DNA of 64,000 nt from positions 1,426,001 to 1,490,000 of the forward strand of contig NZ_CP100454.1 of NCBI RefSeq assembly GCF_024228315.1, read 5' to 3'. Shown one piece after another: positions 1 to 64,000 of this stretch; the stretch's first letter is position 1; each line of letters begins with the position of its first letter. This DNA is from Halomarina pelagica. Its GTDB lineage: Archaea; Halobacteriota; Halobacteria; Halobacteriales; Haloarculaceae. Made by a program: the position numbers and the translations under genes. A model generated the notes under the pieces. That model made no database searches. It saw only the letters and a program-made list of their open reading frames with translations, and had not been told where the DNA came from.

Positions 1-363
1 GCGGTGGACGAGGCGTGGCTCGACGAGCTGTTCGCGGACCTCGGCATCGAGGGGGTCACAGACCAGTACCCGCCGTCGCTCAGCGGCGGGGAGAAACAGC
101 GCGTCGCGCTCGCGCGGGCGCTGGCGAACCGCCCGGCCGTCGTCCTGGCCGACGAGCCGACGGGTCAGCTGGACCCGGAGACGACCGAGACGGTCCTCGA
201 CCTGTTGCTCCGGACCCGCGAACGGCTCGGCACCGCGCTCGTCGTCATCAGCCACGACCCGCAGTTCGCCCACCGGTTCGACCGGACGCTCGTCCTGGAG
301 GGCGGCGCGCTCTCCCCGGTTAGCGGTTCGACGCCGCCCCGCGAGCGCGACGCGCGGCGGTGA
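1..363 (+). CDS. ABC transporter ATP-binding protein, C-terminal part (cut by window edge)
   Basis: The visible 120 residues are the C-terminal half of an ABC ATPase that would power a membrane permease. In order they show the signature SGGEKQR (about residue 28), Walker B VVLADEP with its catalytic glutamate (about 47-53), the D-loop GQLD, and the H-switch VVISHD (about 81-86). The wording of these motifs is that of the LolD/MacB-like subfamily (lipoprotein export or macrolide-type exporters), but the substrate cannot be read here. The 5' end and Walker A lie outside the window. The last 44 bp overlap the convergent gene at 320-877. Confidence 0.92.
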   Translation, partial: AVDEAWLDELFADLGIEGVTDQYPPSLSGGEKQRVALARALANRPAVVLADEPTGQLDPETTETVLDLLLRTRERLGTALVVISHDPQFAHRFDRTLVLEGGALSPVSGSTPPRERDARR

Positions 364-877
364 GGAGGCGATCCCAGCCCGGGTGTCCGTCCCGCACCCA
401 CGCGAGGGCGGCCAGTCCCGTCAGTGCGAGTTCGACGGCGAGCGTCGGCGACGAACCGAGGTTCGCGAGGTGCGCGGCGAAGCTCGGTTCGGTCGAGTAG
501 GTCGGGAGGGGCAACAGCGGCCAGACGAGGAACGTCAGTTCGTGGAGGTCGCCCCGGACCAGCGGGAAGACGCTGTCGCCGAGGAGGTGCGCCGCGTAGC
601 CGAACAGGAGCGCCCCGGCCGCGCGACGGCGGTCGAGGAGTCGTCCGACCGCGAGGACGACGGCCACGAGCGGGAGGAGGAACAGGACGGAGTGGGCGAG
701 CGACCGCCCGGCCGGAAGCACCGCGACCGTCCACGCGAGCGGCTTGTCGACGAGGTCCGGCAGCTGCGTCCCGAGGGCGAGCGCGACGACGGCGATGGCG
801 TCGACCGTCCGGCCCCTCCATCGGGCGTAGACGTGATAACAGAGGTACCCGAGCGCGAGGTGTCCCCACGGCCACAT
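320..877 (-). CDS. DUF457/YdjM-like membrane protein (metal-dependent hydrolase family)
   Basis: This 185-residue protein has about four hydrophobic segments and the polar motifs of the DUF457 (YdjM) family: PDLVDKP after the first segments, SLAHS, and GYAAHLLGD. In the family these His and Asp residues are thought to bind metal, but no reaction is firmly known. The start chosen is the ATG at 877 (MWPWGHL...), because the upstream in-frame stretch is arginine- and proline-rich and unlike membrane protein. It is convergent with the ABC ATPase gene and overlaps it. Two other proteins with similar motifs lie in this window, at 16643-17053 and 27876-28505. Confidence 0.75.
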   Translation of the reverse strand: MWPWGHLALGYLCYHVYARWRGRTVDAIAVVALALGTQLPDLVDKPLAWTVAVLPAGRSLAHSVLFLLPLVAVVLAVGRLLDRRRAAGALLFGYAAHLLGDSVFPLVRGDLHELTFLVWPLLPLPTYSTEPSFAAHLANLGSSPTLAVELALTGLAALAWVRDGHPGWDRLLTAARRARGAASNR

Positions 878-1018
878 TCGTCCCGACCTGCGTCCCGGAG
901 CCGTATAGGCGGTGCGGTCGTCGCCGGCGTGCGCGCGCCCGCCCCCCGACGGGTCGATCGCGCCCCGGATCGACCCGACGGTCGATAGATTCGTATTCGA
1001 TGCGCCTGAGGAAAAGAT

Positions 1019-1294
1019 ATGGCTACGGCTCGGCGGATGCGGTTCGTCACGGGGCACCTCGCGTGGACCCTCGGCGTCATCGTGGTCCTCGCGGCGCTCG
1101 GCTCGCTGGCGCTCGATCTCGTGTTCGTCCTCTCGTATCTCGGGTTCCTCGCGCTCATCGAGGTGACCGCGCCGGTCGACGTGTCGGTCGCGTGGCGGCG
1201 TCGACTGCGCTGGTTCGTCGGACTCGGCCTCGTCGCGTTCGCCTACCTGGTGGTCAGGCGGGTGCTCTCGCTCCTCCCCGGAGGGGTCGTCTGA
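1019..1294 (+). CDS. Small membrane protein upstream of DUF4350 gene
   Basis: This 91-residue protein has two or three hydrophobic stretches (about 12-45 and 68-88) separated by a basic segment with RRRLR. I do not recognise a named family. The start ATG at 1019 has a well-placed GAGG at 1008-1011; an in-frame ATG at 1037 is the alternative. Its stop overlaps the next start as TGATG at 1292-1296, so the two genes are very likely co-translated. By position it belongs to the DUF4350/MoxR locus and may be a membrane partner of the DUF4350 protein. Confidence 0.75.
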   Translation: MATARRMRFVTGHLAWTLGVIVVLAALGSLALDLVFVLSYLGFLALIEVTAPVDVSVAWRRRLRWFVGLGLVAFAYLVVRRVLSLLPGGVV

Positions 1295-2361
1295 TGGACG
1301 TGGACGTGGATCCGCCGCGGGCCGGTCTCGCCGTGTTCGCCCTGCTCGTCGTCGCCGGCGTCGGCGTCGCGGCGGGCACCTCGGGCGCGTCGTTCGGGCT
1401 GTACAACTTCGGGTGGGACGGCGCGAGCGAGCTACGCGCGCTCTCCGAGGACGCCGACGCCCGTCCCGTCGTCGTCAGATCCACGGCGGCGTACGAGCGC
1501 CTGCCCGCCAACGGCACCCTCGCGATCGTGCTCTCGCCCGACGAGGGGTACGCGGCGAACGAGAGCGCGCGGCTCCGGGAGTTCGTGAGGCGCGGCGGAA
1601 CGCTCGTGGTCGCGGAGGACTTCGGCGCGCACGGGAACGAACTGCTCGCCGCGGTCGGGGCGAGCAGCCGCGTCGACGGACGACTGCTCCGCGACGAGCG
1701 GCACAACTACCGATCGCCGGCGCTCCCGGTCGCGACGAACGTCGAGAACGTCTCTGCGGCCGGCACGAAGAACCTCACGCTCAACTACGGCACCGCGGTC
1801 CGCCCGAACGGGGCGAACGTGCTCGTCTCCAGTTCGGGCTACGCCTACCTCGACGCGGACGGGGACGCCAGGCCCGATCCGGGCGAGCCGATGGAGAGCC
1901 ACCCCGTCGTGACGAGCGAACGCCTCGGCGAGGGGCGCGTCGTCGTGGTGAGCGACGCGAGCGCGCTGATCAACGCGATGCTCGACCGGCCGGGCAACCG
2001 CGCGTTCGTCGCGTCGCTCGTCTCGGGTCACGAGCGCGTCGTGCTCGACTACTCGCACTCCGAGCGGTTCCCGCCGCTGGCCGTCGCGGTCCTCGCGCTC
2101 CGCGAGTCGGCGATCCTCCAGGTCGTCCTCGGGACGCTCCTCGTCGGACTCGTCGGGGCGTGGGCGCGGTGGCCGACGCTCCGGGGACGCGGGGTGGTCG
2201 CCGAACTCCGCGCGCGAGCGACCGGCGAGCGGTACGACCCGCCGGAGATCGGACTGCGCCGCGAGGAGGTAGTCGCGTACCTCGCGCGGGAGCACCCCGA
2301 GTGGGACGAGCGACGCGTCGAGCGCGTCGCGAGCGCCGTGGTCGACCGTCGCCGGGGGTGA
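1294..2361 (+). CDS. DUF4350 domain membrane protein
   Basis: This 355-residue protein has an N-terminal membrane segment (about 8-28), an extracytoplasmic DUF4350-like domain (roughly 30-235), a second membrane segment (about 260-285) and a basic cytoplasmic tail. The central part contains the RLREFVRRGGTLVVAED stretch, typical of the glutamine-amidotransferase-like fold of DUF4350. Proteins of this family often sit beside MoxR, DUF58 and DUF4129 genes, which is the case here. Its start overlaps the preceding stop, and a GAGG at 1281-1284 precedes it. The biochemical role is unknown; a structural or regulatory part in envelope assembly is an inference from context. Confidence 0.82.
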   Translation: MDVDVDPPRAGLAVFALLVVAGVGVAAGTSGASFGLYNFGWDGASELRALSEDADARPVVVRSTAAYERLPANGTLAIVLSPDEGYAANESARLREFVRRGGTLVVAEDFGAHGNELLAAVGASSRVDGRLLRDERHNYRSPALPVATNVENVSAAGTKNLTLNYGTAVRPNGANVLVSSSGYAYLDADGDARPDPGEPMESHPVVTSERLGEGRVVVVSDASALINAMLDRPGNRAFVASLVSGHERVVLDYSHSERFPPLAVAVLALRESAILQVVLGTLLVGLVGAWARWPTLRGRGVVAELRARATGERYDPPEIGLRREEVVAYLAREHPEWDERRVERVASAVVDRRRG

Positions 2362-2400
2362 CTGTCGCGTTCCGTGACGATCCCGATCTCGGCCATACAA

Positions 2401-2408
2401 TACTTAAG
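2401..2408 (+). promoter_or_regulatory. TATA-like box for the MoxR gene
   Basis: TACTTAAG lies 26 nt before the ATG at 2434, the spacing expected for a leaderless haloarchaeal transcript. It supports the 2434 start over an in-frame start 20 codons upstream that would lie before the box. Confidence 0.55.
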
Positions 2409-2433
2409 TGAATCAGAAGAGTACAGGAAACGA

Positions 2434-3444
2434 ATGACGTCACGCGAACCCGCGGAGTTCTACTCGGCGCTCAAGTCGGAGGTCGAGACCGTCCTCGTCG
2501 GTAACACGGACATCGTGGAGGGGCTCACGATCGCGCTGCTCACCCGCGGGCACGTGCTGCTCGAGGGCGTCCCGGGCGTCGCGAAGACGACGATGGCGAC
2601 GCTCTTCGCCCGCGCGAGCGGACTGGAGTCGGGGCGGATCCAGATGACGCCCGACGTCCTCCCCGCCGACATCACCGGGACGCACATCTACCGGGAGAAG
2701 ACGGGCGAGTTCGAACTCCACCGCGGTCCCGTCTTCACGAACGTCCTCATCGCCGACGAGATCAACCGCGCGACGCCGAAGTCCCAGAGCGCGCTCCTCG
2801 AGGCGATGCAGGAGCGAAGCGTGACGATCGAGGGCGAGACGCTCTCGCTGCCGAATCCGTTCCTCGTGGTGGCGACGCAGAACCCCATCGAGATGGTGGG
2901 GACGTTCGAACTCCCGGAGGCCCAGCGCGACCGCTTCCAGCAGCGGCTCGTCGTCTCGCTCCCCGACCGCGAGGACGAGCGGCGGATCGTCGACGCGTTC
3001 GACGAGCGGCCGACGCTCGGGCCGGACGCGGTCGAGGCCGTCGCGACCCCCGACGAACTCCGGGCGTACCGCGAACGGCTCGACGAGGTGCACGTCGAAT
3101 CGTCCGTGAAGGAGTACATCCTCGATCTGGTCGCCGCCAGCCGCGACCACCCGGACGTCAGACACGGGACCTCCCCGCGCGCGTCGCTCGCGCTGCTCAA
3201 CACCTCGAAGGCCAGGGCGATGCTTCACGGTCGACCGTACGTCATCCCGGACGACGTGAAGGAACTGGCCCACCAGGTGATCACCCACCGGCTGATCCTC
3301 GACACCGACGCGGAACTCAGCGACACGTCGCCGGAAGCCGTCGTCGACGACCTCCTCGAGCGGGTCGACCCGCCGGGGAGCGTCGCGCTCGACCGCCGGA
3401 ACGGACTCGGGGTGGGGGAACCGGTCGCCGAATCTCGGGAGTGA
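2434..3444 (+). CDS. MoxR-family AAA+ ATPase
   Basis: This 336-residue protein is a MoxR-type AAA+ ATPase. It shows Walker A GVPGVAKT (45-52), Walker B LIADEI (about 105-110), the sensor-1 region VVATQNPIE, the conserved FELPEAQRDRF segment and a C-terminal lid with RASLALL. MoxR proteins act as chaperones that remodel partner complexes, usually together with DUF58 and von Willebrand-type proteins. Here the DUF58 gene is 2.6 kb away in a convergent operon. The start at 2434 fits a TATA-like box 26 nt upstream. Confidence 0.95.
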   Translation: MTSREPAEFYSALKSEVETVLVGNTDIVEGLTIALLTRGHVLLEGVPGVAKTTMATLFARASGLESGRIQMTPDVLPADITGTHIYREKTGEFELHRGPVFTNVLIADEINRATPKSQSALLEAMQERSVTIEGETLSLPNPFLVVATQNPIEMVGTFELPEAQRDRFQQRLVVSLPDREDERRIVDAFDERPTLGPDAVEAVATPDELRAYRERLDEVHVESSVKEYILDLVAASRDHPDVRHGTSPRASLALLNTSKARAMLHGRPYVIPDDVKELAHQVITHRLILDTDAELSDTSPEAVVDDLLERVDPPGSVALDRRNGLGVGEPVAESRE

Positions 3445-3524
3445 GGGCGGAGGCGAGAACGCGCGGGGCGCGACGGAACGTCGGAGCGACGAGGGGACGA
3501 GGGGACGGGGGACGGGCGGACGGC

Positions 3525-4574
3525 TCAGTTCGCGCGGTCGTCCCGCGTCGACTCGCCGGCGCTCGTCGGGCCCCGCTCCCTCGCCGTCTCGCCGTCGACC
3601 GCCGCCCCGCTCCCGTCGCTCCCCTCGTCCCCTCCCCCTCCTTCGCTTCCGTCGCCTCCTTCCCGCCGTCCGCTTCCGTCGCCTCCGTCGCCCCCTTCGA
3701 CCGTCCACGAGCAGACGACGAGCGCGTCGTAGCGCTCGTCGTCCGGTTCGACGACCGAGAGCGTGACGGGTCGGCCGAGCGCGCGCGCCAGGCCGACCGC
3801 GACGAACGAGGCGATCGGGTTGTCGAAGCCGTCGACGGGGGCGTAGGCGGGCCCGGCGACGCCGACGCTGACCCGCCCGTGGCTCGCGTCCGTCTCCGCG
3901 TCCGCGCGTTCGACGAGTTCGAACTGCTCGACGAGCGCCGAGGCGAGCCTCGCGGCGACGGCGGCCGGTTCCGCGGGCGCGTCGTCGGTGTCCTCGAACA
4001 GTTCCGCCAGCCGCCGGCCCGTCGGCGTCAGCGCGAGGCCCCGCTCGCGCTCGCGCCGCGGGAGGACGAACGTCGCGTCGAGGTCCTCGTCCGCGGGGAC
4101 CTCGTACCGCTCGCGCTGCGGGACGAACAGCGTGACGCCGTCCTCCCGCGGGACGTAGACGCGCTCGTCGGCGAGTTCCAGTTCGCCGACGATCCGGCCC
4201 CCGTTGTCGGCCAGCGCTCCGTAGACCGCCTCCCCGACCCGCGCGGGGACGAACCGCTCGGGCGTGAGGAAGTACGTGAGGACGCCCGCGAAGACGCCGG
4301 TCCCCCCGAGCGCGAACATGACCGTCCGCACGCCGGGGAAGAGCCACCCGGCGAGGAGCGCGAGCGCCCCCAGCGCGCCGAAGCCGGCGGCGGTCTGCCG
4401 GTACCGCGTCCGCATGGCGTCCCGGTAGACGGCGCGCAGTCGGCGGTTCTCGGCCGCGAGGAGTTCGACCTGCGCGGCGAGTTCGGCCGCGTTCCGCCCG
4501 TCGCCCCTATCCTCGCCCTCGCTCCCGTCCTCGCGGTCGCCGCGAGCGGCCGTGGCGCGCCCGTCGGCGCTCAC
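3525..4574 (-). CDS. Coiled-coil and membrane protein of the DUF58 operon
   Basis: This 349-residue protein starts at the GTG at 4574, which overlaps the stop of the upstream gene as GTGA. It has a short coiled coil (about 20-45), two membrane segments (about 50-90), a soluble domain (90-285) with many charged residues, and a low-complexity Gly/Asp/Ser/Glu tail of about 60 residues. I do not recognise a characterised family. It is the last gene of a three-gene leftward operon with the 153-residue membrane protein and the DUF58 protein, so it is probably a partner of the MoxR/DUF58 system. Confidence 0.8.
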   Translation of the reverse strand: MSADGRATAARGDREDGSEGEDRGDGRNAAELAAQVELLAAENRRLRAVYRDAMRTRYRQTAAGFGALGALALLAGWLFPGVRTVMFALGGTGVFAGVLTYFLTPERFVPARVGEAVYGALADNGGRIVGELELADERVYVPREDGVTLFVPQRERYEVPADEDLDATFVLPRRERERGLALTPTGRRLAELFEDTDDAPAEPAAVAARLASALVEQFELVERADAETDASHGRVSVGVAGPAYAPVDGFDNPIASFVAVGLARALGRPVTLSVVEPDDERYDALVVCSWTVEGGDGGDGSGRREGGDGSEGGGGDEGSDGSGAAVDGETARERGPTSAGESTRDDRAN

Positions 4575-5032
4575 GCGTCCACCTCCACGAGGCCGAGTCG
4601 GACGAGTTCGTACCGGTAGAGCGCGTAGGCGGCGAGCGCGACGACGAGGGCGAGTCCGCCGGCGACCCGCCAGAGGTCGAACCGGACCGAGAGCGCCGGG
4701 AGGACCGCCGCGCCCAGCGCGAGCGCGGCGAACGCGCCCAGCGCGACCGACGGTGCCGACGCGTCGCGCAACTCGCCGGCGACCGTCGCCGCCAGACCGA
4801 GGGTCACGAGCGCGGCCGCCGCCGGCGACGGGGCCGGGGCGGGGAGGATCGCACCGGCGACGACCGAGCCGAGCGCGGCCGCGCCGAACGGCGTGACGAG
4901 CCAGCACGCGGCGAGCGCGACGCCCGCGAACAGCCCGACCGGTCCCGCGTACCAGAGGCCGTAGGCGGTCGCGCCGACGCCCGCCAGGCCGAGCGCCGAC
5001 CACCGATCGAGCGGGGGGAGCGCGTCACGCAT
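4571..5032 (-). CDS. Multi-pass membrane protein of the DUF58 operon
   Basis: This 153-residue protein is almost wholly hydrophobic, with about five predicted membrane helices rich in Ala, Leu, Gly and Val. No catalytic motif is visible and I cannot assign a function. Its ATG at 5032 overlaps the end of the DUF58 gene by 8 bp and its stop overlaps the next start by 4 bp, so the three genes are tightly coupled. Comparable small membrane proteins accompany DUF58 genes in other haloarchaea. Confidence 0.8.
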   Translation of the reverse strand: MRDALPPLDRWSALGLAGVGATAYGLWYAGPVGLFAGVALAACWLVTPFGAAALGSVVAGAILPAPAPSPAAAALVTLGLAATVAGELRDASAPSVALGAFAALALGAAVLPALSVRFDLWRVAGGLALVVALAAYALYRYELVRLGLVEVDA

Positions 5033-6434
5033 CGCTCGCCCTCCGCAGTCCCGTCCCGGCGGAGAGGACGGCGTCCACGCGATCGCCGGGCGCGACCTCG
5101 AACGCGCTGACGTCGTGTAGCCCGGCGAGTTCGCGGCGGAAGCGTTCGAAGGCGACGTACTCCCGGTGGGTCGCGTCGAGTTGCGCCATCGTCCGCCGCT
5201 CGAACAGGACGGTCGGGGCGAGGATCACGACCACCTCGATGCCGCCGCCGACGAGCGCGCGCACGGCGTCGATGACGGCCGCCCTGTCGGTGTCGTCGGT
5301 GAAGACGAACACCCGCCCGCTCGCGAGCCGCGACCGGATCGTCTGCGCCGCGGCGACCAGCGGTCGGTCCGCCGTCTCGACGGTTCCGGCCGCGTCGAGG
5401 TACGCCTCGACGGTTCGACCGAACGCGCCGTCGAGGACGGGGACGCGGCGCACGGACAGCGGTCGGACGCCGACGGCGCTCGCGGACGAGTCGATCGCCG
5501 CGGCGAGTTCGTCGAGTCGGCGTTCGACCGTCTCGGCGTAGTCGCGACTCGTCCCGGGCGAGAGGCGCGATGTGATCCCCCGGTCGTCGACCGTGTAGCA
5601 GCCGATCGGGTCGTCGGCGCGCGCGGCGTACTCGACGACGCTGCTCGCGACCGCCCGGAGGTAGTCGAGCTTCGTCTCGCCGGTGAGCCCCTCGCCCGTC
5701 GACGAGCCGTGATCGACCAGGAGGACGGTCGTGAGGGTGGTCTCGCTCTCGAACTCCCGGACCTGTAGCTCGTGGAGGCGGGCCGTCGACTTCCAGTCGA
5801 TCCGGCGGGCCGCGTCGCCGGGCACGTAGTCGCGGACGCTCACCGGCTCCGTGCCGGCGGTCGATCGAACGCCCGGGTGTTCGCCGTAGGCGACGCCGAT
5901 GGTACTGCCGCCCCGGCCGACGCGTACCTCCGACGGGGTCCGCGCCGAGACGTCGACCGTGACCGCCTCGCCGGCGGCGAACGACGTTCGGAACAGGCCG
6001 GCGGGGTCGGTCGCGGTGATCGTCGGCGGGTCGAACGTCGCCCGTCCGGCGACGGGAAACTCGGCCTCGAACGCCGTCTCGGCCCGGGTCGAACCGGCGG
6101 GCAGTCGCGCGACCCGTTCCGGACCGGCGTCGACCGTGACCGGCGGGGTGGCGGAGACCCGCGCGTCGAGGCGGCTCGGCCGATCGGCGGTCGCGACGAG
6201 CGAGACCTCCGCGGACGCCTCGGTCGCGACCTCCCGCCGGCCGATCGACTGCTCGACGTCGAGGCGGTCGTCGAACCGGCCGACGGCGACGGCGAACGAG
6301 AGCTGCTGGGCGAGCACCCACGCGCCGACCAGTCCGCCCCCGACGAGCGGCCAGACGCGACCCGAAACGACGGCGAACGCCGCGAGGACGGCGGCGAGCG
6401 CGACGGTCGCCCAGTACCGACGGGTGAACTCCAT
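5025..6434 (-). CDS. DUF58 domain protein
   Basis: This 469-residue protein has two N-terminal membrane segments (about 8-50), an extracytoplasmic beta-rich region, the diagnostic DUF58 stretch RDYVPGDAARRIDWKSTAR (about 190-210), and a following von Willebrand A-like region beginning LLVDHGSST. DUF58 proteins work with MoxR ATPases; in bacteria the pair is tied to envelope stress and secreted-protein maturation. The ATG at 6434 is chosen because it begins the first membrane segment directly. It heads a three-gene leftward operon and is divergent from the DUF4129-type gene at 6522. Confidence 0.92.
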   Translation of the reverse strand: MEFTRRYWATVALAAVLAAFAVVSGRVWPLVGGGLVGAWVLAQQLSFAVAVGRFDDRLDVEQSIGRREVATEASAEVSLVATADRPSRLDARVSATPPVTVDAGPERVARLPAGSTRAETAFEAEFPVAGRATFDPPTITATDPAGLFRTSFAAGEAVTVDVSARTPSEVRVGRGGSTIGVAYGEHPGVRSTAGTEPVSVRDYVPGDAARRIDWKSTARLHELQVREFESETTLTTVLLVDHGSSTGEGLTGETKLDYLRAVASSVVEYAARADDPIGCYTVDDRGITSRLSPGTSRDYAETVERRLDELAAAIDSSASAVGVRPLSVRRVPVLDGAFGRTVEAYLDAAGTVETADRPLVAAAQTIRSRLASGRVFVFTDDTDRAAVIDAVRALVGGGIEVVVILAPTVLFERRTMAQLDATHREYVAFERFRRELAGLHDVSAFEVAPGDRVDAVLSAGTGLRRASDA

Positions 6435-6482
6435 ACCAGTACCATTCCTCACCGCTGTTTGAATCTACTGGTCGGTATTGGG

Positions 6483-6492
6483 AATAAAATAC
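6483..6492 (+). promoter_or_regulatory. TATA-like box for the DUF4129-type gene
   Basis: AATAAAATAC lies about 34 nt before the GTG at 6522, in the 87-bp region shared with the divergent DUF58 operon. It is the most AT-rich stretch there and favours the GTG start at 6522, which also begins a clean signal peptide. Confidence 0.5.
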
Positions 6493-6521
6493 ATCTACCA
6501 GGAGCGCGGACGGTTCGAGTA

Positions 6522-8567
6522 GTGACTCGATTGACGCTCGCGTGCTGTGCGTTACTCGTCCTCGCCGCGGTGGCCGGTGCCGTCGGTCCGGGGACGGCGG
6601 CCGGTTCGTTGCAGGAGCAGGGGGAAGACGGGACGAACGGGACGGCACAGCCGACGCGACACGAGAATCCGAACAGCGCTAACGGGGAGGGCGACATGGC
6701 CCAGGTGGAACGGTGGCTCGTCCAGTCGCTGGCCGACCGGCTCGGGAAGAGCGCGGTTCGGCTCGAGTCGGGGGAGTACGACGCGGCGCGACGGCTCCTC
6801 GGCGACGAGTACGAGAGCCAGCTCGGTCGGCTCGTCGAGGTCAGCGGCGAGACGAACACGACGCGCACGTACGAGCGGACCCGGAAGAACCAGCGCGAGG
6901 TCGTCCGCGGCGCGTCGCGCTACGACAGGACGCTCGAACGGTACCGAGAGGCGCGCGAGGCGGGGAACGAGACGCGCGCTCGGCGGCTGGCTCGCGACCT
7001 CCAACGGATCAGCCGCAACGTAAACCGGAACGCGGTGCAGACGACCGAGGGGTACGATCGGCTCGGTTCGCTGACCGGACGGAACTTCACGAACGCGACG
7101 CGGGCGACGACGGCCGTCGCCGAGAACATCTCCCAGCGACAGGCGGAGATCCGGGAGGCGTCGTTCGTGCAGACGGACCTGGCCACCATCGCCGAGGGCG
7201 AGGACGTGTCGTTCGTCGACCCGCTCACGATCCGCGGCGAACTCTCGATGGAGAACGAGACGGTCGTGGCCGACCGGGAGATCGCCCTCCGGATCGGAAA
7301 CCGGACCTACGAGACGACGACCGACGGCGAGGGGGAGTTCGCCGTCGAGTACCGCCCCACGCTGTTGCCCGCCAACGCGAGCAACGTGACCGTCGAGTTC
7401 CTGCCCCGGCGGGGGTCGCCGTACTTCAACTCCACGGACTCGCTTCCGGTCTCCGTCGAGCAGGTCGAGCCGAACGTCGCCGTCGAGCGCTCGCCGAAGA
7501 ACGCCTCGTTCGGCACGCCCGTCACCGTCTCCGGGCGCGTCACCGCCGCCGACCGCGGCGTCCGCGTCCCCGTGGCGATCCGGATCGCGAACGAGACGAT
7601 CGCGCGGGGGATGCCGTCCGACGACGGGCGCTTCGCGGTGACGGTCCCCCTGCCGGCGTCGGTCCCGGCGGGGAACCAGTCGGTCGTCGCCGTGACGCCG
7701 CTTCGCGGTCGGGCCATCGCGAGCGCCGCGGCGAACGCGACGCTCTCGGTCGCCTCGACGCCGACGAGGCTGGCCCTCAACGGGACGCAGGTCAACGAGA
7801 GCGCGATCGCCGTCGACGGGCGACTGACGACCGACGACGGCCGTCCCGTCGTGAACCGGTCGGTCGAACTCGCGCTCAACGGGACCGTGGCCACGACGGT
7901 CCGGACCGACGAGAACGGGACGTTCGAGACGACGGTCCCGATCCCGGAGTCCCGACGCGACGACGCGACGCTCCTCGTCGGGGCGGCCTACGGCGGCGGC
8001 GGGACCAGCCTGGAGGCGGCGCGGGCGAAAGCGCGCGTCGAACTGGCCACCGCCGGCGAGTCGCTGCTCGGGACCGCGGCGCTCGCGCTGGGTGCGCTGC
8101 TGCTACTCGCGCTCGCGCTCGGCGGCTGGTACCTCCATCGCCGCGACGAGGAGACCGAAGAGGAGGTGCTCTGGACCGACGAGTCGTCGGACGAGAGCGA
8201 CGGGACCGTCGACGAACCGACCGCGGCGACTGAGGGGTCTGAGCACTCGCTCGACCGCGCCCGCGAGTTGATCGAGCGCGGCGAGACGAACTCGGGCGTC
8301 GTCACGGCGTACCTCGCGGTGAGAGAACGCCTCTCCCGGCGCGGAGACGTAGACCGGGGGCGCACGCACTGGGAGTTCTACGCCGAGAACGTCGAGAACG
8401 TCTCGGCAGACGAGGCCGACTCGTTGCAGGACCTCACCCGGGCGTACGAGCGGGCGGCGTTCGCCCCGGGCCGACTCCCGGAGTCGCTCGCACGACGCGT
8501 GGTCGACGCCGCCGGCCGCTTCGACGGGTCGGACGACGAACCGACCGAGGGGACGACCGCCGACTGA
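6522..8567 (+). CDS. Exported DUF4129-type membrane protein with Ig-like region
   Basis: This 681-residue protein starts at GTG 6522 with a signal peptide (about 1-30). It continues with a charged alpha-helical, probably coiled-coil region (about 60-220), beta-rich Ig or carboxypeptidase-regulatory-like repeats (about 230-500) with many NXT/NXS sequons, one membrane helix (about 512-535), and a C-terminal cytoplasmic domain (about 575-665) of the DUF4129 type. DUF4129 domains usually occur with transglutaminase domains and MoxR/DUF58 genes; no transglutaminase domain is visible here. It probably links the cell surface to the MoxR/DUF58 machinery. Confidence 0.85.
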   Translation: MTRLTLACCALLVLAAVAGAVGPGTAAGSLQEQGEDGTNGTAQPTRHENPNSANGEGDMAQVERWLVQSLADRLGKSAVRLESGEYDAARRLLGDEYESQLGRLVEVSGETNTTRTYERTRKNQREVVRGASRYDRTLERYREAREAGNETRARRLARDLQRISRNVNRNAVQTTEGYDRLGSLTGRNFTNATRATTAVAENISQRQAEIREASFVQTDLATIAEGEDVSFVDPLTIRGELSMENETVVADREIALRIGNRTYETTTDGEGEFAVEYRPTLLPANASNVTVEFLPRRGSPYFNSTDSLPVSVEQVEPNVAVERSPKNASFGTPVTVSGRVTAADRGVRVPVAIRIANETIARGMPSDDGRFAVTVPLPASVPAGNQSVVAVTPLRGRAIASAAANATLSVASTPTRLALNGTQVNESAIAVDGRLTTDDGRPVVNRSVELALNGTVATTVRTDENGTFETTVPIPESRRDDATLLVGAAYGGGGTSLEAARAKARVELATAGESLLGTAALALGALLLLALALGGWYLHRRDEETEEEVLWTDESSDESDGTVDEPTAATEGSEHSLDRARELIERGETNSGVVTAYLAVRERLSRRGDVDRGRTHWEFYAENVENVSADEADSLQDLTRAYERAAFAPGRLPESLARRVVDAAGRFDGSDDEPTEGTTAD

Positions 8568-8576
8568 ACGGCACGG

Positions 8577-8586
8577 GTTTTTATCC
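8577..8586 (+). promoter_or_regulatory. TATA-like box for the DUF1616 gene
   Basis: GTTTTTATCC is centred about 27 nt before the ATG at 8608. Between them an 11-nt direct repeat, ATCCAATGAAT, occurs at 8583-8593 and 8603-8613 and puts a second, out-of-frame ATG at 8588. Confidence 0.55.
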
Positions 8587-8607
8587 AATGAATACGAGTA
8601 GGATCCA

Positions 8608-9579
8608 ATGAATCCACGGCTACTCGTTCCGCGCCCCGTGCGCGAGTTACCGGCGGACCTCGCCGCGGTGGTCGCGCTGACGCTGCTCGCCGACGTCGCC
8701 GCCGTCGCGCCGGTCGTGAGCGAGACCCCGATTCGCGTCCTCCTGGGGCTGGCGTTCGTGTTGTTCGTGCCCGGATACGCCGTCGTCGCCGCGCTCTTCC
8801 CGGAGCGCGGGGGAGAGAAGGCAGACGGGGGCGGGATCTCCGGCGTCGAGCGGGTCGCGCTGTCGATCGGAACGAGCGTGGCAGTCGTCCCGCTGCTCGC
8901 GCTCGTCCTGAACTTCACGCCGTTCGGGATCCGACTGGTACCGATACTCGTCGTCCTGAGCGTCGTCACGCTCGCGGCGGCGGCGGTCGCGGCGCGACGG
9001 CGGCGACGGCTGCCGCCCGACGAGCGCCTCGTCGTCCCGTACCGGCGCTGGTGGGGCGCGATCGGCGACGGCGTCCTGCGGGCGGACACGCGAACCGATC
9101 GGGTGCTCAACGTCGTGCTCGTGGTGAGCGTGCTCGTCGCGATGTCGGGCGTGACCTACGCGTTCGTGACGCCCAACGACAGCGAGCAGTTCTCGGAGTT
9201 CTACCTCCTGACGGAGACCCGGGACGGGAAGCTGGTCGCCGACGACTACGCGACGAACCTCACGCGGGGCGAACGGGGGACGGTCGTGGTCGGCCTGGAG
9301 AACCACGAACACGAGCGCACGACGTACACGGTCGTCGTGAAACTCCAGCGTCTCGAAGGCGGCGGAAACGACACGACCGTCGTCGGCGAGCGACGGATCG
9401 ACCGGTTCGAGGTGACCCTCGAACACAACGGGACGGCGCGACGGAACGTCACGTACGCCCCGAGGGAGCCGGGACGGTACCGGGCCGTCTTCCTCCTCTA
9501 CCGTGGAGAGCCGCCACAGGACCCCTCGATCGATAACGCGTACCTGGAGACGCACCTGTGGCTCAACGTGACGCGCTGA
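8608..9579 (+). CDS. DUF1616 domain membrane protein
   Basis: This 323-residue protein has four hydrophobic segments in its first 130 residues, the family motif LFVPGYAVVAALFP (about 52-65), another membrane helix at about 165-185, and an extracytoplasmic C-terminal domain with several N-glycosylation sequons. This matches DUF1616, a family common in archaea and often found near glycosyltransferases and surface-glycan genes. A DUF2304-glycosyltransferase gene follows directly. The molecular role is unknown. Confidence 0.88.
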   Translation: MNPRLLVPRPVRELPADLAAVVALTLLADVAAVAPVVSETPIRVLLGLAFVLFVPGYAVVAALFPERGGEKADGGGISGVERVALSIGTSVAVVPLLALVLNFTPFGIRLVPILVVLSVVTLAAAAVAARRRRRLPPDERLVVPYRRWWGAIGDGVLRADTRTDRVLNVVLVVSVLVAMSGVTYAFVTPNDSEQFSEFYLLTETRDGKLVADDYATNLTRGERGTVVVGLENHEHERTTYTVVVKLQRLEGGGNDTTVVGERRIDRFEVTLEHNGTARRNVTYAPREPGRYRAVFLLYRGEPPQDPSIDNAYLETHLWLNVTR

Positions 9580-9700
9580 CCGTACCATCCATGATCGTTC
9601 GTTACTTAGCTAAGCATACAAAAGCGTTATATTACATTGGTCGAATTAGAAAATAAATGGATCAGACAGCTGGTACGGTACGAGCGGCGGGTGAATCGTC

Positions 9701-10747
9701 GTGGTAGCCCTTAGCACGCAATCGGCCTTCCTGTTGCTGGTCGCCACTGCCGTCCTCGTCTGGGGAGTCGCGCGCTACCGTCGACGGTTCGTGAAGGTTG
9801 ACCTCTACATCGCTCTCGCGATCGCCGTCGGCGTCTTCATGGTCGGCTTCTTCCCGACGGTGTACGACGCCATCGGCGTGCTGCTCGACATCGAGAACCG
9901 CGTCATCACGATCCTGCTCGTCGCCAACCTCGGATTCATCGCCTTCTGCCTGTACCTGCTCGGCACGCTTCGGGAGACGCGGGTGAAGCTCGGGGACCTC
10001 ACGCGGAACCTCTCGATCGATCAGGCGTCGACCCACCAGACGGCGTACCCCGACGGTGGCGATCAGTCGACGATCCACGTGGTCATCCCCGCCTACAACG
10101 AGGAGAAGAGCATCCGCGGCGTCATCGAATCGCTGCCCGAGTCGCTGCTCGATCACCTCGTCGTCCCCGTCGTCGTCTCGGACGGCTCGGCGGACGCGAC
10201 GGCGGAGCGCGCGCGCATCGAGGGCACGATGGTCGTCGAACACCCGGTCAATCAGGGGCAGGGCGGCGCGTTGAAGACGGGGTTCGAACTCGCCCAGCAG
10301 GCCGGCGCGGACATCGTCGTCACGATGGACGGCGACGGGCAGCACCCCGCCGAGGAACTCGAACGGCTCGTCCGCCCCATCGTCGAGGGCGAGGCGGACT
10401 ACGTGATGGGATCGCGCCGGCGGGGGGCGGACAACTCCGGCAACGGCGCGACGCGTCGCGCCGGGATCCGGGCGTTCACCGTCCTCATCAACTCCCTGAC
10501 CGACGCGAGCATCACGGACTGCACGAACGGGTTCCGCGCGATCCGCGGCTCCGAACTCGACCGGCTCACCCTGACCGAAGAGCGCTTCAGCGCGCCGGAA
10601 CTCATCATCGAGGCCCGGAAGAACGGACTGCGCATCCAGGAGGTCCCGATCACCGTCGAGGAGCGCCAGGCGGGCGAGACGAAGAAGCCGAGCCTCGGAT
10701 ACGCGGTCGGGCTGACGCGGACGATCCTGACGACCTGGCTGCGGTGA
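9701..10747 (+). CDS. DUF2304-glycosyltransferase family 2 fusion
   Basis: This 348-residue protein starts at GTG 9701. Residues 1-100 carry three membrane helices of the DUF2304 type, and residues 124-340 form a GT2 domain. The GT2 part has IHVVIPAYNEEKS, VSDGSADAT, the NQGQGGALKTG stretch and the DGDGQHP metal-binding motif (about 210-216). It resembles dolichyl-phosphate sugar synthases, which load a sugar on a polyprenyl phosphate at the cytoplasmic membrane face. Fusion with DUF2304 would anchor it. It follows the DUF1616 gene and faces a truncated membrane protein that could be a glycan-side partner. Confidence 0.9.
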   Translation: MVALSTQSAFLLLVATAVLVWGVARYRRRFVKVDLYIALAIAVGVFMVGFFPTVYDAIGVLLDIENRVITILLVANLGFIAFCLYLLGTLRETRVKLGDLTRNLSIDQASTHQTAYPDGGDQSTIHVVIPAYNEEKSIRGVIESLPESLLDHLVVPVVVSDGSADATAERARIEGTMVVEHPVNQGQGGALKTGFELAQQAGADIVVTMDGDGQHPAEELERLVRPIVEGEADYVMGSRRRGADNSGNGATRRAGIRAFTVLINSLTDASITDCTNGFRAIRGSELDRLTLTEERFSAPELIIEARKNGLRIQEVPITVEERQAGETKKPSLGYAVGLTRTILTTWLR

Positions 10748-11065
10748 TTGGATGGCCTCACCTTGCCGTCTCTGGTCGGGATTGGGTTTCTTAGACGGTC
10801 GACTCCGACACCTCGTTTTTCGCCCTCGTTACGATCAATTTACAGCTAGTGGTCGTTATTGATACGCTGGTAGTACGTTCAAGAGAGATGCCGGGACGGA
10901 GGAAGTTACGTATCGACTATCCAGACGGTGTGACTTCGCAAACTGGAGCATACCGTACTTCACGCCGATGTCGAAGCAGTTTCACGCAGAAACCGTGGAG
11001 TCACCATCTCTCGTAGAGTATCGCCAGCGGCGGGTTGATCACGGACATATTCAATTATCCAATCC
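10748..11065. other. Intergenic region, no supported gene
   Basis: This 318-bp stretch is AT-richer than the flanking genes. It contains only short open frames in all readings, with no codon bias like the neighbours and no recognisable RNA gene. It marks the left end of the AT-richer islet that runs to the insertion sequence. Confidence 0.5.
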
Positions 11066-12571
11066 TCAATTGGGTCGTCGGAAAAGCGTATAGCCATCGT
11101 TCGCATATATTCGATGGTATCGAGCGTTCAGAACCCGCTCTGGGTTCCAGAGCAACTCCCAAGATCCAGTATCGGTTCGATAGACATCGATTGTTCGGCG
11201 AACGGCGATATACCGCCGATTTTGTTCCAGAAGAGTGGCATTCACGTAGCCAGTCGTAATCGGGGTATACTTTCCTTCGTCGTGTCCGGCGACGATTGCA
11301 GGTGGAGATGATTCGACGGCCGCATAGTAATCGAGGCTGATGTTTCCATCGACGTACTGATAACCGGCGAGTTTTCCAGCGACTTCTTCAGAGGTGAGAT
11401 ACTGTCGAGGACGATCGGGAAAATCGGGAGCAGCCACGGGAGTAATAATCTGTGAGGTCACCATGACTAGGAGAGATACGTACAGCGCCAATCGCGTGAG
11501 TGCAGTAGAAAAGCGGCGAGCAGACACCTGAGAGTTATAAGATATCGTGAGCAATTTAGGGAGTCCGAGAGCAACGAGGGCGACTAGGAGGAACTCCCCT
11601 TGAAAGAGAGCGCGGGCAGGATTGATAGCTCCCATGAACAGTCCAACCGCGACTAACGCGACGGTTGTACTTGACGCGGCGAGGAGATACTGAACTGTCA
11701 AAGTGTCTCGGTCGTAAATATAGACAAGAACCCAGCCGAGTCCCGCGGAGATCAGGAGCGTGATGAAGCTAAAGAGATTAGATATGATTCGCATAGCGTA
11801 CGGCATCGAGTGGACTGCAGCCGTTGGAATCCCACCAACGTCAATCATTTCAAGCGATTTACCAGATAGAAGGATGAATAGCCTGAAGGCGAACCTAGCG
11901 GCATAATCAGTGGCGAAGGTCCATTGAACTGCGAGCAAACTTCCGGTAAACAATAGGACGTACGTCATCCGCTTGAGTTGAAGTCGGTACGTGATATTGG
12001 AGCGAGAGAAGAACTGGAAACGGCCGATTAGATGTATGATAAACATGAAACATATTGTAAAGAAAAACGAAAATACAGATAATTTGTGAGTGTATGATAA
12101 CGCTGTAGAGAATAACACAATCAGGAGTGCAAACTGCCAGGACCAATTGTCGAGGTACCTGAGAACGGCGACGGTTATCCCCCCCCAATAGACGACCGAC
12201 AGCGTCTGAGCGATAGGTGCGTACGACCACGTCGTGGAGAAGGTCGCGACGGCGATCAATAGAGCAGCAAGTATCGCCATACGCCGCGGAATGAGAGTGC
12301 CAAGCAGTCGATTGACGATGATGGCCGTGGAAAGCGGCAACACCACTCCGATCAGAACGGGGAACACACCGATAGCAGCCGGCGCATTAAGCCCAGTGAT
12401 CAAACCGACGCTCGCAGTAAAAGCGAAGAACAGCGGCGCTTCGGAGTAAAATCCGAGATCAAGCACGCTTATACTCTGGCTATCAATCACCGCCTGTACA
12501 CCCCGTGCGAACAGATCAGGATCCATCCCAATCAGGCTAGCAGGGAAACCAAAGACGCTCATCCGTAGCAC
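11066..12571 (-). pseudogene. 5'-truncated multi-pass membrane protein (glycosyltransferase-like), cut by an insertion sequence
   Basis: The open frame encodes about 501 residues with roughly ten membrane helices and a C-terminal soluble tail, the layout of membrane glycosyltransferases of the dolichyl-phosphate-sugar type. It opens directly at the left end of the insertion sequence: the first possible codon is a GTG at 12571, next to the terminal ATTGTTGAT. The protein begins in what looks like the loop after a missing first helix (GMDPDLF at about 16-22), so the N-terminus is probably lost. Codon use and GC are clearly lower than in neighbouring genes, suggesting transfer. It could still be expressed from inside the element. 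The exact sugar-transfer role is unproven. Confidence 0.65.
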
Positions 12572-12581
12572 ATTGTTGATT

Positions 12582-13466
12582 TCACAGCGTCGCTCGAACA
12601 GCGTGTTTGAGAGCGTCTCGACCGGGTTTCCGAAACAGTTCCCGACGTAGTTGGAACGCTCTGAGATACTGCGTCAACTTGTCTTTCGAGACGCCTCGAT
12701 GGGGCGAGAGCCACCGTCGCGTCAGCGACGCGTGGCTCTCGCAGGTGTTGACGTGAACTTCCTCATCGGCGTATTCGCCGTCGCCGTGGACGACGTATTC
12801 GCGGTCGAATGCGTCGTCGTCTTCGAGCGGTTCGTACGCTCGAAAGCCGTCGGTATAGACCGTGAGCGACTCCTCTTTGCGGTCAGCAAGGAGGAGTCGA
12901 ATCGTCGATTCGTCGGCGGCTTTCGCTGGAATCACGTACCGCTGTCCGGTCCCGCGATCAGCGATTATGAACACGGGTGGCTTGTCGCCATCGTACGAAC
13001 CTCGCCCGCGCGTGGACAGGCCACGCGAGCGCGACTCCTGGTCGCGCTCGCGGCCTTTCTTCCCCGCGTTGACGTACACTTCGTCGATTTCAACCGGACC
13101 AACGAGATCGAGGGAAGGCGCATCGAGCGCTCTGGCGAAGCGCTCGATGCGCCGGTGCATCGTCTTGTGTGTTACCTCGATTTCGCACTGTAGTTGGCGG
13201 AGACTGGTGTTAAACCGGAGAAACGCGTAGATCGAGAACAACCACCGGCGGAGCGCGATCTTCGAGTGAGCAAAGATTGTGCCCGTCTTGTCGTTGAACG
13301 TGCGGTCACAATTCTTACAGAGATACCGCTGAAACTCTCTGTAGCTGCCGTTTCTGACCGTTCGGTCAGAACGGCAGCGAGGACAGGTAACACCGTCACG
13401 CCAGCGAACCTGCGCCAACAGGTCCGCTGCGACCGATTCCGACCCAAACACATCTAGCGGAATCAT
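12582..13466 (-). CDS. IS1595-family transposase
   Basis: This 294-residue protein has an N-terminal zinc ribbon (Cys28, Cys31, Cys50, Cys53), a helix-turn-helix-like region (about 85-110), and an ISXO2-like DDE domain with VEIDEVYVN (Asp128), VYTDGFRAY (Asp206) and a glutamate near 243 in the HVNTCESHAS region, followed by the SPHRGVSKDKLTQYL tail. It is full length and appears intact. The coding region contains several long perfect or near-perfect inverted repeats, described separately. Confidence 0.93.
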   Translation of the reverse strand: MIPLDVFGSESVAADLLAQVRWRDGVTCPRCRSDRTVRNGSYREFQRYLCKNCDRTFNDKTGTIFAHSKIALRRWLFSIYAFLRFNTSLRQLQCEIEVTHKTMHRRIERFARALDAPSLDLVGPVEIDEVYVNAGKKGRERDQESRSRGLSTRGRGSYDGDKPPVFIIADRGTGQRYVIPAKAADESTIRLLLADRKEESLTVYTDGFRAYEPLEDDDAFDREYVVHGDGEYADEEVHVNTCESHASLTRRWLSPHRGVSKDKLTQYLRAFQLRRELFRKPGRDALKHAVRATL

Positions 13467-13473
13467 TCGTGTC

Positions 13474-13495
13474 GGGCACCGCTGACGCGGTGCCC
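13474..13495. repeat. Nine-bp stem-loop directly upstream of the transposase start
   Basis: GGGCACCGC and GCGGTGCCC pair perfectly around a TGAC loop. It lies 8 nt upstream of the transposase ATG on the coding strand, so it would fold near the translation start in any transcript entering the element from outside. Confidence 0.7.
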
Positions 13496-13564
13496 TTGTC
13501 CTCTTCGACTCCGCAGCGACCGCTCTGCAGTATCAACAATCTCCTACGCAAGAGCGATACTAAA

Positions 13565-13572
13565 TTTTATAT
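13565..13572 (+). promoter_or_regulatory. TATA box for the nuclease/DUF4350 gene
   Basis: TTTTATAT is centred 27 nt before the GTG at 13596, an ideal leaderless promoter. It sits just outside the right end of the insertion sequence, so insertion left this promoter intact. Confidence 0.7.
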
Positions 13573-13595
13573 CGTATTGCTTCGCGACGTGGGTC

Positions 13596-16001
13596 GTGCA
13601 ACGACGGACGTTCCTGACGACGGTTGCGGTGACGGCGGCCAGCTCGACGATCGCGGAGGGGTTCGACGGCGCGCTCGGCCACGCCCGGGCCGCGTCGACC
13701 ATCTCGCCGCTCGTGTTCGGCTCGACCGCGAGCCTGCTGGACGCGAACTACGACCCGCTCACCGACGACGCGCTGATCGCGGTGTGGGCCGAGTCGACCG
13801 CGACGAACGGCGACTCCGACGGCGACGGGTACGGCGTCGCCTACCCCGACGGGACCGCGATCCCGCTCGCGGCGGCGGACGGCGACGTGGTGGGCTTCGG
13901 CTCGATGCTGGTCGAGGACGGCACCGACTGGCAGGCCGGCAACGAGGAGTTCCTGCTCAACGTCTGGGACGCCCACGCGGGCGGCGGGACCGTCCTCTGG
14001 GACGAGGGACACGGCCAGTACTACACGCGCTCGAAGTTCGGCGAGTTCGTCGCCTACGCCGAGGAGAACGGCTACGCCGTCGCCGCGACGACGACGCTCG
14101 CCGACGACCTCCCCGGCGCGAGCGCGGCGGTCGTCACCTCCCCGAGCACCGCGTTCACGGAGGGCGAACTCCGGTCGCTCGCGGACTTCGTCGCGGACGG
14201 CGGCGCGCTGTTCCTGCACGACCAGAGCGACTACGGGAACTACGACGAGACGGCGAACCTGAACGACGTCCCCGGGTACCTCGGCCTCGGCTTCCGGTTC
14301 AACGACGACGAGGTGACCGACCGGACGAACAACGGCGGCGCGGACTACCGGCCCGAGACGGACGAGTTCAACGCGTCGTTCCCCTACTTCGCCGACCGTG
14401 AAGGGCTCGGTCTCGACCCCTCGAAGACCTACACGGTCCCCGTCACCGACGTCGTCGACGGCGACACGGTCGACGTCGACCTGGACGGGACGACCGAGTC
14501 GGTCCGGATGCTCGGCATCGACACGCCGGAGAAGGCCTCGAACAGCCAGTACGAGCGCCCCGAGGAGTGGGAGGGGATCGAGGACGCGACCTACCTCGAG
14601 TCGTACGGGGCGAGTGCGACCGACTACGCGACGGCGCGACTCGCGGGCGAGACCGTGGACGTCTCCTTCGACGAGAACGAACCGGTCCGCGACGAGTACG
14701 GTCGCCTGCTCGCGTACGTCCGCTACGACGCCGACGGCGACGGCGCGCGCGACCGGCTCTACAACCGAGAGATCCTCGCGGACGGCTACGCCCGCGTCTA
14801 CGGCTCCGGATTCTCGCGCCACGACGAGTTCTGGGCCGAGGAGGACGACGCGCGCAACGCGAAGCGCGCCGTCTGGACGGAGAGCGACCCCGCGAACTCG
14901 ACTGAGATACGCAACCGCGCGGTGGACGACCTGTTCTTCCCGCCGACGGCGACGGTCCGCACGGCGACCGGCGGCGTCGACCCCTCGCGCGTCCCCGTCT
15001 TCGCGGAGTCGACCGCCGCGCAGGACCTCGACGGCGGACACGAGTACGCGGGTGACCTCCCGCTCGTCGCGCTCGACGAGGCCGCCAACGTCGCCGTCTT
15101 CGGCGGCCCGCTGATCGACGAGTCCTACGAGGAGGCCGAGGGGTTCTCGACGGACACGAGCGGCTACGAGAACTTCGTCTTCCTCTCGAACGTGATCGAC
15201 CACCTCACCGACCGTACCGGGGACGTGCTCGTCGACGGCGGACACGGGCAGTTCGCCGCCGACTTCGCCCTCTCGAACGAGGACGCCGCCTACTACCAGC
15301 GGTACCTCGAGGGCGTCGGGATCGGGTTCGAACAGCTCAACGATCTCACGAACGCCCGACTGGGCGACGCCCGGGCGCTCCTCGTCACCGCCCCGACCGA
15401 CGCGCTCTCGGCGGCGGAACTGGACGCGATCGCCGCCTTCGCCGCGAACGGCGGGGCGGTCGTCCTCCTCGGCAGCGGCCGGGCGACCGCCGCCGCGCGC
15501 GACAACCTCGACGCCGTCGCCGAGGCCCTCGACACCGATCTGCGGGTGAACGCCGACGTCGTCCGCGACTCGACGAACAACGTCGGCGGCGACGCCGCGA
15601 TCCCCGCGACGTCGAACTTCGACACGTCCTTCCCGCTGTTCGACGCCTACGGGTCGGGCGGCGGGACGACGGGCGGAAAGCTCGCCGTCGCGGAGATCCA
15701 CGCGGACGCCGCCGGGAACGACTGGGAGAACCTCGACGACGAGTACGTCGTCTTCGAGAACGTCGGGGACGCGGCGCTCGCGCTCGCCGACTGGCGGGTG
15801 ACGGACGAGGTGGACAAGACGTACACGTTCCCGGCGTTCACGCTCGACGCGGGCGCGACGGTCACGCTTCACACCGGATCGGGGACGGACACCGGGACCG
15901 ACCTCTACTGGGGCTACGGCGCTCCCGTCTGGAACAACGGCGGCGACACGGTGTCCGTCTACGACGACGCCGGGACGCTCGTCCTGAAGGAATCGTACTG
16001 A
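13596..16001 (+). CDS. Tat-exported multidomain protein: DUF4350, thermonuclease, DUF4350, lamin-tail
   Basis: This 801-residue protein starts with a twin-arginine signal (RRTFLT at residue 3). Four regions follow: a DUF4350-like domain (about 60-265), a staphylococcal-nuclease fold (about 278-425), a second DUF4350-like domain (about 465-685) and a C-terminal lamin-tail domain (about 693-801). The nuclease keeps the residues matching the S. aureus active site: Asp290 in DGDTV, Arg304, Asp309 and Glu312 in RMLGIDTPE, and Arg370 in EYGR. It is therefore probably an active calcium-dependent extracellular nuclease. Lamin-tail domains often bind surfaces or nucleic acid in secreted nucleases. It stands alone between the insertion sequence and a convergent gene. 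Confidence 0.88.
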   Translation: MQRRTFLTTVAVTAASSTIAEGFDGALGHARAASTISPLVFGSTASLLDANYDPLTDDALIAVWAESTATNGDSDGDGYGVAYPDGTAIPLAAADGDVVGFGSMLVEDGTDWQAGNEEFLLNVWDAHAGGGTVLWDEGHGQYYTRSKFGEFVAYAEENGYAVAATTTLADDLPGASAAVVTSPSTAFTEGELRSLADFVADGGALFLHDQSDYGNYDETANLNDVPGYLGLGFRFNDDEVTDRTNNGGADYRPETDEFNASFPYFADREGLGLDPSKTYTVPVTDVVDGDTVDVDLDGTTESVRMLGIDTPEKASNSQYERPEEWEGIEDATYLESYGASATDYATARLAGETVDVSFDENEPVRDEYGRLLAYVRYDADGDGARDRLYNREILADGYARVYGSGFSRHDEFWAEEDDARNAKRAVWTESDPANSTEIRNRAVDDLFFPPTATVRTATGGVDPSRVPVFAESTAAQDLDGGHEYAGDLPLVALDEAANVAVFGGPLIDESYEEAEGFSTDTSGYENFVFLSNVIDHLTDRTGDVLVDGGHGQFAADFALSNEDAAYYQRYLEGVGIGFEQLNDLTNARLGDARALLVTAPTDALSAAELDAIAAFAANGGAVVLLGSGRATAAARDNLDAVAEALDTDLRVNADVVRDSTNNVGGDAAIPATSNFDTSFPLFDAYGSGGGTTGGKLAVAEIHADAAGNDWENLDDEYVVFENVGDAALALADWRVTDEVDKTYTFPAFTLDAGATVTLHTGSGTDTGTDLYWGYGAPVWNNGGDTVSVYDDAGTLVLKESY

Positions 16002-16030
16002 GACCGGACCGTCGATCGGTCAGCCGTCGG

Positions 16031-16049
16031 CAGGCCGACGGTCGGCCTG
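16031..16049. terminator. GC-rich hairpin between convergent genes
   Basis: CAGGCCGA and TCGGCCTG form an 8-bp stem with a CGG loop, 30 bp after the stop of the upstream gene. Further GTCGGC-rich palindromes follow to about 16095. It may end transcription or be a by-product of repeated GTCGGC units; no T tract follows. Confidence 0.35.
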
Positions 16050-16153
16050 CGGTTCGCAATCGGCCGGTAGTCGGCCGACGGTCGGCGGTCGTCGGCAACC
16101 GTCGATTACGGTCGGGGGCGCAGCGGGCGCTCGACGGGGAGTCGGCGCGACGC

Positions 16154-16597
16154 TCAGCGGGCGACGATCTTCGTCCCGCGGACGAGCGCGACCACGATCC
16201 CGACGCCGACGACGAGGTGCATGACGCCGAGGACGGCCACGAGTTCGGTCGTCGCGCCGGGCAGGCCGGGGGCGACGGTGACGAGCGGGAGCGCGGAGAG
16301 CGCCAGGACGACCGCGGCGACGGCGACGAACCAGCGGTCCGGGCGGGCGACGAGGCGCGTCAGGACGGCGTAGACCAGCGTCGCGCCGACGGCGGCGACG
16401 GCGCTGCTCGTGACGATCGGGGTCCACCCCATCGGGTCGAACCCGGCGGGGACGACGAGCAGCGCCCCGGCGACGAGGCGGACGAGCGCCGCCCCGAGGA
16501 CGGCGACGACGAGCGCGAGCGCGCCGCGGACGAGGAGGTCGCGGGAGCTTCGAGCGGGCGTTACGACGGACTCACGGGGAGTTTCGGCGGTAGGCAT
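16154..16597 (-). CDS. DUF6069-like four-helix membrane protein
   Basis: This 147-residue protein has four membrane helices (about 22-50, 60-82, 90-112, 117-140) and the FDPMGWTPIVTSSAVAAVGA stretch that resembles DUF6069 proteins. Function is unknown. The ATG at 16597 has a TATA-like GTTTATTTC 29 nt upstream (16622-16630 read on this strand), consistent with a leaderless transcript. Confidence 0.75.
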   Translation of the reverse strand: MPTAETPRESVVTPARSSRDLLVRGALALVVAVLGAALVRLVAGALLVVPAGFDPMGWTPIVTSSAVAAVGATLVYAVLTRLVARPDRWFVAVAAVVLALSALPLVTVAPGLPGATTELVAVLGVMHLVVGVGIVVALVRGTKIVAR

Positions 16598-16642
16598 GAC
16601 GCATACGATAGGACGGCTGAGGAAATAAACTCGTAGCCTCCG

Positions 16643-17053
16643 TCACGCGATCCCGTTGTCGCGCAGGAGGTCGCAGAGGACGTGCGCGTAGAGCACGACG
16701 GCGGTGAAGGCCGCCACCGGGACGGAGACCAGCGCGAGGCCCGCCACGAGGAGGCCACCGACGACGTGGTGGCTCAGGTGTCGGCGGCGCTCCATGCCGA
16801 GACCGCGGAACGTGCCCTCCTGCTCGACGAACGCGCCCCGGAGGTCGCGCAGTCCGGCGCGCAGGTGCGACCAGTTGCCCGTCTGGATCCGGGCGAGCAG
16901 GAAGTGATCGAGGTCGACGAACACGCTGAGCGCGACGCCGTATACCCAGAGCGCGACGAGCGCGACAGTCGAGAACGTCCCCGCGACAGCGAGGACCGCG
17001 ACCGCGACGGCGCTGACGACCGCCCCGACCGCGGCGTGTTCCGGCGAGTGCAT
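16643..17053 (-). CDS. Small membrane protein with DUF457-like metal-binding motifs
   Basis: This 136-residue protein has three or four membrane segments and polar motifs VDLDHFL and RRRHLSHHVVGG, which recall the metal-dependent hydrolase-like DUF457 family. The start chosen is ATG 17053 (MHSPEHAAV...), because the upstream in-frame sequence is arginine-rich and uncharacteristic. It is divergent from the antiporter gene at 17211. No substrate can be suggested. Confidence 0.7.
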   Translation of the reverse strand: MHSPEHAAVGAVVSAVAVAVLAVAGTFSTVALVALWVYGVALSVFVDLDHFLLARIQTGNWSHLRAGLRDLRGAFVEQEGTFRGLGMERRRHLSHHVVGGLLVAGLALVSVPVAAFTAVVLYAHVLCDLLRDNGIA

Positions 17054-17177
17054 CGACTCCCCCGTCGTCGCCCGCACGTATCGTCCTGTCGCCGTCGGAC
17101 CGCCTCCTCGACCCGCCCTCCTGACGGCTCGAACGCTACTAGCGGTACGAATATGCGTGTCATTCATCATCAGGTCA

Positions 17178-17186
17178 GATACAAAT
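17178..17186 (+). promoter_or_regulatory. TATA-like box for the NhaC gene
   Basis: GATACAAAT is centred about 28 nt before ATG 17211 and supports that start over one 18 codons upstream. Confidence 0.5.
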
Positions 17187-17210
17187 GCGGAGAGGGTATA
17201 CGCGCTGGTA

Positions 17211-18734
17211 ATGCCAGCGCTGTCGTTCGAACCGCTCACCTTCGAGGAGATCGACCCGGACGAGCGGCCGACCCTGGTGCAGGCGTTCGTCCCCCTGGTC
17301 GGGATGCTCCTGTTTCTCGGCGTCGGAAAGCTCGTCTTCGGTCTCGACCCCCAGTTGCCGCTCCTCTGGAGCATCGCGCTCACGGGCGTCGTCGGTCACT
17401 ACTGGCTCGGCTTCTCGTGGGAGCGGCTGTACGAGGGCGTCGTCGACGGACTCGTGATGGGGATGCAGGCGATCCTCATCATCTTCGTCATCTACATGCT
17501 CATCGCCACCTGGATGGGCGCGGGGACGATCCCGGGGCTCATCTACTACGGTCTCGACGTGCTCTCGCCGCGGGTGTTCCTGCCCGCGGCCGCGCTGTTG
17601 GCGGCGCTCGTCGCCTTCGCCGTCGGGTCGTCGTGGACGACGGCCGGCACGCTCGGCGTCGCCTTCATCGGCATCGGGGCGGGGCTCGGCGTCCCCGCGC
17701 CGATGACCGCCGGTGCCGTGCTCTCGGGCGCGTACACCGGCGACAAGATCTCGCCGCTGTCGGACACGACGAACCTCGCCGCCGCCGTCACCAACACCGA
17801 CCTCATGACCCACGTCCGGACGATGCGCGTCGGGACGACCATCGCGCTGGGCGTCTCCGTGCTCGGCTACGCCGCGCTCGGCCTCGGATTCGCGGGGGCG
17901 GTCCCCGCCGGCCGCGTCGACGCCATTCAGTCGGCCATCGCGGGGGCGTACGCGATCCACCCGCTCGTCTTCCTGCCGCTGCTGTTCACGTTCGCCCTCG
18001 CGCTGCGTGGCTACCCCGCGCTCCCGACGCTCGCGGCGGGCGCGCTCCTCGGCGGGATCACGCAGATCCTCGTCCAGGGCGGCCCGTTCGTCGGGACGTG
18101 GACGCTCGCCTCGCTCGGGCAGACCGTGACCGCCGCGTCGTTCACGGCGGCGTGGGAGGTCGCACAGAGCGGCACGTCTCCGGAGACGGGGATGAAGCTC
18201 GTCGACGACCTGCTCGCGAGCGGCGGCCTCGTCGGCTCCGCGTGGACCATCACCATCGTGATCCCGGCGCTCGCGCTCGGCGGGATGCTCGAACGGACGG
18301 GCGTGCTCGCGGTCGTCGCCCACTCCATCGGCCGGGCGGTCTCAAGCGTCGCCGGACTCACCGCGGGGACCGTCGCCGCCGCGTTCTCCATGAACGTCCT
18401 CTCCGCCGAGCAGTACATGAGCATCGTCGTGCCGGGGATGAGCCTCCGCGGCATCTACGACGACTTCGACCTGGAGAGCCGCAACCTCTCGCGGGCGGTC
18501 GAGGCGGGCGGGACGACCACGAGCGCGCTCGTCCCGTGGAACTCCGGCGGCGTCTACATGGCGACCGTCCTCGGCGTCCCGACGCTCGCCTACGCGCCGT
18601 ACTACTTCTTCGGCTTCCTCTCGCCGCTGGTCGTCGTACTGATGGGTCTCGTCGGCTGGCGCATCACCGCGCAGGACGAGGAGAGCACGCCGGGGCTCGC
18701 CGCCGCCGCGCGCTCGCTCGCCGACGACGACTGA
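17211..18734 (+). CDS. nhaC: NhaC-family Na+/H+ antiporter
   Basis: This 507-residue protein has about twelve membrane helices and the NhaC signature TGDKISPLSDTTN (about 183-195), where the polar residues lie in the ion path. NhaC antiporters expel sodium in exchange for protons across the cytoplasmic membrane, a task of obvious value in a halophile. The length matches the family. It is monocistronic, with a short gap before the convergent beta-helix gene. Some family members exchange other solutes, such as malate/lactate, so the substrate is inferred. Confidence 0.92.
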   Translation: MPALSFEPLTFEEIDPDERPTLVQAFVPLVGMLLFLGVGKLVFGLDPQLPLLWSIALTGVVGHYWLGFSWERLYEGVVDGLVMGMQAILIIFVIYMLIATWMGAGTIPGLIYYGLDVLSPRVFLPAAALLAALVAFAVGSSWTTAGTLGVAFIGIGAGLGVPAPMTAGAVLSGAYTGDKISPLSDTTNLAAAVTNTDLMTHVRTMRVGTTIALGVSVLGYAALGLGFAGAVPAGRVDAIQSAIAGAYAIHPLVFLPLLFTFALALRGYPALPTLAAGALLGGITQILVQGGPFVGTWTLASLGQTVTAASFTAAWEVAQSGTSPETGMKLVDDLLASGGLVGSAWTITIVIPALALGGMLERTGVLAVVAHSIGRAVSSVAGLTAGTVAAAFSMNVLSAEQYMSIVVPGMSLRGIYDDFDLESRNLSRAVEAGGTTTSALVPWNSGGVYMATVLGVPTLAYAPYYFFGFLSPLVVVLMGLVGWRITAQDEESTPGLAAAARSLADDD

Positions 18735-18812
18735 AGTACGAGAACGGCGAGTCTACCTCCGCTCGCTCGTTCCCGCCTCGCCCCGCTCCGCACCGCCCAC
18801 ACCGCGCGTCAC

Positions 18813-21536
18813 CTACCCGAGGAACGAGAGCTGCGCCGTGCCGTCCATCCGGAGTTCCGTCAGGTCGCCGCTGAAGTGGTAGGCGTCGACGCCGCCGTCG
18901 ACGCGCCCCTCCACCCGACCGCCGGCGACCGCGTCGGCCGCGCGGTCGTCGCCGCCCCACGGGTGCTCGGCGATGGTACCGTCGACCGCCAGCACGTACG
19001 AGCAGGGGTCGCCGCCGGTCCCGTCCACGACGAACGTGTGGGGCAGGACGGCCCCGTCGATCCCTCTCGAGGCGAGCAGCTCCGGGTCCACCTGTCGATC
19101 GTCGACGTAGACCGCGGCGGGACCGTCGAGCTGGAAGTCGGTGACGATCCCCGTAACGCGGTAGGCGTCGGTACCGCCCAGGACGGCACCCTCCGCGCTG
19201 CCGCCGGAGATGGCGTCCCCGGCGTCGGCCGCCTCGGCGTCGGGGTGCGGGTCGATACCGCCGCTGACGGTGAACCGGTAGGTCGCCGCCCGATCGCCCG
19301 TGCTCACGACCGCCAGGGTGTGGGAGGGACGAGACTCAGACAGGAGTTCCGAGGCGGTGACGGCCTCCCCGTCGAGTTCGATCTCGACCGGTCCGTCGAC
19401 CTGGAAGTCGGTCACCGACCCGGTGAACCAGTACGCGTCGGTGCCGCCGACGAGAAAGCCGCTGGTCGCGTTCCCGTCGAGGTAGTCCTCCGTCCCGAAC
19501 GCCGGGTCGAACGACAGATCGCCACTCACCGCGAACGAGTAGGGCGACGACTCCTCGGAGTGCAGTGTCAGGTGACGCCTGCTCCCGTCGGCGGGTGCGT
19601 CGTCCCCGGATCCGTCCGGCGATCCGTCGCCGACCGAGCCGTCGTCACCGGATCCGTCGCCGGTATCGGTCGATCCGTCGCCGGCGTCGCCACCATCCGT
19701 CTCCTCCGCGCGATCGTCCATCGAGCGGAGTTCCGAGGCGGTGACGGCCTCCCCGTCGAGTTCGATCTCGACCGGCCCGTCGACCTCGAACGAGGTGACG
19801 CGGCCCGTGAACCGATAGGCGTCGGTGCCGCCGACGAGAAAGCCGCTGGTCGCGTTCCCGTCGAGGTAGTCCTCCGTCCCGAACGCCGGGTCGAACGACA
19901 GGTCGCCGCTCACCGCGAACGAATAGGGCGACGGCTCCTCGGAGTGCAGTTTCAGGTGGTGTTCGGTCGTCTCGGCCGGTTCGGTCGTCTCGGCGGGGCG
20001 GATCGAGGGCGACGAGCCCTCGGCGGCGCTGTCGTCGTCGCTCCGTCGCCACCGCTCGCTCGGGAGGGGACAGGACTCGTCGTAGCGCAGGCCCCGCGTC
20101 TCCGCCGACGAGCGGACGTAGTCGATCGCCGTCCCGGGGACGTTGATCGTCGTGTTGTCGACGACGCAGTCGGGGGAGTCCTCCAGGTGGATGCCGTCGC
20201 CGTGCTCCATCTGGACGCAACAGTCGCGGACGACCGACCCGGGCCGCTTGTCGAGGAAGACCGCCCCGTCCTCGTTGCGCGCGGATCCCGTGATCGAGAC
20301 GCCGTCGAGGGTGATCCCCCAGCTGTCCTTCGGGGGAACCCCGTGGGACGGGAAGCGCTCGCCGGGGGCGAACGCGAAGACCGCGGGCTGATCGTCCACG
20401 TCGTTGCGGATTCGCGTGTTCTGGATGGTGACGTCGCCGTCGGAGGCGTTGACGACGATCGCGCCCATGCCGGGGGTTCCCCGGTACGCGCTGCGCACGA
20501 CGACGTCGCAGTCGTAGACGCCGCCGCCGGTCTTGCCCCACGGTCCGCTGGAGAAGTACAGCCCGCTGACCCCGCCGGGGTCGCCCGTGTTCTCCGGGTG
20601 GGCGTCGTCCCAGTCGAGGACGATCGTGGAGTCCCGGACGTAGGATCCCGCGCCGAGGCGTAGAACGGCCATGTCGTTGTTCTTGAAGAGGCAGTTCTCG
20701 AAGTTGCACGATCCCTCGTGCTTGCCGGTGTAGAGGCCGCCGTCGCCCGCCGCGTTCTCGATGTGACAGTTTCGCCAGGTGAGCGTCCCCCTGTGTCCCT
20801 GGAAGACGCCGCCCGCGCCGTCGTTGACGCCGTGCGGTTCGAAATCGGACGGGCCGGTGTGGACGAACCCCGTAACGAGCCCCTCCCCGTCGGGATCGGT
20901 GATCTTCGGGAGCAATCCCCAGCGGTCGGTGTCGCCGCTCGTGTTGAACCCCGCGAACTCGACGTCGTGAACCTGGAGTCCGTCGCGAATGCGGACGACG
21001 TTACCGATGTCGCCGCCGTCCCGGCGCATCCGCTGCTGGAAGGTGAGGTTCTCGATCAGGACGTCGCTACCGTCGCGGATCCAGAGGAAGTACGACGACT
21101 CGCCGGGGGGCGTGACGAACTCGACGTCGTTCCGGTGCGCGCCGAGTCCCCGGACGCCGAAGCGGTTCAGCTCGCGCTGATCCTCGTATCCGGTGAAGAG
21201 GTATCGACCCGGCGGGAACTCGACGAGCGTCCCGTCGGTCATCGCGCCGTAGAACGCCTCGTCGATCGGTTCCTCGCCGCCGGGGTCCATCCCGAGGTCC
21301 TCGACGGCGTTCAGGACCCGGTCGAACTCGATGCCGTGGCGGGTCGTCCCCGCCGCCCGCCCTACCCGACTGCCGATCGCGACGACGCCCGCCGCCGCCG
21401 CGCCGAGCCGCAGGTACTCGCGTCGATCCAGAAGCGACCGGTCCGCCTCCGCCTCCCCCTCCATCGGGGGGCCATCGTCCGCTGCGGATTCGCTCACGCT
21501 CCCACGTGCCAATTCGTCCATGCCACCATCATTCAT
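18813..21536 (-). CDS. Tat-exported right-handed beta-helix protein with four C-terminal repeat domains
   Basis: This 907-residue protein starts at ATG 21536, with a possible alternative at 21521. A twin-arginine signal (DRREYLRLG at about 37-45) precedes a right-handed parallel beta-helix (about 65-500) of pectate-lyase-like repeats. The C-terminal 380 residues hold four copies of an 80-residue domain (about 526-603, 654-731, 737-820, 829-906) with the core GGTDAYRFTG and a following DGP or DGT turn, joined by a Gly/Asp/Ser linker. The first two copies are also nearly identical in DNA. No catalytic site is evident; binding or modifying surface polysaccharide is plausible. A paralogue lies at 56525-58879. 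Confidence 0.85.
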   Translation of the reverse strand: MNDGGMDELARGSVSESAADDGPPMEGEAEADRSLLDRREYLRLGAAAAGVVAIGSRVGRAAGTTRHGIEFDRVLNAVEDLGMDPGGEEPIDEAFYGAMTDGTLVEFPPGRYLFTGYEDQRELNRFGVRGLGAHRNDVEFVTPPGESSYFLWIRDGSDVLIENLTFQQRMRRDGGDIGNVVRIRDGLQVHDVEFAGFNTSGDTDRWGLLPKITDPDGEGLVTGFVHTGPSDFEPHGVNDGAGGVFQGHRGTLTWRNCHIENAAGDGGLYTGKHEGSCNFENCLFKNNDMAVLRLGAGSYVRDSTIVLDWDDAHPENTGDPGGVSGLYFSSGPWGKTGGGVYDCDVVVRSAYRGTPGMGAIVVNASDGDVTIQNTRIRNDVDDQPAVFAFAPGERFPSHGVPPKDSWGITLDGVSITGSARNEDGAVFLDKRPGSVVRDCCVQMEHGDGIHLEDSPDCVVDNTTINVPGTAIDYVRSSAETRGLRYDESCPLPSERWRRSDDDSAAEGSSPSIRPAETTEPAETTEHHLKLHSEEPSPYSFAVSGDLSFDPAFGTEDYLDGNATSGFLVGGTDAYRFTGRVTSFEVDGPVEIELDGEAVTASELRSMDDRAEETDGGDAGDGSTDTGDGSGDDGSVGDGSPDGSGDDAPADGSRRHLTLHSEESSPYSFAVSGDLSFDPAFGTEDYLDGNATSGFLVGGTDAYWFTGSVTDFQVDGPVEIELDGEAVTASELLSESRPSHTLAVVSTGDRAATYRFTVSGGIDPHPDAEAADAGDAISGGSAEGAVLGGTDAYRVTGIVTDFQLDGPAAVYVDDRQVDPELLASRGIDGAVLPHTFVVDGTGGDPCSYVLAVDGTIAEHPWGGDDRAADAVAGGRVEGRVDGGVDAYHFSGDLTELRMDGTAQLSFLG
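19343..19574. repeat. 232-bp direct repeat, copy 1, inside the beta-helix gene
   Basis: This block is nearly identical to 19727-19958 over its full 232 bp and encodes the second C-terminal repeat domain. The differences cluster in a short central stretch and are few elsewhere, pointing to recent duplication or gene conversion. Confidence 0.85.
19727..19958. repeat. 232-bp direct repeat, copy 2, inside the beta-helix gene
   Basis: Partner of 19343-19574 at an offset of 384 bp; it encodes the first C-terminal repeat domain. The intervening segment encodes the low-complexity Asp/Gly/Ser linker. Confidence 0.85.
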
Positions 21537-21560
21537 CGGGTACGATGTAATAAGTATTTT

Positions 21561-21570
21561 GTTGTATATC
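21561..21570 (-). promoter_or_regulatory. TATA-like box for the beta-helix gene
   Basis: Read on this strand, GATATACAAC is centred about 30 nt before ATG 21536, in a strongly AT-rich stretch. A second AT-rich run at 21551-21560 is closer than usual. Confidence 0.5.
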
Positions 21571-21572
21571 AA

Positions 21573-21966
21573 AATTAAAAGATAGTATGTTAGAATAACA
21601 TGTAAGTTAGCCAGATACCAGGAGACGGCCGATCTCCACTATCGGAATTGCCACATGACGGGGTAGACACGCCGCTCACACGAGTAGTAGAATGTGCGCC
21701 GAATCTATCGTATAACGGTCTAGCCAGATGTAAAACACATATTATAGGTGTAAATACCATCTCCTATTCCATATCGTCAGTATCGACCGTATCCAGTAGG
21801 GCCAAAAGATTCAACACCGAGAAGGTACGCGCTCCGTCGAGAGGGGGGACGTTCCCGACGCACCACCGTCGGCAGAATCCCCGGACGGCAGGCGCTCCCG
21901 TAGCAGACCGCGGGCGCACGACCTGCCGGGGCCGGTCCACCGAGCGTCGAGGGCACCCACGAGTAG
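21573..21966. other. Intergenic region, AT-rich then GC-rich, no supported gene
   Basis: The first 250 bp are AT-rich and carry no open frame with haloarchaeal codon bias. The rest is GC-rich but only encodes arginine-rich frames of the kind produced by non-coding GC-rich DNA. No RNA gene is recognised before the tRNA-derived repeats that follow. Confidence 0.45.
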
Positions 21967-22251
21967 CGTCGCTCACGGCTCACCGCCGGTCGACGGCGGT
22001 GACGAGTCCGAGGGGACTCGAACCACGGTCGCACGGTTCCTCGCTTCGCTCGGACTGCGTGCTCCCTGATTCGAATCGCCACCTCGATCCGCTGGCCGTC
22101 GCTCACGTCCGTTCGCGACAGGCCAGCGAGCACGGTGGGATTCGAACCGGAGGGAGACGGTCGCCCTCACTCCGTTCGGCCGCTGCGACTCCCAGGGTTC
22201 GAATCCACGAGGATCGTCACTCACGGCTCACTGTCGTTCGCCGGAGGTGAC
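21967..22251. repeat. tRNA 3'-end-derived repeats with hairpins, next to tRNA-Arg
   Basis: The 21 bases at 22128-22148 are identical to 22252-22272, the 3' end of the tRNA gene (acceptor strand plus T-arm). Other T-arm-like blocks occur at 22014-22023, 22067-22077 and, in the opposite orientation, 22195-22205. Two blocks are preceded by hairpins: TCACCGCC/GGCGGTGA at 21980-22002 and GCTGGCC/GGCCAGC at 22091-22127. The pattern looks like repeated duplication of a tRNA-end attachment site, as left by integrative elements, but no integrase is present in the window. Confidence 0.6.
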
Positions 22252-22325
22252 GAGCACGGTGGGATTCGAACCCACGACCATCGGATTAGAAGTCCGACGC
22301 TCTATCCTAGCTGAGCTACGTGCCC
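22252..22325 (-). tRNA. tRNA-Arg (anticodon TCT)
   Basis: Read on the minus strand, 74 nt fold as a tRNA. The acceptor stem pairs GGGCACG with CGTGCTC (one G-U). The D-arm contains AGCTCAGCTAGGA, and the anticodon stem TCGGA/TCCGA encloses the loop CTTCTAA, giving anticodon TCT, which reads AGA. The T-arm is GTGGGTTCGAATCCCAC. No CCA is encoded and there is no intron. It lies beside degenerate copies of its own 3' end. Confidence 0.95.
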
Positions 22326-22402
22326 TATCGACGGGTTCACGCGAGAGCATCAAAAGGAGTCGGTTTCGTGCAGCGCCCGAGGCGGCCCGGACAGAACACA
22401 GC

Positions 22403-22410
22403 CGTTAAGA
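22403..22410 (+). promoter_or_regulatory. TATA-like box for the UPF0200 kinase gene
   Basis: CGTTAAGA is centred 28 nt before ATG 22435, consistent with a leaderless two-gene transcript covering 22435-23438. Confidence 0.5.
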
Positions 22411-22434
22411 ACGGAACGGACCGACTCGCGGGTA

Positions 22435-23007
22435 ATGGGAGTCATCGGGACCGTCGGCCTGCCGGGCAGCGGAAAGGGCGAGGCGGCGACCGTCGCCCGC
22501 GAGATGGCGATTCCGGTCGTGACGATGGGCGACGTCATCAGGGAGGAGTGTCGCCGCCGCGGCCTCGACCCGGCCGACCACCACGGTGAGATCGCGCGTC
22601 GACTCCGCGAGGAGGAGGGACCGCTCGCGATCGCAGAGCGGTCGCTCCCGCACGTCGAGGAGGCCCTCGAAGGGAGCGACACCGTCCTCGTGGACGGCCT
22701 CCGATCGGACGCCGAGGCCGAACGCTTCGAGGAGCGCTTCGGGGAGGCGTTCACGCTCGTGGCCGTCACCGCGCCATTCGACCTCCGCGCGGAGCGCGTC
22801 GGCGCGCGGGCACGGGACAACACCGACCACGACGGCGAGTCGCTGGCGGCGCGCGACGAGCGCGAACTCGGCTTCGGCATGGGCGCGGCCATCGAGCGCG
22901 CGGACGTGACCATCGAGAACGACGGGAGCCTCGAATCGTTCCGCGCGCGGGTGCGGGAACTGCTGGAGGAGGAGGGAGGAAAGGAGAGAGGGGGGTGCGA
23001 TCGATGA
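22435..23007 (+). CDS. UPF0200-type P-loop kinase (dephospho-CoA kinase-like)
   Basis: This 190-residue protein has a P-loop GLPGSGKGE (8-16), a conserved MGDVIREE segment, VDGLRSDAEAE (about 83-93) and the lid region with RARDNTDHDGES. It matches archaeal UPF0200 proteins, which resemble dephospho-CoA and nucleotide kinases. The true substrate is not settled. Its stop overlaps the next gene as ATGA (23004-23007), a pairing with the UPF0201 protein seen in many archaea. Confidence 0.85.
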   Translation: MGVIGTVGLPGSGKGEAATVAREMAIPVVTMGDVIREECRRRGLDPADHHGEIARRLREEEGPLAIAERSLPHVEEALEGSDTVLVDGLRSDAEAERFEERFGEAFTLVAVTAPFDLRAERVGARARDNTDHDGESLAARDERELGFGMGAAIERADVTIENDGSLESFRARVRELLEEEGGKERGGCDR

Positions 23008-23438
23008 GCGCCGTCTACAGCGTCGACGTGACGATCCGCGCGCCGGTGCGCGCGACGGAGGTGACCGACCGCGTCGCGGACGCGATACGGAACGTCTTCC
23101 CCGGCGTCGAGGTGGAGGAGCGCCCCGGCGAGGTCGTCGCGACGACCCACTCCCTCGAGTCGTTCTCCGAACACCTCCACCGCGCGGAGATCCTCGACAC
23201 CGCCCGGATGACGTTCCTGGGGAACCTCGAGGGCGACACCTTCGCGTTCCGGTTGAAGAAGCAGGCGGCGTTCGCGGGGCGGGTCAACTTCGCCGTCGGC
23301 ACCCCCGACGAACTGGGCGACATCGAGGTCGAGGTGACCGTCCGCGATCCGGACCCCGAGACGTACGTCGACCACGTCGCGCCGCCCACGGAGGACGGCG
23401 TCCCGATCGACCCCGACGAGCGCGGTTCCGATCGGTGA
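23004..23438 (+). CDS. UPF0201 / RNA-binding-domain protein
   Basis: This 144-residue protein has the alternating beta-alpha pattern of the UPF0201 (DUF54) family, with ILDTARMTFLGNL and RLKKQAAFAGRVNFAV as its most conserved stretches. The family is described as having a ribosomal L5-like or RNA-binding fold and is often annotated as a coaE-operon protein. The ATG at 23004 overlaps the stop of the upstream kinase gene, so the two are translationally coupled. Function unproven. Confidence 0.85.
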   Translation: MSAVYSVDVTIRAPVRATEVTDRVADAIRNVFPGVEVEERPGEVVATTHSLESFSEHLHRAEILDTARMTFLGNLEGDTFAFRLKKQAAFAGRVNFAVGTPDELGDIEVEVTVRDPDPETYVDHVAPPTEDGVPIDPDERGSDR

Positions 23439-23494
23439 GCGGGGAGAGCGCGGCGAGCAGGGAGAGCCGGCGACCGGCCGCCGATCTCCCCCGA

Positions 23495-23550
23495 CCCGTC
23501 AGTCCAGCCTACCGACGAAGCGGTCCCGTCAGTCCAGTCCGCTGACGAAG
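23495..23550. repeat. Tandem duplication of the oxidoreductase gene 3' end
   Basis: Two 26-bp blocks, 23495-23520 and 23525-23550, match at 22 of 26 positions and all four differences are transitions. The right copy encodes the last residues and stop of the oxidoreductase gene; the left copy repeats that coding end after the real stop. Confidence 0.7.
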
Positions 23551-24572
23551 ATGGCGATCCACTGCCCCCAGTCGCGCGTCTCGCGCACCTCGACTGCCGT
23601 GACCCACTTGACCCACTGGAAGCCGCGCCGCCCGGGCGCGACAACGCGGAGGGGGAAGCCGTGGCCGTGGTCGAGGCGCTCGCCGTCGACGTGCATGGCG
23701 AGCAGCACGTCGCGGGCGACGTCCACCGGGAAGCCGAAGCGGTAGCCCGTCACCGAGTGGAAGGTCACCCAGCGCGCCCCCTCGCCGACGCCCGCCTCGT
23801 CGAGCAGGTCGGCGACGGGGACGCCCCGCCAGTCGCGCTCGACGAACCAGCCGCTGGTGCAGTCGAGCACCTCGCGCCGCTCTGCGCGCGCGTCGAGGTC
23901 GCCGTACCCGAGCGTCAGCGGGCGCTCGACCGCCCCCGCGACGTGGAGTCGCCACGCCTCGGCGTCCACGGGATCGGGATCGTCGAGCACCCAGCTCGTC
24001 ACCGGGAAGCGGTTGCCTGACCCGCCGCGCGGCTTCGAGCCGGTGAACCGGCGGTCCGCGCCGGCCGTGTCGAGGGCGGCGACGGCGGCCTGCTGGACGC
24101 GCCAGGCGAGCGCGCCGAAGAGGACGAGCCCGGCGTACTGTAGCGCCGTCCGGCGGCCCTCCCAGTCGGCGCGGGCGGGCGTCCGGAAGCGCTTCGCGAG
24201 GTGATAGAGGACGAGCGGGACGACGAGCACGCCGAGGGCCATGTGGAGAGTGAGCAACGTCCACCCCGCGAGGTCGGGATCCGCGCCGAGTACCCACGCG
24301 ATCCCCGTCGTGAGCGCCGCGAGCGCGACGGCGGCGAGGAGCACCGACAGCGCGACCGTGCGGTCCGGGCGGACCGTCACCCGACGGCGGACGCGCCGGA
24401 GCTTCCAGAACAGGAGGACGACGAGGACGAGGCCGCCCGCGCCGTGGAGGACGAAGAGCCACGCCTCGCGGGCGCTCCCGGCGGTGAGGCTGACGACGCC
24501 CGTGACGACCGCGAGCGTCACGAGGACGAGGACGGTCCAGTCGACCAGCCGCGGACGGGGTTCGAGGCGCAC
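23529..24572 (-). CDS. Membrane-anchored sulfite-oxidase-like molybdopterin oxidoreductase with cytochrome b-like N-terminus
   Basis: Starting at GTG 24572, this 347-residue protein has about five membrane helices in its first 165 residues, with histidines (His43, His110, His124) placed as possible heme b ligands. A C-terminal oxidoreductase domain (about 185-340) contains EVLDCTSGWFVERDWRG; Cys238 is the expected molybdenum ligand of sulfite-oxidase-fold enzymes. The domain also has HSVTGYRFGFP and WVKWVTAVEV, typical of the YedY/sulfite-oxidase fold. No dimerisation domain follows. Electron flow through the membrane heme part is an inference. A start at 24638 is possible, but a TATA-like box near 24600 favours 24572. 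Confidence 0.88.
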   Translation of the reverse strand: MRLEPRPRLVDWTVLVLVTLAVVTGVVSLTAGSAREAWLFVLHGAGGLVLVVLLFWKLRRVRRRVTVRPDRTVALSVLLAAVALAALTTGIAWVLGADPDLAGWTLLTLHMALGVLVVPLVLYHLAKRFRTPARADWEGRRTALQYAGLVLFGALAWRVQQAAVAALDTAGADRRFTGSKPRGGSGNRFPVTSWVLDDPDPVDAEAWRLHVAGAVERPLTLGYGDLDARAERREVLDCTSGWFVERDWRGVPVADLLDEAGVGEGARWVTFHSVTGYRFGFPVDVARDVLLAMHVDGERLDHGHGFPLRVVAPGRRGFQWVKWVTAVEVRETRDWGQWIAIFVSGLD

Positions 24573-24741
24573 GGGCGTCCTAGGCCCCGGAACCACATAG
24601 GGTGTGCGAGGGCGGGCGTGATCGCGATCGGACTGCACGACGGCGGAAGACCGCTATCGGACGGGGGGACGGGCCGGACGCGGTCGACGCGGCGCGGAGA
24701 CAACAGCGTCATACCGTTCGGGGGACTCCATTCGACAAGCA

Positions 24742-25671
24742 ATGTTCATCCCGCTGCGCGTGCGTGACGTGATGACGGAGCCGGTGGAGACGACGGATCC
24801 GGGGGCGGCCGTCGCCGACGCGGCGGGCCGCCTCCGGACCGGCGGGATCGGATCGCTGGTCGTCGTCGACGGCGGACGGCCCGCCGGCGTCGTGACGAAG
24901 TCCGACCTCGTCCGCGTGCTCGCCGACGGCGCGGACCCGGAGACGGTCACCGTCGAGTCGACGATGTCCTCCCCGCCGGTGACGATCGGTCCCGACGCCC
25001 CGCTCGAACGCGCGGCCGAGACGCTTGAGGAACACGAGATCGAGCACCTCCCGGTCGTGGCGGACGGCGACCTCGTCGGCATCGTCACCACGACGGACCT
25101 CACCTACCACCTCCCCGAACTCTCCCTCCAGCACAACTGGCGCGAGATCGGCGAGTTCGCCCGACTCGGGAACGACGAGACGGCCTACGAGTCCGCCGAG
25201 TGGGAGTTCACCCACACCCGCGAGAACGGCGCTCCGGTCGGCGTCGGCGACACGGTGCGCTTCAGCAAGGAACTCTCGGAGACGGACGTGCGGTCGTTCG
25301 CCCAGTCGAGCGGCGACACGAACCGCCTCCACCTGGACGACGAGTTCGCCCGGGAGACGCGCTTCGGGCGGCGGATCGCCCACGGAACGCTCGTCTCCGG
25401 CGTCATCAGCGCCGCGCTCGCGCGCATCCCCGGCCTCACGATCTACCTCTCGCAGGACCTCCGCTTCCTCGCGCCGGTCGACGTGGGCGAGACGGTCACC
25501 GCCGTCTGCGAGGTCGTCGAGGACCTCGGCGGCGACAGGTTCCGCCTCATGACGGCCGTCTACGACGAGGACGGCGAGCGCGTCGTCGACGGCGAGGCGA
25601 TCGTCCTCGTCGACGACACGCCCTACGACGTCGAGGAGAAACTGGAACCGGTCGAGGGCGACGACGACTGA
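24742..25671 (+). CDS. CBS-domain pair fused to MaoC-like (R)-hydratase domain
   Basis: This 309-residue protein has two CBS motifs (about 8-65 and 70-125; VRDVMTEPVETT and VESTMSSPPVTI) followed by a MaoC hot-dog domain (about 165-300). The MaoC part keeps GDTNRLHLDDEFA (Asp192, His197) and RIAHGTLVSG, the active-site pattern of (R)-specific enoyl-CoA hydratases. CBS pairs bind adenosine nucleotides, so an energy- or adenylate-controlled hydratase is a reasonable guess. Stand-alone MaoC proteins are usual; the CBS fusion is less common. Confidence 0.9.
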   Translation: MFIPLRVRDVMTEPVETTDPGAAVADAAGRLRTGGIGSLVVVDGGRPAGVVTKSDLVRVLADGADPETVTVESTMSSPPVTIGPDAPLERAAETLEEHEIEHLPVVADGDLVGIVTTTDLTYHLPELSLQHNWREIGEFARLGNDETAYESAEWEFTHTRENGAPVGVGDTVRFSKELSETDVRSFAQSSGDTNRLHLDDEFARETRFGRRIAHGTLVSGVISAALARIPGLTIYLSQDLRFLAPVDVGETVTAVCEVVEDLGGDRFRLMTAVYDEDGERVVDGEAIVLVDDTPYDVEEKLEPVEGDDD

Positions 25672-25880
25672 CTACTCGCGCCCGCCGCGAGGAACGATCG
25701 GTTCTCCCCGTCGACGAGGTTCGCCAGGCGGCGGGTGCAGGCGGCGTCGAACGACAGCGGCGCGCCCGCCAGCCGGGCGAGCGAGATGGCGTCGTCGGCC
25801 TCCCTAACGGTAGGCGGGGCGCGGCGGTCGGCGGTCGGAGACGGTCGGTACGTCGTGGAACTCGGTGGGTGGGTGCTCAT
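25623..25880 (-). CDS. Possible small protein, unknown
   Basis: An 85-residue frame from ATG 25880 shows haloarchaeal third-position bias in its centre (VREADDAISLARLAGAPLSF). It has no recognised family and lacks an evident promoter. Its last 49 bp overlap the convergent CBS-MaoC gene, and the final serine-rich residues may be a shadow of that gene. It may not be expressed. Confidence 0.25.
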   Translation of the reverse strand: MSTHPPSSTTYRPSPTADRRAPPTVREADDAISLARLAGAPLSFDAACTRRLANLVDGENRSFLAAGASSQSSSPSTGSSFSSTS

Positions 25881-26059
25881 CGTGCGAGTGGCGTGGTGTG
25901 GCGTGGTGGTCTGCGGGCGGGGCGGGGGTCGAACCGTCACCGAGCGCGTACCGGGTGCATGACTGTACGCCACTCGACGGGTGTATCCATCATAAACGTT
26001 CATGTCAAAACAGTCGTTGCCGCCGGTCGGGCGTGTTGACACGCGCCGCGGTCGCGGCC
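25672..26059. other. Intergenic region between convergent genes
   Basis: These 388 bp hold only the doubtful frame at 25623-25880. The right half is G-rich with GGTGTGGCGTGG-type runs, then a short AT-rich patch (25989-26012). No RNA gene or clear terminator is visible. Confidence 0.4.
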
Positions 26060-27043
26060 CTACGGCCAGGCGAGCAGCAGCACCACGGCGACAGCGATCC
26101 AGAACACCTTGAGCGCGGTGTTCACGAGCACGACCTTCGAGCCGAACTCGGCCCCCCAGATGCCGTACTGAAACGGGATCGAGCGCTTGAACGTGGAGAC
26201 GGCGAAGGAGACGACGCCGCCGACGAGCATCGTCGCCACGGCGGTCCGCGGGGTGAACACGCCGTCCTCGACGAGCGGCGCGAGCACGAGCGCGCCGTTG
26301 GTCGTGTCCAGGGTGAACACCGCGATCACCGGAATCGCGGCGACGGGTAACCCGATCAGATCGGCGAGCGGGTCCGCCGCCCCGCCGACGCGCGTCAGGT
26401 CGTAGCGCGCCGTCAGGAGGGCGACCGCGGCGTAGACGACCAGCAACCGCGGGAGGACGTCCCGCGTCTTCCCGAGGCCGCGTTCGACCGCGTCGCGGAG
26501 GAGGACCGGCAGCGGTCGGTCGTCGCTCCCGCCGCTCCCGCCGCTCCCGTCGGCCTCGACGGTCGGCGTCGCCGCCCGATCCGCGCGGTCGTCGAGCAGG
26601 AGCGCGCCGGCGACGACGCCCGTGCAGGTGATGGCGAGCGCGACGGCCGCCCGCGCGCCGACGTAGAGCAGGCCGACCTCGAGACCGAGGATCGGGATCA
26701 GTACCGGCGCGTAGAAGGTGAACACGTGCTGGACGAACCCGAAGAACGTGTTGATGGTGACCGCGACGAGCGTCGCGCGGTCGTCGAGCGTCCCCGACTC
26801 GCGGAACTCCGCGAGCATCCCGTAGCCCGCCGTGGTCGAGGCGGTCGTGGTCAGGATGGCGGTGCCGACCTCCTCGGGGAGGTTCGCCGGGCCGGTGAGC
26901 GGCCTCGACAGGCCCGCGATGGCGCGAACCGCGCCGAGACCGACGAGCAGGTCGGCCAGCGCCACCCCGACCGAGATGAGCAGCGCGATGGTCGCCACCC
27001 GCGGCAGCACGGTCCCGAGCGCGAGATCGACGAGTCCCGGCAC
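26060..27043 (-). CDS. Nucleoside-recognition (Gate) domain membrane protein
   Basis: With start GTG 27043 the protein has 327 residues and about eight to ten membrane helices arranged as two similar halves. Conserved stretches include TTTASTTAGYGML, FFGFVQHVFTFYAP and TLDTTNGALVLAPL, typical of nucleoside-recognition/Gate proteins related to spore maturation and FeoB membrane parts. The solute is unknown. An alternative start at 27106 adds a charged N-terminal stretch. It is probably monocistronic. Confidence 0.8.
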   Translation of the reverse strand: MPGLVDLALGTVLPRVATIALLISVGVALADLLVGLGAVRAIAGLSRPLTGPANLPEEVGTAILTTTASTTAGYGMLAEFRESGTLDDRATLVAVTINTFFGFVQHVFTFYAPVLIPILGLEVGLLYVGARAAVALAITCTGVVAGALLLDDRADRAATPTVEADGSGGSGGSDDRPLPVLLRDAVERGLGKTRDVLPRLLVVYAAVALLTARYDLTRVGGAADPLADLIGLPVAAIPVIAVFTLDTTNGALVLAPLVEDGVFTPRTAVATMLVGGVVSFAVSTFKRSIPFQYGIWGAEFGSKVVLVNTALKVFWIAVAVVLLLAWP

Positions 27044-27143
27044 ACCCGCCCTAGCGCCGCTTTCGGCAAGTGTGCGTCGATCCGCCCACCTCGCGGACTT
27101 CCACACAACTCACGCCCCGCGCCTCACGCCCCGCGCCCCGCGC

Positions 27144-27785
27144 TCACTCCGAGGCGTCGCGGAGGCGCTCCAGTCGGTGCGAGAGCGTGGCGGCGAGCGA
27201 GGAGACGGCGCGCGACCCGAACAGCGCGACGATGAGCGCGCCCAGGGTGTCGAACAGGAGGTCCACCACGGTGTCCTCGACGCCGTACTGGTAGAGGACG
27301 GGGTCGTACCCGGTGAGCGTCCCCACCTCGCGCGCGAGGAACTCGAGGACCTCCCAGAAGACCCCCAGCGCGACGGTGAACAGCAGGATGTAGACGAAGA
27401 GAAACGACTGCGTGAAGTGGACGGCGTCGGAGTGCTCGTCGAGCACCTTCGCGGTGGCGTAGCCGACGGCGGCGACGATCGTCGCGGAGAGGGTGTGTGT
27501 GAGGTGGTCCCACCACCACACCCGGGTGTAGACGCCGAGCATGCCGATCGCGTGGAGCGACAGCGCGGCGGTGATCCACAGCGTCACGCCGGGATCGAGC
27601 GGGAGGCTGAAGTCGCGTTCGAGGACCGCCGGGAGGACGGTGATGGCGAGCGCGACGGCGGCGTTGACCACGACCCCGACGTTGTGCGTGAGGACGCCGG
27701 CGACCAGCACGATCGCGATCGCGACCTGGAACAGGCGGGTGATCCCCCGCTCGGAGACGCCCAGGTACTCCCACACCACGCTCAT
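27144..27785 (-). CDS. DUF2238 (YjdF-like) membrane protein
   Basis: This 213-residue protein has six membrane segments and polar motifs WWWDHLTHTLSA, GVFWEVLEFLAREVG and DTVVDLLFDTLGA, which define the DUF2238 (YjdF) family. The conserved Asp, His and Glu residues within the membrane suggest a metal or substrate site, but no function is known. It is divergent from the DUF457-type gene at 27876. Confidence 0.85.
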   Translation of the reverse strand: MSVVWEYLGVSERGITRLFQVAIAIVLVAGVLTHNVGVVVNAAVALAITVLPAVLERDFSLPLDPGVTLWITAALSLHAIGMLGVYTRVWWWDHLTHTLSATIVAAVGYATAKVLDEHSDAVHFTQSFLFVYILLFTVALGVFWEVLEFLAREVGTLTGYDPVLYQYGVEDTVVDLLFDTLGALIVALFGSRAVSSLAATLSHRLERLRDASE

Positions 27786-27844
27786 CGCACGGACTACGCG
27801 CCCCTCCGGCTAAACCGTGTCCCCGCGGATCCGACACGACATAC

Positions 27845-27851
27845 GTTTATC
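27845..27851 (+). promoter_or_regulatory. TATA box for the DUF457 gene
   Basis: GTTTATC lies 28 nt before the ATG at 27876 and fixes that start. Confidence 0.6.
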
Positions 27852-27875
27852 CCGCACCTCCCTACCGACGGTCAC

Positions 27876-28505
27876 ATGATGGCAGTGACGCACGTCCTCG
27901 TGGGCATGGCGCTCTCGGGTGTCGTGCTCGCGTTCGCCCCCGACCTCGCCCCGGTAGCCCTCGCCGCCGGCGCGCTCGGCGGCGCGTTCCCCGACTTCGA
28001 CCTCTACGTGGGACACCGGCGCACGCTCCACTACCCCGTGTACGCGACGCTCGGCGGGCTCGTCGCGCTCGCGGTGAGCGCAGCGACCCCCGCGCCGCTC
28101 ACGGTGGCGCTCGCCGCCTTCCTGCTCGCCGCGGGCGTGCACGCCGCGATGGACGCCCTCGGCGGCGGTCTCGAGCTGAAGCCGTGGGAACGCACCTCCG
28201 AACGGGCGGTGTACAGCCACTTCCACGACCGCTGGCTCCGCCCCCGTCGCTGGGTGCGCTACGACGGCGCGCCGGAGGACCTCGCGCTCTCCGCCGTCGT
28301 GGCCGCGCCGCTGCTCGCGCTCTACGACCCCCCCGTCTCGCTCGCCGTCGGCGCGCTCCTCGCGGTGGCGATGGGATACGCGCTGCTCCGCAAGCGCCTC
28401 GCCGACTGCTGGGCCGTGCTCGTCGCCCTCCTGCCGCCCTCGCTCGCGACGTACCTCCCCGATCGGTTCGGCGAGGTGCGGGGAGACGGCGGCGAGGTGC
28501 GGTGA
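27876..28505 (+). CDS. DUF457 (YdjM-like) membrane protein
   Basis: This 209-residue protein starts at ATG 27876 (or the adjacent ATG at 27879). It has four or five membrane helices and family motifs MAVTHVLVGMALS, GAFPDFDLYVGHRRTLHYP and GVHAAMDALGGG; the Asp and His residues are those proposed to bind metal in this LexA-binding/metal-dependent-hydrolase-like family. The catalytic role is unproven. GC-rich tandem units lie at its 3' end. Confidence 0.88.
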   Translation: MMAVTHVLVGMALSGVVLAFAPDLAPVALAAGALGGAFPDFDLYVGHRRTLHYPVYATLGGLVALAVSAATPAPLTVALAAFLLAAGVHAAMDALGGGLELKPWERTSERAVYSHFHDRWLRPRRWVRYDGAPEDLALSAVVAAPLLALYDPPVSLAVGALLAVAMGYALLRKRLADCWAVLVALLPPSLATYLPDRFGEVRGDGGEVR

Positions 28506-28550
28506 GGCGGCGGGGAGACGGCGGTGAGGCGGCGGGGAGACGGCGGGAAG
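28471..28550. repeat. GC-rich tandem units at the 3' end of the DUF457 gene
   Basis: The 22-bp unit TGAGGCGGCGGGGAGACGGC plus two bases occurs twice in tandem (28503-28546), preceded by related GCGAGGTGCGG units that encode the C-terminal residues. The stop codon is part of the array. Confidence 0.6.
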
Positions 28551-28580
28551 GTGGGCGGACGCGCCGACCCGCCGACAGCC

Positions 28581-28588
28581 TATTTATA
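28581..28588 (+). promoter_or_regulatory. TATA box for the YihY/BrkB gene
   Basis: TATTTATA lies about 26 nt before GTG 28610, an excellent leaderless promoter that fixes the GTG start. Confidence 0.7.
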
Positions 28589-28609
28589 CGGGGGTAACGA
28601 ACCGCCGGC

Positions 28610-29446
28610 GTGGCCTTGACGGAGCGACTATTGGGGAGGGTGGCGTCGGAGCGAGTCCGTCGAACGGGGCTGGACGTCGTCGGACTCGCGCGGGAGAAGC
28701 AGGTGACGACGGTCGCGGCCAGCCTGGGGTACCACGCGTTCAACACGCTGGTCCCGCTCGCGCTGTTTCTCGTCATCGGCCTCTCGCTGTTCGGGGGGAC
28801 CGATCAGGCCGCCCGGGTGGTCGAGTCGACGACCGGCGTCGGTTCGACGCAGGTCCGCTCGCTGGTCCGCTCGGTCGTGAAGACCCGGACGGGGCGCTTC
28901 CGGGCGGCCGCCCTCGCGTTCCTCATCCTCGCCTGGAGCGCCGTCCGGACCTTCCGGGCGACGAACGGCGCGTTCGTCTCCATCTACGGGACGAGAGAGG
29001 GGACGCGGTGGACCGAGCGGGCAGTCGACATCGCGCTCGCGACGGTGACCATCCCGCTCGCGCTCGTGCTCGTCGGCGTCGGCGGCGTCGCGGTCACGTT
29101 CGCCGGCGACGGGTTCGTCTGGCGGATCGTGAGCCCGTTCGTCCTGTTCGCGGCGCTCGTCGTCGCGTTCCTCCCCATGTACTACCTCTTTCCCGCGGCC
29201 GACGTGACCGTTCGTGAGGTGCTCCCCGGCGCGACGTTCGCGGCCGCCGTGTGGACGCTCTCGGGCCTGTTCTTCCGCTTCTACGCGACGATCTCCGGGA
29301 GCGTCCACTTCTACGGCGTCGCCGGCGGGCTGTTGCTCCTGCTGACGTGGCTCTACCTCGGCGGCCTCGTCGTCCTCGTCGGCGCGATCGTGAACGCCGT
29401 GCTCGCCGGCCGGACCGAACCCGACGAGGAGTGGACCCTGGACTAG
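28610..29446 (+). CDS. YihY/virulence factor BrkB family membrane protein
   Basis: This 278-residue protein has six membrane helices and the family motifs SLGYHAFNTLVPLALF (about 38-53), the FRATNGAFVSIYG stretch and YLGGLVVLVGAIVNAVL near the C-terminus. YihY/BrkB proteins are inner-membrane proteins of uncertain transport function; they are not RNase BN as once named. The gene ends convergent with the MgtE-type pair, overlapping by 4 bp. Confidence 0.9.
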   Translation: MALTERLLGRVASERVRRTGLDVVGLAREKQVTTVAASLGYHAFNTLVPLALFLVIGLSLFGGTDQAARVVESTTGVGSTQVRSLVRSVVKTRTGRFRAAALAFLILAWSAVRTFRATNGAFVSIYGTREGTRWTERAVDIALATVTIPLALVLVGVGGVAVTFAGDGFVWRIVSPFVLFAALVVAFLPMYYLFPAADVTVREVLPGATFAAAVWTLSGLFFRFYATISGSVHFYGVAGGLLLLLTWLYLGGLVVLVGAIVNAVLAGRTEPDEEWTLD

Positions 29447-29997
29447 AGCAGCGACTGCACGACGACGAACAGCACGATCACCCCGAGCACGTCGCAGACG
29501 TTCGTCACCACCGGGATGACGACGTCGTCCGGGTCGAGTTCGAACCGGTAGGCGGCGTAGGTCGCGGTGACGGTCACCGCGACCGCGAGGACGGCCAGCG
29601 CCGCGCCGCTGAGGGTGGCGACGAGGACGACCGTGAGGAGCCGCAGTTCCGACCCGCCGGTCACCGAGGAGAGCGCCCACGCCCCGATCCCCACGACCGG
29701 GAAGACGGTGAGCGCGAGCGCCACGGTGGCCCCGGCGTTGCCGAGGAGCGTGTCGTCCGGGCCGAACGAGAGCGTCCCCAGGTGGAACGCCGTGGACAGG
29801 CGGGCGGCGAGGACGCTCCCCAGGTTCCCCGCCGTCCCGATGGTGACCGGCACCAGCACGAGCAGCGAGGGGTACCGAAGCAGCGTCGCCTCGAAGCTCC
29901 CGAGGACGAGCCCGCTCCCGATCTCGACGAGCGTGAGCGCCAGCAGGATCGGCAGCATCGCCCGAGTGATGGCCCGCACCGACCACTCGGTCGTCAT
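29443..29997 (-). CDS. MgtE/SLC41-type divalent cation transporter, second half-protein
   Basis: This 184-residue protein has five membrane helices and matches one MgtE integral membrane unit: PVTIGTAGNLGSVLAARLSTA (about 50-70) and DDVVIPVVTNVCDVLG near the end, where polar residues line the ion path. It lacks the cytoplasmic N and CBS domains of bacterial MgtE. The ATG at 29997 overlaps the stop of the preceding gene (ATGA), so the two half-proteins are co-translated and probably pair as a heterodimeric Mg2+ or related cation channel. Confidence 0.87.
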   Translation of the reverse strand: MTTEWSVRAITRAMLPILLALTLVEIGSGLVLGSFEATLLRYPSLLVLVPVTIGTAGNLGSVLAARLSTAFHLGTLSFGPDDTLLGNAGATVALALTVFPVVGIGAWALSSVTGGSELRLLTVVLVATLSGAALAVLAVAVTVTATYAAYRFELDPDDVVIPVVTNVCDVLGVIVLFVVVQSLL

Positions 29998-30569
29998 CCG
30001 GCCACCTCGAGGACGAGCCGAACCGCCAGGTAGAGGAAGGTGACGCCGAAGACGTCGCCCGCGGTCGTGACGATGGGACCGACGAGCGTGTCGGGGTTGT
30101 ACCCCCGCCGATAGCCGGCGAAGACGACGGCGACGACGATCGCCGCGAGGACGACGCCCGAGAGGAGCGCCGCCACGAGCGAGATCGCCACGAGCACCCA
30201 CAGCGGCGCGGCCGGCATCGAGAACAGCGCGAGGACGACGTACGCCGCCACCGCCGCGAACGCGCTGGCGATCACGCCGTTGCCGATGGCGGCGGCCACC
30301 GCCGATCGCAGGCGCTCGTCTGCCTCCGCCAGGGAGGGGGCCACCAGCCCCTGGTGGAGCGCCGTCGAGACGCGCGCGCCGAGCGATCCGTAGACGTTTC
30401 CGCGCGTCGCGAGGATGGCGGGGACCAGCACGAGCAACCCGGGGACGGCCTCGAACTCCGCCCGCATCCCGCCGAGGACGACGCCGGCCAGCAGGCCGCC
30501 CACGGCGCTGGCCGCGAGCGCGGGCAACCCCTCGCGGTAGGCCTCCCCTGCCACCTCACGGACGGTCAT
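29994..30569 (-). CDS. MgtE/SLC41-type divalent cation transporter, first half-protein
   Basis: This 191-residue protein is the partner of the gene at 29443-29997: five membrane helices, PAILATRGNVYGSLGARVSTA (about 52-72) and NPDTLVGPIVTTAGDVFG at the C-terminal side. In the SLC41 family two such units are fused in one chain; here they are separate genes overlapping by 4 bp. The start ATG 30569 (MTVREVAGEAYREG) is chosen since upstream in-frame sequence is proline- and arginine-rich. Confidence 0.87.
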   Translation of the reverse strand: MTVREVAGEAYREGLPALAASAVGGLLAGVVLGGMRAEFEAVPGLLVLVPAILATRGNVYGSLGARVSTALHQGLVAPSLAEADERLRSAVAAAIGNGVIASAFAAVAAYVVLALFSMPAAPLWVLVAISLVAALLSGVVLAAIVVAVVFAGYRRGYNPDTLVGPIVTTAGDVFGVTFLYLAVRLVLEVAG

Positions 30570-30684
30570 TCGTCCGTGAGAATGCCCCCGGGGACCAAAA
30601 ATCGGGCGGGAGACGGCGACGCGTGGCATCGGTCCACGGTCGACGGCCGGGGACGCCCCCGTCGAGGGCGGCGACGGGCCGGGG

Positions 30685-32076
30685 TCAATCGCCGAACGGT
30701 CCGAGGCCGCCGAGCCCCCCGCCGCCACCGCCGCCGCGCTGCTGCATCTTCTTCATCATCCGCTGCATGTCGCCGTCGCCCATGCCCTGGAACTGCTTGA
30801 TCATGCGCTCCATCATCCGGTGCTGTTCGAGCAGTTCGCGGACGCGCTCCTCGGGCTTGCCGGAGCCGCGGGCGATGCGTCGGGTGCGCTCGGCCCCGAC
30901 GATGCGCGGGTCGCGGAGTTCCTCGTCGGTCATCGAGTCCATGACGACCTCGAAGTCGCGCATCCGACCCTGCGTGACGTCCATCGCGTCGTCGGGGAGC
31001 TGGTCCATCAGCCCGCCGCCGATCCCGGGGATCATGTCGAGGACCTGATCGAGCGGGCCCATGTTGTTCATCGCCTGCATCTGCCGACGCATGTCGAGCA
31101 GGGTGAACTTCCCCTTCATCATGTCCTCGGGGTTCCAGTCGTCCTCGTCGCCCGTCTCCTGCATGGCGCGCTCGACGCGCTCGGCGAGCTGCTTGAGGTC
31201 GCCCATGCCGAGCAGGCGGGAGATGAACCCGTTGGGCTCGAAGCGCTCTATGTCCTGGACCGTCTCGCCGGTCCCGAGGAAGGCGATGGTCGAGTCCGTC
31301 TCGTTGACGGCGGCGAGCGCGCCGCCACCCTTCGCCGTGCCGTCGAGCTTCGTGATGACGACGCCATCGATGCCCACGGCGTCGCCGAACGCCTGCGCCT
31401 GGTCCTTCGCGCCCTGTCCGATGGCCGCGTCGAGGACGAGCAGGTTGCGGTCCGGGTCGACGAACCCCTCGATCTCCTTCAGCTCCTCGATGAGTTCCTC
31501 GTTCAGCCCGGAGCGACCGGAGGTGTCCACGATGCGGACGTCGGCGTCCTCGGTCTCCTCCAGGCCGCGGCGGGCGATCTCGACGGGGTCCTCCTCGTCG
31601 GAGTCGCCGTAGAACTGCACCTCGGCGCGCTCGCACATCTGTTTCGACTGCTCGTAGGCCCCCGGACGGAAGGTGTCCGTCTGGATGACCGCGGGCCGGA
31701 GCCCCTTCTTCGAGAACCACCAGGCCATCTTCGCCGCGGTGGTCGTCTTCCCCGACCCCTGTAGCCCCGCGAGGAGGATCGTCTGCGGTTCGAGCGGGAG
31801 GTCGGTGCTGTCGCCGATGAGCGCGACCAGTTCCTCGTAGACGATGCGGAGGACGTGATCGCGGGCGGAGGTGCCCGCCGGCGGGTCCTCCTCCAGCGCG
31901 CGGGTGCGGATGGAGTCCGAGAGCTGCATCACGATGTCGACGTCGACGTCGGCCTGCAACAGCGACCGCTGGATCTCCCTGACGACCTCGTCGACGTCCT
32001 CCTCGCTCAGGCGGGACTTCCCCTGCAACTTGTCGAGGGTCCCCCGGAGAGAACTGCCGAGATTGTCGAGTACCAT
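30685..32076 (-). CDS. srp54: Signal recognition particle protein SRP54
   Basis: This 463-residue GTPase binds signal sequences and 7S RNA and targets nascent proteins to the membrane. It has the N domain helix bundle (1-90), G domain with P-loop GLQGSGKT (104-111), [15 protein letters not shown] (the usual family form is DTAGR) and [11 protein letters not shown], and a methionine-rich M domain (about 300-445) with the GSGKPEERV segment. The C-terminal tail is glycine-rich. The ATG at 32076 is preceded by GGAGG; a TATA-like GCCTTTACC at 32101-32109 lies 28 nt upstream. Confidence 0.97.
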
Positions 32077-32243
32077 TACCTCCGGGTAAGCGATGCAATC
32101 GGTAAAGGCTTCGCTCCGGGGGCGACGGTGCGGTTCGGGTGCGAAGGGTCGAACGGGGATCGCCGACGCGACTACCGCGAAGGCCCCATGGACGGCGGAG
32201 ATCGGAGGTAGAAGGTCGACACACCACACAGTTCAGGCTAGTG

Positions 32244-32250
32244 TATTTTT
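32244..32250 (+). promoter_or_regulatory. TATA-like box for the first subtilase gene
   Basis: TATTTTT lies about 28 nt before ATG 32275. It supports that start over a GTG at 32254, which would fall upstream of the predicted transcription start. A GGAGG at 32268-32272 also precedes the ATG. Confidence 0.55.
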
Positions 32251-32274
32251 CCGGTGAGAGACGCGGAAGGAGGT

Positions 32275-34089
32275 ATGTCTCACACGATCGATGATGAGGC
32301 TGAATCGGACGGCGGCGGGCGGTCGGGGCTCTCCAGGCGGACGCTGTTGAAGGCCGCCGGGACGGCCGGCGTCGCCTCGCTGACGCCGCTCGTCGGCGTC
32401 GGGTCGGCCGCCGCGGCGCGCATCGACGCATCGCTCGACACGGCGACCGACGCCCTCCAGGAGGTGCTCGTCGTCTTCGACGCGAACGCCGACGTGGACC
32501 GCCTCCGACACCTCGATCTGGAGAAGGGGTATCACCGGTTCGAGGTGCTCCCGATCGGCTACACGGCGCTGACGGGCGCGCAGATCGAGACGGTCGCCGC
32601 GTGGCCGGAGGTCCGGTACGTGCAGGCCAACCGGGAACTCGAGTACTACAACGACGACGCGCGGGCGACGACTCGCGCCGGTGCCGTCCAGTCGGACCTC
32701 GGCTACACCGGCGAGCGCGCCCACGCCGTCGTGATCGACTCGGGCGTCGACGGCGACCACCCCGACCTCCGCGACGACCTCGCGGCGAACTGGCGGTACG
32801 TAAATCCCCTCTCGAGCGGCGAGGACACGACGTGGGTCGAGGCCGGGAGCGTCGACACCGACGACAACGGCCACGGCACCCACTGCTCCGGGTCCATCAC
32901 CGGGTCCGGCGCGGCGTCCGACGGGCGGTACCGCGGGATGGCTCCGGACGCCGCGCTCACCGTCTACTCCGCCGGTCTCGCGCTGTTCATCGTCAAGCCC
33001 GTCGCCGCGTACGACCACCTGCTCGCGCGCGTCCGCGACGGCGAGGCGGACGTGCAGGTCGTCTCGAACTCGTGGGGCGGCGGCGACGGCACCGACTTCG
33101 ATCCGGACGACGCGGTCAACGTCGCCACCTGGGAGGCGTACAGGGAGGGGATCCTCTCGGTGTTCGCGGCGAGCAACTCCGGCCCAGACACCGACACACT
33201 CAACCAGTACGCGACCGCGCCGCACGTGCTCGGCGTCGCGGCCACCGACGACGAGAAGCGCGTCACCGACTTCTCCTCGCGCGGGCGGAAACCGAGCTAC
33301 GACGGCCCAACGAACTACGACCGGAAGACGGCGCTGCGCAACCTCGAGGCGTACTACGCCGCCGATAAGACCGAGACCGAGGTCGATTCGGGCTCCCACT
33401 CGGGGACCGTGACGGCGACCGCGAGCGAGTACCACCGCTGGGACGCACCGAAGCGGGCCGGCTACGTCGAGGCGACGCTCTCGTGGACGCCGAGCGCGGA
33501 GGACGTCGACTTCTACCTGCGCGAGGGATCGCGGGACGGCCCCGTCGTCGCCAGCGGCGCGACGCTCGAGGAACCGGAGACGCTCTCGGGCGCGATCGAG
33601 GGCGGCACCGCCTACTACTTCGAGGTCCGACCCTACGCGACCGTCGCGGCCGACTACGGGATCGAGTTCACCGCCTACGAGGGCGTGAAACGGGACGTGA
33701 CGCCGAGCGGGATCTACCGCCCCGGCGTCGGCACGCCCGGAAAGCTGGTGATGAGCACGCTCGCGCCCACCGACCCCCTGCAAGCGTACGGCGCGACCGG
33801 CGGCGAGGCCGACGCCGAACCGTACTACGGCCGCATCAGCGGGACGAGCATGGCCTGCCCGGTCGCGGCGGGCTGTGCGACGCTGCTCGTGGACGCCGCC
33901 CGGGAGAACGGCGTCGCGTTCGAGCCGATCGACGTGCTGAACACGCTCGAGGCGACGGCCGAGGACGTCCACGAGAGCTACGTGCCCTGGTCCATCGGCG
34001 CGGGCTTCGTCGACGCCTACGCCGCCGTCGAGCGCGCCGCGGACGGGAAGTGGGCCTCCTTCGGGGAGGTGAAACTGGTCGATGAGTGA
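32275..34089 (+). CDS. Tat-exported subtilisin-like serine protease (S8)
   Basis: This 604-residue protein has a twin-arginine signal (LSRRTLLKAAG at about 19), an inhibitor I9-like propeptide (about 60-125) and an S8 catalytic domain. The triad is Asp155 (VVIDSGVDGDH), His200 (NGHGTHCSG) and Ser525 (GTSMACP); Asn301 (NSGPD) forms the oxyanion hole. A beta-rich insert of about 100 residues (365-470), resembling a PPC-type domain, separates the oxyanion asparagine from the serine. It should act outside the cell. The next gene overlaps its stop by 8 bp, so the two are translationally coupled. Confidence 0.93.
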   Translation: MSHTIDDEAESDGGGRSGLSRRTLLKAAGTAGVASLTPLVGVGSAAAARIDASLDTATDALQEVLVVFDANADVDRLRHLDLEKGYHRFEVLPIGYTALTGAQIETVAAWPEVRYVQANRELEYYNDDARATTRAGAVQSDLGYTGERAHAVVIDSGVDGDHPDLRDDLAANWRYVNPLSSGEDTTWVEAGSVDTDDNGHGTHCSGSITGSGAASDGRYRGMAPDAALTVYSAGLALFIVKPVAAYDHLLARVRDGEADVQVVSNSWGGGDGTDFDPDDAVNVATWEAYREGILSVFAASNSGPDTDTLNQYATAPHVLGVAATDDEKRVTDFSSRGRKPSYDGPTNYDRKTALRNLEAYYAADKTETEVDSGSHSGTVTATASEYHRWDAPKRAGYVEATLSWTPSAEDVDFYLREGSRDGPVVASGATLEEPETLSGAIEGGTAYYFEVRPYATVAADYGIEFTAYEGVKRDVTPSGIYRPGVGTPGKLVMSTLAPTDPLQAYGATGGEADAEPYYGRISGTSMACPVAAGCATLLVDAARENGVAFEPIDVLNTLEATAEDVHESYVPWSIGAGFVDAYAAVERAADGKWASFGEVKLVDE

Positions 34090-35695
34090 CCGCTCGACCC
34101 CCCGGCCGCGCGTCGGTCGGCGTCGGTTCCTGCGGGCTGTCGGCGCGGGGACGGCCGCGCTCGCCGCCGCGACCGGCCCCGTGAGCGCCCACGAGTGGAG
34201 CGGCGCGACGAGCGACACCTCGACAGAGGGCGATCACGACCACGGCGACGCGACGCTCCACGGCGCGTCGAGCAACGTCGAACTCGTCGGCTACCACAGC
34301 CTCGGCGGGGTCGGCCCCGCGAGCGAGAGCGGCTCGCCCGACAGCCCCCACTACGGGGCCATCACGGAACTCCGCGTCCGCGGCGACTACGCCTACGTGG
34401 GCGTCTTCTCCTCCGACGACCCGACGAACGACCGCGGGATGGCGATCCTCGACGTGAGCGAGTTCAACGCCGCCGGGACGCCGAGGGAGCTTCGGGAGGC
34501 CGAACTCTCGGTGGTCTCGTTCCTGCGCAACGACAACCCCGCGTCGGCGGTGATGGACGTGAAGGTGAGCGACGACGGGCGATACGCCTTCCTCTCGAAG
34601 CAGCCCTACACGGCGCTGTTCGAGGAGACCGACCCCACCCCCGGGACCGACGGCGAGTCCGCGAGCGTCAGCGCCAGCGCGCTCCAGGCGGTGGACGTGA
34701 GCGACCCCGCACACCCCCGCGTCGTCGGCACCTACGACGCCTGGGACACCGGGCCGCACAACGCCACCTACCACCGCATCCGTGGGAGGGAATACCTCTT
34801 CGCGGTGAAGGACCTCAACGACGGCACCGCGGGGCTGTACGTCTTCGAGTTCGACCGCGCCACGGGCGCGATCCTGCCGGTCAACCGGTGGACCGTCGAC
34901 GGGAACCTACCGTCGGTCGGCGACGGCGGCCTCACCTACGTCCACGACGTAACGGTGCAGGACGACCCCCGACTCGGCGTGCCGGTGGGCTACCTCTCCT
35001 ACTGGGACGCGGGGCTGTACGCGCTCGACCTCTCCGATCCGACCGACGTCTCGGTACTCGGCCACTACTCGATGAACGCCGCCCACTACGCCGAGTCCGC
35101 GCCGGCGTTCGTGGACGGGACGCGCGTCGTCGTCGCCGGCCAGGAGATATCGAGCGTCGCGGACGGCTCGAGCGGGAAGCTCTACCTCCTCGACGCCGAC
35201 GGCCTCGACGACGGGTTCGACGGCGAGGACAACGTCGAGCGGCTGGCCGAGTGGGAGTGGCGCTCGAACGTCACCTTCGAGAACTTCACGCTCAGCCCGC
35301 ACAACTTCCAGGTGACCGCCGACGGCTACGTCCACCTGGGCCACTACCACGGCGGGACGCGCTTCCTCGAGATCGAGCGCGACCCGTGGGCGCTGACCGA
35401 GCGGGGGTACTTCCGGCGCGCCCGGGACGTGCCCGAAGCGTCGAAGATGGAGGGGCTGAACAGCGCCGCGCCGTTCACCTGGTGCGCCGTCGAGCACGAA
35501 GGCGTCACCTACGCCGCCGACGTCAACACCGGCGTCTACGCGCTCCGGTTCGCCCCCGACAGCGGCGGCGACCTGAAGGGCGCGGGTGTGGGGGCCGTCG
35601 CCGCGGGCATCGCCGGCCTCGGCGGCCTGCTCTACCGCCGGGGGAGCGACGCGAGAGGCGCGCCGTCGGGGCCGTTCGACCGAGGGTGGAGGTGA
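34082..35695 (+). CDS. Tat-exported LVIVD-repeat beta-propeller protein with C-terminal anchor
   Basis: This 537-residue protein starts with GRRRFLRAVGAG, a twin-arginine signal. A seven-bladed propeller of LVIVD-type repeats follows; recurring blade ends include MAILDVSEFN, LQAVDVSDPAHPRVV and LYALDLSDPTDVSV, with several histidines (for example GPHNATYH and SPHNFQ) near blade tops. A glycine-rich membrane segment near 505-525 could anchor it. Propellers of this type serve in binding. Co-translation with the upstream subtilase suggests a shared extracellular role, perhaps as partner or docking protein. Confidence 0.87.
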   Translation: MSDRSTPRPRVGRRRFLRAVGAGTAALAAATGPVSAHEWSGATSDTSTEGDHDHGDATLHGASSNVELVGYHSLGGVGPASESGSPDSPHYGAITELRVRGDYAYVGVFSSDDPTNDRGMAILDVSEFNAAGTPRELREAELSVVSFLRNDNPASAVMDVKVSDDGRYAFLSKQPYTALFEETDPTPGTDGESASVSASALQAVDVSDPAHPRVVGTYDAWDTGPHNATYHRIRGREYLFAVKDLNDGTAGLYVFEFDRATGAILPVNRWTVDGNLPSVGDGGLTYVHDVTVQDDPRLGVPVGYLSYWDAGLYALDLSDPTDVSVLGHYSMNAAHYAESAPAFVDGTRVVVAGQEISSVADGSSGKLYLLDADGLDDGFDGEDNVERLAEWEWRSNVTFENFTLSPHNFQVTADGYVHLGHYHGGTRFLEIERDPWALTERGYFRRARDVPEASKMEGLNSAAPFTWCAVEHEGVTYAADVNTGVYALRFAPDSGGDLKGAGVGAVAAGIAGLGGLLYRRGSDARGAPSGPFDRGWR

Positions 35696-35710
35696 GGCGG
35701 TCCCGACGAT

Positions 35711-37150
35711 CTACGGCTGCGTGAGCGTCACGTCGCCGAAGCCCGACAGCGACCCGGACTCCGCCCGCTCGACGGCGTCCAGCGCGTCGACGAACCCCGC
35801 GCCGATGCTGGCGGGCGTGTAGGCCTCGCGGGCCTCGTAGGCCGTCGCCTCGAGCGTGTTCAGCACGTCGATCGGCGCGGGGTCGCTCCCCGTCGCCTCC
35901 CGGTAGGCGTCGACGACGAGGGCGGCCGTCCCGCTCACGACCGGACAGGACATCGAGGTGCCGCTGATCGCCGCGTAGTAGAGGTCGCCGTCGGGGCTCG
36001 TCGCGTTCAGCACGTCGAGCGGCGACATCGTGCTCACGACCTGATTACCGGGCGCGCCGACGCCGTTCCGGTAGAGCCCGACGGGGCCGGAGACGTCCTC
36101 GCCGGCGTAGTGCGCCCGGAGGTTGTCGAGGGCGGTCTTCCGGTCGTAGTTCGCCTCGGAGTCGGCCGACCGGCCGCGCGAGGAGAAGTCGGTGACGGCC
36201 TTCGCGTCGTCCGTCGCGGCGATCGAGAGGACGTGCGGGGCCTTCGCGTAGTCGTTGAGGGTGTCGTGGTCGGGGCCGGAGTTGCCCGCCGAGAACACCG
36301 GCAGCAGGTCGGCCTCGAACGCCCGCCAGGTGGCCGTCTGGAGCGCGCCGTCGGGGTTGTAGTCGTCGGCGCTGGCCGACCCGTAGGAGTTCGAGACGAT
36401 CGACACCTCGTCGGCGTGGTTGGCGAGGACGTGGTCGTACGCCGCCGTCGCCTTCAGGATGCTGAGCGCCGCGCCCGACGAGTAGACGGTGAGCGCGGCC
36501 TCGGGGGCCATCCCCCGGTACTGTCCGTCGCTCGCGGAGCCGTCGCCCGCGACGGTCCCGGAGACGTGCGTCCCGTGGCCGATGTCGTCGGAGTCGAGGC
36601 TCCCGACGGGCACCCACAGCGTCGGCTCCGTGAGGGGGCTGCCCACCCAGCGGTAGTTGTTCGCCACGTTCGCCGCGAGGTCGGGGTGGTCGCCGTCGAC
36701 GCCGGAGTCCACGACCGCGACGTGGACCCCCTCGCCGGCGTACCCGAGATCCGACTGCACCTGCGCCACCTTCGTCACCTCCCGCGCGTCGTCGTTGTGG
36801 TAGTCGAGTTCGCGGTTGGCCTCGACGTAGCGGACGCCCTCCTCGGCGGCCAGCGACTCGATCTGCGGCCCCGTCAGGAGCGTGTACGCGACGGGAAGTA
36901 CGTCGAACTCGAGGACCCCCTCCGCGAGGTCGAGCGAGTCGAGCAGCGAGAAGTCCGCGCGGCTCTCGAACACCACGAGCACCTCCTGTAGCGCGTCGCT
37001 CGCGAGGTCGAGCGTGTCGTCCACGGGATCGAGTTCGAGCGCGCTCGCGCGCCCCGCCCCGAGGGGGAGGAGCGACGCGGTCCCGAGCGCTCCGGCGGTC
37101 TTCAGCGCGGTTCGTCGCGAGATCGATCGAAACGGTGTGTCGTCGGTCAT
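35711..37150 (-). CDS. Tat-exported subtilisin-like serine protease (S8), paralogue
   Basis: This 479-residue protein has a twin-arginine signal (ISRRTALKTAG), a propeptide-like region (about 50-120) and a compact S8 domain. Catalytic residues are Asp148 (VVDSGVDGDH), His192 (GHGTHVSG), Asn290 (NSGPD) and Ser399 (GTSMSCP). It is closely similar to the protein at 32275-34089 but lacks the 100-residue insert, and points the opposite way, so it is a tandem-inverted paralogue. The ATG at 37150 was chosen; a TTG at 37216 is in frame and lies nearer the expected distance from an AT-rich box at 37236-37250. Confidence 0.92.
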   Translation of the reverse strand: MTDDTPFRSISRRTALKTAGALGTASLLPLGAGRASALELDPVDDTLDLASDALQEVLVVFESRADFSLLDSLDLAEGVLEFDVLPVAYTLLTGPQIESLAAEEGVRYVEANRELDYHNDDAREVTKVAQVQSDLGYAGEGVHVAVVDSGVDGDHPDLAANVANNYRWVGSPLTEPTLWVPVGSLDSDDIGHGTHVSGTVAGDGSASDGQYRGMAPEAALTVYSSGAALSILKATAAYDHVLANHADEVSIVSNSYGSASADDYNPDGALQTATWRAFEADLLPVFSAGNSGPDHDTLNDYAKAPHVLSIAATDDAKAVTDFSSRGRSADSEANYDRKTALDNLRAHYAGEDVSGPVGLYRNGVGAPGNQVVSTMSPLDVLNATSPDGDLYYAAISGTSMSCPVVSGTAALVVDAYREATGSDPAPIDVLNTLEATAYEAREAYTPASIGAGFVDALDAVERAESGSLSGFGDVTLTQP

Positions 37151-37364
37151 GAGATTCGGTCGACGCGGAGGCCCCGATCGGTCGTGGCCGGCCCACGCCG
37201 GAGCCTCGATCGTCAATCGATTCAGAGTTTCGCAGGCTAAAATAAAAACTCCCGGAACAGTGTGGTGTGGGACACCGTCAGTCCGGACGAACGTATCCGT
37301 CGACGGACGACCCGGACCCCTCGGCGGGACCGCACGCCGGTCGGAGGATCGTCCGCGCGGCCGG

Positions 37365-40217
37365 TCAGAGGTCCGTGTTCGCGCCCGCGACGAGGTTCGC
37401 GTCGCTGGTTCCCGCCACGTCGACCCAGCCGTCGCCCGCGTTCACCTGCATCGGGCCGAACGTATACGAGCCCGTGTAGGTCAGTCCGTCCGGGGCCTCC
37501 GCGAAGTAGGTGTAGTCGCTCCCCGCGTCCGCCGCGGCCTCGCCTCGGAAGTAGACGTACGTCGCGCCCTCGCCTTCCTCGACGCGCTCGATGTCGGGCG
37601 AGGCGTCGGTGAGAACGGTCCAGTCAGCGGGCACGACGTCGCGGACCGCGACGGTCTCCGATGGGTTCACCGCCAGGTCGACCCGGTTCGTCTGCCCGCC
37701 GGTGAAGGCGCTCCCGTCGTCCGTGCGCGTCCCGGCGACGAACAGCCCCTCTTCCACCTCGACGCCGAGGTCGAGGTGGACCCGCAGGTCGTCACCGTTG
37801 ACCGCGCCGGGGACGTTCACGAGCTTCGCGACCACGAGGACGGTTCGCTCGGGGCTGTCGCGCCCGAACGACACGGAGACGGTCGCGTTCCCGTCGAGTC
37901 CCTGCGCTCGCCCGAGGACGTTCGGCTCGCCGCGGGCCGCGGGCGACTCCGCGTCGTAGACGAACAGATCGAGATGCGGGTCGCCGGCCGCGTTCCCCTG
38001 GTCGGCCCCCGAGAGGTGAGTCGTCTCGACGGTCGCCGTGACCGTCCCCGGTCCGGCGATGACGTAGCCCGCGACGGCGCGCTCGTCGTCGGGGACGTTC
38101 AGCCCCACGGCGTCGCTCGTCGTTCCGGACAGCTCGCGGGTGACGGCGTCGACGGCCGCGCCGGGGTTGACCCGGCCGTAGCCCTCGTAGGGGTCGCGCC
38201 CGCCGAAGTCGTACGTCGGCGTCTTCACGCGGTGGTACGGCGCGGCGGTGAAGACCGTCTCGCTGGCGGTGGCGAGCAGGGTCTGTTTGAGCCGGAGGAC
38301 GTCCTCGATGCCCGTCTCCTCCGGCGCGGGCAGCGCGATGCTCGCCGGGGCGTCCTCCTCCATGGCCTGCGCGACGAGCGCCGCGACGCCCGTCGTGTAG
38401 GGCGTCGCCATCGATGTGCCCGCCTTGCCGGTGTACTCGCGGATCGGCGGCTGCTCGTCCTCGGGCGTCGTCGGGTCGCCGTTGCGCGCGGCGACGATCA
38501 GGTCGGTGACGTAGCCGCCCGGCGCGGTCACGTCCGGCTTCGTGTACGAGTCGTCCGGTTCGGGCGAGAGGAAGTCGGCGTCCTCGTCGATGGCACCGGT
38601 GCCCCCGCTCGAGTAGGCGGAGATACCGTCGAGCGGTCCCGTCGCGACGACGCTGACCGCCTCGTCGGCGACGGCGGGCGCGCCGTTCCCGTTCGCCGGC
38701 GTGGCGGCGTTGCCGGCGGCGGCGCAGGTGAGCACGCCCGCCTCGGCGATGTCCCTGATCGCGGCGGGAGTGTCGTCGAGCGTCCCCCCGGCGACACCGA
38801 GCGGGAGACCGCCGACGTAGCCCCACGACATGTTGACCGCCCGGAGGTTGAAGATGCGCGTGAAGTCCTCGGCGTAGCGCGCGAGGTCTGCCGTCGGCGC
38901 GCTGAGCCCCTGGAGGCCGAGAACGCTCTGGTTCGGCGCGACTCCGGCGTGCAGCGAGGGATCCTCGCCCGTCCGGTCGGCGGCCGTGGCGTCGGGCGCG
39001 AGGAACGCCCCGACGCCGACGCGTTCGACGTACGCCGTCGAGAGGCGGGTCCCCCCGGCCGCCTCGACGTAGACCGTGTAGGTTCCGGTCGTCTCCGCCG
39101 GGGCCTCGACGACGGCGTTGTCCCCCGTGCTCGCGTCGCTGTCGATCGACGTTCTGTCGATTTCCCGACCGTCCGGTCCCTCGATGCGGAGTTCGACGCC
39201 GGTCCCGTAGGCGCTCCCGAACACGCCCGTCCCGGCGTCCGCGTCCACCTCGTAGACCAGCGCGCCGCCGGTCAGCGACGAGAGGGCCGCCCGCGGCTCC
39301 GCCTCGATCACGCTGTCGGGGTCGATCGCGCTCGCACGGCCCGACCCGGCCATGATGGACGAGCAGTGCGTCCCGTGGCCGTTGCCGTCGCGGGGGCGGT
39401 CGTAGCTCCCGTAGCGCGAGCCGGCGTCGTACCACCCGACGGTCTTCGGCGTCTCCGCCGTCGGCTCCCCGTCGATCCCCTCGAAGACCACGCGCTCGTC
39501 GTACGTCTTCACCCGCCCCCGGATCTCGAAGTACTCGCCGGTCAGCTCGTAGGTCGTGGTCGTGTTGAGGTAGAGTTCGACGGCGTAGCGGTACCGCCGG
39601 TCGGGTTCGACCGACGCGGTGATCGTCTCCGGCATCTCGGCGGTGGCCGCGCGCTCGACGGTCTCCCAGCCGCCGTCGACCCGCCGGTCGAGTCGGAGTT
39701 CGAGGTCGTTCGCCGCGTCGGCGTTCGGCGACCACGACAGCGCGGCCTCCAGCTCGTCGACGCCCTCGCTCGGCGTCGTGAACTCGTGGTGGATCTCCTC
39801 GCCCGTCGCGAACGTGCCCGGCCCGGCCGTCCCCGAGAACGACGGCGCGTCGCCGACGGAGACGCGCTCCGTCCGGTTCCGGTCGGGTTTGGTGAGCGTC
39901 ACCTCGCCGTCCTCGACGAACGCCTGGACCCCGTTCCACGGGCCGAGGTCCGGGTGGCGCGCCTCGACGCCCGAGTCGGTGAGCGCGACCGTCCGATCCG
40001 CGCGGCCGCGATAGCCCCGTCTCCAGACGTGTCGCGCCTCGCGTGCCCGCCAGTTCAGGAACGCCCCGTCGAGCGGGGTCGCGGCGGTCGCCTCCCCGCT
40101 CGCGACGACGCCGACCGCTCCCAGCCCCGCCAGCAGTCCCGCCGCTCGGACGAACGTCCGCCGAGAGACCCCCGTCGATTCCCCTGTCCGTCGCGTGCAA
40201 TCTCCTGGTGATCGCAT
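37365..40217 (-). CDS. Large Tat-exported subtilase with inserted beta-rich domains
   Basis: This 950-residue protein begins with a twin-arginine signal (GVSRRTFVRAAG). The S8 domain is interrupted twice: Asp81 (ALTDSGVEARH) and His281 (GNGHGTHCSS) are separated by about 200 residues including a beta-rich domain, and a second insert (about 300-410) follows the histidine. Asn503 (AAGNA) and Ser602 (GTSMATP) complete the site. About 300 C-terminal residues form further beta domains with GPGTVTATVETT and LVVAKLVN-type strands. A TATA-like TTTTGTAAC (40238-40247) precedes ATG 40217. It probably degrades or processes extracellular protein. Confidence 0.92.
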   Translation of the reverse strand: MRSPGDCTRRTGESTGVSRRTFVRAAGLLAGLGAVGVVASGEATAATPLDGAFLNWRAREARHVWRRGYRGRADRTVALTDSGVEARHPDLGPWNGVQAFVEDGEVTLTKPDRNRTERVSVGDAPSFSGTAGPGTFATGEEIHHEFTTPSEGVDELEAALSWSPNADAANDLELRLDRRVDGGWETVERAATAEMPETITASVEPDRRYRYAVELYLNTTTTYELTGEYFEIRGRVKTYDERVVFEGIDGEPTAETPKTVGWYDAGSRYGSYDRPRDGNGHGTHCSSIMAGSGRASAIDPDSVIEAEPRAALSSLTGGALVYEVDADAGTGVFGSAYGTGVELRIEGPDGREIDRTSIDSDASTGDNAVVEAPAETTGTYTVYVEAAGGTRLSTAYVERVGVGAFLAPDATAADRTGEDPSLHAGVAPNQSVLGLQGLSAPTADLARYAEDFTRIFNLRAVNMSWGYVGGLPLGVAGGTLDDTPAAIRDIAEAGVLTCAAAGNAATPANGNGAPAVADEAVSVVATGPLDGISAYSSGGTGAIDEDADFLSPEPDDSYTKPDVTAPGGYVTDLIVAARNGDPTTPEDEQPPIREYTGKAGTSMATPYTTGVAALVAQAMEEDAPASIALPAPEETGIEDVLRLKQTLLATASETVFTAAPYHRVKTPTYDFGGRDPYEGYGRVNPGAAVDAVTRELSGTTSDAVGLNVPDDERAVAGYVIAGPGTVTATVETTHLSGADQGNAAGDPHLDLFVYDAESPAARGEPNVLGRAQGLDGNATVSVSFGRDSPERTVLVVAKLVNVPGAVNGDDLRVHLDLGVEVEEGLFVAGTRTDDGSAFTGGQTNRVDLAVNPSETVAVRDVVPADWTVLTDASPDIERVEEGEGATYVYFRGEAAADAGSDYTYFAEAPDGLTYTGSYTFGPMQVNAGDGWVDVAGTSDANLVAGANTDL

Positions 40218-40288
40218 CACCCGTTATCGGAGAGAGTGTTACAAAACGTACACACCTTAATTGAGAGGTGTGTCACCGGGATCGAACG

Positions 40289-42178
40289 TCACTGCGACCC
40301 CTCCGCACCGTCGAGCGCCGCCTCGACCAGCTTTCGTTCCGCGATACGGATGTGCTCGTGGAAGGTCGCCGTCGAGATGCCGAGCGCTTCCGCGATCTCC
40401 GCGCCGGTGTTGGCCCGGGGCGTCTCGAAGAACCCCGAGAGGTACGCCGTCCGCAGGACCTCGCGCTGGCGATCGGTCAACTCGTCGGCGAGCGCCGTCG
40501 CTGACTCCCGGTCGCGCGTCCGTTCGCGGCGCGCGACGAGCGTCGCCCCCGGGAAGCGACGCTGCACCGCCGTCACGACCTGCCTGACGCTCGTCCCCTT
40601 CGGGAGCAGCGCCACGATGCGACCGACGCCCTCGCTCGCGCGGGTCTCCTCGACGACGCCGCCGAAGTCGGCGAGTACGTCGGCGATCGTGGCGTCGGTG
40701 GTCACCCGGACGATCCCCCCGTCGGCGTCGGCGCGGGACACCGACGCGTCGAGCCCCCGGTCCGCGGCGAGGTCGACGACCGCCTCCGGGGAACCCCCCT
40801 CGACCCGGAGGAACTGGACGTATCGACCGTCGCCGTTCGGCACCGCGCCGACGAGTTCGACGCGCGGGACGACGCGGGAGGCCGCCACGGGGAAGACGTC
40901 CCCGTCGTCCACCCGGAACTCCACCTCGACGACGGTGTCGGCGATGAGCGCGCGCCGCCGCTCGACGGCGCTGATCGCGTAGGCGATGGTCCGGCCGAGT
41001 TCCCCGAGCACGTCGCGCTCGGTGTCGTCGAACGCGTCCGGGCGCGAGGCGTAGACGCAGAGGACGCCGTACGTGACGTCCCGGTAGCGAAGCGGGATCG
41101 CGGCGGCGGAGGCGAATCCGCGGTCGAGCGCCGCGTCCCGCCAGCGTTCGGTTCCCCGCGCGTCGGTGAGGTCCTGGGCGACCTCGACGCGCCCCGACCG
41201 CGCGGCCGTCGCGGCGGTGAGGTCGTCGGCGTCGAACGAGAGGTCGCGTCGCGCGTCGAGGTAGGAGGCACCCTCGCCGGCGTGCGCCACGGGTTCGACG
41301 CGGTCGCGCGCCGGATCGTACTCCCCGAGCCAGGCGAACCGGTAGGGTTCCTCGCCGGCGAGGCGGGCGCAGACCGACTGGACGATCTCCTCGCGCGTCG
41401 AGGCGCGCAGGAGGTCGCGGTTGACGCTCCGGATGACCTCGTTGATCCGGTTGAGCGTCCGCAGGCGGTCGGCCTGTCGTTCGAGCGTCCGCTCCCGACG
41501 CCGGCGCTCGGTGACGTCCCGACCGATACCGCAGACGCCGACGACGGTCCCCTCGTCGTCCGTCAGGGCCGTCCCGGTGAACTCGTAGGGGATGCGCTCG
41601 CCGTCGCGCGTCACGACCTTCGCCTCCGCCGTCGCGCTCCCCTCGCGGATCGCCCGCTCGATCGCGGCCGAGATCGGGACGACGTCCTCCGGCGCGACGA
41701 AGTCCGTCGGTCGCATCGCGGCGACCTCGGCGTCGTCGTACCCCGTCACCTCGGTCACCGTCCGGTTCCACGCGATGAACCGCAGGTCCGTCCCGAAGAG
41801 GAAGAAGATGTCCGCGAGTTCGTCGATCGACTCCCGGACGAGGCGATCGCGCCGCGTCCCCCGCTCGCGGCCGAGTTCCGACCGGACGACGGCGGCGACC
41901 GTCGCGGCGTCCGTCCCGGGATCGCCCGTTAGGTGAACGCAGCGGTCGGCCCCCGCCTCCAGCAGTTCTGCCGGCGTCCCCGCGGCCTCGTAGAGGGCGA
42001 CGTGCGGTCTGGTGGAGACGGCGCTCGTCAGGCCGCCGCCGGCGAGCGGGGAACCGTCGAGCAGGCAGTCGGCCGCCTCGGACGAACTGACCGCTCTGAC
42101 GTCGTGGTCGTCGTCGAGGCGACGTCGAAGCCGTTCATCCACTGGCCCGACGACCAGCGCATGAATGGTGGCTGGCAT
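40289..42178 (-). CDS. Bat-like regulator: PAS, GAF and bacterio-opsin-activator HTH
   Basis: This 629-residue protein has an N-terminal receiver-like region (about 5-105, lacking an obvious phospho-acceptor pattern), a PAS domain (about 115-225), a GAF domain (about 250-400), a bacterio-opsin-activator domain (about 410-565) and a C-terminal HTH_10 domain (LTDRQREVLRTAYLSGFFE onward, 568-625). Such proteins are haloarchaeal transcription regulators that sense light, oxygen or redox through PAS/GAF; the signal here is unknown. It is divergent from the S9 peptidase gene, and upstream of the large subtilase gene on the same strand, so either could be a target. Confidence 0.92.
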   Translation of the reverse strand: MPATIHALVVGPVDERLRRRLDDDHDVRAVSSSEAADCLLDGSPLAGGGLTSAVSTRPHVALYEAAGTPAELLEAGADRCVHLTGDPGTDAATVAAVVRSELGRERGTRRDRLVRESIDELADIFFLFGTDLRFIAWNRTVTEVTGYDDAEVAAMRPTDFVAPEDVVPISAAIERAIREGSATAEAKVVTRDGERIPYEFTGTALTDDEGTVVGVCGIGRDVTERRRRERTLERQADRLRTLNRINEVIRSVNRDLLRASTREEIVQSVCARLAGEEPYRFAWLGEYDPARDRVEPVAHAGEGASYLDARRDLSFDADDLTAATAARSGRVEVAQDLTDARGTERWRDAALDRGFASAAAIPLRYRDVTYGVLCVYASRPDAFDDTERDVLGELGRTIAYAISAVERRRALIADTVVEVEFRVDDGDVFPVAASRVVPRVELVGAVPNGDGRYVQFLRVEGGSPEAVVDLAADRGLDASVSRADADGGIVRVTTDATIADVLADFGGVVEETRASEGVGRIVALLPKGTSVRQVVTAVQRRFPGATLVARRERTRDRESATALADELTDRQREVLRTAYLSGFFETPRANTGAEIAEALGISTATFHEHIRIAERKLVEAALDGAEGSQ

Positions 42179-42328
42179 CGCCTTAGCTACGCAACCAGAC
42201 GCTTGAACGTTCCGTCTACGCGTCACCATCGCGGCTCGCGGGGATCTCCCGCCGACCGTCGGTCGTCTCGCGCGCGGCGGCGCGGCGCGGTCCCACAGAG
42301 CTACGGTCGCGCCGCGGGAGAGGTCCGC

Positions 42329-44374
42329 ATGGACCGAATCTCGGCACGCGACTACCGCGACCTCGTGACGGTGGCGGACCCGCAACTCTCGCCCGACGGC
42401 GAGCGCGTCGCGTTCGTCCGCACGGTACCGACGGGCGACCGCGAGTACGAGTCGACGATCCACGTCGTCTCCACGGATGGCGACCCGCGCCGGTTCACCG
42501 CGCGCGAGGGGACGGACGCCGAACCGCGCTGGTCGCCGGGCGGCGACCGACTCGCGTTCGTCAGCGAGCGGGGGGAGGACGACGCGCCGCAGGTGTGGGT
42601 GATGCCCGCCGACGGCGGCGAGGCGGAGCGGATCACGAACGCGGTCGGCGGCGTCGCCGACGTCGCGTGGTCGCCCGACGGCGAGCGCATCGCGTTCACG
42701 CAGCGGGCCACCGCCGACGAGCGCGAGCGCGGCCTCGACCTGGACGCGAACGCCGAGGAGGGGTACGAGCGCGCGCCGCCCGACCCGCGGGTCATCGATC
42801 GCACCGTCTACCGCGCCGGCACCGCGTACTTCGACGGCCTGCGCGAGCACGTCTACACCGTCTCGCTCGACGACGGGGCCGTGACCCGCCACACCGAGGG
42901 CGACGCCGACTTCGTCGCGCCCGCGTTCGACCCCGACGATCCCGACACCCTCTACTACGCGGTCAACCGTCAGCCCGACCCGGACGACAGCATCCGGTAC
43001 GACGTGGACGCGCTCGACCTCGCGACGGGCGACGCCGAGACCGTGACGCGGACGACCGGCTGGGTCACCGACCTCGCCGTCTCCGGGGGACGGATCGCCT
43101 ACCCCCGCACCCCCGAGGAGCGGGCGTCCATGCGCGGGACCGACGTCGAGGTGTTCGACCGGGCGACCGGCGAGGCGGTGACGGTGACGAGCGCGCTCGA
43201 CCGCACCGTCGAACCGACGAGCATCCGGTGGGACGGGGAGGGGGAGCGCCTCTACTTCCTGACGCCGGACGAGGGGCGCGTCGTCCTCCGTCGGGCCGCC
43301 CCCGAGGAGGGGGCCGACCCCGAGGTCGTCGTCGGGGAGGGCGAACTCGTCGGCGCGTCGGCGCGCGCCGGGCGCGTCGCGTTCGTCCGGAGCGACTGGG
43401 ACCACCCCGGCGACGTGTTCTCTCTCGACGCCGGCGAGGCGGCCCGCCGGCTCACGACCGTCAACGCCGACTACCTCGCCGCGCATCGCGTGGGCGAGCC
43501 GGAGGAGGTCCGCTTCGAGTCCGAGGACGGCGTCGAGGTGCAGGGGTGGGTGCTCGTCCCGCCGGACTTCGACCCGTCGAGGCGCTACCCCCTGATCGTC
43601 GAGATCCACGGCGGTCCCCACGCGACGTGGACGACGAGCGGGACGATGTGGCACGAGTTCCAGACGCTCGCGGCGCGGGGGTACGTCGTCTTCTGGTGCA
43701 ACCCGCGCGGCTCGACGGGCTACGGCGAGGCGTTCGCGACGGCGATCGAACGGAACTGGGGCGAGGTGACCGCCCGGGACGTGCTCGCGGGCGCAGACGC
43801 CGTCTGCGAGCGCGCGTACGTGGACGAGTCGAACCAGTTCGTCACCGGCGGGAGCTTCGGCGGCTTCCTGACCGCCTGGCTCGTGGGCCACACCGACCGG
43901 TTCCGGGCGGCGGTCGCCCAGCGCGGCGTCTACGACCTCGCCTCCTTCTACGGCTCGACGGACGCGTTCAAGCTCGTCGAGTGGGAGTTCGACACGGTCC
44001 CGTGGGAGGACGCCGCCTTCCTCCGGGCGCAGTCGCCCGCCGCGCACGTCGGGGACGTCACCACGCCCACGCTCCTGCTCCACGCCGACGACGACTACCG
44101 CGTCCCCGTCAACGACGCCGAACTCCTCTATCGCGCCCTCCGAAAGAACGGCTTCGACACCCGCCTCGTTCGCTACCCCCGCGAGGGCCACGAACTCTCC
44201 CGGTCGGGCGAACCGGCCCACGTGGTCGACCGCCTCGAACGCATCGCCCGCTGGTTCGACGGCTACTCCGACTACCGAGACGTCCCCCCGGCGCTCGAGC
44301 GCGGCGACGACGGACTGAGTACAGCGGGGGTGGAGAGGGGAGACGAGGGGGAGGACGGGACCGACGGAGAGTAG
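42329..44374 (+). CDS. S9 family prolyl oligopeptidase-like serine peptidase
   Basis: This 681-residue protein has an N-terminal WD40-like beta-propeller (about 1-390) with WSPDGERIAF-type repeats and a C-terminal alpha/beta-hydrolase domain. The triad is Ser509 (GGSFGGF), Asp589 (HADDDYRVP) and His621 (REGHEL). This is the layout of acylaminoacyl peptidases and dipeptidyl peptidases, which cleave short peptides. No signal peptide is seen, so it is probably cytoplasmic and may finish the degradation of imported peptides. The last 30 residues are low-complexity Gly/Asp/Glu. Confidence 0.93.
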   Translation: MDRISARDYRDLVTVADPQLSPDGERVAFVRTVPTGDREYESTIHVVSTDGDPRRFTAREGTDAEPRWSPGGDRLAFVSERGEDDAPQVWVMPADGGEAERITNAVGGVADVAWSPDGERIAFTQRATADERERGLDLDANAEEGYERAPPDPRVIDRTVYRAGTAYFDGLREHVYTVSLDDGAVTRHTEGDADFVAPAFDPDDPDTLYYAVNRQPDPDDSIRYDVDALDLATGDAETVTRTTGWVTDLAVSGGRIAYPRTPEERASMRGTDVEVFDRATGEAVTVTSALDRTVEPTSIRWDGEGERLYFLTPDEGRVVLRRAAPEEGADPEVVVGEGELVGASARAGRVAFVRSDWDHPGDVFSLDAGEAARRLTTVNADYLAAHRVGEPEEVRFESEDGVEVQGWVLVPPDFDPSRRYPLIVEIHGGPHATWTTSGTMWHEFQTLAARGYVVFWCNPRGSTGYGEAFATAIERNWGEVTARDVLAGADAVCERAYVDESNQFVTGGSFGGFLTAWLVGHTDRFRAAVAQRGVYDLASFYGSTDAFKLVEWEFDTVPWEDAAFLRAQSPAAHVGDVTTPTLLLHADDDYRVPVNDAELLYRALRKNGFDTRLVRYPREGHELSRSGEPAHVVDRLERIARWFDGYSDYRDVPPALERGDDGLSTAGVERGDEGEDGTDGE

Positions 44375-44396
44375 CGACGGCTGACCGGACATCCGT

Positions 44397-44687
44397 CCTC
44401 CTGGCGGACTGAAAGGGCGAGGGTCCTACGCGAACCCGGAGGCCGCAAGCACCGCAGGGGAGCGAGTGTAACGAGCGAGCCGAGGAGCACAGCGTGTCTC
44501 CCGGGAGCGTAGGACCCGAGGGCTTTCGAGGTGTTCTCGGCTCCTGTCGAGTCGGAACCGTGACCTCGAAAGCCCTCGCGCTCTCGGGTCGGGGGGCTCG
44601 CTGCGCGCGCTCTCTCGCGTCGCTCGTTCGCGTGCTTACGTCGCCCGCCTTCCCCGAGAGCCTTCGCCCGTTCAGTCCACCAGGGGT
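44397..44687. repeat. Four-arm nested inverted-repeat element (cloverleaf-like)
   Basis: The region between the S9 peptidase and serA folds into four abutting stems. The closing stem pairs 44406-44420 with 44664-44678 (14 of 15) and extends outward through CTGG/CCAG at 44401-44404 and 44680-44683. Inside are arm 1 (44421-44431 with 44507-44517, 11 of 11), arm 2 (44518-44532 with 44563-44577, 15 of 15) and arm 3 (44580-44588 with 44653-44661, 9 of 9). At most two bases separate neighbouring stems, as in a four-way junction. No protein is encoded. It may be a structured RNA, a repetitive element or a DNA cruciform. Confidence 0.65.
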
Positions 44688-44703
44688 AGAACTGCCCTCT
44701 GCC

Positions 44704-46293
44704 CTACTTCGCGTGATTGTTGAGCGCGAGGTACTGCGCCCGCATGATGCGCTCGTCCTCCTCGAGTCGGTCGATGACCTCGTCGGGCACTTCGCTGTCG
44801 AGCGAGTAGACGGTGAGCGCCTCGCCGCCGATGGTCTCGCGGGCGTTGAACATCCCCGCGATGTTGATCTCGTTCTCCCCGAGGACGGTTCCGACGAGGC
44901 CGATGACGCCGGGTTTGTCGTAGTTGCGCGCGACGAGCATGTGGCCGTGGGGGATGGCGTCCACGCGGTAGCCGTCGATCTGGACGATCCGCGGGTCGTC
45001 GCCCGCGAAGAGCGTCCCGCAGACGCGGATGTCGTCCTCGCCGTCGGTGACGATGACGCTCACGCGCGACTGGAACACGTCCGACTGGCTGGTCTTCGAC
45101 TCCGTCACGTCGATGCCGCGCTCCTCGGCGACGCGAGGGGCGTTCACCGCGTTGACGCGCAGTTCGAGCGGGCGGAAGACGCCCTTGAGCGCGCTCGCGG
45201 TGACGATCTCGACTTCCTCCTCGGCGATCGTGCCGGCGTACTCCACCTCGACGGCGTTGACCCGCCCCTCGAACAGCTGGACGGCGATGCGCCCGGCCGT
45301 CTCCGCGAGTCCGATGTAGGGCTGCACGCGGGGGAAGGCGCGCCTGTCGACCGACGGGGCGTTGAGCGCGTTCAACACCGGCTCGTCGTTCAGCGCCGCG
45401 ACCACCTGGTCCGCGATGCTCGTGGCGACGTTCTCCTGGGCGGCCTCAGTGCTCGCGCCGAGGTGGGGCGTGACGATCACGTCCTCGACGCCGAGCAGGG
45501 GGCTGTCCTCGGAGAGCGGTTCGGCCGCGAACACGTCGAGCGCGGCCCCGGCGATCACGCCCTCCTCGACCGCCGCGGCGAGCGCGTCCTCGTCGACGAT
45601 CCCGCCGCGGGCGCAGTTGATGACGTAGCCGCCGCCGAGCCGGCGCAGCTCCTCCTCGCCGATGAGGTTCGCGGTCTCCGGCGTGAGCGGCGTGTGGACG
45701 GTGAGGAAGTCGGCGCGGTCGAGCACCTCCTCCAGGTCCGCGAGTTCGGCACCGAGCTGGTCGGCGCGCTCCTCGCTGATGTACGGATCGTAGGCGACGA
45801 GGTCCATGCCGAGCGCGCTGAGGCGCTTCGCGACCTCCTGGCCGACGCGCCCGAGTCCGACGATGCCGAGCGTCTTGTCGTTCACTTCGGTGCCGAGGTA
45901 GTCGCCCTTGGCCCACTCGCCCCCCTTGAGGCGGGCGTGGGCCTGCGGTATCGACCGGGCGACGGCGAACGCCATGGCGACGGTGTGCTCCGCGGCGGCG
46001 CGCACGTTCCCCTCGGGGGCGTTGGCGACGATGACGCCGTGGTCGGTGGCGGCGTCGATGTCGATGTTGTCCACGCCGATGCCGGCGCGCCCGACGATGA
46101 CGAGTTCGCCGGCGGCGGCGAGGACGTCCTCGGTCACCTCGGTCCCCGACCGGACGACGAGTCCGGCGGCGTCGCGTACTTCCTCCCGCAGTTCCCGTCC
46201 CTCCACGTCGTAGGCCGTGACCACCTCGCAACCCGCCTCGCGGAGTCGTTCCAGCCCCGCGTCGGCGATGGGGTCCGTGACCAGCACCTTCAT
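44704..46293 (-). CDS. serA: D-3-phosphoglycerate dehydrogenase
   Basis: This 529-residue enzyme oxidises 3-phosphoglycerate to 3-phosphohydroxypyruvate with NAD+, the first step of serine synthesis. It has the NAD-binding motif GLGRVG (146-151), the family stretch HTPLTPET, catalytic Arg in NCARGG, Glu in DVFAAEPL and His in TPHLGAST. An ASB-type domain (about 315-445) and a C-terminal ACT domain (about 455-525) follow, so this is the long form in which serine can act as allosteric regulator. It is divergent from serB; GGGATAACCC at 46315-46324 contains its TATA-like box. Confidence 0.96.
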   Translation of the reverse strand: MKVLVTDPIADAGLERLREAGCEVVTAYDVEGRELREEVRDAAGLVVRSGTEVTEDVLAAAGELVIVGRAGIGVDNIDIDAATDHGVIVANAPEGNVRAAAEHTVAMAFAVARSIPQAHARLKGGEWAKGDYLGTEVNDKTLGIVGLGRVGQEVAKRLSALGMDLVAYDPYISEERADQLGAELADLEEVLDRADFLTVHTPLTPETANLIGEEELRRLGGGYVINCARGGIVDEDALAAAVEEGVIAGAALDVFAAEPLSEDSPLLGVEDVIVTPHLGASTEAAQENVATSIADQVVAALNDEPVLNALNAPSVDRRAFPRVQPYIGLAETAGRIAVQLFEGRVNAVEVEYAGTIAEEEVEIVTASALKGVFRPLELRVNAVNAPRVAEERGIDVTESKTSQSDVFQSRVSVIVTDGEDDIRVCGTLFAGDDPRIVQIDGYRVDAIPHGHMLVARNYDKPGVIGLVGTVLGENEINIAGMFNARETIGGEALTVYSLDSEVPDEVIDRLEEDERIMRAQYLALNNHAK

Positions 46294-46314
46294 GCCTCAC
46301 CCTGATGGTCGGCC

Positions 46315-46324
46315 GGGATAACCC
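46315..46324 (-). promoter_or_regulatory. TATA-like box for serA
   Basis: Read on this strand, GGGTTATCCC is centred 27 nt before ATG 46293. Confidence 0.6.
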
Positions 46325-46366
46325 TTTGCGACCGCGGCTATCCTTGCTGGCGCGTCCGGTTTCGAC

Positions 46367-46379
46367 GGGTTTCAAACCC
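46367..46379 (+). promoter_or_regulatory. Palindrome overlapping the serB TATA position
   Basis: GGGTTTCAAACCC is a perfect 6+1+6 palindrome whose centre lies 27 nt before ATG 46400, where a TATA box is expected. A bound protein here would block TBP, so it is a candidate operator in the serA-serB divergent region. Confidence 0.45.
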
Positions 46380-46399
46380 CCGGCGTGCAATCGCCGGGC

Positions 46400-47035
46400 A
46401 TGGACCTCGTCGCGTTCGACTTCGACGGAACGCTCTCTGACTCGGAGATGACGGTGCTGCTCGGCCGCGAGCGGGGGGTGGCCGAGGAGATGGCGGCCAT
46501 CACCGAGCGGGCGATGAACGACGAGATCGACTACGCGACGAGCCTGCGGCGGCGCGCCGCGCTCCTCGACGGGCTGCCGGAGGCGGCCGCCGAGCGCGCC
46601 TACGGCGAGGTCGCGCTCCGCCCGGATGCCGCGGACGTGATCCGATCGCTCCGCGAGGCGGGCGTCCACGTCGCGATCCTCACCGGGGGGTTCGAACGGG
46701 GCGTGCGCGCCGCCCTCGACGCCGAGGGCGTGGCCGTCGACTCGGTCGTCGCCAACCGCCTGCCGATCGTCGACGGCGAACTGACCGGCGACGTGGAGGG
46801 GCCGCTCGTCGAGGGGACGAAGGACGACGCGCTCGCCGCCCTCGCGTCTGACCTCGGCGTCGACCTCGAGGACGCCGCGGCGGTCGGCGACGGCGCGAAC
46901 GACCTCCCGATGCTCGAAGTGGCCGGCCTCGCGGTCGGGTTCGCCCCAAAGCCCGCCGTCGCGCCCGTCTGCGACGTCATCGTCGAGTCGATGGCCGAAC
47001 TCGCGGACGTCCTCTCGACGCGTCGCGTCGTCTGA
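46400..47035 (+). CDS. serB: Phosphoserine phosphatase
   Basis: This 211-residue HAD-superfamily enzyme would hydrolyse phosphoserine to serine, the last step of the pathway begun by the divergent serA. It shows motif I FDFDGTLSD (Asp7, Asp9), motif II ILTGGFERG, a lysine in EGTKDDAL and motif III/IV GDGANDLPML. The start ATG 46400 places motif I at the very N-terminus, as usual. HAD phosphatases vary in substrate, but the motif set and divergent serA make the assignment strong. Confidence 0.93.
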   Translation: MDLVAFDFDGTLSDSEMTVLLGRERGVAEEMAAITERAMNDEIDYATSLRRRAALLDGLPEAAAERAYGEVALRPDAADVIRSLREAGVHVAILTGGFERGVRAALDAEGVAVDSVVANRLPIVDGELTGDVEGPLVEGTKDDALAALASDLGVDLEDAAAVGDGANDLPMLEVAGLAVGFAPKPAVAPVCDVIVESMAELADVLSTRRVV

Positions 47036-47120
47036 CTCCGGCGCGTGCATCGCCGGCGCACGCGACGAGCGCGGCGTCTGACGAAGCTTTATCCGGGTCG
47101 CCGGCGGGCACGCACGTGTG

Positions 47121-47408
47121 ATGGCGTCGTCGTGGTTCCTCGTGTCGTGGTTCGTCGGCCTTCCGCGTCGTGCGGCCGCGCGGGTGCTGGGCTGGATCAG
47201 CGACAACCCGCTCCGGGTGGCCGGCGGGGTCGCGGCCCTGCTGGCGGCGGGTCGCCTCTACGGTATCGCCCGGGGCGCGCTACGTGGTCCGGCCGCCCCG
47301 ACGGAGGCGCAACTCCCGGCACTGGCGGTCGACCTCGCCGTCGCGCACCCCGCGTACGTCCTCGCGACGGTCCTCGGGACGGTCGCGGTCGTGCGGCTTC
47401 GGTCGTGA
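47121..47408 (+). CDS. Small two-helix membrane protein
   Basis: This 95-residue protein has membrane segments at about 33-52 and 72-92, with a basic N-terminal region. I do not recognise the family. ATG 47121 (or GTG 47118) lies about 30 nt after a TATA-like GCTTTATCC at 47086-47094. Codon use matches the neighbours. It is probably transcribed alone after serB. Confidence 0.65.
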   Translation: MASSWFLVSWFVGLPRRAAARVLGWISDNPLRVAGGVAALLAAGRLYGIARGALRGPAAPTEAQLPALAVDLAVAHPAYVLATVLGTVAVVRLRS

Positions 47409-47424
47409 GCCGCGAGCGCGACAA

Positions 47425-47433
47425 AGTATTTAC
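47425..47433 (+). promoter_or_regulatory. TATA box for the gene at 47456
   Basis: AGTATTTAC is centred 27 nt before GTG 47456 and fixes that start; the gene then needs no leader. Confidence 0.65.
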
Positions 47434-47455
47434 GACGCGAATTACCAGAACGCGT

Positions 47456-47818
47456 GTGAGGGCTCGACCGGGTAACCGGTCCGGCGTCGGTAGGCTCCCC
47501 CGAAGCGAGCCACCGCTGCCGATAAAACTCCTCGCCGGTATCGGGTTCATCGTCGGGATTCTCTCCGTGGCTGGTGCCGTCGTGCTACTCGTCGCTCGGA
47601 CGGCCGGCCTATCGCCGTTGCTCCTTCTCCTGTTCGGTATCGGCGAAGTAGCCGCGGCTATCGGGTTGTGGCGATTACGGGCGTGGGGTTTCTTCGTCGC
47701 ACTCTCGGTCCTCGCGCTGAACGCGCTCCTGAACATGATCGAGGGCGATCTCGTATCGGTCGTCGCGATGGTACTGCTGATCGCCTACCTCGTGAAGAAG
47801 AGTTACCTCTTCCACTAG
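47456..47818 (+). CDS. Four-helix membrane protein, unknown
   Basis: This 120-residue protein from GTG 47456 has an Arg/Pro-rich N-terminus and four membrane helices (about 22-45, 48-66, 70-88, 95-113), ending in KKSYLFH. Family not recognised; the layout recalls small DUF2127-like membrane proteins. Codon use is somewhat less GC-biased than in neighbouring genes. Confidence 0.65.
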   Translation: MRARPGNRSGVGRLPRSEPPLPIKLLAGIGFIVGILSVAGAVVLLVARTAGLSPLLLLLFGIGEVAAAIGLWRLRAWGFFVALSVLALNALLNMIEGDLVSVVAMVLLIAYLVKKSYLFH

Positions 47819-47937
47819 CTGCGCCACCGGAGACGCCCCCCTCCGACACGCGACGGAGCTTCGTTCGAGTCGTCACGTTCGGGGGTCGAGGGAGTTGGCC
47901 CCTCGTTCGACGAATCGCCCCGCTCGTCGTACCCCGA

Positions 47938-49191
47938 TCAGCTGAACAGGCTCGTGTGCACCGGCGCGAACTGGCTCGGCCGGTCGGTGGAACTGGCGGT
48001 GTCGGTGACGGGACCGGCGCGCACGCCGGAGGCGAGGAAGCCGCGGAGCGCGGGGCCGAGCTTCGACGGCTCGACGAGGAAGGCGTCGTGGCCGTGGTCC
48101 GACTCGATGACGTGGTGCGCCGTCGGCGTCCCCGTCGCGCGGAACGCCTCGGCGACCGTCTCGGCCTGGTCGACGGTGAAGTGCCAGTCGCCGGTGTAGG
48201 AGACGCAGAGCGCCTGCCCGTCGAAGGCGGCGAGCGCGTCCGCATCCGAGGTGTAGCCCTCCGCGAGGTCGTAGTCGTCCATCGCCCGCGTCAGGTAGAG
48301 GTAGCTGTTCGCGTCGAAGCGGTCGACGAAGCGCTCGGCCTGGTAGTCGAGGTACGACTCCACGTCCCGGTAGGCGAAGAAGCCCGCGCCCGGGTCCGCC
48401 GGGAAGGTGTCCGGGACGGCGCGCCCGGCCGCCCGGCGGCCGAACTTCGCGTCCATCGAGTCCTTCGAGAGGTACATCACGTGCCCGAGTTGCCGGGCGA
48501 GGCCGAGACCCTCGGTGGGTCCGTCGCCGGGGTAGTAGTCGCCGCCCTCCCACTTGGGGTCGGACGTGATGGCGCGGCGGGCGACGGCGTCGATCGCGAG
48601 ACACTGCGGGTCGAGCCGCGCGGCGGTGGCGATCGCGGCGACCCGATCGACGCGGTCGGGGTAGCGCTTCGCCCAGTCGAGGGCGTTCATCCCGCCGACG
48701 CTCCCCCCGACGACGGCGTGCAGGCGGTCGACGCCGAGGTGGTCGAGCAGGCGCGCCTGCGCCCGGGTCCAGTCGGCGACGGTGACGGCGGGGAAGTCCG
48801 TCCCGTAGGGCTCGCCCGTCTCGGGGTTCGTCGCGGGCGGGCCGGAGGAACCGTAACAGGAGCCGGGGACGTTCGCGCAGACGACGAAGTACTCCGTCGT
48901 GTCGATCGCCTTCGCCGGGCCGACGACGTCGTTCCACCAGGCGCGGGCCTGGCCGTCGGTGGCGTCGTCGGTTCTTCCACTCCCTCCGCTGTCTCGTGGA
49001 CGGCGTCCGCTCGACGCTCCCGTCGCGCTTCGCGCGACGTTTGCCACGTGCGCACTCCCCGTGAGCGCGTGGCAGACGAGCACCGCGTTCTCGCCGTCGT
49101 ACTCGCCGTAGGTCTCGTAGGCGAGTTCGAGGTCGGGGATCGACTCGCCGCAGGCGAACTCGAAGGAACCGAGGGAGACGCGTTCGGTCAT
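47938..49191 (-). CDS. metX: Homoserine O-acetyltransferase
   Basis: This 417-residue alpha/beta-hydrolase-fold enzyme activates homoserine with acetyl-CoA for methionine synthesis. It has the family stretches [10 protein letters not shown] and SCYGSSGPP. The catalytic triad is Ser164 (GGSVGGM), Asp335 (SYTGDWHF) and His368 (DHGHDAFL). A Ser/Gly/Asp/Arg-rich insertion at about 55-80, absent from most relatives, lies in a surface loop. Its start overlaps the end of metY by 4 bp, so it is the second gene of a metY-metX operon. The related serine or succinyl specificity cannot be excluded. Confidence 0.92.
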
Positions 49192-50474
49192 GTGCCGATC
49201 GCCCGCTCTAAGTCCGCGACGACGTCCTCGGGGTCCTCGATGCCGACCGACAGGCGGACGAGGTCGGGCGTCACGCCGCTCGCGCGCTGGGCCGCCTCGT
49301 CCAGTTGCGCGTGGGTCGTGCTCGCCGGGTGGATGACGAGCGTCTTCGCGTCGCCGATGTTGGCGAGGAAGCGCGCGAGGCGCACGTTCTCGCAGAGGCG
49401 CTTTCCGCCTTCGTAGCCGTCCTCCAGGCCGAAGGCGATCACGCCGCCGTAGCCGCCGTCGAGGTACCGCGTGGCCAGGTCGTGGGTCTCGTGGGACTCG
49501 AGTCCGGGATAGGTGACCCACGCCACGTCGGGGTGGTTCGCGAGGAACTCCGCGACGACCTGCGCGTTGGCGCAGTGGCGCTCCATCCGGAGCGCGAGCG
49601 TCTCCAGCCCCTGGAGGGTGACCCAGGCGTCGAAGGGCGACTGCTGGTCGCCGAGCGACCGGAGCGCACGCTGGCGGGCGGCCTCGGTGAACGCCCGCTC
49701 GCCGTAGCGCTCGGCGAAGTTCAGCCCGTGGAAGGCGGGGTTCGCGCCGCCCACCTCGGGGTACTTCTCGGGGTACTCCTCCCAGGGGAAGGTGCCGCCG
49801 TCGACGAGGACGCCGCCGACCGTGGTGCCCGAGCCGTGGATCCACTTCGTCGTCGACTCCCAGACGAGGTCCGCGCCGTGCTCGATCGGCCGACAGAGCG
49901 CCGGCGTGGCGAACGTGTTGTCCACGAACAGCGGGACGCCCGCCTCGTGGGCCACGTCGGCGATCCGCTCGAGATCCGCGGTGACGAGCGACGGGTTGCC
50001 GATCGTCTCGAGGTGGACGTAGGCGGTGTCCTCGTCGATGGCGTCCGCGTAGGCGTCGACGTCGAGCGTGTCGACGAACCGCGCCTCGATCCCCCGCCTG
50101 CTGGCCGTGTGCGAGAGGTACGTGTGGGTCCCGCCGTAGATGGAGGAGGCGGAGACGACGTTGTCGCCCGCGCCGGCGAGGACGAGCGTCGCGGCGTCGA
50201 GCGCGGCCATCCCCGAGGCGGTGCAGAGCGCGCCGACGCCGCCGGACAGCGAGGCGAGGCGGTCCTCGAGCAGCGCGACGGTCGGGTTGCTGATGCGCGA
50301 GTAGACGTGGTCGTCGTCCTCCAGCGCGTACCGGGCCGCGGCCACGTCCGCGTCCGGGAACTCGTAGGAGGAGGTCTGATACAGCGGCGGGGCCGCCGCC
50401 CCCGTCGCCGGGTCCGCGCGCTGCCCGGCGTGGACGCAGCGGGTCCCGAACCCCAGCGGAGTCTCGTCGTTCAT
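49188..50474 (-). CDS. metY: O-acetylhomoserine sulfhydrylase (PLP enzyme)
   Basis: This 428-residue Cys/Met-metabolism PLP enzyme joins O-acetylhomoserine with sulfide to give homocysteine. It has [13 protein letters not shown] (about 58-70), the SGMAALDAA stretch, the VDNTFATP motif and the PLP lysine Lys210 in ESTTKWIHG. Length and motif order fit MetY rather than cystathionine gamma-synthase. It is the first gene of the metY-metX operon; a TATA-like CGGTTATAGA (50501-50510) lies about 31 nt upstream of ATG 50474. Confidence 0.93.
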
Positions 50475-50635
50475 GTGTGCTGTGCATACGCCCGCACGAA
50501 TCTATAACCGACAGTTACGGCAATGCTCGCCGCTTGTGTCCGTGGCGCATGACGAGCGGCGGGCGAGGCCCGCTACGCGGCGGGCGACGGCAGGAGGGAA
50601 GCGTGGGGCGTCGGACGATACGCCCGGTACGTCGG

Positions 50636-53425
50636 TCAGTCGGTCGTCGGGGCGACCTCTTCGGTCGTCGTGGACTCGCCCGCGGCCCCCCGTCGGTTCA
50701 CGACGGCGAGGACGCCGAAGAGCGCGCCGCCGAGGCCGCGGAGCACGAGGTCGAGCAGGAGGGGATCGCCGATCCCGACGGCGACCCCGAGCGCCGCGAG
50801 CAGGTCGAAGACGGCGTTGAGCAGCAGCTTCGGGGCCATGAGCAGGAACGCCGAGAGCGCGAACAGGGCGCGCTGGCCCCGACCGAGGCCGGCGTAGAGG
50901 AAGCCGATGACGGTCGCGCCGAGCGCGACGACGCCGAGGAACACGCCGGCGATAGGTACGAGCACCTCGAGGAGGAAGAACGCCGGATCGGCGACCGCGC
51001 CGAGACCGACCACCGTCGCGTTCTCGCCGGTCCCCCTGATAAGCAGGATGCCGGGCGTGAGAACGAACGCGAACGGAACGATGGCCTTGTTCAGCGACAG
51101 CGAGAACGCCTCGACGCCCGTCTTGAACGGGTCGGACTTCGCGATCCCGCTCGCCGCGTAGGCGGCGACGGCTACCGGCGGCGTGATGTCGGCGATGACG
51201 CCGAAGTAGAGGACGAACAGGTGCGCCGCGAGCACCGGGATGGCGCTCAGTTCGGTGATGGCGGGGACGAGCAGCGCCGAGAGGATGATGTACGTCACCG
51301 TCGTCGGCATCCCCATCCCGAGGATGATGGCCGAGATGGCCGTCACGACGAGCAGGAGGACGATGGAGCCGCCCGCGAGGTTGGCGATGAGCTGGACCAG
51401 GTTCGGCCCCAGCCCGGTCGACGCGACGACGCCGGGGATGATGCCGGCGGCGGCGACGGCGATGACGACCTCGACGGCCGTCCGCGCACCCGCGTTCATC
51501 GACTGGAGGACGAACCCGCCGTACGTGAACGGAGCGTTGTCCGTCAATCGTGGCCGGTTCAGCAGGTCGGCGGTCTCCTCGACCGCCTCGTCGACCTGCG
51601 CGTCGTAGTCGAGCAGCGGCGAGTCGAGGTGCGGGCGCAGCAACAGGGTGGCGAGGCTCACCACGATGACGATCGTTCCCAGATCGCCGAGCGCGCCGTA
51701 GGCCGCGGTCCGCAGGCCGACGCCCCCGTCGCCGGCACCCGTGACGAGGCCGACCAGGCCCGTTCCGGTGACGAGATACGCCGCGAACGAGCCGAGCGTG
51801 AGCATCGCGACGACGCCGATCAGCGGGAGGCGGGTCCGCTCGTTGTACGCCGCCACGAACGCGATCAGCGCCATGATGGCGACGAGCGTGAACCACGCGG
51901 AGCGCGCGACCGACAGCCGCGCGATCAGCAGGTAGTAGAGCAACAGGACGACGGGGACGAGGTAGAACCACCCGCGGCGGACGTGCGTCCGCGTGTCGAT
52001 GACCTCGTCCTTCGACAGGCCGCCGATGCCGACCCGGGAGGCCTCCAGGTGGACCATCACCCAGACGCCGAAGAAGAACACGACCGCCGGGACGGCCGCC
52101 GCGGTGATGATGTCGGAGAACGGCGTCCCCGTGTACTGGATCATCAGGAACGCCGCCGCCCCCATCACCGGCGGGAGGATCTGTCCCCCGGAGGAGGCGG
52201 AGGACTCGACCGCGCCGGAGAACTCGGGGCTGTAGCCCGAGCGCTTCATCAGCGGGATCGTGAACGCACCCGTCGTGACGGTGTTGGCGATAGACGACCC
52301 GGAGATGGTACCCATGAACCCCGACGCGAGGACGGACGCCTTCGCGGGGCCGCCCTTGCGCGTCCCCGTCGCGGCGTAGGCGAGGTCGATGAACCACTGG
52401 CCCGCACCGCTGGTCTCGAGGAACGCCCCGAACAGGATGAAGATGTAGATGAACTGGACGCTCACCGAGACGGGGATGCCGAAGACCCCGTTGTTGACGT
52501 TGTACCAGAGGTTCTGGACGATCTCTGCCCACGAGAACTGATCGATCGCGAGCACCCCAACGACGGGCGTATCGACGGAGATGAGGTGCCCGTAGTGGGC
52601 GTAGACGATGAAAGACGCCACGATGATCGTGAGCGGCAGGCCGAGCGTCCGGCGGGTCGCCTCGAGCACCATCAGCACCCCGACGATGCCGACGAGGTAG
52701 GCGTAGGAGAGCGTATCGAGCGGGATACCGAGCGCGGAGATCGCCTGCACCGGCACCGCGAGGAAGGTGAACACTTCCTGGATCGGCGCGCCCTGGTCGA
52801 TGCCGAACAGCCGGAGGTTCAGGATCTCCTCGAAGTCGGTGACGATGTACCCGCCCGCCATGATCGAGAACAGGACGAACAGCGCGTCGAGCGGCGTGAC
52901 GCGTTCGAAGTCGTCATCGACCATGAACCACCGCACGCCGCGTCGGACGCCCTCGGCGGCGCGGGTGGCGGGACTGGACGCCCCGAAGCGCGTCCGGACC
53001 GCGGGGACGACCCTCGCGAGCCGACGACTGAGGAAGCCGTCGCCCGTCGTCGTCGGGAACAGGAGGAACGCCAGCACGAGCGCGAACGTGACGTGGATGG
53101 CGTTGACCTGCAACGCCTGTAGCTGTCCCAGATCCACGGTGACGCCGAACGGGAGCGTGAGTTCGAAGTCCTGCCCGCGCGCGGCGAGCCACATCTGGAA
53201 CGCCGAGAAGAGGATCCCGATGACCGAGACGAGCACGGCCGTCGCGCCGCGCAGGTCGCGCTTGCGCTCGATCTCCTGTCTGAGTTCCTCCCGCTCCTCC
53301 TCGGAGAGTACGTCGTCGTCCGCCGGGGAGTCGACGGTCCCGCCGTCGGGTCTGCGGGGCGGGTGGTTCGACTCGTCGGCGTCGGCGAGCGGGCGGTTCG
53401 TCCGGGAGTGCGTATCGTCCGTCAT
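50636..53425 (-). CDS. TRAP transporter fused permease (TAXI type)
   Basis: This 929-residue protein has about 18-20 membrane helices: a small-subunit-like (DctQ) N-terminal part and a large DctM-type part. Key stretches are SGSSIANTVTTGAF, PPVMGAAAFLM and LGMGMPTTVTYI. TRAP transporters use ion gradients, sodium being likely in a halophile, to import organic acids captured by a binding protein. The acidic N-terminal 50 residues are cytoplasmic. It is the last gene of a leftward operon (binding protein, DUF1850, permease) and overlaps the DUF1850 gene by 4 bp. Confidence 0.95.
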   Translation of the reverse strand: MTDDTHSRTNRPLADADESNHPPRRPDGGTVDSPADDDVLSEEEREELRQEIERKRDLRGATAVLVSVIGILFSAFQMWLAARGQDFELTLPFGVTVDLGQLQALQVNAIHVTFALVLAFLLFPTTTGDGFLSRRLARVVPAVRTRFGASSPATRAAEGVRRGVRWFMVDDDFERVTPLDALFVLFSIMAGGYIVTDFEEILNLRLFGIDQGAPIQEVFTFLAVPVQAISALGIPLDTLSYAYLVGIVGVLMVLEATRRTLGLPLTIIVASFIVYAHYGHLISVDTPVVGVLAIDQFSWAEIVQNLWYNVNNGVFGIPVSVSVQFIYIFILFGAFLETSGAGQWFIDLAYAATGTRKGGPAKASVLASGFMGTISGSSIANTVTTGAFTIPLMKRSGYSPEFSGAVESSASSGGQILPPVMGAAAFLMIQYTGTPFSDIITAAAVPAVVFFFGVWVMVHLEASRVGIGGLSKDEVIDTRTHVRRGWFYLVPVVLLLYYLLIARLSVARSAWFTLVAIMALIAFVAAYNERTRLPLIGVVAMLTLGSFAAYLVTGTGLVGLVTGAGDGGVGLRTAAYGALGDLGTIVIVVSLATLLLRPHLDSPLLDYDAQVDEAVEETADLLNRPRLTDNAPFTYGGFVLQSMNAGARTAVEVVIAVAAAGIIPGVVASTGLGPNLVQLIANLAGGSIVLLLVVTAISAIILGMGMPTTVTYIILSALLVPAITELSAIPVLAAHLFVLYFGVIADITPPVAVAAYAASGIAKSDPFKTGVEAFSLSLNKAIVPFAFVLTPGILLIRGTGENATVVGLGAVADPAFFLLEVLVPIAGVFLGVVALGATVIGFLYAGLGRGQRALFALSAFLLMAPKLLLNAVFDLLAALGVAVGIGDPLLLDLVLRGLGGALFGVLAVVNRRGAAGESTTTEEVAPTTD

Positions 53426-53913
53426 GATAGGTACGAGAGGGCGACGTCGAGCGCGGAGCGCTGGGCGATCGAGAGGCGGACTGACCGCGCGTCGGAGCGG
53501 GCGACGAGGTCGTAGGTTCGGTTACCGACGTGGAGTTCGTGCCCGGCGACGCGGCCGGGCTTCACGTATAGTTCTTCGCCGGCCCACGCCGGGTCGAACG
53601 TGAGGTTGCCGTCCTCGGCGAGCGTCACGTTCGCGCGGGCGGGGAGCCCCCAGCCGTACGACTGAAACTCCATGCGCGTCATGACGAGTCGGTCGTCCCT
53701 GACGGCGTAGACGTCGAGCACCCGCGTCTTCTCGACGCTGTGAGTGTACTCGAGCGCGACTGTCGCGTTCTCCTCGACCGGGACGACGAGCAGCCGTTCG
53801 CCCGTCTGGGCGTCCGAGACGACGAGCGCCTGGCCGGCGGGCACCGCCGCCGCTCCTCCCACCGCGAGCAGACAGACGAAAACCGCCGCGAACGCCCGAA
53901 CTGCGGTTCGCAT
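53422..53913 (-). CDS. DUF1850 protein of the TRAP operon
   Basis: This 163-residue protein begins with a signal peptide (about 1-24) followed by a beta-rich domain with LEYTHSVEKTRVLDVY and EFQSYGWGLPA, the conserved core of DUF1850. Genes of this family are almost always next to TAXI-type TRAP transporters, as here, and presumably encode an accessory subunit on the outer membrane face. Its stop overlaps the permease start by 4 bp. Confidence 0.9.
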   Translation of the reverse strand: MRTAVRAFAAVFVCLLAVGGAAAVPAGQALVVSDAQTGERLLVVPVEENATVALEYTHSVEKTRVLDVYAVRDDRLVMTRMEFQSYGWGLPARANVTLAEDGNLTFDPAWAGEELYVKPGRVAGHELHVGNRTYDLVARSDARSVRLSIAQRSALDVALSYLS

Positions 53914-53968
53914 CGTTACCGACCTGCGATGCCGCGCCGAATACGCTTTGCGACATCGGCGCGGGCCA

Positions 53969-55039
53969 TCAGTTGGCGCTCTCGTTGCTCGAGCTGTCGT
54001 TGCCCGACTGGTTGGTCGCGTTGCCGCCGCTGCCGCCGCTGCCGAAGTACGCCTTCGCGCCGGGGTGCAGCGGGATGGACATCCCTTCCTGGGCGCTGTC
54101 TTTCGTGATGAACTGCTGTTTGATGCTGATCTCACTCGTGTTGTCGAAGATGGCGGCGGTAACCTCCTCGACGGTCTTCTCCGGCACCTCGGCGGTCGTC
54201 GCGATCATCGCCTGTACGGAGACGGTCGGGACGGGCTGCTGGTTGTCGTAGGTCCCCTCCGGAATCTCGTCCTCCGCGTAGAACGGCGCGGCGTCGAGGA
54301 CCTTCTGGCGGTTCTGACCCTCGATGGGGACGATGACCAGGTCCTCCGTGGTCGCGAGTTCGTTGACGGCACCGACGGGCCACCCGCCGACGACGAAGGC
54401 GGCGTCGGCGTCGCCGTTCTTCAACTGCTCGGCCGCGCGCGAGAACCCGGTGTTCTGCTCGTCGTACTCGGTGATACCGAGGGCCTCGAGGATCTGGACG
54501 GCGTTGACCTGCGTGCCGCTCCCGATGTCGCCCGTGTTGATCGTCTTGCCCTGGAGGTCGGCGGGCTTCGTGATCCCCGTCTCCGCCAGCGTGACGATGT
54601 GGATCGTCTCGGGGTAGAGCGTGGCGACGCCGCGGAGGTTCTTGATGGCGTTCCCCTTGAACGCCTCGATGCCCTCGCCGTTGTACGCGAAGTAGGCGAT
54701 GTCGTTCTGGATGAGCGCGAAGTCCGCGTCCCCCTGCGAGAGGCTGCCGACGTTCTCGACGCTCGCCCCCGTCGAGCGGACGGTGACCTTGTAGTCCGTG
54801 TTGTCCTGGATGATGCCCTTCAGCTGGTTGGACAGGGGGAAGTACGTCCCACCGGTCCCGCCAGCGTCCCACGTGAGGCGGTTAGAACCGCCGCCACCGC
54901 CGCCACCACCACCAGAGCCATTGCCGTCGCCGGAGCCGTTACCGTCGCCGCCACCGCCGCCGGCGCACCCGGCGAGGAGGGATGCTCCGACTGCACCGAC
55001 CGCAGTCAAAAACGTTCGTCGATTAGCACGTTGCGTCAT
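53969..55039 (-). CDS. TAXI family TRAP transporter solute-binding lipoprotein
   Basis: This 356-residue protein has a combined Tat/lipoprotein signal: RRTFLTAVGAVGASLLAGC with lipobox LAGC (Cys25), followed by a Gly/Asp/Ser linker (26-51). The mature domain is a TAXI periplasmic-binding fold with GGTGGTYFPLSNQL, RSTGASVENV, the DADFALIQND stretch and NTGDIGSGTQVNA. It would capture a carboxylate such as glutamate or 2-oxoglutarate and deliver it to the permease. The start ATG 55039 follows a TATA-like TATCTATATTCC (55061-55072) by 28 nt. Confidence 0.93.
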   Translation of the reverse strand: MTQRANRRTFLTAVGAVGASLLAGCAGGGGGDGNGSGDGNGSGGGGGGGGGSNRLTWDAGGTGGTYFPLSNQLKGIIQDNTDYKVTVRSTGASVENVGSLSQGDADFALIQNDIAYFAYNGEGIEAFKGNAIKNLRGVATLYPETIHIVTLAETGITKPADLQGKTINTGDIGSGTQVNAVQILEALGITEYDEQNTGFSRAAEQLKNGDADAAFVVGGWPVGAVNELATTEDLVIVPIEGQNRQKVLDAAPFYAEDEIPEGTYDNQQPVPTVSVQAMIATTAEVPEKTVEEVTAAIFDNTSEISIKQQFITKDSAQEGMSIPLHPGAKAYFGSGGSGGNATNQSGNDSSSNESAN

Positions 55040-55060
55040 AGCGTATTGTATCCCCGTGGG

Positions 55061-55072
55061 GGAATATAGATA
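55061..55072 (-). promoter_or_regulatory. TATA box for the TRAP transporter operon
   Basis: Read on this strand, TATCTATATTCC is centred 28 nt before ATG 55039. It is AT-richer than most boxes in this window and probably drives all three TRAP genes. Confidence 0.65.
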
Positions 55073-55216
55073 CACCGTTATCGACGCTCACTGGTTGGTA
55101 GTACCACGGTTACGATCCCCGCACTTCCCGTCCCGCCCGCTGTTTCGGTAGCTCCCTCGACACTACCCGGCGACGCGTCCGACGGCGTTACCATCCCCGC
55201 GCGCGTATCCCGGTCC

Positions 55217-56452
55217 GTGACCGTCAAACGCGCGCGGACCGTCCTCGCTGCGACCGTCTTCGCGGTCCTGTTCGCCCAGGTGCTGCTGTATCCGGGCGTC
55301 ACCGACCTCGTCGCGCTCTGGACTGACGCGCCCGCCGGGGAATCGCTCGCGGAGACGGGCCTCGACGCTGGCAAGTGGTTCCTCGCGGCCGAGTTCGCCG
55401 GGTTCGTCCTCTTCGCGGGCGCGTGGGGTGCGCTCAGCGACGCGCTCGGACGGCGCGTCCCGCTCGTCACGGCCGGTGCGCTGGGCGGCGCGCTCGGCTA
55501 CGCGGCGCTCGCCGGTCTCGCCCTCGTCGACGCCTCCTTCGGGACCGTCCTCCTCGTCCGGTTCGCGCAGGGCGCGCTGACGATCGGCGCGTTCTCGCTC
55601 GCGATGACGATGCTGATGGACCTCGACGGCGGCCACGGGCGGAACATGGGCGCGGCCGGCATCGCCATCGGTCTCGGGACGGCCCTCGGCGCGCCCGTCG
55701 GCGGCCGCCTCGCCGACCTCGATCCGATCGCGCCGGTCGTCGCCGCTGGCGCGCTGCTCGTCCTCCCGGGGCTGGTCGTCCTGCTCGTCGAGGACCGCGC
55801 GCCCGGCGGGCGGGAGGGCGAGGGAGCGCTCGCCGCGCTCTCGAGTCTCCGGGCCCGACCCGCGCTCTCGCTCCCCTACGCCTTCGGGTTCATCGATCGG
55901 CTGACGGCGGGGTTCTTCGCGCTCGTCGGCACCGTCTACCTCCGCTCCGCCTTCGACCTCGACGCGACGGCGACGGGGCTCCTGCTCGGCGCGTTCTTCG
56001 CGCCGTTCGCGCTCCTGCAGTACCCGATGGGCGTGCTCTCCGACCGCATCGGGCGGAAGGTCCCCATCGCGCTCGGGTCGACGCTGTACGGCCTCGTCGT
56101 CGTCGGCGTCGTCCTCGCGCCGACGGTCCCGCTGGTCGCCGTCCTGCTGGTGCTGACGGGCGTCACCGGGGCGTTCATGTCGCCCGCGACGATGGCGCTC
56201 GTGACCGACCTCGCCGCGGAGCGCGATCGGGGGGTCGCCATGGGCGGCTACAACGTCGTCGGCTCGTTCGGCTTCCTGGTCGGCATCGTCGGCGGCGGGA
56301 CGCTCGCCGACGCGTTCGGCTTCACGGTCGCCTTCGTCGTCGTGGGCCTCGCCGAGGTCGTCCTCGCGGCGGCGGCGCTCCCGGCGCTCTCGCGCGTCGA
56401 CCCCGAGCGCGTCAGCGTCTTCGACCGCGGCGAGAAGGGAGAGAGCGCCTGA
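55217..56452 (+). CDS. MFS transporter
   Basis: This 411-residue protein has twelve membrane helices. The loop 2-3 motif GALSDALGRRVPL and its second-half counterpart GVLSDRIGRKVPI are classic major-facilitator signatures. The start is GTG 55217. The closest general type is drug/H+ antiporters of the MdtG/multidrug group, but substrate is not deducible. It is divergent from the TRAP operon and probably monocistronic. Confidence 0.92.
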   Translation: MTVKRARTVLAATVFAVLFAQVLLYPGVTDLVALWTDAPAGESLAETGLDAGKWFLAAEFAGFVLFAGAWGALSDALGRRVPLVTAGALGGALGYAALAGLALVDASFGTVLLVRFAQGALTIGAFSLAMTMLMDLDGGHGRNMGAAGIAIGLGTALGAPVGGRLADLDPIAPVVAAGALLVLPGLVVLLVEDRAPGGREGEGALAALSSLRARPALSLPYAFGFIDRLTAGFFALVGTVYLRSAFDLDATATGLLLGAFFAPFALLQYPMGVLSDRIGRKVPIALGSTLYGLVVVGVVLAPTVPLVAVLLVLTGVTGAFMSPATMALVTDLAAERDRGVAMGGYNVVGSFGFLVGIVGGGTLADAFGFTVAFVVVGLAEVVLAAAALPALSRVDPERVSVFDRGEKGESA

Positions 56453-56524
56453 GCACCGAGCGCTCGGCGCGGGTTCGGTCGTTCGATCGGGCGTGCGGGC
56501 GTGGTCGCTATCGACGGGGCGGCC

Positions 56525-58879
56525 CTAGACCGACTCTTCGTCGACCGGCTCGCCGTTGACCTTCAGGTCGGCGTCGCCCCTGACGTCGAACTCGACGATC
56601 TCGCCGGAGTAGCGGTAGACGTCCCAGCCGCCCGCGATGACGCCCTCGGCGGCCCCGTCGGCGACGCGGTCCTCGGTGCCGAAGTCGGGGTCGAACGCGA
56701 TGTCCCCGCTCACCTCGACGTGGTACGGCAGGAGTTCGCCGGGATCGCCCTTGATCGAGATCGTGTTGGGCAGGTCGTCGCTCGACTCCGTCTTCTCCCC
56801 GCCGTCGGTCCCCAGCTCGTCGGGATCGACGAAGGTGCCGTTGACGCTGACCTCGGCCTGGCCGTCGATGTCGAACTCGGCGATCTCCCCGGAGAAGCGG
56901 TAGACGTCCCAGCCCCCCGCGAGGACGCCCCGCGCGGTGTTACCGCTCACGACGTCCTCGGTGCCGAAGTCGGGGTCGAGTTCGATCGCGCCGTCGACGA
57001 CGACGCGGTACGGGGAGACGGCGTCCGACCGGATGGAGAGGACGTTCGGCAGCGACTGCGGCGTCGCGCCGGACGCGGTCGCACCGTCGCCCCCGTCGCC
57101 CCCTCCGGACGACCCGTCGGACGATCCACCGGACGATCCGTCGGACGATCCGTCGGTCGAGGCGGTCTCGACCTCGACGTCTCCGCCCGTCGCCGCGCCG
57201 TCCGAGGAGGCGTCGTCGGAACCGGACGAGCCGTCGGACGAACCGCCATCGGTCGCGTTACCGTCATCCGATTCGCCGGACGAGCCGTCGCCGTCGTCCG
57301 AGCCGGTCGTCTCGTTCGAACCCGTCGAGCCGTCGCCGGTGGGTTCGCCCCCCTCGCCGGCCTCGCTTCCCTCGTCCGTGTCCGCGCTCTGCGACGCCGA
57401 CGAGTCGGACCCGCCGTCGCTCGAGGAGCCGTCGTCGGAGGACCCGCCGGAACTCGCGCCGCCGTCGGGATCGGGGAGCGGACACGAGCCGCTCTCGTCG
57501 ATGTTCGAGGTGGCGACGCCGGCGTCGTCCTCGACGACGGTCTCGCCGGGAACGTCGATGGTGCTGTCCTTCACCGTACAGCCGCTGGCGTGGCGGACGA
57601 CGACGCCGTCGTACCCCCCGTCGAGCGAGATGCAGGAGTCGGTGACGGACGACCCCGACCGCCCCACGATCTCGATGCCGCCGCGGTGGGGGTCGTCGTC
57701 GCCGCCGGTGATGCTCACCCCCTCGACGGTGATCGCCGCGTCGTCGATTTCGCTCGACGGCGCGCGCGCGAAGATGTTCGCGTGCCGCGTCTCGTTGCGG
57801 AACCGGCAGTTCCGGACGGTCATCGCGCCCGCGGTACCGGAGACGCGCAGCAGGCCGCCGCTGACGTCGGCGGACTCGAGGACGAACTCGCAGTTCTCGA
57901 CGTAACCGCCCTCCTTCGCGTAGTCCCCCGACTCCCACCAGAGGGCGCGGACGTTGTCGAACGCCTCGGGGTCGTTGTCGGCCGTGTCGGTGTCGACGAC
58001 GAACGTCGAACCCCTCACGTAGGACCCCTCGCCGGCGATCCGAACCGACGCGATGTCGTTGTTCTTGAAGTAACAGTCCTCGATGCGGATGTCTCCCTGA
58101 CACCGGCTCGCGTAGATGCCGTTCTCGCCGGCCTCCTCGACGTGCGAGTTGCGGATGTAGAGCGTCCCCCGGTGCTTGTGACCGACGAACAGCGCCTGCG
58201 TCCCGCTCGGGTACCGGCCCACCGCGCCGCCGCCGCGGCGGACGTAGCCGTCGATGACGCCGGTACCGTCCTCGTCGTAGATGTACGGCGCGAGGCCGCG
58301 CTGGCCGCTCCGCGCGTTGTATCCGGCGATCTCGACGTCGTGGAACTGGAGGTTGTCGTTAGGAGCGAGGTACAGGCCGACGGCGGTCTCACCGTCCTCG
58401 TACTGCTGGAGCGTGAAGTTCTCGTAGAGGTGCCCGCGCCCCCAGCGGATCGTCAGGAAGAGCTCGTTGTACCCCTCGGGGAAGACGAACTGCGTGTCCC
58501 GGCGACTCCCGCCGGTCCCCCGGATGCCGAAGTCGTCGAGCTGGAAGTGCTCCTGCTCTCTCGTCGCGAGGTACTCGCCCGGCGGGAACTCGATGAGCGT
58601 CCCGCTCTGGATCGCGCCCGCGAGCGCGTCGTCGATCGGTTCGTTCCCGTTCGGATCCATCCCGAGGTCCTCGACGGCGTTCAGGACGCGATCGAACTCG
58701 ATGCCGTGCCGCGTCGCGCCCTCGGCGCTCGCGGGTACGGCGGAGCCGAGGAGGCCGAGCGACGCGGTAGTGGCCGCCCCCATCCGGAGATACGACCGCC
58801 GGTCGAGACGCGGTCCGGAGCCCTCGCTCCCCTTTTTCTCATCTGTCAGCTGGTCGGTACCAGGGTGATTCCCAGTCAT
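56525..58879 (-). CDS. Tat-exported right-handed beta-helix protein with two C-terminal repeat domains
   Basis: This 784-residue protein has a twin-arginine signal (DRRSYLRMG at about 26), a right-handed beta-helix (about 60-465), a long Ser/Gly/Asp linker (about 470-605) and two copies of the 80-residue C-terminal domain (about 611-688 and 701-780; core GGWDVYRFSG and FDIDGQAEV). The region just after the signal, RHGIEFDRVLNAVEDLGMDP, is identical to that of the protein at 18813-21536, so the two are paralogues, here with two domain copies instead of four. A CTAAAG-containing TATA-like site lies about 25 nt upstream of ATG 58879. Function is probably carbohydrate-related and extracellular. 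Confidence 0.85.
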   Translation of the reverse strand: MTGNHPGTDQLTDEKKGSEGSGPRLDRRSYLRMGAATTASLGLLGSAVPASAEGATRHGIEFDRVLNAVEDLGMDPNGNEPIDDALAGAIQSGTLIEFPPGEYLATREQEHFQLDDFGIRGTGGSRRDTQFVFPEGYNELFLTIRWGRGHLYENFTLQQYEDGETAVGLYLAPNDNLQFHDVEIAGYNARSGQRGLAPYIYDEDGTGVIDGYVRRGGGAVGRYPSGTQALFVGHKHRGTLYIRNSHVEEAGENGIYASRCQGDIRIEDCYFKNNDIASVRIAGEGSYVRGSTFVVDTDTADNDPEAFDNVRALWWESGDYAKEGGYVENCEFVLESADVSGGLLRVSGTAGAMTVRNCRFRNETRHANIFARAPSSEIDDAAITVEGVSITGGDDDPHRGGIEIVGRSGSSVTDSCISLDGGYDGVVVRHASGCTVKDSTIDVPGETVVEDDAGVATSNIDESGSCPLPDPDGGASSGGSSDDGSSSDGGSDSSASQSADTDEGSEAGEGGEPTGDGSTGSNETTGSDDGDGSSGESDDGNATDGGSSDGSSGSDDASSDGAATGGDVEVETASTDGSSDGSSGGSSDGSSGGGDGGDGATASGATPQSLPNVLSIRSDAVSPYRVVVDGAIELDPDFGTEDVVSGNTARGVLAGGWDVYRFSGEIAEFDIDGQAEVSVNGTFVDPDELGTDGGEKTESSDDLPNTISIKGDPGELLPYHVEVSGDIAFDPDFGTEDRVADGAAEGVIAGGWDVYRYSGEIVEFDVRGDADLKVNGEPVDEESV

Positions 58880-59203
58880 TGACTCGTCGGGATTGCTTTA
58901 GACGAAGGTTATGAAATTTTTGCTCTCTAAGCTTGATCCCCCTGTGAATGTATTTACCCCGTGAACGAATCGCGATACATTTACTATTGGAGAAACGTTT
59001 TGTCTCCATTCGAAAAGTATCGTTCGTACATATTCTCTAAAGCCGTTAGTTGTATTTCAGCTAGTAACAATGTCCTCGACTGTGACCGCTTTCTCGCCGT
59101 CGATCTCGATGTATCACGCGCGCAAACTACTCGGGAAGTAGATAGTGGTCGGTACCGACGAGTCCCGGGATCGCGGCCGTCGTCTCCGACGGCGCGGGGA
59201 CGA
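58880..59203. other. AT-rich intergenic region, no supported gene
   Basis: These 324 bp are the upstream region of the beta-helix gene and the 3' flank of the aminotransferase gene. The centre (58900-59070) is AT-rich, with a small hairpin GGAGA/TCTCC at about 58989-59008. No open frame has haloarchaeal codon bias. Confidence 0.45.
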
Positions 59204-60373
59204 TCAGTCGAGCGCGCCCTCGGTGGCCGACGTGCCCGCTTCGACGTCCGCGCTGACGCCGGCGTCGTTCAGGGCTTCGCCGACCGTGCGTACGCCCCGG
59301 ATCACGTGTTCGGGGGTGAGGTTCCCCATGTTGCTCACGCGGAAGATCTCGCCGCCGAGGTGGGCCTGCCCGCCGGAGAGGCTCACGTTGCGCTCCTTCA
59401 CCGCGTCGAAGAACGCCGAGGAGCGGTCGCCGCGGACGGCTTCGGGGAGGGACGTCGCGGTGACCGTGTTCGACCGTTCGGTCGGTCCCGCGGCGTTCGG
59501 GAAGGGGTCCAGTCCGAGCGCGTCGAACCCCGCGCGGAACGCCCGCGCCTGTCGGCGGTGGCGCTCGATGCGCGCCGGCATCCCCTCGGCTTCGATCTCC
59601 TCGACCGCCTCGGCGAGCGCGCGGAACAGCGGTACCGCACTCGTGAAGGGTGTCTGGTGCTGCTCGGCCTTCCGGAGGTGCCACTCCAGGTCCTCGTAGA
59701 ACGGCGCGGACTCCCCGTCGGCGCGCTCTGCGGCCCGCTCGGTGACGAACAGCGCGCTGACGCCGGGCGGCGCGGCGAGCGCCTTCTGGGCGTCGGTGAT
59801 CGCCACGTCGACGCCCCAGTCGTCGATCCGGAACTCGTCGCCGCCGATGCTCGTCACGCCGTCGACGACGAACAGGGCGTCGCGCTCGCGGACCAGTTCG
59901 CCGACCTCGGCGACCGGGTTGAGCAGGCCCGTGGAAGTCTCGTTGTGGACCATCGTGACGACGTCCGTGTCGTCGGTGATCGCCTCCGCGACGGCGTCGA
60001 GGTCGAAGGACTCGCCCCACTCGACCTCGACGGTCGTCACGCGGGCGTGGCGCTCGGCGATGCGAGCGAACCGCCGTCCGAACTTCCCGTTGACGAGCGC
60101 CACGACCTCGCTGTCGCCGTCTGCGAGGTTGGCGACGGCCATCTCCATCCCCATCGTGGCCGTCCCGTTGAGGACGAGCGGCGTCCCCTCGCCGGTGGTG
60201 CGCTCGTCGGGCGTCGAGCGCGTGAAGACGTACTCGAGGCCGTCCTGTGCCCGCTCGTAGGTCGCCTCGAACGCCGCCGAGCGGTGCGATACCATCGGCT
60301 CGTCCATCGCCCGTCGAACGCGGTCCGAGAGGGGGACGGGACCGGGATTCAACAGGAGGAACTCCTCCGACAT
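59204..60373 (-). CDS. Class V aminotransferase (alanine-glyoxylate / serine-pyruvate type)
   Basis: This 389-residue PLP enzyme has LLNPGPVPLSDRVRRAM at the N-terminus, VLNGTATMGMEMAV, VHNETSTGLLNPV, the VDGVTSIGGDEF stretch and the PLP lysine Lys197 in ITDAQKALAAPPG. This pattern is that of alanine-glyoxylate/serine-pyruvate aminotransferases. In archaea such proteins have been proposed to serve as phosphoserine aminotransferase; serA and serB in this window lack another candidate partner. GGAGGT directly precedes ATG 60373, and CGCTTATCCC (60395-60404) gives a TATA-like box 27 nt upstream. Confidence 0.93.
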   Translation of the reverse strand: MSEEFLLLNPGPVPLSDRVRRAMDEPMVSHRSAAFEATYERAQDGLEYVFTRSTPDERTTGEGTPLVLNGTATMGMEMAVANLADGDSEVVALVNGKFGRRFARIAERHARVTTVEVEWGESFDLDAVAEAITDDTDVVTMVHNETSTGLLNPVAEVGELVRERDALFVVDGVTSIGGDEFRIDDWGVDVAITDAQKALAAPPGVSALFVTERAAERADGESAPFYEDLEWHLRKAEQHQTPFTSAVPLFRALAEAVEEIEAEGMPARIERHRRQARAFRAGFDALGLDPFPNAAGPTERSNTVTATSLPEAVRGDRSSAFFDAVKERNVSLSGGQAHLGGEIFRVSNMGNLTPEHVIRGVRTVGEALNDAGVSADVEAGTSATEGALD

Positions 60374-60441
60374 ACCTCCCCCTCCGTCCGCTCGGGGATA
60401 AGCGTCCCCGTCCTCGCAAGCTTCGCCGCCGGAACGCCCCG

Positions 60442-60449
60442 TTTTTAAC
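60442..60449 (+). promoter_or_regulatory. TATA box for ligA
   Basis: TTTTTAAC is centred 27 nt before ATG 60473, a good leaderless promoter, in the short region shared with the divergent aminotransferase gene. Confidence 0.65.
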
Positions 60450-60472
60450 TCCCTCGGTCCAACTCCCGACCG

Positions 60473-62617
60473 ATGAGCACGGACGCCCGCGAGGCCCCCG
60501 ACAACCCCTACGTCGAGGACCCACCGACCGAGTTCGACCCGGTCGAGGACCTCACGGAGGACGCGGCGCGGCGGCAGGCCGAGCAGCTGCGCGAGGCCAT
60601 CCGCTATCACGACCGGCGCTACTACGTCGAGGCCGATCCAGTCGTCCCCGACCGAACGTACGACGCGCTCTTCTCCCGTCTCGAGGAACTCGAAGCGACC
60701 TTCGACCTCCAGACGCCGGACAGCCCGACCCGGCAGGTCGGCGGCGAATCGCTCGACGAGTTCGACACCGTCGAGCACGTCGCCCCGATGCTGTCGATCG
60801 ATTCGAGCGGCGAGGCCGAGGACGTCTACGACTTCGACCGTCGCGTCCACGAGCTGCTCGGCCTCTCACAGACCGACGGCGACTCGTCGGGACAGGCGTC
60901 GCTCGACGCCTACGCGGACGGCTCGGTGGAGTACGTCTGCGAGCCGAAGTTCGACGGCGTCTCGATCGAGGTGATCTACGAGGACGGCCGGTACGTCCGC
61001 GCCGCGACGCGCGGGGACGGCAGGCGCGGCGACGACGTGACCGCGAACGTCCGCACGATCCGCTCGATCCCGCTCCGCCTCTCGGGGGACTACCCCGAGT
61101 TCCTCGCCGTCCGCGGGGAGGTCTACATCCCCCGCGACGCGTTCCAGGCGTACAACCGCGAGCGCGTCGAGCGCGGCGACGAACCCTTCGCCAACCCGCG
61201 CAACGCCGCCGCGGGGACGCTCCGGCAGCTCGACCCCGCCGTGACCGCGGAGCGGCCGCTCGACTGCTTCTTCTTCGACGTCCTCGACGTCTCCTACGGG
61301 TTCGAGACCCACCGCGAGCGGCAGGCGACGCTCCCCGAGTGGGGACTGAAGGTCAACGAGCGCGCCACCCTGGTCGACGACGTCGAGGGCGCGATCGACT
61401 ACCGCGACCGACTCGTCGAGGACCGCGACGACCTCGACTACGAGGTCGACGGCGCGGTGCTCAAGGTGAACGACCTCGAGCAGTGCGACCGACTGGGGGC
61501 GACCTCGCGCGCGCCGCGGTGGGCCTACGCGTACAAGCTCCCCGCGCGGACCGAAGAGACGACGGTGCGCGACATCGTCGTGCAGGTCGGACGGACCGGG
61601 CGGCTCACGCCGGTGGCGCTGCTCGACCCGGTGGACGTGTCGGGCGTGACCGTCTCGCGGGCGAGCCTCCACAACCCCGATCAGATCGCCGCGTTGGGCG
61701 TCGCCGTCGGCGACCGGGTGCGGATCCAGCGCGCGGGGGACGTCATCCCCTACGTGGAGGAGGTAGTCGAGGACGGCGGCGACGGGCACTTCGAGTTCCC
61801 CGAGCGCTGTCCGGTCTGCGACAGCGCGGTCGAGTTCGACGGCCCGCTCGCGTTCTGCACCGGCGGGCTCGCCTGCCCGGCGCAGTTGAAGCGCGCCATC
61901 GAGCACTACGTGAGCCGGGGAGGTCTCGACGTCGAGGGGCTGGGCGAGCAGAAACTCGATCAGCTCATCGAGACGGGGCTCGTCGAGTCCATCCCCGACC
62001 TCTACGACCTCCGGGTGGCGGACCTCGCGCGACTCGACGGCTGGGGGGAGAAGAGCGCGCGGAACCTCCTCGACGAACTGGAGGCGAAGAAGGAGCCGCG
62101 GCTCTCCGACTTCCTCGCGGCGCTCGGCGTCCGCGAGGTCGGCCCGACGACGGCGACCTCGCTGGCGCGGGCGTTCGGGTCGCTCGACGCCGTGATGGAC
62201 GCCGACGAGGACGAACTGCAGGAGGTGGACGACGTGGGGCCGACCGTCGCCCGGGAGGTCCGCGAGTTCTTCGAGAGCGAGCGGAACCGCGAGGTCATCG
62301 AGGCGCTGCGCGAGCGCGGCGTCGAGCCGCGGTCGGTGGACCTCGAGACGAGCGACGCGCTCGACGGGCTCACGTTCGTCTTCACCGGATCGCTCGACGG
62401 CTACACGCGCGGCGAGGCGCAGGAACTCGTCGAGCGCCACGGCGCGAACGCCACGAGCAGCGTCTCGGGGAACACCGACTACCTGGTGGCGGGCGACAAC
62501 CCGGGGGCGAGTAAGCTCGACGACGCCGAGGAGGAGGACGTGCCGGTGCTCGACCGGACCGGGTTCGAGGAACTCCTGGCCGAGCGCGGGGTCGACGCGG
62601 ACGACGCGAGCGCCTGA
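60473..62617 (+). CDS. ligA: NAD-dependent DNA ligase
   Basis: This 714-residue enzyme seals nicks in duplex DNA with NAD+. It has domain Ia with the HDRRYYVEADPVVPDRTYD stretch, the adenylation lysine Lys159 in CEPKFDGVSIEV, the OB fold, a four-cysteine zinc finger (CPVCDSAV and later C-x5-C), helix-hairpin-helix repeats (about 510-600) and a C-terminal BRCT domain (about 630-705). This is the complete bacterial-type architecture. Archaea normally rely on ATP ligases; haloarchaea are known to have acquired a bacterial NAD ligase as a second enzyme. It also has an acidic insertion near 130-150. Confidence 0.97.
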   Translation: MSTDAREAPDNPYVEDPPTEFDPVEDLTEDAARRQAEQLREAIRYHDRRYYVEADPVVPDRTYDALFSRLEELEATFDLQTPDSPTRQVGGESLDEFDTVEHVAPMLSIDSSGEAEDVYDFDRRVHELLGLSQTDGDSSGQASLDAYADGSVEYVCEPKFDGVSIEVIYEDGRYVRAATRGDGRRGDDVTANVRTIRSIPLRLSGDYPEFLAVRGEVYIPRDAFQAYNRERVERGDEPFANPRNAAAGTLRQLDPAVTAERPLDCFFFDVLDVSYGFETHRERQATLPEWGLKVNERATLVDDVEGAIDYRDRLVEDRDDLDYEVDGAVLKVNDLEQCDRLGATSRAPRWAYAYKLPARTEETTVRDIVVQVGRTGRLTPVALLDPVDVSGVTVSRASLHNPDQIAALGVAVGDRVRIQRAGDVIPYVEEVVEDGGDGHFEFPERCPVCDSAVEFDGPLAFCTGGLACPAQLKRAIEHYVSRGGLDVEGLGEQKLDQLIETGLVESIPDLYDLRVADLARLDGWGEKSARNLLDELEAKKEPRLSDFLAALGVREVGPTTATSLARAFGSLDAVMDADEDELQEVDDVGPTVAREVREFFESERNREVIEALRERGVEPRSVDLETSDALDGLTFVFTGSLDGYTRGEAQELVERHGANATSSVSGNTDYLVAGDNPGASKLDDAEEEDVPVLDRTGFEELLAERGVDADDASA

Positions 62618-62923
62618 CCGAGCGCGGAGAGCCGCGGCTGGAGCGGAAAAGGGGGCGAGCAGGCGACGCGGAGGCGGCCGGGGGCGACCGGCCGCGACCG
62701 CGCGGCGGTGCGTCGCACGATCGCGAAACGCCGCGCGGTGACGATCAGCGCACGTCGACGCTGGTCCCGTCTTCGTTTATGAAGTCTCGGGATCGGTCGA
62801 TCGGCCCGGCGGGGTCGCGGGGGCTCGTCCCCTCGGCGACGGGTCGTCCTCGTCGTCGCTTCCGAACCCCGAGATCGATCGCACCCCCGTTCGACCGGGG
62901 ACGAAAAAGCGTTCGAGACCGCC
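62618..62923. other. Intergenic region after ligA
   Basis: These 306 bp between the convergent ligA and ABC permease genes are GC-rich and contain only the possible broken small gene described for 62745-62884. No terminator hairpin with a T tract is evident. Confidence 0.4.
62745..62884 (-). pseudogene. Possible frameshifted small acidic protein gene
   Basis: On the minus strand, GTG 62884 opens a 35-codon frame beginning MRSISGFGSDDEDDPSP, which ends at TAA 62777. In the next frame a convincing acidic haloarchaeal-type tail, DRSRDFINEDGTSVDVR, runs to TGA at 62745. A single frameshift between them would give one protein of about 45 residues. A T-rich box (62903-62908) lies about 22 nt upstream of the GTG. 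The family is unknown; it could be a real broken gene, a sequencing error, or chance. Confidence 0.3.
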
Positions 62924-63757
62924 TCAGAGGTCGGCCCGGTTGAACTGGGCGAAGCCGAGCGCGAGGGGGACGACCAGCCAGAGGACGAGGACGACCAGGC
63001 CGAACCACTCCTGGAGGTAGAACGGGACGTCCGCCGCGCCGGTCTCGAGACCGGGGATGAGCGCACGCGCGGCGTTCGAGTAGGCGGCGCTCGGCGAGAG
63101 CGTCGACACGAACGTGACGAAGTCCTGGACGGTCTGCGACGGCGGGTTCGCCGGCGTCAGCGTGAATCCGTTGATGACGTACAGGAGCACGACGGGAACG
63201 ACGTCCCAGAGGAACTCGAGGACGACGAACAGGCCGACCGCGCCCGCGAGCGCCTTCGACGTGGAGGACATGAACGACGAGAAGCTGATGCCGATGCCGA
63301 TGTAGACGAGCGCGAAGAACATCGTCAGCAGCACGAACAGGCTGTACGCGCCGGGTTCGAGGCTACCGTACTCGAGTACGACGACGGCCGCCGCGACGGC
63401 GAAGCCGACGGCGATGGCGACGAACACCGAGAGGGTACGCCCGACGAACTTCCCGAGGATCATCTCGCTTCGAGTGTGGGGGAGCGAGAGGAGGAGTTTG
63501 ATGCTCCCCGAGTCGCGCTCGCCGACGATCGCCTTGTAGCTGATCATCAGCCCGATGATGGGGACGAGCAGGCCGGTCGGGAGCAGCAGGAACCCGAGCA
63601 GGCCGAGGACCTCCGCGCCGCTCCCGACCGTGGCGATGTTGCTGTAGAAGTACGCGACGCCGGCCGCGAACAGCACGAACAGGACCGACAGTCCCCAGAG
63701 CCACTTCGACCGCGCCGAGTCGCGGAAGTCCTTCCGCGCGACGGCGGTCCAGCTCAC
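62924..63757 (-). CDS. ABC-2 type transporter permease
   Basis: This 277-residue protein has six membrane helices and an N-terminal ARKDFRDSARSKWLWG leader typical of ABC-2/NosY-type permeases, with ERDSGSIKLLLSLPHTR (about 82-98) as the coupling region that contacts the ATPase. Its GTG start at 63757 overlaps the stop of the upstream ATPase gene as GTGA, so the pair is co-translated and would form an exporter. The substrate is unknown. Confidence 0.92.
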   Translation of the reverse strand: MSWTAVARKDFRDSARSKWLWGLSVLFVLFAAGVAYFYSNIATVGSGAEVLGLLGFLLLPTGLLVPIIGLMISYKAIVGERDSGSIKLLLSLPHTRSEMILGKFVGRTLSVFVAIAVGFAVAAAVVVLEYGSLEPGAYSLFVLLTMFFALVYIGIGISFSSFMSSTSKALAGAVGLFVVLEFLWDVVPVVLLYVINGFTLTPANPPSQTVQDFVTFVSTLSPSAAYSNAARALIPGLETGAADVPFYLQEWFGLVVLVLWLVVPLALGFAQFNRADL

Positions 63758-64000
63758 GCCTCCACCTCCGTCTCCGAGTCGCGCCGCGGCGCTGATCGCT
63801 CGTCGTTCGTGTAGCTCACGAACAGTTCCTCGAGCGAGGCCTTCTCCGTCGAGAAGTCCCGCACCTCGCCGCCCGCCTCCTCGACGGCGGTGAGGACGGC
63901 CGTCTTCGAGCCGTCCTGTATCGAGACGACGAGCGCGTCGCCGTCGACGGCGACGCTCGTCACGCCGGGCACGTCGCGCGCGGCCGCGACCGCCGCGTCC
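63754..64000 (-). CDS. ABC transporter ATP-binding protein, C-terminal end (cut by window edge)
   Basis: The visible 81 codons encode the C-terminal domain of an ABC-2-type ATPase: the DUF4162-like stretch VPGVTSVAVDGDALVVSI followed by STEKASLEELFVSYTNDE, where SLEELF is the usual end motif of NosF/CcmA-like ATPases. The nucleotide-binding part lies beyond the window. Its stop overlaps the start of the permease gene. Confidence 0.88.
   Translation of the reverse strand, partial: DAAVAAARDVPGVTSVAVDGDALVVSIQDGSKTAVLTAVEEAGGEVRDFSTEKASLEELFVSYTNDERSAPRRDSETEVEA

What the first reader, a model, noticed from the sequence alone, without database searches (positions are those of the whole stretch)
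44397..44687. Four-way-junction-like inverted repeat element between the S9 peptidase gene and serA
Four perfect or near-perfect inverted repeats abut each other: a closing stem (44406-44420/44664-44678, one mismatch, extended by CTGG/CCAG) encloses three stems (44421-44431/44507-44517; 44518-44532/44563-44577; 44580-44588/44653-44661) with 0, 0, 2 and 2 unpaired bases between them. Fifty contiguous pairs in this cloverleaf order are very unlikely by chance. It could be a large structured RNA, a palindromic repetitive element or a DNA cruciform. From memory, sequences starting like CTGAAAGGGCGAG recur between haloarchaeal genes, but I cannot confirm it.
Basis: partly seen in the sequence, partly recalled or inferred. 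Interest (0 to 1): 0.78.

Follow-up and report, generated by a model that had tools for sequence, protein, structure and literature searches.

The report
Paired hairpin repeat between haloarchaeal genes
The sequence is two back-to-back copies of a roughly 120-letter DNA hairpin that is scattered between genes in most salt-loving archaea (class Halobacteria) and keeps its folded shape by paired mutations; it is repetitive and partly mobile, has no entry in the RNA-family library searched, and its exact job is unknown.

Summary
The four stems lie where stated, in the convergent gap between an S9 peptidase gene and serA (Halomarina genus; fold z = -7.5). The "four-way junction" is a by-product: two ~120-nt hairpin units (44401-44527 +, 44568-44683 -) placed head to head. 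The conserved object is the single unit: CTGGYGGAYTGAAAGGGCGAG – variable stem – core with AAGCAC / GCGCAGCG – stem' – CGAGGGCTTTC. Across 40 units, 23 of 31 pairs show double compensatory changes (0/500 shuffles). A covariance model finds it in 249/292 Halobacteria genomes (66/77 genera), with none in 101 same-phylum genomes outside the class. Copies are intergenic, in either orientation, and vary from 0 to tens per genome. In one genus the units sit inside young MITEs with perfect 8-bp target duplications and ends shared with an IS6-family insertion sequence. Another copy has a fixed place ~540 bp upstream of plasmid ssDNA-binding-protein genes (rfa5/rfa6 type). The window copy has no such ends and is probably old; in a 96%-identical relative its hairpins have been swapped. 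Not in Rfam and not found in the papers searched. Best filed as a new variant of REP/MITE-like interspersed repeats. What the fold does is unproven.

The parts
44397..44687 (.). whole composite: head-to-head pair of two hairpin units filling the convergent gap (44375-44703) between the S9 peptidase gene (+) and serA (-)
44401..44527 (+). unit 1, type A hairpin (CTGGCGGACTGAAAGGGCGAG ... CGAGGGCTTTC)
   Evidence: R1 107.1 bits; alignment A1 row 1
44568..44683 (-). unit 2, type A hairpin in inverted orientation, with a different stem sequence
   Evidence: R1 95.7 bits; alignment A1 row 2
44528..44567 (.). spacer between the 3' ends of the two units; related spacers in the other Halomarina pairs
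   Evidence: own genome; H. halobia
44406..44420 (.). left arm of closing stem (constant 5' end of unit 1); pairs with 44664-44678
44664..44678 (.). right arm of closing stem (constant 5' end of unit 2)
44421..44431 (.). variable stem of unit 1, left arm; pairs with 44507-44517; strongly covarying positions in the family
44507..44517 (.). variable stem of unit 1, right arm
44518..44532 (.). constant 3' end of unit 1; pairs with 44563-44577 in the composite fold
44563..44577 (.). constant 3' end of unit 2
44580..44588 (.). variable stem of unit 2, one arm; pairs with 44653-44661
44653..44661 (.). variable stem of unit 2, other arm
44447..44452 (+). AAGCAC, conserved core of unit 1 (A, G, A, C invariant or nearly so in A1)
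   Evidence: invariant columns A48 G49 A51 C52
44632..44637 (-). AAGCAC, conserved core of unit 2

Best explanation
The element is an old head-to-head pair of a non-autonomous, hairpin-forming interspersed repeat of the class Halobacteria. SHOWN: the ~120-nt unit has sharp ends and a fold kept by compensatory change; it is dispersed in most Halobacteria; all clusters examined are intergenic and point either way; in at least one genus the units are the cargo of MITEs with IS6-type terminal repeats and 8-bp target duplications; between two close Halomarina species whole hairpins are swapped between sites or deleted. INFERRED: copies spread as passengers of transposition supplied in trans (IS6-type transposase in the young cases), then become fixed in gaps between genes, lose recognisable ends, and are reshuffled as blocks by recombination between copies, which helps keep both arms of a stem matched. 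The invariant core (AAGCAC opposite GCGCAGCG) and the conservation of the fold across some 60 genera suggest the folded single strand is also a recognition site for a nucleic-acid-binding factor. A fixed copy upstream of plasmid ssDNA-binding-protein genes (rfa5/rfa6 type) points to a role in single-strand DNA or RNA handling; this last step is a guess.
For: Own-genome family; sharp ends over 136 units; double changes in 23 of 31 pairs (type A) and 24 of 35 pairs (type B), covariation 0.495 and 0.341 against 0.155 and 0.125 shuffled, at most 0.07 when slid; 249/292 genomes and 66/77 genera against 0 of 101 genomes outside the class; 20 hits from 8 families checked by eye; 0 of 107 clusters inside predicted genes, tandem copies 32 sense and 24 antisense; exact-motif copy number 0-88 per genome with no reversed-pattern control hits; MITE ends and perfect 8-bp duplications and an IS6-family IS with the same ends and an 8-bp duplication; hairpin swapping, hairpin deletion and rearrangement consistent with an 8-kb inversion between copies; fixed copy upstream of rfa5/6-type genes in 22 of 30 loci.
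Against: The window copy has no IS6-type ends and no detectable target duplication; 0 of 19 own-genome units do, so its own route of insertion is not shown. No clean new insertion was seen between the two close Halomarina genomes. The Halomarina pairs have the inverse arrangement of the young MITE pairs. A recognition role for the fold rests on conservation alone.
Confidence: 0.6

Rival explanations
1. The unit is a structured noncoding RNA (regulatory or protein-binding) transcribed from its + strand, present in many copies.
For: Strong compensatory change and an invariant core. G-U exceeds A-C on the unit strand in type A (24 against 4 in pairs common to both strand folds) and weakly in type B (14 against 10). 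The unit strand folds more stably than its complement in 33/40 and 28/28 cases.
Against: No sense bias to neighbouring genes (32:24); no conserved neighbourhood for solitary copies; no Rfam match; copy number varies greatly; half of the type A wobble excess is one column.
Confidence: 0.17
2. A bidirectional terminator or insulator: strong hairpins kept in gaps between genes to stop read-through or protect 3' ends.
For: All 107 clusters lie between genes; the window copy fills a convergent gap; very stable folds.
Against: Frequent in divergent gaps too (26 of 107); the conserved internal core is not needed for a terminator; no T-run follows the units.
Confidence: 0.15
3. A REP/RAYT-like or IS200/IS605-derived (PATE) element moved as single-stranded DNA by a Y1 transposase.
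For: One-sided head (YCCTGGYGGAYT) plus hairpin, clusters in alternating orientation, strand asymmetry: the look of REP elements.
Against: Genomes with 42, 38 and 12 motif copies have no Y1_Tnp gene. None of 47 Y1_Tnp or TnpB loci is bracketed by units. Young copies have IS6-type ends and 8-bp duplications, which Y1 elements do not make.
Confidence: 0.05
4. The four-way junction itself (as RNA or as a DNA cruciform) is the functional object.
For: Perfect cloverleaf in the fold of the window copy.
Against: The (+)(-) pair was seen only in Halomarina; 101 of 107 clusters are single units; other genera pair the units as (-)(+).
Confidence: 0.03

Closest known systems
IS6-family MITEs of haloarchaea (MITE class as in PMC3119063; NCBIfam NF033587 transposase)
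   Same: Short, non-coding, terminal inverted repeats GGTAGTGTTCAGATAAG shared with an IS6-family IS, 8-bp target duplications, in genus g5, Halovenus and several other genomes
   Different: The cargo is a fold-conserved hairpin core that spans a whole class and also exists without these ends, as in the window copy
Small mobile repeats SMR-A of Haloquadratum walsbyi (PMC3119063)
   Same: About 110 bp with prominent inverted ends, tens of copies, mobilisation unexplained, nesting within palindromes of other elements
REP / BIME elements with RAYT transposases (PMC2817692)
   Same: Intergenic palindromic repeats with a conserved one-sided head, alternating clusters, compensatory changes
   Different: About 118 nt with a conserved internal core instead of 20-40 nt; no bracketed Y1 transposase
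PATEs / IS605-type elements of haloarchaea (PMC3119063)
   Same: Non-coding haloarchaeal elements with palindromes
   Different: No unit at the ends of any of 47 Y1_Tnp or TnpB loci
Frpo/ssi single-strand promoters upstream of plasmid SSB genes (PMC11541004)
   Same: A hairpin near plasmid ssDNA-binding-protein genes (rfa5/6 type)
   Different: About 540 bp away, no promoter motif tested, also dispersed in chromosomes; resemblance only

Membership tests
IS6-family MITE | terminal inverted repeats shared with an autonomous IS | tested here: met
   G121/G066 copies, Halovenus L104 and G096 L279 share GGTAGTGTTCAGATAAG with the IS6-family IS in L380. The window copy itself: not met.
IS6-family MITE | 8-bp target-site duplication | tested here: met
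   Perfect 8-bp duplications in 7 of 11 TIR-bracketed elements from G121/G066, also L104 and L279; none found for the window copy.
IS6-family MITE (window copy) | TIR and duplication around this very copy | tested here: not met
   No TIR within 260 bp at up to 2 mismatches; 0 of 19 own-genome units.
REP/RAYT | rayt (Y1) gene flanked by two inverted repeats of the family | tested here: not met
   several high-copy genomes lack Y1_Tnp altogether
REP/RAYT | 20-40 nt palindrome with GTAG/GGAG-type head | tested here: not met
   unit about 118 nt, head YCCTGGYGGAYT
PATE / IS605 | near-terminal palindromes shared with IS605-type transposons | tested here: not met
   47 loci
SMR-A | about 110 bp with inverted ends | tested here: met
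SMR-A | no target duplication | tested here: inconclusive
   young copies with IS6 ends have duplications; the window copy shows none
SMR-A | sequence homology to HqIRS42/43/55 | not testable with these tools
   sequences are in supplements that could not be read
Rfam RNA family | match above the gathering score | tested here: not met
   permissive search of related loci
Frpo/ssi single-strand promoter | transcription start from folded single-stranded DNA | not testable with these tools
   needs in vitro transcription

The most novel reading that the evidence does not exclude
The hairpin is an archaeal single-strand recognition element (ssDNA promoter/initiation site or divergent structured RNA) that belongs functionally to the plasmid ssDNA-binding-protein locus (rfa5/rfa6 type), where it sits at a fixed distance in many genera, and it has been dispersed class-wide into chromosomes by transposition, where some copies still serve as binding sites. 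That would be the first Frpo-like or comparable structured control element of plasmid establishment in archaea.
Probability: 0.18. Interest if true: 0.85.

Novelty: new variant of a known kind. Interest (0 to 1): 0.6.

Why it matters
A fold-conserved hairpin family that covers most genera of a whole archaeal class, moves with IS6-type MITEs and has a fixed place near plasmid SSB genes does not appear in Rfam or in the papers searched. If the fold is recognised by a protein, it gives a tractable handle on single-strand DNA or RNA handling and plasmid establishment in model haloarchaea such as Halobacterium and Haloferax. It also explains genome rearrangement: copies swap hairpins and appear to cause inversions.

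Tried and rejected
Y1 transposase and TnpB as partners: not bracketed by units and absent in several high-copy genomes. Recurrent gene next to solitary copies: none, neighbours are ordinary genes. Rfam: no family. Virus link: no exact match in IMG/VR; the rfa5/6-type protein has no match in phage records. Exact sequence strings in papers: only unrelated primers or genes. Insertion-site comparison between the two close Halomarina genomes: differences were hairpin deletions or swaps, not clean insertions, so no duplication could be read there. An attempted count of TIRs with wrongly formatted locus ids was redone.

Full report
OBSERVATION. The window element was folded and read directly. The fold is far more stable than dinucleotide shuffles (z -7.54, 0 of 200). 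It occupies the convergent gap between the end of the S9 peptidase frame (44374) and the end of serA (44704). Rfam finds only a tRNA elsewhere in the window.

WHAT IT IS MADE OF. A search of the same genome showed many partial and some full copies, often matching on both strands. Printed side by side, they resolve into one unit of about 120 nt that occurs singly or in inverted pairs. The window holds a head-to-head pair: 44401-44527 (+) and 44568-44683 (-), confirmed by a covariance model (107 and 96 bits; next best 13). The cloverleaf order follows from this: each unit supplies one hairpin, and the constant ends of the two units pair with each other.

FAMILY. Over 136 units the ends are sharp: YCCTGGCGGACTGAAAGGGCGAG at the 5' side, CGAGGGCTTTC at the 3' side, then decay. 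There are two core types. Type A (the window's) has AAGCAC opposite GCGCAGCG; type B has CTATCC opposite GGATAT. The consensus fold is one long hairpin with conserved internal loops. For type A, 96.7% of cells pair, 23 of 31 pairs have double changes and covariation is 0.495 against 0.155 in shuffles (0/500); sliding the partners destroys it. Type B behaves the same way. Wobble pairs favour the unit strand, but much of the type A excess comes from one column, so the RNA/DNA and strand question stays open.

DISTRIBUTION. The exact motif occurs in 40 of 292 genomes with 1-88 copies and no reversed-pattern control hits. Twenty hits from eight families were read and all carry the ends and core. 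In a phylum sample, none of the 101 genomes outside the class matched, while 17 of 19 inside did. E-values of this model are rough.

CONTEXT AND DYNAMICS. With a simple gene caller, 107 unit clusters gave 0 inside genes; 58 tandem, 26 divergent and 23 convergent; tandem singles were 32 sense and 24 antisense. No gene family recurs next to solitary copies beyond ordinary paralogues. At the same sites, whole hairpins have been replaced by other variants or deleted, leaving arm scars. The flanks of two copies are rearranged in a way that fits an inversion of about 8 kb between them. Block replacement of a whole hairpin is a simple reason why both arms stay matched, alongside selection.

MOBILITY. 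In genus g5 (G121, G066) nearly identical copies define exact elements of 312 or 362 bp: terminal repeats GGTAGTGTTCAGATAAG / CTTATCTGAACACTACC, perfect 8-bp duplications in most (e.g. ATCGCACG, GCGCACCT, AACTGCAC), and one pair with exchanged flanks, as expected after recombination. Inside lie a (-) hairpin and a (+) type A unit, the opposite pairing to Halomarina. The same ends bracket single units in Halovenus (L104), G096 (L279) and MAG contigs. A viral contig carries a 697-bp IS with these ends, an 8-bp duplication and an IS6-family transposase (NF033587, E 7.5e-59; PF13610). So an IS6-type transposase is the likely mobiliser of the young copies. The 19 own-genome units examined, including the window pair, lack such ends.

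A FIXED COPY. Genomes with a single hit often carry a 112-nt variant that ends a conserved block. The block contains, divergently, a ~298-aa single OB-fold protein: Pfam PF01336 below cut-off, partial match to replication factor A in NCBIfam. Annotated plasmid records call it DNA-binding protein or replication factor A. By description and by its place on Halobacterium minichromosomes it corresponds to the Rfa5/Rfa6 type studied in PMC5924565; the identification with those gene names is an inference. The protein is in 164 of 292 genomes. The hairpin sits at the same place, about 540 bp upstream, in 22 of the 30 best protein loci, including Natronosalvus and Haloferax mediterranei plasmids; the pNRC100 locus itself gave no hit. 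Homology between loci mostly stops at the hairpin's 3' end while the outer neighbours differ.

COMPARISON. The family works like REP/BIME and SMR repeats, but fails the RAYT test (PMC2817692) and the PATE/IS605 test. SMR-A of Haloquadratum (about 110 bp, inverted ends, unexplained mobility; PMC3119063) is the nearest described haloarchaeal class, but its sequences could not be compared. The nearby SSB gene recalls Frpo/ssi promoters (PMC11541004); that is a resemblance only.

VERDICT. A real, class-wide, fold-conserved interspersed repeat with IS6-type MITE ends in young copies. Novelty: a new variant of a known kind. The function of the fold and the insertion route of the window copy are open.

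Noticed in passing
L041, L064, L092, L108, L149, L156 (downstream of units): Tandem arrays repeating the unit's 3' arm (GAGCGCGCCGAGGGCTTTC) with spacers; period is genome-specific (45, 48, 51, 57, 75), nearly all multiples of three. Unexplained.
   Followed up: partly
L038 3040-3110, L340, L055: Another structured module (GGAAGTCGCAGCCCGC ... GAGCAGGACCGTCTTCC) is nested inside hairpin units, so hairpin tips or stems seem to be preferred insertion places.
   Followed up: partly
L038 2080-2880: A cupin-type gene lies between two inverted units with the usual inter-unit module split on both sides, as if captured.
   Followed up: no
L039, L086, L091, L101, L107, L112 upstream of units: Halosimplex copies share a further ~170-nt structured module upstream (GGCTGGGGAGG...), distinct from the Halomarina one.
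   Followed up: no
L366 and L367 (G121): Two identical MITEs have exchanged flanking 8-mers (AGCCCAGC / CTGGCGAA), the signature of recombination between distant copies.
   Followed up: yes
L331-L357, about 300 nt inside the hairpin: A second, weaker R1-like hairpin and a strongly conserved stretch GCCCGGAATGGTCGGTCGCGAGCGACGCGGAGGGCGG lie between the hairpin and the rfa5/6-type gene.
   Followed up: partly
window 27630-27746 and 35102-35219: Weak type B model hits (21-23 bits) in the window, E 0.02-0.05, probably chance.
   Followed up: no
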